This document shows positions 1 through 35,336 of a DNA stretch of 35,336 nucleotides, piece after piece. The notes beneath the pieces are model-generated. The model searched no databases. It had not been told where the DNA came from and was given only the letters and a program-made list of their open reading frames with translations. Numbering within the stretch: position 1 is the stretch's first letter; each line of letters opens with the position of its first letter. The stretch is from contig JAISPL010000002.1 of the NCBI GenBank assembly GCA_031274925.1, positions 1 to 35,336 of the forward strand, read 5' to 3'. The translations under genes and the position numbers were made by a program. Source of the DNA: Syntrophobacterales bacterium. Its GTDB lineage: Bacteria; Desulfobacterota; Syntrophorhabdia; Syntrophorhabdales; Syntrophorhabdaceae.

Positions 1-558
1 AAAACAAGCTGTGGGTTTGGAAAGCATATTGTCACAGGTCAACTCATCGACTGGCAATGTGGAAGGCGTGGCAGTGGTACCTTTAAGGATCATGCTTGAC
101 CGACAGCTTGGTCCTAAGCTTTCGGTTAATACCGCGCCCCTGAGCCGTTGGTTCAGTTGAAGCGTGAGACCCCCATGCCATCGAACGAAATAACTTTCTT
201 TAGCGGCATTGGTTCGGGCACCTCAGGCGTAAAACGTGTATCGTTGCAGTGTTTACATGGCGATATGACCATCTCCTTGTTTGTTCGTTTCCGTATTAAC
301 GGTTCGCCGGATTTGATCCCGGCATTCTTTACGTAACACCCTCCAAATATATATTAACATCATTAGTGTTTCACAATGTAATGAAGTCCGTCCATCGCTT
401 AAGGGCAGCGAAAAGCTGATGGGCCGGTTTATGGATGCCATGGCCAAAGCTGGGATTGGACGGTAAGTAATATTAAATCTGCGGAAAGCGCCGATTTTTC
501 ATTATACGACGACCGGACTCCCATTTAGAATACCGCTAACAAACTCAGCCATATTTCT
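1..558. other. No confident gene; possible degraded coding remnants
   Basis: I see no convincing intact gene here. One plus-strand frame is open from the window edge (base 2) to a TGA at 158-160 (about 52 codons, containing VEGVAVVPLRIML). The same frame is open again from about 313 to a TAA near 466, ending in GSEKLMGRFMDAMAKAGIGR, which looks protein-like. Several stops separate the two stretches, so they could be the tail of a gene starting outside the window followed by a decayed relic, or chance. I recognise no family in either. Confidence 0.25.
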
Positions 559-588
559 TTGACAGAATATCTCAGGACGCCATATAAT
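559..588 (+). promoter_or_regulatory. Sigma70 promoter of the toxin-antitoxin operon
   Basis: A perfect -35 hexamer TTGACA (559-564) is followed, after 18 bases, by a perfect -10 hexamer TATAAT (583-588). It lies 38 bases upstream of the antitoxin start, which has a strong AAGGAGG ribosome-binding site at about 615-621. Transcription would begin near 595, at the edge of the palindrome at 596-611. Confidence 0.75.
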
Positions 589-595
589 TAGGGCC

Positions 596-611
596 ATACG
601 CTTTTGCGTAT
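596..611. promoter_or_regulatory. Palindromic operator in the toxin-antitoxin leader
   Basis: ATACGC TTTT GCGTAT is a perfect inverted repeat (6-bp arms, 4-base centre; the whole 16 bases are ATACGCTTTTGCGTAT). It sits between the predicted transcription start and the ribosome-binding site. VapB-like antitoxins commonly autorepress by binding such palindromes, so this is the natural operator candidate; binding is inferred. Confidence 0.5.
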
Positions 612-626
612 ATTAAGGAGGCTGGC

Positions 627-860
627 ATGAAAGTAACGGTTCAGATTCCGGACGGGATAAGTGATGACCTTAAGGCACAGGCTAAGGCCGAGCGTAAATC
701 GGTATCCGAGCTGGTAGCCCATTGCATTACATATTATATCGGCGAAAGGAAGAAGAAAAGCGCCCTGAAAGGTTTCGTTAAAATGGCCGGAAAGACGCAT
801 GTGGACGGGGATACCCTTGAGACCCTTGAAAGATGGAGGGCTGACAATGATCGGACTTGA
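627..860 (+). CDS. Ribbon-helix-helix-like antitoxin of a PIN-type module
   Basis: A 77-residue protein that begins with a short beta-strand-like stretch (MKVTVQIPDGI) and a helix-rich segment (SDDLKAQAKAERKSVSELV), the pattern of ribbon-helix-helix DNA-binding antitoxins. The charged C-terminal half (KKKSALKGFVKMAGK...LERWRADND) would be the toxin-wrapping tail. The start is fixed by an AAGGAGG site 5 bases upstream. Its 3' end overlaps the PIN gene by 14 bases, the translational coupling typical of antitoxin-toxin operons. It probably represses its own promoter through the palindrome at 596-611. The exact antitoxin family is not recognisable by eye; the role rests on size, fold pattern and partner. 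Confidence 0.7.
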   Translation: MKVTVQIPDGISDDLKAQAKAERKSVSELVAHCITYYIGERKKKSALKGFVKMAGKTHVDGDTLETLERWRADNDRT

Positions 861-1236
861 TACGGGGTTCTTCATTGAGGTGCTGAAAGCCAACGAACAG
901 GCCGTCACCGTACTGCAGAAAATCCACGACGGGGAGGATGCGTGCGTAAGCGGACTCACTATCTTTGAACTTAGGAGGCTGGCCTTGAAGGGGCTTCTTG
1001 AGAAGGACTTCATTGATGTGGTCGTCCAGAACATACCGGTTTTTTGTACCGTGTGCTGGCTCGACAATGGAGAGATACACGACTTCGCCGCCGGGCTTGC
1101 GAACGACTTGGGGATTTCTGCAATGAGGTCCCTCATATTGACAGGATTGATCCTGAGCGGCGCCGAGACCATATATACCACGGATCCGCACATGGAATCA
1201 TATGCGGGCCGGGGGGTCGCGGTTATAAAAATATAG
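847..1236 (+). CDS. PIN-domain (VapC-like) protein, possibly inactive toxin
   Basis: A 129-residue single PIN domain. Members are Mg2+-dependent RNases that act as toxins when freed from their antitoxin. Visible motifs are the N-terminal LDTGFF with Asp5, Glu41 in SGLTIFEL, and the C-terminal IYTTDPH with Asp113. The third acidic position, normally Asp in a motif like SxMDSLIxAT, reads SAMRSLILTG here, with Arg94 (codon AGG) in its place. If the alignment is right, the metal site is damaged and the toxin may be dead or weakened. I chose the ATG at 847 because it restores the LDTGFF N-terminus and gives the coupled overlap with the antitoxin; an in-frame ATG at 799 would only add residues with no PIN similarity. 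Confidence 0.75.
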   Translation: MIGLDTGFFIEVLKANEQAVTVLQKIHDGEDACVSGLTIFELRRLALKGLLEKDFIDVVVQNIPVFCTVCWLDNGEIHDFAAGLANDLGISAMRSLILTGLILSGAETIYTTDPHMESYAGRGVAVIKI

Positions 1237-1283
1237 ACCAACGCGGACCAGAAAATATAGACCAACACGGACCCTAACGGGTT

Positions 1284-1307
1284 AGTGAAACACCCTTTCA
1301 CTGGTTT
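1284..1307 (+). terminator. Weak possible terminator after the PIN gene
   Basis: AGTGAAA (1284-1290) and TTTCACT (1296-1302) form a 7-bp stem with a 5-base loop, followed by GGTTTT. The stem is A/T-rich and the T-run short, so termination would be modest. It is placed correctly, about 48 bases after the PIN stop codon. Confidence 0.35.
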
Positions 1308-1327
1308 TGATGTATTCTATCGGCTAC

Positions 1328-1474
1328 GGATGGACTTTTGCGGGGAGGGGACGGCTTTGCTGACGGACTTTCGGATGGACTCCTGAAAGACAGGACAAAG
1401 ACTCCATAACGGATAACGGCCCTCATAGCGGGGATGGACTTTTGCGGACAGACTATGCTGACGGACTCTACGGA
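1328..1474. repeat. Degenerate direct repeat of about 105 bp overlapping the queC 3' end
   Basis: GGATGGACTTTTGCGG occurs at 1328-1343 and 1432-1447. Each copy is followed by a TGCTGACGGACT-type block (about 1359-1370 and 1457-1467), and GGATGGACT occurs again at 1373-1381. The second unit runs into the last codons and stop of queC. The order of motifs is conserved, so this is a duplicated unit rather than one motif scattered by chance. Confidence 0.55.
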
Positions 1475-2172
1475 TTTCTTAAGCGCCGTATCAGGGGGTC
1501 TTCCACCCCCGCCTCCTGAAACCCTTTCTCTCTGAGAAGACAGGCATGACACTTGCCGCAGGGCGGCGTGGCCCCCATGTAGCATGTGTGGCTCCAGGCT
1601 AATGCCTCCATGCAGCCGGTAAGGGCGAGGCTAAGGAGCACGGTCTCTTTCTTGCTCATACGAATAAGAGGGGCATGAATCGTCATTTCCATTTCAAGGC
1701 CCAGGCGGAGTGCATCTTCCGTGACGCGGATGAATTCTGACCTGCAATCGGGATAGCCGCCGTAATCGACTTCCGAGACTCCTATGACAAGGTCTCTGAT
1801 TCCATGCACCACCGCACGGTTTGCCGCTATAGTGAGGAACAGGAGATTGCGGCATGGGATAAACGTGGGTTCTATGCCGCCGGGCAAGTTCTCCGCGCTG
1901 TCGTACCGGGCGACGTGAGCGGCTTTATCGATGAGCGGACTCGTGCTTTTCATAAGTCCTGTAATATCTATGGTCTCATGAGCAGAGGCATGGGCAAAGC
2001 CGGCAACGGTTTCTGCGGAGGTCAGCTCAATCCTGTGCCTCTGGCCGTAATCAAACGCGACGGTATAGACTTCATGAAAACGTTCTTTTGCCCAGTAAAG
2101 GCAGGTGGTGGAGTCCTGACCTCCGCTCAGGACGACGAGGCATTTTGTGCCGATCCGTCCGGTATCATCCAT
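1468..2172 (-). CDS. queC: 7-cyano-7-deazaguanine synthase QueC
   Basis: QueC converts 7-carboxy-7-deazaguanine to preQ0 with ATP and ammonia, a late step in making the queuosine precursor for tRNA. The 234-residue protein has the family's usual length. It shows the N-terminal PP-loop nucleotide-binding motif LSGGQDSTTCL (SGGQDS at about residues 16-21), the FDYGQRHRIE segment, the EVDYGGYPDCR region, and a C-terminal cysteine cluster (CYMGATPPCGKCHAC) that binds zinc. It starts 18 bases after the stop of the upstream transporter gene on the same strand, so the two are probably one operon dedicated to queuosine precursor supply. The extreme C-terminus lies inside the repeat at 1328-1474. Confidence 0.95.
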   Translation of the reverse strand: MDDTGRIGTKCLVVLSGGQDSTTCLYWAKERFHEVYTVAFDYGQRHRIELTSAETVAGFAHASAHETIDITGLMKSTSPLIDKAAHVARYDSAENLPGGIEPTFIPCRNLLFLTIAANRAVVHGIRDLVIGVSEVDYGGYPDCRSEFIRVTEDALRLGLEMEMTIHAPLIRMSKKETVLLSLALTGCMEALAWSHTCYMGATPPCGKCHACLLREKGFQEAGVEDPLIRRLRNP

Positions 2173-2190
2173 GGACGCCTTCCTTTCAGC

Positions 2191-2910
2191 CTATTCAGTG
2201 AGAATGAGAGGGTTAAAACGAGTATCGTAGTCGTACACGTCAATACCTTCCTTCTCCTTGAGTAAATGTACCACTTTATAAGTGAGGGGTGTTGCCGCCG
2301 CCTCATATACCGATTTTATGACCCACTGGCTTACAATGGCGGAGGCGAGCGCAGGTAGAGGCATCTGGCCCAGAAAAGCAATGGTCATAAAAACAATGGA
2401 GTCCAGCCCTTCGCCCACAATCGTAGAGCCGATGGTACGCATCCATAGCCAGCGCCCCTTGGTGGCGATCTTCATCTTGGCCATGATGAAGGAATTTGCG
2501 AATTCCCCCACCAGGTACGCGAGGAAAGATGCTCCCAGCAGTCTTGGCGTATATCCGAGGATCCGTTCATAGGCCGCCTGTCCGTCCCAAAAGGCCGCAG
2601 GAGGAAGAGCTTGGGCGAACCAGATGGCCGCCACCACGATAAAGTTACAAAAGAAGCCGAGCCAGATTACCTTTCGCGCCTTGCGGTATCCATACACTTC
2701 GGTGAGCACGTCGCCGAAGACGTAGCTTAAAGGGAATATGATGATGGCTGCCGGCAGGACCAGTCCAAAAAAGTCAACCAGTTTGGCAGCCACGATATTT
2801 GCCGTAATGAGAGACGTGATAAAGACTGCCACGACCACAACGAACCACGCCGAGTATCCTTCTTTCTTATGTTCTGTGTTTTTCGCTACCTCCGGCATAT
2901 CTCCCCGCAC
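2191..2910 (-). CDS. yhhQ: Queuosine precursor transporter, YhhQ/VUT family
   Basis: An inner-membrane protein of 239 residues with about six hydrophobic segments; YhhQ-family members import preQ0/preQ1. Recognisable family features are VFITSLITANIVAAKLVDFFG near the N-terminus, FPLSYVFGDVLTEVYGY, a central LLGASFLAYLVGEFANS segment, and a TIGSTIVGEGLDSIVF segment. The location directly upstream of queC supports transport of a deazapurine precursor and suggests the cell can both make and salvage it. The GTG at 2910 gives the full frame. An ATG at 2898 lies 4 codons inside, but a GGGGAG sits too close to it to be a clear ribosome-binding site, so the exact start is uncertain. Confidence 0.9.
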   Translation of the reverse strand: MRGDMPEVAKNTEHKKEGYSAWFVVVVAVFITSLITANIVAAKLVDFFGLVLPAAIIIFPLSYVFGDVLTEVYGYRKARKVIWLGFFCNFIVVAAIWFAQALPPAAFWDGQAAYERILGYTPRLLGASFLAYLVGEFANSFIMAKMKIATKGRWLWMRTIGSTIVGEGLDSIVFMTIAFLGQMPLPALASAIVSQWVIKSVYEAAATPLTYKVVHLLKEKEGIDVYDYDTRFNPLILTE

Positions 2911-2948
2911 TTGCAGTGTAGTCGCCTATCTTCCCTTTTAAGACCCTA

Positions 2949-2977
2949 ATTATAACAGGTTTCCGGCAGTTTTTAAA
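2949..2977 (-). promoter_or_regulatory. Promoter of the yhhQ-queC operon
   Basis: On the minus strand TTTAAA (2977-2972) is followed after 17 bases by a perfect TATAAT (2954-2949). Transcription would start near 2941, giving a leader of about 30 bases. That leader is too short for a preQ1 riboswitch aptamer plus expression platform, and I see no such fold in it. Confidence 0.55.
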
Positions 2978-3412
2978 CTCGTGCGGTTCTCTCATTTCCG
3001 GCCAGCGCCTGTTTGGGTCGGCACTGATGCGGCCGGCGGCGGCCCGTTCCGTACGATCGCTCACCCGCGGCCGGCAGTTTTCCATTAACATAAATAGATA
3101 GATACCGGAAAAGTATCTATCGCCCACCTTGCCTGAAGCCGGCGTAAGAGCGAATGGCCTCATGCCGTTCACGGATTTCAAGTGCGTTAGCTATAAATGT
3201 GAGATCGAACGTCAAATCCTTAAGAGATATAAAGGTACGCGCCTCTGCCGCAATCATTGCATGTCAAGCCGCATCCTGAAGGCCGGCCGGAACATATGTT
3301 TTCCGGTAATCAGCGTCTGGAGTACACTCATTTCCTGGATATAGCCGTCGTCCGAGAGATTCGGACGGGCCTTAGCCTTAATGCAGGGCAAGAAGTATCC
3401 TCTGGTCTCATT
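2978..3412. other. Intergenic region without a recognised gene
   Basis: About 435 bases between the queuosine operon promoter and the 3' end of gspB. The only structure I find is an inverted repeat CGTCCGA (3349-3355) / TCGGACG (3361-3367) with a 5-base loop, about 45 bases beyond the gspB stop. It has no T-tract on either strand, so it is at best a weak transcript end for gspAB. Confidence 0.4.
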
Positions 3413-4156
3413 TCACTTTTCGTTTGATATTTCTAATAAAAACCTCCAACCCCTGCAGTTCATGATCACGCCCGAGGCGTTTATCTCGTCCACCTTCAGG
3501 CCTTCTGCGAGATACTGACCTTCGCGCATCGTCTTGTCGTTGATTCTTGCGAATCTGGCCTTGGGATCATCAATATAGTAATGGAGAGATATTTTGAGTT
3601 CAGGAATACTGCTTGATACAGAGGCCGGCAAATCGGCAAGCCTGTGTATCTTTCCGTTTTTCGGAGGTTTGAGCTCGGGTTGGACCGTAGACTCCGGGTA
3701 GGCCAGCTCTATGGGCACGAAATTCGAAACGGTCGAAGGTTTATGTTCGGAGGCGCGAGCGGATTTCTGTGAGGGCGGCGAAGTCTCCCGACTTCCCTTT
3801 CCTTCTCTTTCACGGGGAGGGATCTTCGCGTCTTCTACATGGACGGCGGCGGCCTTCGTCTCGTGAGCGGATGGAGGCGTGAATGGGGGCGCGGCGCTTT
3901 TTATGGAGTCTGTCGCCGGGGAAAGAACCGGATTCCTCATGGGGACGGGGACATTCTTAGCTGCGGACTTCCACGGACTCATCCACCACAAAATGGCCCC
4001 TCCATTCAAAATCAGGACGGAGAGGACGACATAAAGCCAGACGCGCCTTGGCTTTGATTTCGCCGGGAATGGACTCTGCAAAGCCAGGATGGTGAGCGTT
4101 CCCTCCTGCTGACGTTTTTGTTCAAGTTTTTTTAGAGCGTCAAGAATATAGGACAT
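3413..4156 (-). CDS. gspB: GspB-like type II secretion assembly protein
   Basis: GspB works with the ATPase GspA to help insert the secretin ring through peptidoglycan. The 247-residue protein has the family's N-terminal signature MSYILDALKKLEQKR, one membrane segment (about residues 40-60, VWLYVVLSVLILNGGAILWW), a long Pro/Ser/Lys-rich periplasmic linker, and the C-terminal T2SSB domain (ISLHYYIDDPKARFARIND...GQYLAEGLKVDEI...CRGWRFLLEI). The ATG at 4156 is preceded by AGGAGAG at good spacing and lies 4 bases after the gspA stop, so the two are co-translated. The frame stays open upstream of this ATG but only into the gspA coding region. Confidence 0.88.
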   Translation of the reverse strand: MSYILDALKKLEQKRQQEGTLTILALQSPFPAKSKPRRVWLYVVLSVLILNGGAILWWMSPWKSAAKNVPVPMRNPVLSPATDSIKSAAPPFTPPSAHETKAAAVHVEDAKIPPREREGKGSRETSPPSQKSARASEHKPSTVSNFVPIELAYPESTVQPELKPPKNGKIHRLADLPASVSSSIPELKISLHYYIDDPKARFARINDKTMREGQYLAEGLKVDEINASGVIMNCRGWRFLLEISNEK

Positions 4157-4160
4157 ATCT

Positions 4161-5777
4161 TTAGTTGCTCTCCTCTTTGAGGCGGAGTACAGGTCCGCCG
4201 TCTCCTGCCGCAGCGGCCACACAGATTATCGTTCTGGGTCCTGCGATGCCGCTTGGAACAAGCCCCGCAGTGACCTGAAACTCCTTTACCTGTGCCGCCA
4301 GTTTTTCATCATAGAACGGCCTTTGCGCCGACGAAGGTTCCCGCTTCTGAATCATTGCCAGCTGCCGGTCCAGCCAGGCAACGGTCACTCCCACGTTTCC
4401 CGACTTGAGACCCCCCTTGTACCCTGGCGGAGCTCGCCACAGGAGCACGTAATCGCCCGACCATCTCGGGCTTATCTCCTTGATATCGACCACCCTCACC
4501 TCTCCTCCGAGTGCAAAGGAGGCGGTATCTCCGTTTAAAGATGTTAGAGTTGCATAGTACTCGTCGCTGCCGTTCCAAAGTTTCAGTACCGCCGGTCTGT
4601 TCATCTGGCGAAGGACCGTCAGACTCCCCTTATCCTCTACACACTGGAGGCCCTGCCTCCGGGCCTGTTCACACGGTCCGAGATAGCTTTCAGGGTCATA
4701 ATGTATGTCCCACTTGCCGAACAAAACCTCATATGCCTTATCCTTCAGCATTTCCTGCGCCGCGTCTGCAGGCTTCTCCAGATTGAGCGCTCCTGTCTCT
4801 ATGCCGGAAATGCCGGAAGGTTCCTGCGTCTTAGCCGACGGTATGGCCATGGACAGCGTTCGCGTCTTTTGAATATTATAGGCAGCGATGCCGGCAATAC
4901 AGAGAAAAAGTAAAACGCCGGCGCATACAAGCTGATAGGCCCTCAATCGCGGTCGCCTTGAGGCGCTCCGGCCGGAAACCTCCCGCGCGGCGGCAGTTAG
5001 TATTCTGGCGTCAACCTGCTCTTTCCCCTGGACATAGGCGCCTGTCAAGGCCCTATCGCATATCACGTTGATAAGTCTCGGCACTCCGCCTGTAAGCCGG
5101 TATAACCGCCTGAGCGCCGACTTGGTAAAAAGATGGCCGCGAATCAGCCCTGCGGCGGAAAGCCGGTGCTCCAAATATGACGAGATTTCCCGCTTAGACA
5201 AAGGCCCAAGATGGTACCTCGCCGTGATCCGTTGCGAAAGCTGCCGCAATTCCGGCCGCGACAGCATCTCTTTCAGTTCCGGCTGTCCCAGCATGATGAT
5301 CTGGAGAAGTTTATATTGGTTCGTCTCAAGGTTCGTAAGAAGCCTGATCTGTTCAAGCACTTCCACGCTAAGGTTCTGTGCTTCCTCTATCAGCAGAATA
5401 GCCTTCTTGCCCTTGGCGCGGGTGTCCAATAGATACTCGTTAATCAGGGAAACAAAAACCCTGTTGCTCCTGGTATCAGGCGGGTACTTGATACCAAATT
5501 CGTCGCAGATATTGGCGAGCAACTCCTCCACGGTCATCTTGGGGTTAAGAATGAATGCGATCTCGGTATCTTCAGGTATCTGCTCCAGTACGCAGCGGCA
5601 GACCGTCGTCTTTCCGGTCCCTACCTCCCCGGTAAGGAGAACAAAACCACTTTCACTTTTAATCCCATAGAGGAGGTGGGCCATAGCTTCCCGGTGCCCC
5701 TCGCTCATGTAGAAATAGTGAGGGTCAGGAGATATGGAGAATGGATTCTCTTTCAGCCCGAAATACTCTTTGTACAT
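4161..5777 (-). CDS. gspA: GspA/ExeA-type secretion ATPase with peptidoglycan-binding tail
   Basis: A 538-residue inner-membrane ATPase. Residues 1-270 are the AAA domain: MYKEYFGLKENPFSISPDP start, Walker A GEVGTGKT (about 51-58), Walker B ILLIEEAQNL (about 127-136), and the Arg-rich sensor region QLSQRITARYHL. One membrane helix follows at about 281-300. The periplasmic part contains the GspA-specific region (LGPCEQARRQGLQC...) and a C-terminal peptidoglycan-binding-like segment (DEKLAAQVKEFQVTAGL...GIAGPRT). ExeA/GspA remodels peptidoglycan for secretin assembly with GspB, encoded 4 bases downstream. No other type II secretion gene is in the window. The ATG at 5777 gives the canonical N-terminus, although its ribosome-binding site (AGAGAGAA) is weak. 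Confidence 0.9.
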   Translation of the reverse strand: MYKEYFGLKENPFSISPDPHYFYMSEGHREAMAHLLYGIKSESGFVLLTGEVGTGKTTVCRCVLEQIPEDTEIAFILNPKMTVEELLANICDEFGIKYPPDTRSNRVFVSLINEYLLDTRAKGKKAILLIEEAQNLSVEVLEQIRLLTNLETNQYKLLQIIMLGQPELKEMLSRPELRQLSQRITARYHLGPLSKREISSYLEHRLSAAGLIRGHLFTKSALRRLYRLTGGVPRLINVICDRALTGAYVQGKEQVDARILTAAAREVSGRSASRRPRLRAYQLVCAGVLLFLCIAGIAAYNIQKTRTLSMAIPSAKTQEPSGISGIETGALNLEKPADAAQEMLKDKAYEVLFGKWDIHYDPESYLGPCEQARRQGLQCVEDKGSLTVLRQMNRPAVLKLWNGSDEYYATLTSLNGDTASFALGGEVRVVDIKEISPRWSGDYVLLWRAPPGYKGGLKSGNVGVTVAWLDRQLAMIQKREPSSAQRPFYDEKLAAQVKEFQVTAGLVPSGIAGPRTIICVAAAAGDGGPVLRLKEESN

Positions 5778-6083
5778 GTTTCTCTCTAACGTACCTTTAG
5801 AATTTTACAATGGTACCAGACCCGCTAAAAGGGGTCAAGGGGGAATCGGACAGATGGTGATCCGCATACGTGTCATGGGGAGAATGCAAACGGACTTGAT
5901 TGGGTGGCACCCGGTCAAGTCCGTCGTATTTACTATCTTTCGTGTCGTCGTTCTGCTTTATCAATGGGACTATCGTAAACAACGGTCGCTTCATATTGCC
6001 CCCGTGCGTCAGTACTGATAAATCCCGTGCAAATAGCGAGCCTCACCCCAAACAGCCGATAGAACCGAGGGAGGCAATAGCCG
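5778..6083. other. Intergenic region between gspA and atpC
   Basis: About 306 bases between the atpC stop and the gspA start. No gene is recognisable. The notable element is the long hairpin at 5891-5923, annotated separately. I found no convincing promoter for gspA. Confidence 0.4.
5891..5923 (-). terminator. Long hairpin downstream of the ATP synthase operon
   Basis: CGGACTTGA (5891-5899) pairs perfectly with TCAAGTCCG (5915-5923). Inside, GGGT/ACCC continues the stem with two G-U pairs around a 3-base loop, giving about 15 pairs. It lies about 160 bases past the atpC stop. The minus-strand sequence after it (TTTGCATTC) is only weakly T-rich, so it could be a transcript-end or stability hairpin rather than a classic intrinsic terminator. 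Confidence 0.45.
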
Positions 6084-6494
6084 TTATAGCTTCTTTTCAG
6101 CAACTCCTATTCTCGCGATAGCCCGCATCAGGGCCAGCTCGTACCTTCTGTAGTCTTCTTCCTCCCCGGAGACGTCCTTCAAATTGGTCCCGGCACGGTC
6201 CTTTGCCCTTTTTGCCCTGTCGACATCAATCTCTTCTGCAAATTCAGCCGTATCTACAAGGAGCGTTACCTTGTCGTCAAAGACTTCAGCGAACCCACCG
6301 CTCGTGGCAAGGTACCGCGTGTTGCCGTCTTTCGTGTATCGTATCTCGCCTATCTCAATGGAAGTCAGGTACCTGATGTGACCGGGCATTATGCCGAACT
6401 CACCCAAGGATCCTTTCGCCTCAACCATTTCGGCCTCGTCGCTTACTACAACCCTCTCAGGCGTAATTATTTCAACGCTAAGGCTGTTGTCCAC
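6084..6494 (-). CDS. atpC: F1 ATP synthase epsilon subunit
   Basis: The epsilon subunit is the rotor-stalk component that couples gamma to the c-ring and restrains ATP hydrolysis. The 136 residues match the family: an N-terminal beta-sandwich (LSVEIITPERVVVSDEAEMVEAKGSLGEFGIMPGH, with the typical GE.GI.PGH), then SGGFAEVFDDKVTLLVDTAE, then a C-terminal helical hairpin rich in Ala, Arg and Glu. It begins right after the atpD stop (1-base gap) and is the last gene of the operon. Confidence 0.96.
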   Translation of the reverse strand: MDNSLSVEIITPERVVVSDEAEMVEAKGSLGEFGIMPGHIRYLTSIEIGEIRYTKDGNTRYLATSGGFAEVFDDKVTLLVDTAEFAEEIDVDRAKRAKDRAGTNLKDVSGEEEDYRRYELALMRAIARIGVAEKKL

Positions 6495-6495
6495 T

Positions 6496-8810
<2,315 letters not shown>

Positions 8811-8827
8811 CTCGCGTCCCTGCTATG

Positions 8828-10336
8828 TTAGTATGTGAACTTTTCTTTAAACGTACTTAGCGCCTTATCCAGTTTGTCTTTGATATCCGATGAGATCTCC
8901 TTCTTCTCCAAGATGTCCTTCAGGAGAGCCTGGTGCTCTTTTTCTACGTATGCGGTAAGCTCCACTTCGTATTTCTTAAGTACGCTCTCAGGATACGTGT
9001 CAATATATCCGTTCGCCGCTGCATAGAGAAGCACAACCTGTTTCTCTACCGGGATTGGCACATACTGTCCCTGTTTCAGAAGCTCGGTGAGGCGGGATCC
9101 CCTGGCGAGCAATGCCTGGGTAGCCTTGTCGAGATCACTTCCAAATTTTGCAAAAGCGGCCATTTCCCTGTACTGCGCAAGGTCGAGGCGAAGCCTTCCG
9201 GCAACCTGCTTCATGGCCTTGATCTGGGCGTTACCGCCGACGCGGGATACCGAGATACCGACGTTGATGGCCGGCCTGATACCTGCGTAGAAAAGTTCGG
9301 GCTCAAGATATATCTGCCCGTCCGTGATTGAGATAACGTTCGTGGGAATGTACGCCGAAACGTCGCCCGCCTGGGTCTCAATGATGGGCAGTGAGGTGAG
9401 TGATCCACCGCCATGCGCGTCGTCCCATTTCGCCGACCTCTCAAGCAACCTTGAGTGGAGGTAGAAAATGTCGCCCGGGTACGCTTCCCTCGCAGGAGGC
9501 CTCCTCAGGAGGAGTGATAACTGCCTGTATGCCACGGCGTGCTTTGAAAGATCATCGTAGACGATGAGCGCATGCCTTCCCGTGTCTCTGAAGTATTCGC
9601 CCATAGCTGTTCCTGAGAACGGGGCGAGGTACTGAAGCGGTGCGGAGTCGCTTGCCGTAGCCGCCACCACAGTAGTGTACTCCATGGCCCCGTATCTGGT
9701 CAAAAGGTCGACTGTACGGGCAACGGAGGAACGCTTCTGGCCTATAGCGACGTATATACAGAATACGTTGTTGCCTTTCTGATTTATGATCGTGTCAATA
9801 GCAACGACCGTCTTTCCGGTTCCGCGGTCGCCGATTATGAGCTCTCTCTGGCCCCTGCCGATGGGGATCATGGCGTCAATGGCCTTGATGCCTGTCTGCA
9901 GCGGCTCCTTCACGGGCTGCCGTACAACGACGCCTGGCGCAGTCTGTTCAACGTTTCTATATTCCTGCGCTTCAATAGGGCCTTTGCCGTCAATGGGAGT
10001 TCCAAGGCCATCCACGACCCTGCCGACCATGGCTTCGCCGACTGGAACCTGAGCAATCCTTGAGGTTCTTTTCGCAAAGTCGCCTTCCTTGATCTTGTAG
10101 TCTTCTCCGAAAACGACGGCGCCTATGTTGTCCTCTTCCAGGTTAAGGACCATACCGGTTATGCCGTGGGGAAACTCAAGCAGCTCACCCGCCATGGCGT
10201 TTTCAAGGCCGTATATCCTAGCAATACCGTCACCTATAGAGATTATTACACCCGTTTCCTGAAGATCTACTTCCCTCTCAAACCCCGATATCTTCTGTTC
10301 TATAATCCTGCTTATTTCGTCTGCTTTAATCTCCAT
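8828..10336 (-). CDS. atpA: F1 ATP synthase alpha subunit
   Basis: The non-catalytic nucleotide-binding subunit of F1, 502 residues. It shows the N-terminal beta-barrel ([22 protein letters not shown] in variant form), P-loop [50 protein letters not shown], and the [19 protein letters not shown] segment with the arginine finger. The ATG at 10336 follows AAGGAGT. It is 5 bases from the end of atpH in the same operon. Confidence 0.98.
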
Positions 10337-10341
10337 AAACT

Positions 10342-10884
10342 TTACTCCTTCAGAATATTTTCCTTCAGTGCCTCGAGCTGCCTTTTCATGCTGCCATCTA
10401 TAATAGTGCCTTGCACATTAAGCTTGATTCCGCCAATAAGAGTTTTGTCTTCCATTACGGTGAGGATTACATCTTTTTTCATCCGCTCCTTGAGGACCGC
10501 TTCAATCTTCGCTTTCATAACATCGTCAAGAGGAAATGCAGACCACAGGATCCCCTTTACTCTGCCTTCTTTTTCGTCAACGAGATTGGTGTAAGCCTCT
10601 GCGAGGAGAGGCAGGTATCCCATCCTGTTTCTCTCCATAAGCATGGTAAGCATATTGCTGACAGGCATCGACAACGCGATCGCCCTTACTACGTCCCCGA
10701 GAAGTTCCTTCCTCTTCTTCATCTCAAGGATGGGGAGCATGAGCGCCTTTCCAAGCCGATCCTCTCTCTTGAACAATGTCACGAGCGAAGACAGCTCTCC
10801 CAGGTATTCCCCGTACTTACCATCTTTTTCCCCAACACTGAAAAGACCTTTTGCGTATTTCCTGGCGATTGACTGCTGTATCAA
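10342..10884 (-). CDS. atpH: ATP synthase delta subunit
   Basis: The peripheral-stalk cap that joins the b subunits to the top of F1 (OSCP equivalent), 180 residues. It shows the N-terminal helical bundle ([13 protein letters not shown]..) and the C-terminal segment with [23 protein letters not shown], which matches the family's GG..i.vgd.v.D.Sv...L..l pattern. Its start overlaps the end of atpF by 4 bases, indicating translational coupling. Confidence 0.95.
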
Positions 10885-11372
10885 TTTAAGCTCCTTAGCT
10901 TTTCTATGAACTCTTCAATTATTTTATCGTTATCAGTCGCACTGACCTTTTCCACTACAAGCCGTTCCGCCTTCTCAAGAGCAAGCTTCGCGATCTCTTC
11001 TTTGATCCGCCCGCTGATTTCCCTCTTTTCCTGTTCGTAGGTAAGCCGAGCCTGCTCTTCAATCTTAGCGGCAAAAGCGCGCGCTTCCTCTACGAGCTTC
11101 TCGCTTTCCTTCTTCGTCTCTTCCGTCACCTGCGCCTTGAAGGCCTCAATTTCCTTGTCAAGCTTTGCAAGTTTCGCGGCATACTCGCCTTTCAGGCTTT
11201 CAGCTTCGGCCAGAAGCTTATCCGCTTCGTCAATTCTCTCTTTCACCTTAGTGTGACGGCCTAATAGAAAATTCTGGAAGTGCTTTTTCCCAAACTTCAC
11301 AAGGATCCACAAAAGGATGAAAAAATTTGTAAACTTTAAAATCCACTTCCAAGATTCAGAGAGCTCTACCAT
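10881..11372 (-). CDS. atpF: ATP synthase F0 subunit b
   Basis: Peripheral-stalk subunit of 163 residues. A single N-terminal membrane segment (FTNFFILLWILVKFGKKHF, about residues 13-31) is followed by a long, highly charged coiled coil reaching the C-terminus, the normal b layout. It is directly adjacent to the b' gene upstream (TAA then ATG with no gap) and overlaps atpH by 4 bases. A GGAG ribosome-binding site lies within the end of the b' gene. Two non-identical b-type subunits form the stalk dimer, as in photosynthetic bacteria and many Desulfobacterota. Confidence 0.93.
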   Translation of the reverse strand: MVELSESWKWILKFTNFFILLWILVKFGKKHFQNFLLGRHTKVKERIDEADKLLAEAESLKGEYAAKLAKLDKEIEAFKAQVTEETKKESEKLVEEARAFAAKIEEQARLTYEQEKREISGRIKEEIAKLALEKAERLVVEKVSATDNDKIIEEFIEKLRSLN

Positions 11373-11798
11373 TTATAGACTCCTTCTCAATATCTTTTCC
11401 GCCGCCTCGCCCGCGAGCTTTTCCACATCAGCCATCAGGGCTTCGCGAACTTTCTTGCTCTCTCCTTCAATCTGGCTCTTCACCCGAGTAAGCTCATCCG
11501 AAAGGTCCTTCCTTGCCTTTTCAATTATTCCCGTAGAGACGCTGTGGGCCTGGGACATGGATGAGTCGCGGTATTCGAGGATGGGCCTCTTCTTTTCCTT
11601 CGCCTGCTCATCGTATGATTTTTCAAGACCTACAGTGTCCGTTTTTATGTTCTCAACTTTATCGAAAAGTGAACTGATGGTTTTCTGTCTTTTGTCGAGA
11701 ACGCGAAGAACGGGTTTAAAAAGAAAAAAGTTAAAAAGAATCATAAGGATGAGGATATTCAAGAATTGAATCAGGAGAGTTACGTCAAATTTCATCAT
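11373..11798 (-). CDS. atpF': ATP synthase F0 subunit b' (second b-type subunit)
   Basis: A 141-residue b-type stalk subunit. It has an N-terminal membrane helix (LLIQFLNILILMILFNFFLF) and the conserved KPVLRVLDKR after it, then a coiled coil with a shorter C-terminus than atpF. The ATG at 11798 is chosen because GAGG sits 8 bases upstream; a second ATG follows immediately and a GTG lies 3 codons upstream. It is the first ATP synthase gene of the cluster, 77 bases after parB, and precedes atpF as b' genes usually do. Confidence 0.9.
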   Translation of the reverse strand: MMKFDVTLLIQFLNILILMILFNFFLFKPVLRVLDKRQKTISSLFDKVENIKTDTVGLEKSYDEQAKEKKRPILEYRDSSMSQAHSVSTGIIEKARKDLSDELTRVKSQIEGESKKVREALMADVEKLAGEAAEKILRRSL

Positions 11799-11824
11799 AA
11801 TTCCCACCTCTTCCTATTGCTAAA

Positions 11825-11853
11825 AGAATAATTTCACAAGTTCAGTAAGTAAA
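11825..11853 (-). promoter_or_regulatory. Possible internal promoter for the atp genes
   Basis: In the 77-base gap between parB and atpF', the minus strand reads TTTACT (11853-11848), 17 bases, then TATTCT (11830-11825). Each hexamer matches 4 of 6 consensus bases. The gap is AT-rich. It would let the ATP synthase genes be transcribed separately from parAB, but the match is modest. Confidence 0.25.
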
Positions 11854-11884
11854 TATCACAAAAATTACTCTTTTGCAATTTATT

Positions 11885-12709
11885 TTATTCTTTAATATTT
11901 ACAATAGATTCCACAATTCGGTCCAAATCTTCCCCGGAATAGAACTCGATAATTATCTTTCCTTTCTGTTTTTTAAAGGTAATATCGACTTTGGTTCCGA
12001 GCGCTTCGGTAAGCGTATCTGCCGCATCTTCGAACCCGGATCTTTCCTGACGGTTCTTTTTTCTTGCGGCCCGCTCAAGGTCCCTGACTGAGGCGCCTTC
12101 ATTCAATACCTTGTCAACAAAGCGCTTCTGGTCTTTTTCATTCCGCAAAGCAAGAAGGGCCCTGCCGTGCCCCTGGGAAAGCTTTCCCTCGCTCATAAGC
12201 TTCCTTATCCACTCGGGAAGCTTGAGTATCCTCACGTAGTTGGTCACGGAACTCCTATCTACGCCGATCTTCTTCGCCAAGTCCTGATGGGTATAGCCGA
12301 ACTCGTCTATAAACCTCTGGTAGGTGGCCCCTATCTCGACGGCATTCAGGTCCTCCCTCTGGAGGTTCTCAATAAGGGCAATCTCCAGGGCTTCCTTATC
12401 ATCCACATCCTTTATTATGGCGCTTACTTCCGTAAGCCCCGCCATCACGGAGGCGCGAAACCTCCTCTCTCCGGCAATGATGTCGTATTTATTGCCGCCA
12501 TTCTTTTTCAGGATGAGCGGCTGGAGAAGCCCCTTTTCCCGAATCGAAGCCGCAAGCTCAAGAAGCGCCTCTTCTTTGATTGATTGCCTCGGCTGATCAG
12601 GATTCGGCACGATCTGGTCGACACGAATCAGTCTGATACCGCCGCGCTCCTCCACATCTTTCAATATAGCGGACAAGCCGCGTCCCAACGGGTCTTTTTT
12701 TGCTGCCAT
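11885..12709 (-). CDS. parB: Chromosome partitioning protein ParB
   Basis: A CTP-dependent DNA clamp that loads at parS near the origin and works with ParA in chromosome segregation. The 274-residue protein has an N-terminal motif (RGLSAILKD), the CTPase domain with IVPNPDQPRQSI and the GERRFRAS arginine-rich motif, the ENLQREDLNAVE segment, a helix-turn-helix (YTHQDLAKKIGVDRSSVTNYVRIL) and the C-terminal dimerisation region. Start and stop overlap with parA as TGATG, so the two are coupled. I found no full parS site in this window. Confidence 0.95.
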   Translation of the reverse strand: MAAKKDPLGRGLSAILKDVEERGGIRLIRVDQIVPNPDQPRQSIKEEALLELAASIREKGLLQPLILKKNGGNKYDIIAGERRFRASVMAGLTEVSAIIKDVDDKEALEIALIENLQREDLNAVEIGATYQRFIDEFGYTHQDLAKKIGVDRSSVTNYVRILKLPEWIRKLMSEGKLSQGHGRALLALRNEKDQKRFVDKVLNEGASVRDLERAARKKNRQERSGFEDAADTLTEALGTKVDITFKKQKGKIIIEFYSGEDLDRIVESIVNIKE

Positions 12710-13464
12710 CAGGCTCCCCCTAATATCTCTGATGCAAGCTCCAGATAGCTTTCCGCGCCCTTTGACGTTATGTCATAAAGCAGCGCCGGCTTCCCGTAGC
12801 TTGGGCATTCGCTAAGCTTCACGTTTCTCGGGATCACGGTCTTGAAAACGCCGTCGTTGAAGCATTTGTTTACCTCTTCCAGGACTCTGAACGAGAGGTT
12901 ATTGCGCTTGTCAAACATGGTAAGCAGTATACCCATGATGCCGAGGCTGGGATTCAGCCTCTTCTTGATTATTGATATGGTCCTCTGGAGGCCGGCAAGG
13001 CCTTCGAGAGCAAAATATTCGCACTGAAGGGGTATGATTACAGAATCTGACGCGGCGAGCGCGTTTATGGTGAGAAGCCCAAGCGAAGGCGGACAGTCGA
13101 TAAATATGTAGGAGTAGGTGTCTCTCACATCCTTCAGGGCATCCCTTAGCACAAATTCCCTCTCCTCCATGTCAAGCATCTCCACTTCGGCCCCTATGAG
13201 GTCCGGGTGGGCGGGGGCGATGTCCAGGAATGGCACTCCGGTCTTTCGTATAATCTCTTTCATCGGCTTATCGCCGATCATGACATGGTATATATAGGCA
13301 TAAAGGCCGTTATAGTTGATACCATAGCCCGAGGTGGTGTTGCACTGGGGGTCAAGGTCTATAACGAGGGTTTTCTTCTCCGCAACGGCGATGGATGCAG
13401 CAAGATTTACCGCAGTAGTCGTCTTACCGACGCCCCCCTTTTGGTTTGCTACGGATATAATCAT
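12709..13464 (-). CDS. parA: Chromosome partitioning ATPase ParA (Soj)
   Basis: A ParA-family Walker ATPase of 251 residues from the ATG at 13464, which gives the standard N-terminus MIISVANQKGGVGKTT. It carries the deviant Walker A KGGVGKTT, VIDLDPQCNTTSGYG, Walker B YIFIDCPPSLGLLTINAL and IPLQCEYFALEGL. A GTG at 13485 would add 7 residues but has no better ribosome-binding site; neither start has a clear one. It heads the run parA-parB-atpF'..atpC, an order seen in Geobacter-like genomes, where parAB and the F1/stalk genes lie together. Confidence 0.95.
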   Translation of the reverse strand: MIISVANQKGGVGKTTTAVNLAASIAVAEKKTLVIDLDPQCNTTSGYGINYNGLYAYIYHVMIGDKPMKEIIRKTGVPFLDIAPAHPDLIGAEVEMLDMEEREFVLRDALKDVRDTYSYIFIDCPPSLGLLTINALAASDSVIIPLQCEYFALEGLAGLQRTISIIKKRLNPSLGIMGILLTMFDKRNNLSFRVLEEVNKCFNDGVFKTVIPRNVKLSECPSYGKPALLYDITSKGAESYLELASEILGGA

Positions 13465-13485
13465 AGATAACGAGTAGATTACCAC

Positions 13486-13945
13486 ATAAAGAAGTCAAGT
13501 TGTGAAATATTATGTGTTTGTATGTCCTGACCCGATGTGCCGGCCTGATGTGCCGGCCTGACGTCCGGCGGCTTGTCCCGCGGCTTATTTATCGCAGTCC
13601 TGCCGCCCGCCGTAACAATCGTGTCGTCTTTCGGCTTGTCCCGCGGCTTATTTACCGCAGGACTTCTTGCAGTGGAGGCAGACGCTCCCGATTGATTGTC
13701 CATGGAGGCGCATGCTCCCGACTACTACAACATCGGCTTCGCATGCCGCGTCGCCATGGTGGAGATAAACGCTCCCGATTGCCCATGGAGGCTGTTTTTG
13801 TTAAATCCTTGCCTTATTTAAGATCCTGACCTTTCGCTCATTCAGTTGATTATAATTTCAGTAACGGACACTTCGGCGGCGTACATTTCATATATCACGC
13901 ACGATGGCGGCTCCGGCAAGGCCAACAGGGACGCATCGTTAACCA
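13486..13945. repeat. GC-rich intergenic region with two families of short direct repeats
   Basis: Between parA and hsdR there is no convincing gene, but there are clear repeats. Family A is a 29-bp unit starting CGGCTTGTCCCGCGGCTTAT, at 13569-13597 and 13632-13660 (one mismatch). Family B is about 22 bp, TGGAGGC....GCTCCCGATTG, at 13673-13694, 13703-13723 and 13760-13781, with CATGGAGGC again at 13784-13792. GATGTGCCGGCCT also occurs twice at 13534-13559. On the minus strand family A would encode NKPRDKP twice in a 74-codon frame (13479-13703), but its low complexity and lack of a clear start make this more likely repeat DNA. Confidence 0.6.
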
Positions 13946-16900
13946 TCACACTAACCCCAAATACTTCTCAAAAAACTCCATCAGTTTATCAATAATGCCC
14001 TGCTTCTTCTCGGCGCGGTTTCCGGCGCCACCACCAAAACGGGAAACGGGTGGTAGAATTTTATCCACATCCGTGCCTGTAGTTTTCATTGCTCCGTCAC
14101 GGAAAGCATTATCTATAAACCGGTGTGTTTCCTCGGGCTTTAGCTTCTCAGATTCAATCAGAGCAGACAGATCGGTTTCCTTTTGCTCGTGTACAAACCG
14201 CTGCCAGTCATCGTCCACCTTGGTAGAAGTGTTGACTCGTGCGATAAAGCCCTCAATGAGTTTTTTCTTGCTCCGCAGTTCAAGGCTGGAACTGACAGCT
14301 TTATTAATTGCCACCAGGATACTCTTATCCGTACAATTGGACTCATGATACTTCGCTACCAGCATGAGGATATAGTCAATGTTGATCTCGATCTGTTTTA
14401 TAAGTTCTATCTCGAATTCGATATCGTCGTTGATATTTTCTTTATCGGCGTCTTTGCTCTTGGTAAACGATTGATATAAATCGAGATATATACTCCGGTA
14501 ATCTTGAAAATCCCGTTCGGACAAGATTTCGTTTCCTGCGAACTCATCAAAAGCGGTCAGGATATTTTTCAGCCGCAGGATTGTACCAAGCAGACGGATA
14601 AAGTCCTTTTGCGCCATCTCCCCAATAATAGCGATGCCCAGGGGATATGTCGCAACAAGCATCTCCATAAGCTCTGTATATCCGGCTTGGCGCTTTCCGT
14701 TTTCTTCGTATCCGTTGTAATAATCACCATAGGCTTTGAGCAGGACAATGCCGCCCGCCTCCTTGTCTCCAAACAAGGCGATTGCCTCATCGGTCGCTTT
14801 TTTTAAGTCACGGAAACAGATGATGTTTCCAAAAGCCTTCACGCTGTTGAGTATCCGGTTGGTGCGCGAAAATGCCTGAATCAATCCGTGCTGTTTCAGG
14901 TTTTTATCAACCCACAAAGTGTTGAGGGTGGTGGCGTCAAAACCTGTCAGGAACATATTGACCACAATCAGTAAATCAACCTCGCGGTTTTTCACTCTCA
15001 GGGAAAGGTCTTTATAATAGTTCGGGAACTTGTCCGCCGACGTGTCGTAATTTGCGTTAAACATGGCGTTGTAGTCGGCTATCGCGCTGTCGAGGAAATC
15101 GCGGGAGGTCTTGTCTAACTTATCGTTCTCAAAGCCCTCATCGGGGAGCGCGTCTTCCGGGTCATCCTCGTTGGCGCTGAAACTGAATATGGTAGCGATA
15201 CGCAAAGCAGAGCCGCGCTCAGCCAGTTGCCGCTTGAATTCATCGTAATACTTCATTGCCATCGGGATGGACGCTACAGCGAAGATGGAATTGAAACCCG
15301 CTACACGCTGCTTATTGAGAGTATAGAACGCGCTGCGCATTGTCTTTTGGTCGAAGTGGTCGAGGGTATATTTGACAATTTCTTGTACCCGCTTAGGATC
15401 GGACATGACTTTTCCCGAGTCGATGGCACGAACTTGCGCGTCCTGCACATCGCTCGCCATTTTTACCGTATTCGCATAGTCGATGCGAAACGGCAGCACA
15501 TTTTCATCTTTAATGGCGTCCACAATTGTATAGGTGTGCAGCTTTTCGCCGAACGTCTGCCCTGTGGTGTGCAGGAACGTACTGCCGCCATGCCCGGCAT
15601 TGTCTGCAAAGATGGGCGTTCCCGTGAAACCGAATATATGATAGCGCCTGAACGCTTTTATGATCGCCTGATGCATTTCTCCGAACTGGGAGCGATGACA
15701 CTCGTCAAAAATCAAAACAACATGCTGATCGAATACCGGATGCTTTTTGTTTCTGCCGATGAATACCCCCAGCTTCTGAATCGTGGTAATGATGATTCGC
15801 GCATTCGGATTTTCCAACTGACCTTTCAGCACAGCCGTGGATATATTGGAGTTTGCCGCGCCCCTTTTAAAGCGATCGTATTCTTTCATGGTCTGATAGT
15901 CCAAGTCTTTGCGGTCGACTACAAACAGAACCTTCTCGATGGTCGGTAACGCGGTGGCAAGCTGCGCCGTTTTGAAACTGGTAAGCGTTTTGCCGGAGCC
16001 GGTAGTATGCCAGATATACCCGCCGTCTTTATCCGTACCGTATTGTTTGTAATTCGTTGCAATTGCGATGCGCTTCAAAATCAGTTCGGTCGCCGCGATT
16101 TGATACGGGCGCATGACGAGCAGCAGATCTTCAGAGGTGAACACGCAATAGCGGGTGAGGATATTCAAAATTGTATGTTTGGCAAAAAAGGTCTTGGTGA
16201 AATCGGTCAGATCGCCAATGGCTCTATTGGTCGCGTCCGCCCAATAGCTTGTGAATTTAAAGCTGTTGCTGGTTTTCTTGCTTTTCCGGCTCCCGCCCTC
16301 GCTTGATTCTTTTATATGGGCGTTGCGAGTGGTGTTGGAATAATATTTCGTGTTCGTGCCGTTGGAAATAACGAAAATCTGAATATACTCATAAAGACCG
16401 CTTGCCGCCCAAAAACTGTCGCGCTGATAACGTTTTATTTGATTGAACGCTTCGCGGATCGCCACGCCACGCCGCTTCAATTCGATGTGAACGAGAGGCA
16501 GGCCGTTGACAAGGATAGAAACATCATAGCGTGTTTCATGCGTCCCGCCGGATTCTTTGTATTGGTTTATCACCTGCAAGCGGTTATTGTGGATATTCTT
16601 TTTATCAAGCAGATACACGTTTTTTGTGCTTCCGTCGTCACGCCTCAAAATCTGAATGTGGTCGTCCTGTATCCTGCGGGTTTTCTCAACAATGCCCTCG
16701 TTGGCATTTGCAATGCACCTGTCAAAAAATTGTGTCCATTCTGAATCAGAAAACACAATCCTGTTAAGTATTTCAAGCTGCCGCCGCAGGTTGTTAATCA
16801 GCGCGGCTTCGCTATGTATGGCAATAAACTCATAACCCTGACCGGAGAGCAGTTGTATAAACTCACATTCCAAGTCGGCTTCGCTCTGATATTCAGCCGC

Positions 16901-16975
16901 TGTTCTGTAAGGCGGGAAGTATTCCGCAACAACGGTACTTTCGTCGGTGCTCACAACGATATTATAGGTATTCAT
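13946..16975 (-). CDS. hsdR: Type I restriction enzyme R subunit HsdR
   Basis: The motor-nuclease subunit of a type I restriction-modification complex, 1009 residues, a normal length. The N-terminal nuclease domain shows the PD-(D/E)xK-like pattern YDVSILVNGLPLVHIELKRRG. The SF2 translocase has motif I HTTGSGKTLTSF (about residues 320-330), motif II LIFDECHRSQFG (about 422-433), motif III FGFTGTPIF and the C-terminal motor motifs (MFLTGFDATTLNTLWVDKNL, QAFSRTNRI). The ATG at 16975 follows AGAAAGGACGG. It is the last gene of the minus-strand hsdM-hsdS-GIY-YIG-hsdR operon. I see no truncation or frameshift, so restriction activity is plausible. Confidence 0.96.
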   Translation of the reverse strand: MNTYNIVVSTDESTVVAEYFPPYRTAAEYQSEADLECEFIQLLSGQGYEFIAIHSEAALINNLRRQLEILNRIVFSDSEWTQFFDRCIANANEGIVEKTRRIQDDHIQILRRDDGSTKNVYLLDKKNIHNNRLQVINQYKESGGTHETRYDVSILVNGLPLVHIELKRRGVAIREAFNQIKRYQRDSFWAASGLYEYIQIFVISNGTNTKYYSNTTRNAHIKESSEGGSRKSKKTSNSFKFTSYWADATNRAIGDLTDFTKTFFAKHTILNILTRYCVFTSEDLLLVMRPYQIAATELILKRIAIATNYKQYGTDKDGGYIWHTTGSGKTLTSFKTAQLATALPTIEKVLFVVDRKDLDYQTMKEYDRFKRGAANSNISTAVLKGQLENPNARIIITTIQKLGVFIGRNKKHPVFDQHVVLIFDECHRSQFGEMHQAIIKAFRRYHIFGFTGTPIFADNAGHGGSTFLHTTGQTFGEKLHTYTIVDAIKDENVLPFRIDYANTVKMASDVQDAQVRAIDSGKVMSDPKRVQEIVKYTLDHFDQKTMRSAFYTLNKQRVAGFNSIFAVASIPMAMKYYDEFKRQLAERGSALRIATIFSFSANEDDPEDALPDEGFENDKLDKTSRDFLDSAIADYNAMFNANYDTSADKFPNYYKDLSLRVKNREVDLLIVVNMFLTGFDATTLNTLWVDKNLKQHGLIQAFSRTNRILNSVKAFGNIICFRDLKKATDEAIALFGDKEAGGIVLLKAYGDYYNGYEENGKRQAGYTELMEMLVATYPLGIAIIGEMAQKDFIRLLGTILRLKNILTAFDEFAGNEILSERDFQDYRSIYLDLYQSFTKSKDADKENINDDIEFEIELIKQIEINIDYILMLVAKYHESNCTDKSILVAINKAVSSSLELRSKKKLIEGFIARVNTSTKVDDDWQRFVHEQKETDLSALIESEKLKPEETHRFIDNAFRDGAMKTTGTDVDKILPPVSRFGGGAGNRAEKKQGIIDKLMEFFEKYLGLV

Positions 16976-17003
16976 ACAACCGTCCTTTCTAATGAGGCGT
17001 GGA

Positions 17004-17663
17004 TTACCGCCCTAACCGTTTTCTCATATCAGTCAGTGTTTCCCCCTTGTATTTGAACCATAGACCGCCCTGATATGCGCCGCTCTGATTAGCGGTTCCC
17101 AACTTTTCGTTGATATATCTGGCAGCCGCAGATAAGGACAATTCAAGGTCATCGACTCTTACTGTACTGCCCTTATCAACCACTTTAGCGGTAATGCTAC
17201 TATCAGAGTAAAACGCGAGTTTTTCTCCGACAGGTATTCCAAGCATTTCAAAAGTAAGCCTCGCTGAACGCTCTAAGTGGGGTTGAGATTTACCGTTATT
17301 CTGCACATTTATTTCATCCAGCAAATCTTCGTCAAATATTTCTACTTCTGCGTCATCGTATTGTTCCGAACACAGCACAAGTATGTCATACGCTTTTCGC
17401 GGAGTAATATTGAAGAACTCCCGACCTTTTCTAATCCTTATATCAGGCGCTACCATGTCAATCATCTTATGAATAAAACGCTCTGCCGCATTGTATTTTG
17501 CTGTTTTAAGCGTAGCGCATATACTGAATGGAAGTGGGACAGCCGTATTGTCAAGCTCCTTACTGCGGACGTTAACGGGTCGTGAGCTTTTTCCAATTTT
17601 CACCCAATCGTCCACAAAACTTGGGTTGGTCAAAATATAAACATATCCTTGATTATCGCTCAT
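17004..17663 (-). CDS. GIY-YIG (T5orf172-like) protein embedded in the hsd operon
   Basis: A 219-residue protein. The N-terminal segment GYVYILTNPSFVDDWVKIGKSSRPVNVRSKEL has the GIY-YIG arrangement (here YVYIL...KIG) plus the downstream Arg-containing helix. A helix with a Glu (AAERFIHKMI) and the REFFNI strand complete a T5orf172-type nuclease fold in about 100 residues. The remainder, about residues 140-215, resembles a small DUF4357-like module (ARLTFEMLGIPVGEKLAFYSD...GAYQGGLWFKYKGETL) found in restriction-linked proteins. Its start overlaps the hsdS stop as TAATG, and hsdR begins 28 bases after it, so it belongs to the R-M transcript. Nuclease activity and role are not established here. 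Confidence 0.72.
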   Translation of the reverse strand: MSDNQGYVYILTNPSFVDDWVKIGKSSRPVNVRSKELDNTAVPLPFSICATLKTAKYNAAERFIHKMIDMVAPDIRIRKGREFFNITPRKAYDILVLCSEQYDDAEVEIFDEDLLDEINVQNNGKSQPHLERSARLTFEMLGIPVGEKLAFYSDSSITAKVVDKGSTVRVDDLELSLSAAARYINEKLGTANQSGAYQGGLWFKYKGETLTDMRKRLGR

Positions 17664-18793
17664 TACACAGCCTCCTTAAAGGTCAGCAGTTTATCGCGGT
17701 AGTATTCATATTGCTTTTGCCGCGCTACGATTTCGGCGGGGAGGCCGCTTGTGATGTCGGTAGTCAACGAGTGAAAACGATTAAGGATTGTTACAATACA
17801 CTCCTGTATAATCGTCGAGGGAAACGGAATGATAAAATCCTTTATTTGCCCCGCTGTAATAAGTGGTTGTCCACCGCCTTTGGCGAATCTGTTTATCTCA
17901 AAATTTATCAAGTAGAAATAAACATATTGCAAATTCACACCTTGCTCTACATCGACTATCAAAGTATTATCTGACACATCATAATTACCGACTGCTTTGT
18001 GAACGAATCCGCAGTTGGCTCCAACTCTTGCTACAAGTATTTTTTCTCCATTGTAAACGGGACTATCAGTATATCCAATTATCCCGGTAGAACCATACAC
18101 GGGGAAATCGCCTGTTTGCTGTTTATCAATGTTTCTACCGGATGTAATCCTAGATATATCACCCAGCTTTTGCATTATAACTTCGGGCCAAGTTGGCCCG
18201 AAGTTATGTGTCAAGAGTCGGTTTCTGTAAAAGTCATATTGCTTTTTTCTCGCTGTAAGCTCCGCTGTAAGCTCCGCTGTAAGCTCCGTGAAATTGTCCA
18301 GAATACGGACAATTTCACGTTGTACGGGTAGCGGAGGAATGGGGATAAGATAGCGCATATTTGCGTCCTTACTTCCTCGCGGCATTTTTCCGCCTTTTGA
18401 GTGTTGTGTGGCATAGGCGAAAAAGCGGTCAGATGAAAGCACATAATATAGATAATCAGCTAAAATGTCCTCTTCAGTAATGTGTACTACAAGCACATCG
18501 CCGTTTGTGCCGCCTACATGGTCAGAAAGCCATATCTTTTTCAGATACGGTCTGATATTTCCAATTAACACATCGCCTTGCTCATATCCAGTCAGCATAC
18601 CCGATTCGGGTACATAACCCGATAAATCCTTGCCGCCCTTATCGGGTAAGAGATTATCAACACCGACATAATTATCCGCGCTCACCATTTGAGCAGAAAT
18701 CCTTGTAGTTGAGTATTGTGCCAGTTCGCTCAACGGCTTATGCACAACTCCGTTAGGACAGAGTTCAGAGATCAGGCGGTCAAGATTCGGCAT
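17663..18793 (-). CDS. hsdS: Type I restriction-modification specificity subunit HsdS
   Basis: Determines the two-part DNA target of the HsdM/HsdR complex. The 376 residues contain two target-recognition domains: TRD1 at about residues 1-165 (ending PPLPVQREIVRILDNFTEL) and TRD2 at about 200-330 (QKLGDISRITSGRNI...GANCGFV). Each is followed by a conserved helix (RKKQYDFYRNRLL and RQKQYEYYRDKLL). The first helix carries three exact ELTA repeats (TELTAELTAELTA), encoded by a 12-bp tandem repeat at 18251-18286. TAEL repeats at this place in type IC enzymes such as EcoR124I set the spacer between half-sites. Start and stop overlap with hsdM (TAATG) and with the GIY-YIG gene (TAATG). Confidence 0.93.
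   Translation of the reverse strand: MPNLDRLISELCPNGVVHKPLSELAQYSTTRISAQMVSADNYVGVDNLLPDKGGKDLSGYVPESGMLTGYEQGDVLIGNIRPYLKKIWLSDHVGGTNGDVLVVHITEEDILADYLYYVLSSDRFFAYATQHSKGGKMPRGSKDANMRYLIPIPPLPVQREIVRILDNFTELTAELTAELTARKKQYDFYRNRLLTHNFGPTWPEVIMQKLGDISRITSGRNIDKQQTGDFPVYGSTGIIGYTDSPVYNGEKILVARVGANCGFVHKAVGNYDVSDNTLIVDVEQGVNLQYVYFYLINFEINRFAKGGGQPLITAGQIKDFIIPFPSTIIQECIVTILNRFHSLTTDITSGLPAEIVARQKQYEYYRDKLLTFKEAV
18251..18286 (-). repeat. Three perfect 12-bp tandem repeats in hsdS (ELTA repeats)
   Basis: CGCTGTAAGCTC (plus strand) occurs three times head to tail at 18251-18262, 18263-18274 and 18275-18286. The unit is a multiple of 3, so a change in copy number keeps the frame and only lengthens or shortens the helix between the two recognition domains by four residues. 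Confidence 0.95.
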
Positions 18794-20361
18794 TATTGTC
18801 CACCCTCAATCTCTGCAATAATCGCGTTAATTTCACGACGCAGAACATCGCCGCGAGATACTATTTCCTCGATTTCAGCATTTAGTTCTCGGATGTCAAC
18901 GACTTCTCGTGTGTCCTCCTGCTCGACGTATGTGCTAATCGACAAGCTATAATTTTTCTCGGCGATTTCGCTGTTCGGTACAAGTCGTGAAAAATGCACT
19001 TTTGAATCACGGCTTGCGTATACGGCAACCAAATTATCAATATGCTCCCGTGTAAGTTTATTGCTGTTCGTTACTTTGATAAACTCACGACTTGCGTCTA
19101 TAAAAAGGGTGCTGTTGGCACTTTTCGATTTTTTTAAAACCATAATGCAAGTGGCAATGGTCGTGCCATAAAAAAGATTGTCCGGCAACTGAATCACGCA
19201 GTCGATAAAGTTATTGTCTATCAAATACTTACGAATTTTCTGTTCCGCTCCGCCGCGATAAAAGACGCCGGGAAAACAAACGATCGCCGCCGTGCCGCTT
19301 GTGGCAAGCCATGACAGCGAATGCATGATAAAGGCAAGGTCAGCCTTGCTCTTAGGCGCAAGCACCCCGGCCGGTGAAAAGCGCGCATCGTTAATCAATG
19401 TGGGGTTATCGGCGCCCGCCCATTTGATGGAATACGGAGGATTGGAAACAATTGCCTCAAACGGTTCGTCGTCCCAGTGAAGCGGTTCGGTAAGCGTATC
19501 GCCGTGCCCTATATCGAATTTATCAAAACCCACATCATGCAGGAACATGTTGATACGACACAGGTTATAAGTCGTTATGTTGATTTCCTGCCCGTAAAAC
19601 CCTCGCCGGACATTGTCCTTACCCAATATTTTAGCGAATTTCAAAAGGAGTGAGCCGCTTCCGCAAGCGGGGTCATACACCTTGTTTACTTCGGTTTTTC
19701 CCACAAGGGCGATACGGGTCAGCAGTTCGGAAACCTCCTGCGGCGTGTAGTATTCGCCTCCGCTTTTACCTGCATTTCCGGCGTACATACCCATTAAAAA
19801 TTCGTATGCGTCGCCGAAAGCGTCAATGGTGTTGTCCTTGTAATCACCGAGCTTCATATCAGCAACACCATTCATCAGCTTAACAAGCCGCTCGTTACGC
19901 TTTAGAACGGTCCCGCCGAGCTTGTTACTGTTTACGTCAATATCATCAAACAGCCCCTTAAAATTTCCTTCGCTGTCCGTTCCATGCGCTGAAGATTCTA
20001 TATCCTTAAAGACGCTTTCAAGCGTCTCGTTCAGGTTCCCGTCTGTGGCAGCGCGTTTCCGCACGTTCTCAAAAAGTTCGCTTGGCAGGATAAAAAAACC
20101 CTTTGTCTTAACAAGGTCGTCACGGGCCTGTTCTGCGTCAGCATCAGCAAGCGCGGCATAATCGAAAGTCATATCTCCGGCCTCGTGTTCGCCCTCATTG
20201 ATATAAGAGGAAAGGTTTTCCGATATATAGCGGTAGAAAAGCATACCGAGGACATATTGCTTGAAGTCCCAACCGTCTACGCTCCCGCGCAAGTCGTTGG
20301 CAATATTCCATATCGTGCGGTGCAGTTCCGCCCGTTCCTGTTCTTTTCGGTTATCAATCAT
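18793..20361 (-). CDS. hsdM: Type I restriction-modification DNA methyltransferase HsdM
   Basis: An adenine-N6 methyltransferase subunit of 522 residues, full length. The N-terminal region has the HsdM helical domain (IWNIANDLRGSVDGWDFKQYVLGMLFYRYISENL), with SAM-binding motif I DPACGSGSLLLKF at about residues 228-240 and catalytic motif IV NPPY at about 305-308. It protects host sites with HsdS and is needed in the restriction complex with HsdR. First gene of the operon; a GAGAGAGG site sits about 10 bases upstream of the ATG at 20361. Codon use in the whole hsd block looks more AT-rich than in the atp genes, fitting horizontal gain, though I did not compute it. Confidence 0.96.
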   Translation of the reverse strand: MIDNRKEQERAELHRTIWNIANDLRGSVDGWDFKQYVLGMLFYRYISENLSSYINEGEHEAGDMTFDYAALADADAEQARDDLVKTKGFFILPSELFENVRKRAATDGNLNETLESVFKDIESSAHGTDSEGNFKGLFDDIDVNSNKLGGTVLKRNERLVKLMNGVADMKLGDYKDNTIDAFGDAYEFLMGMYAGNAGKSGGEYYTPQEVSELLTRIALVGKTEVNKVYDPACGSGSLLLKFAKILGKDNVRRGFYGQEINITTYNLCRINMFLHDVGFDKFDIGHGDTLTEPLHWDDEPFEAIVSNPPYSIKWAGADNPTLINDARFSPAGVLAPKSKADLAFIMHSLSWLATSGTAAIVCFPGVFYRGGAEQKIRKYLIDNNFIDCVIQLPDNLFYGTTIATCIMVLKKSKSANSTLFIDASREFIKVTNSNKLTREHIDNLVAVYASRDSKVHFSRLVPNSEIAEKNYSLSISTYVEQEDTREVVDIRELNAEIEEIVSRGDVLRREINAIIAEIEGGQ

Positions 20362-20509
20362 TATTTTCTACCTCTCTCTCTTAAGATCCTGAAGATTTCT
20401 CAAATCCGCAAGGGTATTCCCTTGATATGTGAAGTATCCTGGCTCCGCTGCCGCCCTGATTTTTCCCTCTTATAATCCCGCTTGAAGCGGGCCGTTCGCC
20501 TAATCTCTC

Positions 20510-20764
20510 TTACTTAAGCTTTTCAAGCAGGCGATCAGGAACGCCCGCTGTAATGAACTCGCCTCGACGGGTAGCCTTCATGGCTTCGACGGTGTCATCA
20601 TTGGGAACGAGAGGTTCGAAAGGCAAACATTTTTCCTTTGCAATGCGGATCATCATCATACGGAAAGCGTCAGAAACGGTAAGCCCGATTGCAGCAAGCA
20701 CGGCCTCAGCTTCCTCTTTAATGCGCTCGTCGATACGCGCACGGACCACCGAGTTTATAGCCAT
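20510..20764 (-). CDS. Orphan RelB/DinJ-family antitoxin
   Basis: An 84-residue protein with the RelB/DinJ ribbon-helix-helix start (VVRARIDERIKEEAEAVLAAIGLTVSDAFRMMMIRIAKEKCLPF). A C-terminal tail (NDDTVEAMKATRRGEF) would normally wrap a YafQ/RelE-type toxin. The ATG at 20764 follows AGGAGG. Downstream there is no toxin gene: hsdM starts 148 bases after its stop. It is therefore an orphan, possibly an anti-addiction remnant or a regulator. It may be co-transcribed with hsd; a CCCGCTT/AAGCGGG hairpin near 20478-20492 lies between them but lacks a T-tract. Confidence 0.82.
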   Translation of the reverse strand: MAINSVVRARIDERIKEEAEAVLAAIGLTVSDAFRMMMIRIAKEKCLPFEPLVPNDDTVEAMKATRRGEFITAGVPDRLLEKLK

Positions 20765-20868
20765 ATATAGTTTACCTCCTGGTGAGCTACAGTGTAGCCC
20801 ATTAAGAGTATGGCGTCAATGTCCGGTTTTACTCAAGGCAGGCATACAAAGGGGCGTTGCTGACCTTC

Positions 20869-20905
20869 CTGTCCCGTGAAAGCCCGCTTCTGTCCCGTGA
20901 AAGCC
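20869..20905. repeat. Short direct repeat, 16 bp twice
   Basis: CTGTCCCGTGAAAGCC occurs at 20869-20884 and 20890-20905, separated by five bases. It lies just beyond the broken antitoxin gene and has no visible coding or structural role. Confidence 0.6.
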
Positions 20906-20975
20906 TGCCCGGGAGACGAAGGCTTATCCTCACTCCAGCAAAACCATCAATGTCCAGGAAAAGGTAAATTATTAA

Positions 20976-21196
20976 CAATTTTCGGTATCGTGCAATAGCA
21001 GCGCGCAGTTTGGCATTGGCCGGCGGCGGGTTCTCAGGCAGATCAAGGACAAGGAGACCGTCTCTTTCCGACAACTTAAATACTCTTCCGCCTCACATAG
21101 CGCGGTCCGCGTCACGAATTCTGTCAGGTCTGTGTGGCATGGCGCGGCTACCAGGATAAGGCGCGCTTTCATCTCCGGCTTAACCCGAAGGTTCAT
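20976..21196 (-). pseudogene. Broken DUF1778 (TacA-like) antitoxin
   Basis: Two minus-strand frames together read as one DUF1778-type antitoxin. The first, from ATG 21196, gives LRVKPEMKARLILVAAP, DLTEFVTRTALCEAEEYL; the second, from about 21074, gives LSERDGLLVLDLPENPPPANAKLRAAIARYRK. In intact relatives the residues between EEYL and LSERD are longer, so a small out-of-frame deletion near 21075-21085 explains the break. After ARYRK the frame runs into unrelated sequence, and no acetyltransferase toxin gene follows. A stop codon sits directly upstream of the ATG. Family assignment is by motif memory. Confidence 0.65.
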
Positions 21197-21571
21197 TATT
21201 TCGCTGGCTTTGGCAGCAACTCCTGGTATGGCAGTCTTGGTTTATGTACTCACAGAGAGTGTGCACCGGTTCTGCTTTCCGATCAATTTCGCCTGCAATA
21301 AAGCCGGTCTGGATCTTCGGTTTATGTCAGGGCGCGTCCTAAAAAACGATCATGGAGGCATTCTGCGCGATGATATTACGGATGATCAGGCAGCGTTTGG
21401 CGATTTAAGCGACAGCTTTTATTTTTGGGAGAAAAATAAAGATAGATAGATATAGATACTGTTGGACTTTGATGATACGGGACGGGTTGAACTCCCAAGA
21501 TTTACACGATATAATAGAGAATTAAGCGGCACGGCCCTAAATGCCCTTATCTCTAAGGAGGCGGAACGGAT
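21197..21571. other. Intergenic region upstream of the FmdB-like gene
   Basis: About 375 bases with no credible gene. A plus-strand open frame at 21132-21449 overlaps the antitoxin relic and shows no family features. The only useful element found is the promoter at 21487-21515. Confidence 0.35.
21487..21515 (+). promoter_or_regulatory. Promoter of the FmdB-like zinc-ribbon gene
   Basis: TTGAAC (21487-21492), 17 bases, then a perfect TATAAT (21510-21515). The start would be near 21522, giving a leader of about 50 bases with a strong AAGGAGG site at 21555-21561. Confidence 0.6.
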
Positions 21572-21922
21572 ATGCCCATATATGAGTACCGGTGCGAAGC
21601 CTGCGGACGGGTCTCCTCCTTTTTGCTTCTGCGCGTTTCGGAAGAAATAGTTCCTTTCTGCAAGACGTGCGGCAGCAAGGACATGAAGAAGTTAATCTCC
21701 AGGGTCGCGGTATTGAAAAGCGAGGAACGGCGTATGGAGAGCCTCCTTGATCCCTCAAAGTTTTCCGATTTGGATGAGAACGACCCGGTTAGCATAGAGC
21801 GCGCCGCGAGACGGATGGAGCGCGAACTGGGGGACGAACTCGGCCAAGGGTTTGGGGAATCCGTGGAAGATGCGATGCAGGAAGAGGGCGCAGATTATGG
21901 GGCATGGGACGGGGAGGATTAG
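21572..21922 (+). CDS. FmdB-family zinc-ribbon protein
   Basis: A 116-residue protein that starts with the FmdB signature MPIYEYRCEACG. The zinc ribbon uses Cys8, Cys11, Cys30 and Cys33 (CxxC...CxxC). The rest is acidic and helical (SIERAARRMERELGDELG...EDAMQEEGADYG), a tail common in this family in Desulfobacterota. FmdB was named as a putative regulator of formamidase, but for most members the function is unknown, so no target is assigned. It stands alone with its own promoter and an excellent ribosome-binding site. Confidence 0.9.
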   Translation: MPIYEYRCEACGRVSSFLLLRVSEEIVPFCKTCGSKDMKKLISRVAVLKSEERRMESLLDPSKFSDLDENDPVSIERAARRMERELGDELGQGFGESVEDAMQEEGADYGAWDGED

Positions 21923-22107
21923 AAATAACGGTATAGCGCCTGGCAGGCGCCGCAGAAAAAGCGGCCGTTAGCCCTTAGCTGTTAGCCCGTTAGAGCAGCG
22001 AAAGACTAAGGGTTCAAACCTCAAAAATATAACTCTTTTTTAACCGGCTTTAGGCTTTTCTTTACGCCACTCGCGCGTATGTGTGACCGCCGGAACCTTG
22101 GGGGCCT

Positions 22108-22713
22108 TTAAGGGGTTGTCAGCCGGCCTTTGCCTTCCCGTAAAACCTCAATCTCATGGTCTGCAATCCTTATGACCGTAGATGGCTCTCCGGGTATGAT
22201 GCCGCCGTCGATAATGATGCTCACATTCCTCTGAAAGACCTTCTCGATCTGTCTCGGGTCGGAAAAAATATCGTCTCCCCCAATCCTCGCGCTGGTGTTT
22301 ATGATGGGCCTCTCTATCAGTCCGTCCAGGGCGAGCGGCACCGGGTGGTCGGGGATCCTTATGCCCACTTCTTTTCTCTCAGTCATCATGAGTTTAGGCA
22401 TGATCTTTTTAGCCTTGAGCACGAAGGTATATGGCCCTGGCAGGTACGTTTTAACCGTTTCAAAGGCAAAATCGCTCATCACGGCGTAAGCGCTTATCTC
22501 TTTGAGATCCCGACAGATGATACTGAGCGCCCTCCGGCTGTCCAGCCGCTTGATGGCATAGAGTTTCCGTATTGCCTTGATGTTGAAAAGATCGCACCCG
22601 ATCCCGTAATAGGTATCAGTGGGGTACGCAACAATACCGCCAAGAAGAAGGGTCTCCCTGATAAGCTCCGTCGTCTTTTTCCTGGGCCTCTCCGGGTCCC
22701 ACTCAACAATCAC
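22108..22713 (-). CDS. tsaC: Threonylcarbamoyl-AMP synthase, Sua5/YciO/YrdC family (TsaC)
   Basis: Makes threonylcarbamoyl-AMP from threonine, bicarbonate and ATP for the t6A37 tRNA modification. The 201 residues are a single YrdC domain with the conserved YPTDTYYGIGCD, the basic KRLDSRRALSII (variant of KxRxxxxPL), YLPGPYTFVLKA, VGIRIPDHP and PIINTSAR motifs. KRLDSRR differs from the classical KRR..KPL form and fits the YciO side of the family as well, so TsaC itself could lie elsewhere. It begins with GTG in a GTGA overlap with the upstream methyltransferase stop and has GGGGAGG before it. Confidence 0.85.
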   Translation of the reverse strand: MIVEWDPERPRKKTTELIRETLLLGGIVAYPTDTYYGIGCDLFNIKAIRKLYAIKRLDSRRALSIICRDLKEISAYAVMSDFAFETVKTYLPGPYTFVLKAKKIMPKLMMTERKEVGIRIPDHPVPLALDGLIERPIINTSARIGGDDIFSDPRQIEKVFQRNVSIIIDGGIIPGEPSTVIRIADHEIEVLREGKGRLTTP

Positions 22714-23267
22714 ATCTTCCTCCCCGCATACTGCGCAATTATTCTTTTCTTCCCCGCCTTGTCAGTCATGATCTCCTGGTAAAAGAGGAGCTCAAGGGCG
22801 CCGAACCAGTATAACAATTCCCCATCGTCCAGAAGGTGTTCAGGATTGCGCCAGCGGTCAATCATGTTCTGCCTCTTCAGGAACGTCTCATATATCAATA
22901 TACCGCCTTTCCTGAGAAGATCCGCGATTTGGCCCATGATCTTCCTGTCGAGGAAATAGAAGACCGTGACGGCTGCAGCGCAATTTACCTTAAACGGGAT
23001 GACCGTCGCGTCTCCTGCGACAAGGCCGATCTCACGACCTATGGCAATGCTTTTTGACCGGGCGATCATGAGGGCCGCACGCGATCTCTCAAGGCCGCAC
23101 ACGAAGCGGCCTTTCTCCGCAAGAAAGAGAGCGTCGCTCCCGCTCCCGGCTGCAATATCAATAACGGGTCCTTCCGGTATGAGCGATTGCAGGCGTACAA
23201 GCAGCGCATGGGGATCGTCCCCCTTATCATAACCGCCCATCCTGTAGCAGGCGTCCCAATCAGTCAT
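22710..23267 (-). CDS. SAM-dependent methyltransferase (class I, TehB-like)
   Basis: A Rossmann-fold methyltransferase of about 185 residues from the ATG at 23267 (MTDWDACYRMGGYDKGDDP); an upstream ATG at 23288 would add 7 residues inside the preceding gene. Motif I is VIDIAAGSGSDALFLAEKG, followed by the acidic VCGLERS and the GDATVIPF segment, then a typical LRKGGILIYETF strand. This pattern is common in small-molecule methyltransferases of the TehB/tellurite-like group. The substrate cannot be told. It overlaps the amidohydrolase gene upstream by 8 bases and tsaC downstream by 4, so the three genes are coupled. Confidence 0.82.
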   Translation of the reverse strand: MTDWDACYRMGGYDKGDDPHALLVRLQSLIPEGPVIDIAAGSGSDALFLAEKGRFVCGLERSRAALMIARSKSIAIGREIGLVAGDATVIPFKVNCAAAVTVFYFLDRKIMGQIADLLRKGGILIYETFLKRQNMIDRWRNPEHLLDDGELLYWFGALELLFYQEIMTDKAGKKRIIAQYAGRKM

Positions 23268-24093
23268 GCCCAAAGACCCGCCATGCATTTCTTTTGAGGA
23301 CGCTACCCTTAGCCTCCCTGTCCATGGCGTCCAAGCCCGCCTCGTATCTCTTTAAAGAAAGGAGGGGGTAGTCAGAACCGAATAGGGTTTTATCGGGAAG
23401 GAAAGCATCTATAAACCTGTAGATCTCGTGAGAATAGATGTAGGGTATTGCCGCCATATCGTAGAATACGCCGGAAAACGCCCTCCGTATCTCCGGCATG
23501 AACTCATAGAAACAGAGTCCGCCCCCCATGTGGGCAAGTATTATATTCAGATCCCTGTGGTTGCCAATGAACTTCGACACCTCGACGAAATCAATGGGCA
23601 TTTTTCCGTCGTAATGATGGCCCACCTGTTCATTGATGTGGAGCATCAGCACCCCGCCCTTCGCCTCCGTGATCCGGGCTACCTCGTCGAGTCTCTTTAG
23701 CTCATCCCGACCTAAGCCTCCCTCGTAGACCGCCACTTCTCCGATGCCCTTTGCGCCCAAATTCAGGCACCTTTCGGCTTCCTTTGCGGCCCCATCCTTC
23801 CGCCTCACATTGACGGCGGTAAGAGGTATTATATTTTGATACGTCCGGGCCGTATCAAGAATGTAGTCGTTCATAAGGGTGATCAACCCCTTGTCCGCAA
23901 AAGGAAAGCCGCACACGACGGAGACGGCCACCCCTTCTTTTTCCATGTACTTGAGGAGTGACGTATGGTCCGCCATGGCCGCCCCGGGGTTTGCATATAT
24001 TTTCCCGAATCCTTCATCCGCCGCCGCGATTGAAGCACGCCTTGCTATAATCTCAGGCGGGAAAATATGGGTGTGGGCGTCGACAATTTCCAT
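23260..24093 (-). CDS. Amidohydrolase-family metal-dependent hydrolase
   Basis: A 277-residue TIM-barrel protein of the amidohydrolase-2 type. The metal-binding HxH is in DAHTHIF (His7, His9). Later metal or catalytic motifs are LMLHINE, IILAHMGG and LFGSDYPL with the C-terminal Asp. Members are hydrolases or decarboxylases of varied small molecules; the substrate is unknown. It is the first gene of a three-gene minus-strand cluster with the methyltransferase and TsaC-like gene. A TATAAT-like sequence on the minus strand at 24104-24099 is only 6 bases from the ATG, so the mRNA could be nearly leaderless, but no good -35 was found. Confidence 0.85.
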   Translation of the reverse strand: MEIVDAHTHIFPPEIIARRASIAAADEGFGKIYANPGAAMADHTSLLKYMEKEGVAVSVVCGFPFADKGLITLMNDYILDTARTYQNIIPLTAVNVRRKDGAAKEAERCLNLGAKGIGEVAVYEGGLGRDELKRLDEVARITEAKGGVLMLHINEQVGHHYDGKMPIDFVEVSKFIGNHRDLNIILAHMGGGLCFYEFMPEIRRAFSGVFYDMAAIPYIYSHEIYRFIDAFLPDKTLFGSDYPLLSLKRYEAGLDAMDREAKGSVLKRNAWRVFGHD

Positions 24094-24160
24094 GCCCTAT
24101 TATAAGTTTTCACCGGACCAAAGGGTAGATTTTTTTTTGCTTTGGTGATATATAAAGCAA

Positions 24161-24802
24161 ATGGCAGTGAAAATCGCGTTCCTCGACTGCGACGGCACAC
24201 TGACGAGGGTAAGAAGCAGTTGGGAATATCTCCACCGAAGGCTCAATCTCTGGAACAACAATGCAGAAGAGTATCAGAAGCTTTTCATAAGCGGCAAGAT
24301 TGATTACCATGAATTCTGCCGGAGGGATGCCCTTCTCTGGAAAGGGCTTCCGGTATCCAAAGTAAAAGAGGTGGTGGACGAGATCCCCTACCATGAGGGC
24401 TCAGGAGAGGCGGTGGAGGCGCTCGGGAAAATGGGCATTCATACCGTAATGATCTCTACGGGTCTTTCCATTCTTGTGGAAAAAGTAAGGCATGACCTTG
24501 GAATCCATATGGCGATTTCGAACGACCTCCTTGCCGAAAATGGGATCCTGACGGGTGGTATCAGAATAAATGTGGATTATGAGAAGAAAGGGAGTCTCGT
24601 GGAGAAAATTCTTGAGGAAATGGGGCTATCACGGGAAGAGGCCTGTGCAGTGGGAGACGGCGAAGGAGATACGGACATGTTCAAGGCGGTCGCGCTGCCT
24701 ATCGGGTTCCACCCCACCGAACATGTCCTCCCTCATCTTGCACACGCCTCATACGCCGATTCATTAATGGGCGTGGTGGAACTGGTAAAACAACACATAT
24801 AA
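24161..24802 (+). CDS. HAD-family phosphatase, SerB-like
   Basis: A haloacid dehalogenase-fold hydrolase of 213 residues. Motif I is FLDCDGTLT (nucleophile Asp and catalytic Asp two residues later), motif II is MISTGLS, motif III includes the Lys in YEKKGSLVEKIL, and motif IV is VGDGEGDTDMF. The cap region is alpha-helical, the pattern of phosphoserine-phosphatase-like (HAD-IB) enzymes. The substrate is not certain: phosphoserine is likely but not proven. It is divergent from the amidohydrolase gene and 8 bases upstream of the NlpC/P60 lipoprotein gene. An inverted repeat ACCAAAG/CTTTGGT (24117-24146) lies in the divergent gap. Confidence 0.85.
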   Translation: MAVKIAFLDCDGTLTRVRSSWEYLHRRLNLWNNNAEEYQKLFISGKIDYHEFCRRDALLWKGLPVSKVKEVVDEIPYHEGSGEAVEALGKMGIHTVMISTGLSILVEKVRHDLGIHMAISNDLLAENGILTGGIRINVDYEKKGSLVEKILEEMGLSREEACAVGDGEGDTDMFKAVALPIGFHPTEHVLPHLAHASYADSLMGVVELVKQHI

Positions 24803-24810
24803 GGTGGTAT

Positions 24811-25275
24811 ATGAGAAAAAGAGTAATTCTGTCCACGCTCATCCTTCTTGTCGCCATTCTCATCTCCGCGTGCGGCACGCCCAGGAAGGTTAGGCTTTAC
24901 AATGGCTCTCCCGATATAAGAAATGAGATCATCCAGACAGCGGTAAGTCTCCACGGCAGCCCGTACAGGAGCGGCTCAAAGGGTCCCGATTCTTTTGATT
25001 GCAGCGGGTTCGTCTACTATGTGTACAAAAAATCGGGTATCACCCTGCCCGTATCGACGGATCGTCTCATCGTGGAGGGAAGAGAGGTGTCAAGAGACTG
25101 GGTCCAGCCGGGCGACCTTGTCTTTTTTAAGATCAACCGGGAACTCCACGTGGGCATCATGGTGAACAGAAAGGAGTTCATTCACGCCTCAAAATCGAGG
25201 GGGATCGCCGTGGACGATTTGGACGCTAATTACTGGAAGAGAAATTTCCATAGTTTTCGGACCGTTTTCGGCTGA
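24811..25275 (+). CDS. NlpC/P60 cell-wall peptidase lipoprotein
   Basis: A 154-residue lipoprotein. The N-terminal signal peptide ends in the lipobox LISAC, so Cys21 would be lipidated. The NlpC/P60 domain (about residues 35-152) has the catalytic Cys64 in FDCSGFV, His113 in ELHVGIM and a third polar residue, His125, in FIHAS. Such enzymes cleave peptide cross-links or stems in peptidoglycan. The ATG follows AAGGTGG. It is co-oriented and probably co-transcribed with the HAD gene, which ends 8 bases before it. Acidic residues after the lipobox are not prominent, so the protein probably sits in the outer membrane. Confidence 0.9.
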   Translation: MRKRVILSTLILLVAILISACGTPRKVRLYNGSPDIRNEIIQTAVSLHGSPYRSGSKGPDSFDCSGFVYYVYKKSGITLPVSTDRLIVEGREVSRDWVQPGDLVFFKINRELHVGIMVNRKEFIHASKSRGIAVDDLDANYWKRNFHSFRTVFG

Positions 25276-25285
25276 AGCGCGTAAT

Positions 25286-25305
25286 GGCCTTTCGGCAAGG
25301 CCTTT
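25286..25305 (+). terminator. Weak terminator between convergent genes
   Basis: GGCCTT (25286-25291), loop TCGGC, AAGGCC (25297-25302), then TTT. It lies 11 bases after the NlpC/P60 stop and just before the convergent end of the thioredoxin-fold gene at 25319. The short stem and T-run make it weak. Confidence 0.4.
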
Positions 25306-25318
25306 CCAGGCTTCATGA

Positions 25319-25801
25319 TCAGTTAAACTTTACACCCGCCTTTTTCAGATAATCTCTCAAGGCCGTGGTCTTGTAATGTTTTTCCTTTGCGTATTCGAGA
25401 AGGATTCCAAACTCCTTCTTATCGACATATCCAGGGACCCTTATGATGACCTTTCCGGACGGCTCCATAAAGCAGGTGCTGGGATAGCCCCTTATGCCGT
25501 ATTTCGTCGCAAGGTCAGGTCTCGCTTCAACATCTATCCTGAGCGACACGACCTTAAACTTCATGATGTTTGCAATCTCCCTGTCGGCCAATACATCCCT
25601 TTCCATGGCTACGCAATAGGGACAATATTTGCTGTAAAAATATAGGACGAGCGCTTTGTCCTCCGCCTTTGCCCTTTTGAGCGCGGCAGCGTAATCCTCC
25701 GCAAACAGTTCCGCGGGGCTTAAACACAAAGCTGCGGCGATGAAGCAAATGAGTCCGCCCATCCCAAGAATACCGTGTCTGAAAGAAAAATCGTTTTTCA
25801 T
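25319..25801 (-). CDS. Periplasmic thioredoxin-fold protein (CxxC)
   Basis: A 160-residue exported protein from the ATG at 25801 (MKNDFSFRHG). A hydrophobic signal region covers about residues 10-34 (ILGMGGLICFIAAALCLSPAELFA). The thioredoxin domain has the active-site motif CPYC (Cys60-Cys63) in LVLYFYSKYCPYC and the cis-Pro motif in GYPST. It likely reduces or shuffles disulfides outside the cytoplasm; similar proteins act in cytochrome maturation or as DsbD-like partners. The frame is open further upstream (to 26014), but the extra sequence looks like non-coding basic residues. A second in-frame ATG at 25819 is also possible. No strong ribosome-binding site for either. Confidence 0.82.
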   Translation of the reverse strand: MKNDFSFRHGILGMGGLICFIAAALCLSPAELFAEDYAAALKRAKAEDKALVLYFYSKYCPYCVAMERDVLADREIANIMKFKVVSLRIDVEARPDLATKYGIRGYPSTCFMEPSGKVIIRVPGYVDKKEFGILLEYAKEKHYKTTALRDYLKKAGVKFN

Positions 25802-25819
25802 CAAAGATAATGATACCAT

Positions 25820-26271
25820 ACTCCGAGCGTAAAAATCATCACCCCCTTTTTGAAGCGCCTTGGCCAAGTATGTTAAATGTCTTGCTATAATACGCGATAT
25901 TAAGACCGATACCAGCCTCGTCCGCCAGAAGAACATCTTCAGGCCTCGCCCAGGAGACAGTGTGCGGTGCGGGGTATCCCGGGGTTTACGACTACTATTA
26001 GGCAAGCGCCCCAAGGGGCGGGGAATTAGACCCGCAGAGATTAAAGAAGGAGTGATATTCTTATGTCAGCGTAAGATGCATCGACATGACATAGCCGACG
26101 GAACATGTCCGCTGCTGGAACCACATATACTGGACAAAAAGGCAATGGGCGGGATTGCGGATGATAACAGAAGATTCATAAATACAGTCATTGATATGTA
26201 CTTCCGCTTACTGCTTAAGCGGAAGTGTTTTGGGATTTATATATTTAACTTACAAAGCGCCTTTAAGAGCA
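25820..26271. other. Intergenic region with one terminator-like hairpin
   Basis: About 450 bases with no recognisable gene. It includes GCGCCCCAAGGGGCG-type inverted sequence near 26004-26019, a single GAATTAGACCC...GATTAAAG stretch, and a start-like AAGGAG...ATG that opens only MSA before a stop. None of this supports a gene. The hairpin at 26200-26226 is annotated separately. Confidence 0.35.
26200..26230 (+). terminator. Strong hairpin between accessory and core genes
   Basis: ACTTCCGCTTA (26200-26210) and TAAGCGGAAGT (26216-26226) form a perfect 11-bp stem with a 5-base loop. On the plus strand GTTTT follows, a short T-run. On the minus strand it lies about 45 bases after the stop of the STY0301-like gene, so it may serve as that operon's end, though the minus-strand T-run is poor. 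Confidence 0.5.
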
Positions 26272-26736
26272 TCACTCCTTCGCTCTTGGCGTGTCAAAAC
26301 ACTTGATCGTTATCCCGTCAGGAACCGTAACATCGCTTATGTATTTAACCTCACAACGTACAGCGTTTTCAGGGAGTTTTTGCACCAGAACAACTCTGGA
26401 ATCGGAATATCCGCATACAGCCCAATAATTCGGCTCATTAACATGATCGTAATAGACGGTTCTCTCTCCATTATGCAGTTTTTCTTCCGTCGGAACCTCA
26501 AACCCTGTTTGTTTAACCGGATATTCTCCTGCGGAGATAACAATATATTTAGCCGGCAGGGGTTCTTCGCTGTCGACAGCTTTCCATCCATCCTCTGCGG
26601 AAGACGAGATGTTTTGCTTGACGGTCAACCGGGACGGGCATTGTTTGACGGACAATTCAGCGGCTGTCGCACGGACTATCACAAGGTGCAGCCCTATAAA
26701 CACCAGCGCCGCACAAGTCAGAGTCTTTGCGTTCAC
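26272..26736 (-). CDS. STY0301-family-like exported protein, possible immunity partner
   Basis: A 154-residue protein with an N-terminal signal peptide (MNAKTLTCAALVFIGLHLVIVRATAAE), so it should be periplasmic. The mature part shows the pattern of the STY0301 family: an early CPSRLTVKQ, a Trp in DGWKAV, a central Y-rich strand region (NYWAVCGYSDSRVVLVQKLP) and a late RCEV. The gene starts with GTG in a GTGA overlap with the upstream BPSL0067-like gene. An exported, small, cysteine-containing partner translated right after a putative peptidoglycan amidase fits an immunity protein; this role is inferred from context. Confidence 0.65.
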   Translation of the reverse strand: MNAKTLTCAALVFIGLHLVIVRATAAELSVKQCPSRLTVKQNISSSAEDGWKAVDSEEPLPAKYIVISAGEYPVKQTGFEVPTEEKLHNGERTVYYDHVNEPNYWAVCGYSDSRVVLVQKLPENAVRCEVKYISDVTVPDGITIKCFDTPRAKE

Positions 26737-27185
26737 AGGATCACTGAGAAGGCTTCACCGTTGTTACTGGGGTTAACATAGCTTCCGTCTGCATTTTTCC
26801 CGCGATTGAAGAGTTTGCGCTCTATGATGCGAACACTGTTCTTGAACTGTTCAACGATGATGATGCGTATCCCGGGAGTACCTTGCTCGGGATTTGGATC
26901 ATCAAAAGACCCAACAAAAAACGCAGCATGACCATGCCCGCTTACAAAACGCCCATTTACAAATGTGGCAATGGCCGTACCTTCCATGATCGTCCCGCCA
27001 TTTTTAAGAGTTTCTATAACGTTCGGACCTTTAGTCCACGTACTTGTGCTACGGTTTTTCAGCTCCGGAATGTAACGCTTCACCAGGGAAACGCATTCCC
27101 CCAGGTAATTTCCTGCTATGTCCGCCACATGGGGTTTGCCAATCTGTGACGTTGGATTAGGATAAACATAAGGGCCAGCCATCAT
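26733..27185 (-). CDS. BPSL0067-family-like putative peptidoglycan amidase
   Basis: A 150-residue protein without a signal peptide. It reads as a compact NlpC/P60/CHAP-like cysteine peptidase: Cys31 in LGECVSLVKRYIPEL, a conserved KGPNV region, IMEGTAIATFVNGRF, His86 in GHGHAAFFVG, and a C-terminal NNGEAFSVIL. These features match what I recall of the BPSL0067 family, whose members are linked to contact-dependent cell-wall effectors. It overlaps the exported STY0301-like gene by 4 bases. The start follows AAGGAGG; ATGs lie at 27185 and 27182 and the second has the better spacing. No type VI secretion gene is visible, so delivery is unknown. Confidence 0.65.
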   Translation of the reverse strand: MMAGPYVYPNPTSQIGKPHVADIAGNYLGECVSLVKRYIPELKNRSTSTWTKGPNVIETLKNGGTIMEGTAIATFVNGRFVSGHGHAAFFVGSFDDPNPEQGTPGIRIIIVEQFKNSVRIIERKLFNRGKNADGSYVNPSNNGEAFSVIL

Positions 27186-27214
27186 TTACCTCCTTAAGTT
27201 ATCAAGCAGTCAAT

Positions 27215-27600
27215 GCCTTGAAAATTTCTTATCTGTATTATTGTATGCAGAGGCGCATCAATCTTGTCAAGCGGTATGTACCTTGCAGTCCCCAAATTCC
27301 CTTTAATACAGCCTGTCGCTCACGATCCGTAAGCCCATACGCCCATACCTGCGAAGGTGGATCTGTTCGCTGCCAAAGAGTCCGCGCCTCAAGACTCAAC
27401 ATATGCCTTCAGGACGAACGAACTGCCTGGGCGGAGTGATTGAGCGGCGTGGTTGTAACCAGCTATGCCGCGATAGCTTCTGAATTCATCGGTATAGACG
27501 GATGTGCCTTGCGCTATGTTGTGCTGATGAGTTTTTCCGACATCTCGTCCGGATATAGCTTGAAAAATTCATAAATGGAAATTGTAACCTTACGCACGGT
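27215..27600 (-). pseudogene. IS1595-family transposase relic
   Basis: Minus-strand fragments of an ISXO2/IS1595-type transposase. A GTG at about 27597 opens RKVTISIYEFFKLYPDEM, which resembles the N-terminal ..F...FPDE region of these enzymes, and stops soon after. Immediately following is the DDE-domain core GTSVYTDEFRSYRGIAGYNHA (about 27450-27510), matching the family's VYTDEFRSYRGL..Y.H. The zinc-binding and first catalytic Asp parts are missing between them, so an internal deletion is evident, and beyond the core the frame is broken. Terminal inverted repeats were not found. Confidence 0.6.
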
Positions 27601-27709
27601 AGAATAATCTTTGTTAATATTATTATATCACATGGTTATGTTCTGTAAGTTAGCTCTATAATCATCATTTTTTGTTGATACCCTCTTCGGATAAAATTTT
27701 TGGGTCGTC

Positions 27710-28849
27710 CTAACGCGCATAAGACCATACCCGTACGTCGCGGCCGCCAATCGTTGCGACGTTGCCGGCGCTGTCATACTGTACGTTTTTGGCATCGATT
27801 GTTGTAATATTGCCGGCACTGTCATACTGCATTTTGTGACCGCCAATCGTTGCGACGTTGCCGGCGCCGTCATATTGCACTTTTTTGCCGCCAATTTTTG
27901 TAATCCTGCCATCCTTGTCATACTGTATGTCGTCAACGTTTGTAATCCTGCCATACCTGTCATACTTTACGTCATCAACGTATGCAATCATGCCATACCC
28001 GTCATGCGGCATTATGGCGCCGTCATCTGATATAATTTTACCGCGCATACCATTCTGTACTGTTTTGCCGCCAATTTTTGCAATGTTGCCATACCTGCCA
28101 TACCTTACGCCGGTAATTTTTGCAATCCCGACATACTTATTAAGTTCTGTTTTTTTCAGGTCGTCTTCATTGACTCCTGCAATTATGCCGGAGCTGTCAT
28201 CATATTGTACGGTTCGGCCGCCAATGTATATGATTTTGCCGGAAACAGTATCATAGTGCACCCTTTCGTGGCCGATGTATTTGAGTCTGTCATAATTGTC
28301 ATATTCTATTCTTTCATTGCCAATATATTCAATTTTGCCGGAACCGTCATACACTACCTTCTCATCGCCAATGTATGCAATGTTGCCATACTTGTCATAT
28401 TCCACTCTCTCATCGCCAACGTATGTAATTTTACCGGAACTGTTATGCTGTACGGTTCGGCCGCCAATGTATGCGACGTTGCCGGAGCTGTCATACACTG
28501 CCTTCTCGTCGCCAATGTCCGCCATTTTACCATACTTGTCATATTCCACTTTTTCGTCGCCAATATATTCAATTTTGCCGGAACCGTCATACTCCACTTT
28601 TTCGTCGCCAATGTATGCGACGTTACCGGCGCTGTCATAGTGTATCGTCAGTTCCTGATGGTCGTAATTTGTTGTAATTGCGCCAGACCCGGGCGGCATA
28701 TCCTGGTTGCCGCTGTTTGCGGTTTTGCCGGAAGTATCGCGCTTAATGCCCCCTATGCCGGCCAGAGCATCATCATTACCGCCGGCAGCAAAAACAGGCG
28801 TTATGAACATAGGCGCCATTAAAATAAAAATTAAAAAAATCTTTTTCAT
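27710..28849 (-). CDS. Exported protein of 16-residue YD/IG repeats (copy 1)
   Basis: A 379-residue protein with a clear signal peptide (MKKIFLIFILMAPMFITPVFA). After a short Gly/Asn/Ser-rich linker, the rest is a run of 16-residue repeats of the type V-x-Y-D-x-x-G-x-I-x-x-I-G-D-E-K (for example VEYDKYGNIAYIGDEK). Eight or more clear units lie in the first half. A less regular stretch around the middle (VNEDDLKKTELNKYVG) interrupts them, and they resume to the C-terminus. The unit is shorter than an RHS/YD repeat but has the same YD..G core, which suggests a beta-solenoid. I know similar uncharacterised proteins from Bacteroidota. It shares leader and signal peptide with the gene upstream at 28984-30480. 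The ATG at 28849 is chosen for the signal peptide. Confidence 0.8.
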   Translation of the reverse strand: MKKIFLIFILMAPMFITPVFAAGGNDDALAGIGGIKRDTSGKTANSGNQDMPPGSGAITTNYDHQELTIHYDSAGNVAYIGDEKVEYDGSGKIEYIGDEKVEYDKYGKMADIGDEKAVYDSSGNVAYIGGRTVQHNSSGKITYVGDERVEYDKYGNIAYIGDEKVVYDGSGKIEYIGNERIEYDNYDRLKYIGHERVHYDTVSGKIIYIGGRTVQYDDSSGIIAGVNEDDLKKTELNKYVGIAKITGVRYGRYGNIAKIGGKTVQNGMRGKIISDDGAIMPHDGYGMIAYVDDVKYDRYGRITNVDDIQYDKDGRITKIGGKKVQYDGAGNVATIGGHKMQYDSAGNITTIDAKNVQYDSAGNVATIGGRDVRVWSYAR

Positions 28850-28983
28850 AAGAGAATCTTCAAACCTCACTAATATCGTTGATCATGAGCATGGCTTTCA
28901 TTCCACCACTCCGCAATAACAATATCTTGCGCCCGCTTAAAGCCGGAGCCTCACGGCCGCCGCCGCTCCACACCTGTAAGGCA

Positions 28984-30480
28984 TCAGGGGCTGTCGCCTC
29001 TATCCTTTAACTTACGATCACACTGGGGGTATGGGCAGGTACCCACTGCAAGGTTGGCATAACGATCATTAAGAAATACCTGTACGTTGTGGCCGCCAAT
29101 TTTTGTAACGTTGCCATACTTATCATAGTATACTTTTTCGCCGTCCATTTTCGCAATTTTGCCGGAGCCATCGTGCTGCACTTCGCCGTAAAACGTGTTA
29201 ATTGTTGTAATTATGTTAAAGCTTGCAGGCTGTGCATTTTTGCCGTCGCTTTTTATAACCCTGCCAGAATTATCATACTGTGCGAGCGGGGCGGTAACTA
29301 TTAAAACTTTACCGGAACGCTCATCATACCGTACCCGTACGTCAAGACCGCCAATCGTTGTAACGGCGCCATACATGTCATACTGTACTTCCCGGCCGTC
29401 AATTGTCGTAATTGCGCCATAACGATCATACTCTATTTTTTCGCCGTCAATTGTCGTAATTGCGGCAATGCTGCCATACATGTCGTAGTGTACTTTGTCG
29501 CCGCTGATCAGTGTAATGGCTGCAATGTCGCCATAACGATCATACTCTATTTTTTCGCCGTCAATTGTCGTAATTGCGGTAATTCTGCCGGAACTGTCAT
29601 GTTGTATTTTGTGGCCGTCAATTGTTGCGCTTGTTGTAGCGTTGCCATACTTATCATACTGTACTTTTTGAGCGCCAATTTTTGTGACCCTGCCATATTT
29701 ATCATATTGTACTTTCTGATCGCCAATTTTTGTAATTTTGTCGGGACCATCATACTGTACTTTCTGGTCGCCAATTTTTGAAATGTTGCCAAGACCATCA
29801 TACTGTACGCTTTTTATAATGACACTATAATGACTATGGCTCAAAAGCCTTGCAAACCACTTTACATCTTCGTTGTTGCGCCGTATACGTTGCGCTTTCC
29901 TGTCATATTTTGCAGCGTGTCTGTAGCTGCCGCTCCGTACGTATTTATCGTCACTGCTTGTGGCGCTGCTGTAACTTGAAGACCACGTGTCGTTATCGTC
30001 ACTACTTGTACTACTACTTGCACTACTACTGCTACTGCTGCTACTGCTGCTACTACTGCTACTTGAACTGTCGCTCTTTGTGTCTTTGTCATCACTTTTT
30101 TTATCGTTACCCCGATAGTCATTTCGTACGTCTTTGTCGCCAATTTTTGTGACTTTGCCAAACCCGTCGCGCTGTATGTCCTGATCCCCAATTTTTGTGA
30201 CTTTGCCAAACCCGTCGCGCTGTACGTTCTGATCGCCAATGCTTGTGACTTTGCCAAACCCGTCGCGCTGTACGTTCTGATCGCCAATGCTTGAAATGTT
30301 GCCTTTATAGTCCAGTTGTACATTCTTGTCGCCAATTCTTGAAATGTTGCCTTTATAGTCCCGTTGTACGTCTTTGTCGCCAATTCTTGAAATACTGGCC
30401 AGATCCTCATCATCACCGGCAAAAACAGGCGTTATAAACATAAGGGCCATTAAAATAAAAATTAAAAAAATCTTTTTCAT
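28984..30480 (-). CDS. Exported protein of 16/19-residue YD/IG repeats (copy 2) with Ser-rich linker
   Basis: A 498-residue paralogue of the next gene. The signal peptide is nearly identical (MKKIFLIFILMALMFITPVFA). N-terminal repeats are of a VQRDGFGKVTKIGDQ type (about residues 30-125). A low-complexity linker follows with a run of about 16 serines plus Ser/Asp/Tyr-rich sequence (about residues 135-200). Then the repeats resume as VQYDKYGRVTKIGAQK and as 19-residue units with ITTIDGEK in place of IGDEK. The two repeat blocks separated by a flexible serine linker imply two rigid arms. A consensus promoter lies just upstream. No membrane anchor or sorting signal is visible at the C-terminus, which ends in a Cys/Asp/Lys-rich tail. 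Confidence 0.8.
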   Translation of the reverse strand: MKKIFLIFILMALMFITPVFAGDDEDLASISRIGDKDVQRDYKGNISRIGDKNVQLDYKGNISSIGDQNVQRDGFGKVTSIGDQNVQRDGFGKVTKIGDQDIQRDGFGKVTKIGDKDVRNDYRGNDKKSDDKDTKSDSSSSSSSSSSSSSSSSASSSTSSDDNDTWSSSYSSATSSDDKYVRSGSYRHAAKYDRKAQRIRRNNEDVKWFARLLSHSHYSVIIKSVQYDGLGNISKIGDQKVQYDGPDKITKIGDQKVQYDKYGRVTKIGAQKVQYDKYGNATTSATIDGHKIQHDSSGRITAITTIDGEKIEYDRYGDIAAITLISGDKVHYDMYGSIAAITTIDGEKIEYDRYGAITTIDGREVQYDMYGAVTTIGGLDVRVRYDERSGKVLIVTAPLAQYDNSGRVIKSDGKNAQPASFNIITTINTFYGEVQHDGSGKIAKMDGEKVYYDKYGNVTKIGGHNVQVFLNDRYANLAVGTCPYPQCDRKLKDRGDSP

Positions 30481-30893
30481 AAGAGAATCTTCAAGCCTCC
30501 TTATCGTTCATCATACGCATGGCTTTTATTCCTGAATTATTATAGCATATACGCTATTTTCCAACAAAAAGCTTCAAAGGCATAAGGACCGGACAACCGC
30601 AAGAAGACAGGCGCGGAATTTTAGAAGGTTAAGCCCCCAATCCCCCATTGCCGCAATCCTTGAGCGATACTTTGCGCCGGCCTCACGCGCCGCTTGGCCT
30701 CACGCGCCCCTACTCCGCGCCCTTGGGAGGGCTTAAGAGGGTTTGACCGTCCGCGGCATTGGTGAAAATCTCCATCTATAAGTATTATTCGGGTCTCTGT
30801 GGCAATTGGATACAAGATTTGGACGCCCGCGCGGGGCGGCCGGGCGGACCGCTTGCGACATCGGTGGAGGCTGCCCCGCCGCTTCGCCTCTGG
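30481..30893. other. Intergenic region between repeat protein and MFS gene
   Basis: Beyond the promoter at 30539-30567 I see no gene or RNA. The section 30660-30740 holds GCCTCACGCGCC twice and other GC-rich short repeats with no evident function. Confidence 0.35.
30539..30567 (-). promoter_or_regulatory. Promoter of the repeat-protein genes
   Basis: Minus strand TTGTTG (30567-30562), 17 bases, then a perfect TATAAT (30544-30539). The ATG at 30480 is about 60 bases further on, with GGAGG about 15 bases before it, rather far. The upstream sequence of the second gene (beyond 28850) is recognisably related to the last 60 bases of this leader but has lost this promoter. Confidence 0.65.
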
Positions 30894-32069
30894 TTACTTC
30901 AATCCTTTAAGCGGTATAATAAGGACGCTTGATAATGCCGTCATCACGCCGAGCGCCAGGATTCCCACCCTGAAACTCATAAAGTCTCCCGACAATCCGA
31001 GAAGATAGGGTATAATCCCAATCCCGAAGACAGAACCGAAGGTTATTACGAATCCCATGGCCTGCCCTCGTTCTTCCTTGTTGAACATTCTCGAAACAGT
31101 GACGAGGGAGACCGGGAAAAACCCTGTGACGATGGTGGCTTGAAGAAATAGGAGTATCTTGATCCAGCGTACGTCACATACGGCGAGAAGGACGGTCAGG
31201 GCGCCGGTTGCCAAAAGAAGGGTAAAAGTGGTCTTCCGGAGGCTCACCCGATCGGCGAAGAATCCCGCGACAATGGAGGATACCACCCCGCCTAATCGGG
31301 AAAGACCGAAGGTGGCGTTGACCTCGCCCATGGAAATCCCAAGCTCCTTCGTGAGATAGAGAGGGATAATAAAATAGAGGCCAAGATTGGCGCCTGCCGC
31401 AAAGATCCATATAATGCCGTTTAGCCACAGGGCTTTTCTCTTGAAGAGCGTGACTTGGAAATATTGCTTTTTTTTATCTGCCTGTTCCGCCTGAGACCCT
31501 TCGACCTTGAGCGCAAAGATCACGGCGCACACGAAATAGACAATGGCAAGAAGGGCAAACATGATTCTCCATGACGAGACAAAAGACATGAAGAAAAGGA
31601 CCACAAATGGCGATCCGAAAATGCTCATGGAGGCCGCCGAATCGTGAATGGCGATGACCCGTCCCCATATGGGTTCTGAATAGTATTCCGTAATGATATA
31701 TATCATGTTGGGAAGATACATGCCTGTTGCCATGCCCAGAAGAAATCCGAGGAAATAGAGGGCGGTGAAGCTTTTGACAAGAAGCATGGACAGATAGATA
31801 CATGTGGTGGCCATAAGGGATATGACTATGACTTTCTTTGGACCGAACAGACTGGAGTAGACGCCCGAAAAGAAAAGACTTGAGGCGTATCCCACGGAGA
31901 TTAGGGCGGCGATACTGCTTGCCCTCCCGTGAGTTACATGAAACTCGTCTTCCAGCAGGGGAAGAACAGGCGCGAAGATGGCCCGTCCCGTAAAATTCAG
32001 AAACCACAGGAGCCAGATAAAAGAAAGAAAAAGAAGGGCTTTTCCCGTAAGTGACTCGAAACGATGCAC
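30894..32069 (-). CDS. MFS transporter
   Basis: A 391-residue major facilitator protein with about 12 hydrophobic segments. The N-terminal half begins FLSFIWLLWFLNFTGRAIFAPVLPLLEDEF. The loop between helices 2 and 3 has a degenerate motif A (SGVYSSLFGPKKVIVIS). A cytoplasmic loop between helices 6 and 7 is charged (VEGSQAEQADKKKQ). GFFADRVSLRKTTF is the equivalent loop in the second half. The substrate cannot be predicted. It stands alone on the minus strand, divergent from the histidine kinase gene. The ATG gives a short cytoplasmic N-terminus (MHRFESLTGKA). Confidence 0.88.
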   Translation of the reverse strand: MHRFESLTGKALLFLSFIWLLWFLNFTGRAIFAPVLPLLEDEFHVTHGRASSIAALISVGYASSLFFSGVYSSLFGPKKVIVISLMATTCIYLSMLLVKSFTALYFLGFLLGMATGMYLPNMIYIITEYYSEPIWGRVIAIHDSAASMSIFGSPFVVLFFMSFVSSWRIMFALLAIVYFVCAVIFALKVEGSQAEQADKKKQYFQVTLFKRKALWLNGIIWIFAAGANLGLYFIIPLYLTKELGISMGEVNATFGLSRLGGVVSSIVAGFFADRVSLRKTTFTLLLATGALTVLLAVCDVRWIKILLFLQATIVTGFFPVSLVTVSRMFNKEERGQAMGFVITFGSVFGIGIIPYLLGLSGDFMSFRVGILALGVMTALSSVLIIPLKGLK

Positions 32070-32525
32070 GGCACTAATATTAACCCGTAAGGATTGTCAA
32101 TTGCAATGCCTTAATTTCGGACGCGGTCATCCGCCTTATGACTATATGACTATGACCCGTGCCATTTACGAGACGCCTCCTTCCGCGAGAATCTTTACTT
32201 TGATTGGGTCCGAGGACGCGAGACATGTACACATCCGCGAGACTCCTCGAAAGACATATCGCGACATACCGCCCGTGAAAGACCCATCGCCCATCGTCTC
32301 GGGTCACCCGCCGTCTCGCGCCCGCCTCGCCCCGTGGTCCGCACCTGCGCCATGCGCAATCCTTGAGCGCTTCCTTAAGAATAATTAAATTAGACAGTCA
32401 GAGTGCGCTTATGATAGGCTATTCCAAGTAAACCAGTGTCCTTGGAGAGGGTATGCTAAAGGCGGCGCCGGCGCTTTAAACCGGACGCACCGCCATTTGC
32501 GGCTTATACATGGTGGGAGGTGGCT
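32070..32525. other. Divergent intergenic region between MFS and histidine kinase genes
   Basis: About 455 bases. No ORF with family features was found. The 3' part contains inverted GGCGCCGGCGC-type sequence near 32461-32475 and a good GGGAGG ribosome-binding site at about 32515-32520 for the kinase gene. No clear promoter or riboswitch is visible. Confidence 0.35.
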
Positions 32526-34664
32526 ATGCGTATACCAGGACTATGGCCTGAGAAGTTCAGCTCCCGCCTTTTTCTAATGACCTTTGTGGCGGGACTCATT
32601 CCGATCCTTATTTTTGCCATCCTGATTCAGAAGTACTACAGGGAGTTCCATCCCGAGATCCGGCAGACCATAAAGCGGGCCTACGATGAACAATGGTCCC
32701 ACAGTGAGGTTCTTCTCAGGGAGAGCGTAGGGACCCTGGTGGAGCAGAAGGCGCGGGATGTTTCGTTACAGATTACTTTGATCCTTGGGAGTCATCCTTA
32801 TATGACCCTCAAGGACCTCCAAAACGATAAAGAGTTCCGCAAGATTGCAGTCCAGTCTTTCGGGCGGACAGGATATACGTCCCTCCATGAGACCCATACG
32901 GGCATAATCCGTTTTCACAAAGAGAAGAGGCTTGAGAACATGCGGACCGGTATTCTTAAGCGTAATTTTCCTGCCCTTTGGGCCATCATACGGGAGAGCC
33001 GCAAGGGAGGAAAGCCTGCAAGCGGATATTACGGGTGGAGAAAGTCCGGCGAAGAGACCAGGCAGAAGTATATATATGTCGTTCCCGTCAGACAGCCAAC
33101 AGGCGACGGTGTGCATCTAAGCGTCGGCGTGAGCGGTTCTATGGAGGAATTCAGCGACCCTATAAGAGACGCGGAGGCGGTACACCGCAAGACCGTCGAA
33201 CACTTGGGCGCGGCCAGCGACAGAATTTTCCAGTCCTTCAAATGGTTTGGCATTGTTTCCATGGGATTTGGCATTGTAATTGTCTCTCTTATCGCCTTTG
33301 GGGTCGGCCTCTATTTCTCCAGAGCAATCACAAGACTCAGGGTGGCGACCCAGAAAGTTGTTGAAGGTGATTTTTCCGTATCGGTAAAACCATCCATGTC
33401 GGGCGAGGTAAGAACCTTAGCCCAGGATTTCAACCGCATGGTGCGCCAATTGGCCGATACCACCGTATCCAAAGAGCTTCTTGAGAAAAGCGAGCGGCGG
33501 CTCGTGAAAAGCAACCATGATCTCCAGCACGAAATCATCGTCCGTACCGCCGCCGAGAAAACCCTTTCGACGGAAAAAGAACGTCTTGCCGTGACCCTTC
33601 GCTCCATCAGGGACGGCGTTATCACCACGGACCGGCAAGGTAGCGTCGTCCTTATCAACAGGGCGGCGGAGGCGCTTACAGGGTGGTCGCAGGCGGAGGC
33701 AGGTGGTCGTGGTCTTGCCGAAATCTTCCGCAGTATAGATGAAGGAACGAAGATGCCTGCGGCAAATCCGGTTGATGCGACCATTGCAGGCGATGCGGAG
33801 GGCCTTGAGCGGACTCAGATTCTCGTCGGCAGGGATGGATCCGAGAGCGTGATCGCTTTAAGCGGCGCGCCGATTAAGGATAACGATGGCGCCATTCTCG
33901 GGGTCGTGATCGTGTTTCGCGACATTACGTGGCAGCGGAAAATGGAAGAACAGATGCAGCGGCTCAGGAAGTTTGAATCGGTGAGCACTCTGGCTAGAGG
34001 CGTCGCCCATGATTTCAATAATCTCCTATCTGTCATCTTAGGCAATATCTCCCTGGCCAAGATGCTTATTGATCCGGAAAATAAGATTCACCGGAGATTG
34101 ACGGATGCGGAAGACGCCACGATGAAGGGCAGGGATTTGATATACAGGCTCCTCGCCTATTCCAGAGAAGGCGGCTATAAAAGGACGGCGGTTTCATTGA
34201 AACCGGTCATTCAGGAGTGGACAGACCGGGCGATGAACGGATCAGGTAAGAAATGCGCCATCCTTATTGCCGAAGATTTGTATCAGGCTGAAGTCAATAA
34301 AGAGCAGATAGGGGAAGTAATTCAGACCATCGTGATGAACGCCCGCGAAGCGACGCCCGAGGACGGCGTCATTACGGTAAGGGCGGAGAATATTAAGCTT
34401 GAAGCGTATGACACGGTCCCTCTTCCAGATGGAAACTATGTCAAAATATCGATAGAGGACCAGGGCGACGGCATATCGGACGAAGATCTCCCGAGGATCT
34501 TTGATCCCTATTTTACCACCAAAGAAATGGGAAACACAAAAGGCACAGGGCTGGGGCTTGCAATAAGCCACTCCATTGTCACCAGTCACAATGGGCTTTT
34601 CACCGTAGATTCAAGTAAGGGCGCGGGAACCGTATTTCACATCTATCTTCCGGCCTGCGTCTAG
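32526..34664 (+). CDS. Membrane-bound PAS sensor histidine kinase
   Basis: A 712-residue kinase. Order: membrane helix (about 12-32, LFLMTFVAGLIPILIFAILI), extracytoplasmic sensor region (about 33-238, with a Cache-like HETHTGIIRFHKE and GYYGWR), second membrane helix (about 240-265), HAMP linker, a coiled segment, PAS domain (about 350-470, DGVITTDRQGSVVLINRAAE), HisKA with phosphoacceptor His495 (GVAHDFNNLLSVILGN), and the HATPase with N-box NAREATPEDG (about 604), DQGDGISDEDLPRIFDPYFTTK and GTGLGLAIS. HDFNNLL types often signal to an NtrC-like regulator. None is adjacent, so it is an orphan. The ATG at 32526 follows GGGAGG; a GTG two codons earlier is less likely. Confidence 0.93.
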   Translation: MRIPGLWPEKFSSRLFLMTFVAGLIPILIFAILIQKYYREFHPEIRQTIKRAYDEQWSHSEVLLRESVGTLVEQKARDVSLQITLILGSHPYMTLKDLQNDKEFRKIAVQSFGRTGYTSLHETHTGIIRFHKEKRLENMRTGILKRNFPALWAIIRESRKGGKPASGYYGWRKSGEETRQKYIYVVPVRQPTGDGVHLSVGVSGSMEEFSDPIRDAEAVHRKTVEHLGAASDRIFQSFKWFGIVSMGFGIVIVSLIAFGVGLYFSRAITRLRVATQKVVEGDFSVSVKPSMSGEVRTLAQDFNRMVRQLADTTVSKELLEKSERRLVKSNHDLQHEIIVRTAAEKTLSTEKERLAVTLRSIRDGVITTDRQGSVVLINRAAEALTGWSQAEAGGRGLAEIFRSIDEGTKMPAANPVDATIAGDAEGLERTQILVGRDGSESVIALSGAPIKDNDGAILGVVIVFRDITWQRKMEEQMQRLRKFESVSTLARGVAHDFNNLLSVILGNISLAKMLIDPENKIHRRLTDAEDATMKGRDLIYRLLAYSREGGYKRTAVSLKPVIQEWTDRAMNGSGKKCAILIAEDLYQAEVNKEQIGEVIQTIVMNAREATPEDGVITVRAENIKLEAYDTVPLPDGNYVKISIEDQGDGISDEDLPRIFDPYFTTKEMGNTKGTGLGLAISHSIVTSHNGLFTVDSSKGAGTVFHIYLPACV

Positions 34665-34966
34665 AAAGAACGTATCTTTATCTATATGAGGCAAAACTGA
34701 AAAGAAAAGCGCCAGTAGTACAATGAATATCTGCGGGAGCATACCTCCCGTTATGCGAAGAACACGGCTTTATTTCTTTCTGCCGCGCAAACCCGCTTAT
34801 CCTGAACCGCGGACTTTTCTATTGAGGAAAACTTTTAACTCGCACACGACAGATCCCCCCCCACAGCTGATCATAATTTAAGGCCATGTAAGGTCATGGC
34901 CCAAAAGGTACCGGGGACTCACCCGCGCACGTCTCCATTACCGTGGGATAGCTCTCATTCCCTGGC

Positions 34967-35076
34967 CTTGGGGCAGTGGAATGGATAGTAAATGATGGTG
35001 TACTGATATTCAGGTAAACCATGACGCTTGGGGCAACGGAATGGACAGTAAATGAAAGGCGCGCTGATATTTTAGG
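34967..35076 (+). repeat. Imperfect direct repeat, period 60 bp
   Basis: CTTGGGGC, two differing bases, then GGAATGGAYAGTAAATGA occurs at 34967 and again at 35027, each followed by a variable stretch and CTGATATT (34967-35014 and 35027-35076). A weaker third echo (GGGTAAGCGAATGAAAGG, 35099-35116) follows. Each of the two main units contains two GGA motifs. Confidence 0.7.
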
Positions 35077-35135
35077 CAGAATACCATACCTTAACAATTG
35101 GGTAAGCGAATGAAAGGTACTACTATCAGATAAAT

Positions 35136-35181
35136 TAAGCCCGTCAGGGCTTATGTTATCCCTGACGGGCTTATGGTTTTT
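35136..35181 (+). terminator. Strong intrinsic terminator
   Basis: TAAGCCCGTCAGGG (35136-35149) pairs perfectly with CCCTGACGGGCTTA (35160-35173) over 14 bp with a 10-base loop, followed by TGG and TTTTT (35177-35181). This is the best intrinsic terminator in the window. It faces right on the plus strand, about 470 bases after the kinase stop, with no coding gene in between. Confidence 0.85.
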
Positions 35182-35336
35182 ACTTAAGTTATCGGTTCGA
35201 AGTTACGCTTGCGCTCTCGCTGTCAGCGCGACATCTTTATGGCCGCCTGATTGTTTACTCACCCATCATATTGAGGAAGGGGGGTACTGTTTAGTGATCC
35301 CTTCCGCCTGCTTGGGTGATACTCATGCAAGCTTAT

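What the first reader, a model, noticed from the sequence alone, without database searches (positions are those of the whole stretch)
27710..30567. Two tandem exported proteins made almost entirely of 16-residue YD/IG repeats
Two adjacent minus-strand genes share a signal peptide, leader sequence and a compact repeat, V.YD..G.I..IGDEK, with 16 residues in most units and 19 in others. The leader of the second gene is a degraded copy of the first, so the pair arose by tandem duplication. The unit has the YD..G core of RHS repeats but is shorter and lacks the RHS cap or toxin domain. Proteins with such repeats are largely uncharacterised. They could be surface or matrix scaffolds, or a shell that encloses ligands.
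Basis: partly seen in the sequence, partly recalled or inferred. Interest (0 to 1): 0.7.

Follow-up and report, generated by a model that had tools for sequence, protein, structure and literature searches.

The report
Two secreted short YD-repeat proteins
Two neighbouring duplicated genes encode exported proteins built almost wholly of a 16-residue hairpin repeat related to the YD repeats of large toxin shells, but too small and too incomplete to form such a shell; they are probably binding scaffolds of the cell envelope, and no characterised relative was found.

Summary
Two adjacent minus-strand genes (28849-27710, 379 aa; 30480-28984, 498 aa) carry near-identical Sec signal peptides and arrays of a 16-residue unit, V.YD..G.I..IGDEK, some units with 19 residues. 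Periodicity is far above shuffles. Across units, the core D and G barely change while synonymous sites vary strongly, so the repeat is selected as protein. The unit belongs, distantly, to the YD/RHS class: the Pfam RHS_repeat cut-off is just passed, the profile match to RHS repeats beats every shuffled control, and local structure matches RHS/teneurin shells. It is not an RHS effector: no core, plug, protease or toxin was found, the unit is shorter, and the proteins are under half the size of a solved cocoon. A beta-solenoid is not supported; low-confidence AlphaFold2 models show a hairpin meander resembling open single-layer sheets. The beta-flower cut-off was not reached. The pair was found in no other of 98 related genomes and lies in a segment not conserved in a congener. 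Weak relatives exist: two ~230-residue secreted proteins in one other family of the phylum and a Pseudanabaena plasmid protein; none was seen paired. Best reading: secreted, multivalent binding scaffolds, a short-unit variant of YD-repeat proteins. Function is inferred.

The parts
27710..28849 (-). repeat protein 1, 379 aa, ATG start with the same context as gene 2 (the GTG at 28870 is an alternative, less likely start)
28984..30480 (-). repeat protein 2, 498 aa
28787..28849 (-). signal peptide MKKIFLIFILMAPMFITPVFA of protein 1 (cleavage after A21 inferred by eye)
30418..30480 (-). signal peptide MKKIFLIFILMALMFITPVFA of protein 2 (cleavage after A21 inferred by eye)
28163..28645 (-). protein 1, first array: 10 contiguous units of 16-17 residues (residues 69-229)
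27737..28108 (-). protein 1, second array: 8 units, two of 14 residues and some degenerate (residues 248-371)
30118..30369 (-). protein 2, N-terminal array of about 5-6 units; probably the most recently expanded (48-bp period, 94% matches)
29911..30117 (-). protein 2, Asp/Ser-rich linker with a poly-serine run
29086..29808 (-). protein 2, C-terminal array of about 13 units, four of 19 residues
28760..28904 (-). duplicated leader copy of gene 1 (upstream, signal peptide, start of mature part)
30397..30532 (-). duplicated leader copy of gene 2
30539..30547 (-). TGCTATAAT, an extended -10-like element upstream of gene 2 (seen by eye; the scan reported a weaker site nearby)

Best explanation
Two Sec-exported, non-enzymatic scaffold proteins made of short YD-type beta-hairpin repeats. 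Each 16-residue unit would be one hairpin: strand V.YD, tight turn at ..G, strand .I..I, tight turn at GDEK. Successive hairpins lie side by side as a meander sheet instead of the closed cocoon of full RHS proteins. Protein 2 joins two such sheets by a flexible serine linker, so it could hold two partners or two points of one polymer; protein 1 joins two arrays by a short break. They would act in the periplasm or outside the cell by multivalent binding to envelope or extracellular polymers or proteins. Shown: genes, signal peptides by sequence, repeats, constraint on the unit core, duplication, YD-class relation. Inferred: export, fold, ligand and function.
For: Repeat and constraint: (D4 pN 0.03 against saturated pS; all units pN 0.35, pS 0.54). 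YD class: Pfam RHS_repeat 22.3 and 26.2 bits against cut-off 22; tblastn of protein 2 hits RHS proteins, E 4e-4 to 0.09, 23-27% identity over up to 285 residues; hhalign score 35 to RHS repeats against a shuffled maximum of 19; Foldseek's lowest-E hits are teneurin and Rhs shells, and protein 1 residues 59-204 fit a teneurin YD stretch at 3.9 A over 140 residues, Z 5.3. Open sheet: protein 2's model matches TarM, OspA, CPAP TCP and MORN sheets, Z 5.6-8.5, rmsd mostly 2.5-5; the TCP domain is a free-standing single-layer sheet of hairpins with PDG turns that binds a partner peptide (PMC3776556). No catalytic or toxin domain found.
Against: Models are weak: mean pLDDT 55 and 48, pTM 0.27, with no or 5 sequences in the alignment. 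The OspA/TCP-like match falls on model residues with pLDDT mostly under 50, and Z of 7-8 is common for unrelated folds. No ligand, localisation or expression data. The RHS_repeat match is at the edge of the cut-off and TIGR01643 is below its cut-off.
Confidence: 0.45

Rival explanations
1. Beta-flower-like proteins: five or six consecutive hairpins close into a small barrel with a hydrophobic channel, so each protein is a string of lipid- or peptide-binding flowers.
For: PF21785 (Bflower_2) scores 20.7 bits, E 3.8e-4, over residues 96-180 of protein 1; the described [DNEQ]xxG tip motif fits YD..G (PMC10584680); a beta-flower fetched from the phylum (L038) also shows 16 residues between YD motifs; hhalign score 24 slightly exceeds the shuffled maximum of 21.
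Against: Cut-off of 38 bits not reached; profile match weaker than to RHS repeats (23.5% against 83.8%); spacing after the turn differs (G.I..I here, G..IG.V in L038); arrays of 8-13 units exceed five or six; no C-terminal hydrophobic helix.
Confidence: 0.2
2. Decayed remnants of an RHS toxin gene whose core, plug and toxin were lost, with no function left.
For: Relation to RHS repeats; a possible transposase remnant lies beside them.
Against: Two intact frames with intact signal peptides, constraint on unit cores across 29 units, units expanded in frame; no other gene in this genome reached the RHS_repeat cut-off.
Confidence: 0.12
3. Simple repeat expansion: the arrays grow by replication slippage and the proteins are low-complexity filler, mostly disordered.
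For: 48-bp periodicity with nearly identical recent units in protein 2; low model confidence over much of both proteins; lineage restriction.
Against: High synonymous divergence with D4 and G7 kept; several arrays reach pLDDT 70-88; the same unit type recurs in distant genomes.
Confidence: 0.13
4. Components of a competition module with the adjacent BPSL0067-family and STY0301-family genes, for example a secreted carrier or decoy.
For: Adjacency on one strand in a segment not conserved in a congener.
Against: About 520 bp with a possible transposase remnant and promoter-like sequence separate them, and the relative whose neighbours were read does not show the linkage.
Confidence: 0.05

Closest known systems
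RHS/YD-repeat proteins (PF05593; T6SS Rhs effectors, Tc toxin B/C components, teneurins)
   Same: YD..G hairpin motif, tandem arrays of beta-hairpins, local structural match, tblastn and profile similarity
   Different: 16- instead of about 20-residue units, no RHS core, plug, autoprotease or toxin found, Sec signal, mature proteins of 358-477 residues against about 1000
Short IGD/YD secreted proteins of one other family in the same phylum (L027 in G215, 238 aa; L093 in G191, 221 aa)
   Same: signal-peptide-like N-terminus and arrays of units such as YESGRIRRIG; a strong outside profile match
   Different: 15-residue units, single genes, extra conserved N-terminal and C-terminal parts, no serine linker
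Pseudanabaena plasmid protein ABRG53_RS23285 (WP_126391021.1)
   Same: IGD..V.Y repeats, 33% identity over 101 residues, E 2e-3
   Different: long N-terminal region with hydrophobic segments, about six irregular units, C-terminal hydrophobic segment
Beta-flower families PF21784-PF21786
   Same: [DNEQ]xxG tip motif, hairpin repeats of similar length, often with signal peptide
   Different: cut-off not reached; flowers have four to six petals, often with a C-terminal hydrophobic helix
Single-layer sheet proteins: CPAP TCP/G-box domain, OspA, MORN repeats
   Same: predicted open hairpin meander (PMC3776556)
   Different: no sequence relation found (MORN profile control negative); architecture analogy only

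Membership tests
RHS/YD-repeat proteins | RHS_repeat profile PF05593 over its cut-off | tested here: met
   22.3 and 26.2 bits, cut-off 22: just over
RHS/YD-repeat proteins | TIGR01643 YD_repeat_2x over its cut-off | tested here: not met
   11.5 and 15.0 bits, cut-off 15.8
RHS/YD-repeat proteins | RHS-associated core / C-terminal autoprotease region | tested here: not met
   no core model in Pfam at E 0.1 or NCBIfam at E 1
RHS/YD-repeat proteins | closed cocoon with plug, holding a toxin | tested here: inconclusive
   no plug or toxin domain found; arrays far smaller than the solved cocoons; shape not determined
Beta-flower (PF21785) | profile over its cut-off | tested here: not met
   20.7 bits, cut-off 38
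Beta-flower | [DNEQ]xxG motif at hairpin tips | tested here: met
   D4 in 28 and G7 in 27 of 29 units
Beta-flower | closed 8-, 10- or 12-stranded barrel | tested here: inconclusive
   models too weak; coordinates not readable here
   DSSP pattern and matches fit antiparallel hairpins instead, but the models are weak

The most novel reading that the evidence does not exclude
A separate family of secreted bacterial scaffolds in which a minimal 15-16-residue YD hairpin builds a free-standing single-layer sheet, bridging full RHS cocoons and small beta-flowers, and showing how YD shells could have arisen from short arrays.
Probability: 0.2. Interest if true: 0.6.

Novelty: new variant of a known kind. 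Interest (0 to 1): 0.35.

Why it matters
RHS/YD repeats are known almost only as parts of very large toxin or adhesion shells. A 16-residue minimal unit that repeats in small exported proteins would give a tractable model for how these hairpins stack, and might link RHS cocoons with beta-flowers. The pair is also a clean case of duplication with in-frame array growth.

Tried and rejected
Scans for close relatives in genome contigs, viral contigs, phages and among 98 related genomes found none. PHROGs hits were weak and without function. PADLOC gave nothing. The PDB sequence search gave one chance hit to the serine stretch. The viral fold library gave nothing significant. MORN relation: hhalign score within shuffled controls. 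T6SS link: no VipA sheath gene found in the genome. Other repeat copies in the genome: only a two-unit fragment at G000:C15:379-474, E 6e-4. The profile hits in G188, G310 and G416 are long ordinary RHS-type proteins. The organism was not identified.

Full report
Observation. Two adjacent minus-strand frames, 28849-27710 (379 aa) and 30480-28984 (498 aa), begin with MKKIFLIFILMA(P/L)MFITPVFA and then consist almost wholly of a repeat. Autocorrelation of identical residues peaks at 16 (0.29 and 0.33; shuffled maxima 0.14 and 0.13 over 1000 shuffles and all offsets) with 19 second in the larger protein. The DNA shows 48- and 57-bp periods. Protein 1 has ten contiguous units, a break of about 18 residues, then eight units including two of 14 residues. 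Protein 2 has five to six units, an Asp/Ser-rich linker with a poly-serine run, then about 13 units of 16 to 19 residues.

Is it real protein coding? In 29 cleanly extracted units D4 is kept in 28 and G7 in 27, positions 1, 9 and 12 are mostly hydrophobic, while positions 5, 6, 10, 11 and 16 vary freely. Nei-Gojobori counts over all unit pairs give pS 0.54 and pN 0.35 (Jukes-Cantor 0.97 and 0.47); at D4 pN is 0.03 with pS saturated. The unit is therefore conserved as protein, not merely as DNA. The long plus-strand frames opposite the arrays are expected by-products of a period divisible by three.

Duplication. The shared leader extends from about 55 bp before the start codon into the mature part, 90% identical over 105 bp, and occurs nowhere else in the 2.06-Mb genome. 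The ends of the two arrays also align past the last unit for some 30 bp. Tandem duplication followed by independent in-frame growth is the simplest history. The leader is nearly intact, not degraded.

What the unit is. Pfam gives RHS_repeat just over the cut-off (22.3 and 26.2 bits; cut-off 22) and Bflower_2 well below its own (20.7; cut-off 38). TIGR01643 is below cut-off. tblastn of protein 2 finds RHS proteins at 23-27% identity over about 190-285 residues, best E 4e-4. Profile-profile comparison with RHS repeats taken from genomes of the same phylum scores 35 (84% probability) against a maximum of 19 for 100 column-shuffled controls; with beta-flowers 24 against 21; with a MORN protein it is within the controls. 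The spacing G.I..I after the turn is that of RHS repeats (own comparison with the RHS proteins). So the unit belongs to the YD class, apparently shortened by the loss of the loop between hairpins, with beta-flowers as a second, weaker resemblance.

Structure. AlphaFold2 on protein 1 alone gave mean pLDDT 55 with the better arrays at 70-86; on protein 2 with a five-row alignment of window sequences, mean 48, the N-terminal array 71-88. Both show two short strands per unit, as antiparallel hairpins would, and no solenoid signature. Foldseek's lowest-E hits are teneurin and Rhs shells (best E about 1e-6 and 1e-7) but with TM-scores of about 0.15-0.28, that is local similarity. VIA-align matches protein 1 residues 59-204 to a teneurin-2 YD stretch at 3.9 A over 140 residues (Z 5.3), and protein 2 residues of about 252-344 to TarM, OspA, CPAP TCP and MORN sheets (Z 5.6-8.5); that part of the model is of low confidence, and such Z values are common for unrelated folds. 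The CPAP TCP domain is described as a free-standing single-layer sheet of about 20 antiparallel strands, hairpin turns often PDG, binding a partner peptide (PMC3776556). It is an architectural analogy only.

Why not an RHS shell. In solved Rhs proteins the C-terminal conserved region of 14 repeats spirals inward and seals the cocoon, and an N-terminal plug closes the other end (PMC8765631). Neither part was found here, and solved cocoons are about 1000 residues (target lengths).

Distribution and context. None of 98 other genomes searched, including two of the same genus, has a relative by sequence. A profile search of 395 genomes of the phylum finds ordinary long RHS-type proteins and two short-unit secreted proteins of 221 and 238 aa, clearly related to each other, in two genera of one other family. 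A Pseudanabaena plasmid protein carries similar units. No relative seen is paired. In the congener G001 the genes up to the thioredoxin (25319-26014) are syntenic, but the next genes differ and the MFS orthologue is on another contig, so the repeat genes lie in a lineage-specific segment, shared with a BPSL0067-family/STY0301-family pair and possibly a transposase remnant.

Verdict. Most likely these are exported binding scaffolds of a short-unit YD variety. Function, ligand and location are inference.

Noticed in passing
26272-27185 (-): Two genes overlapping by 4 bp: BPSL0067 family (94 bits, cut-off 27) and STY0301 family (51 bits, cut-off 22), by recollection resembling a T6SS amidase effector and its immunity protein, yet no T6SS sheath (VipA) gene was found in the 97%-complete genome.
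   Followed up: partly
27186-27709 (-): Two frame-shifted peptide pieces (KVTISIYEFFKLYPDEMSEKLI and TSVYTDEFRSYRGIAGYNHAAQ) look like a decayed IS1595-type transposase from memory; no Pfam hit.
   Followed up: partly
27710-27720 and 29050-29065 (-): The ends of the two genes align past the last unit; gene 1 has TAG where gene 2 reads TAT, so one of them may have gained or lost its stop after duplication.
   Followed up: no
L088:6849-8690 (-) in G001: Near the matching place beside the thioredoxin the congener carries a secreted 613-aa MORN-repeat protein, another hairpin-sheet repeat but unrelated in sequence.
   Followed up: partly
13946-20361 (-): A complete type I restriction-modification set (HsdR, a T5orf172 protein, HsdS, HsdM) lies upstream of parA/parB and the ATP synthase operon; 12-bp tandem repeats in hsdS at 18251-18288 (3.2 copies) could vary its target specificity.
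   Followed up: no
G000:C15:379-474 (+): A two-unit fragment (EKVEYRSNGQVSSISNEQVEYHSNGQ) in an 81-residue open frame, maybe a remnant of a related repeat.
   Followed up: partly
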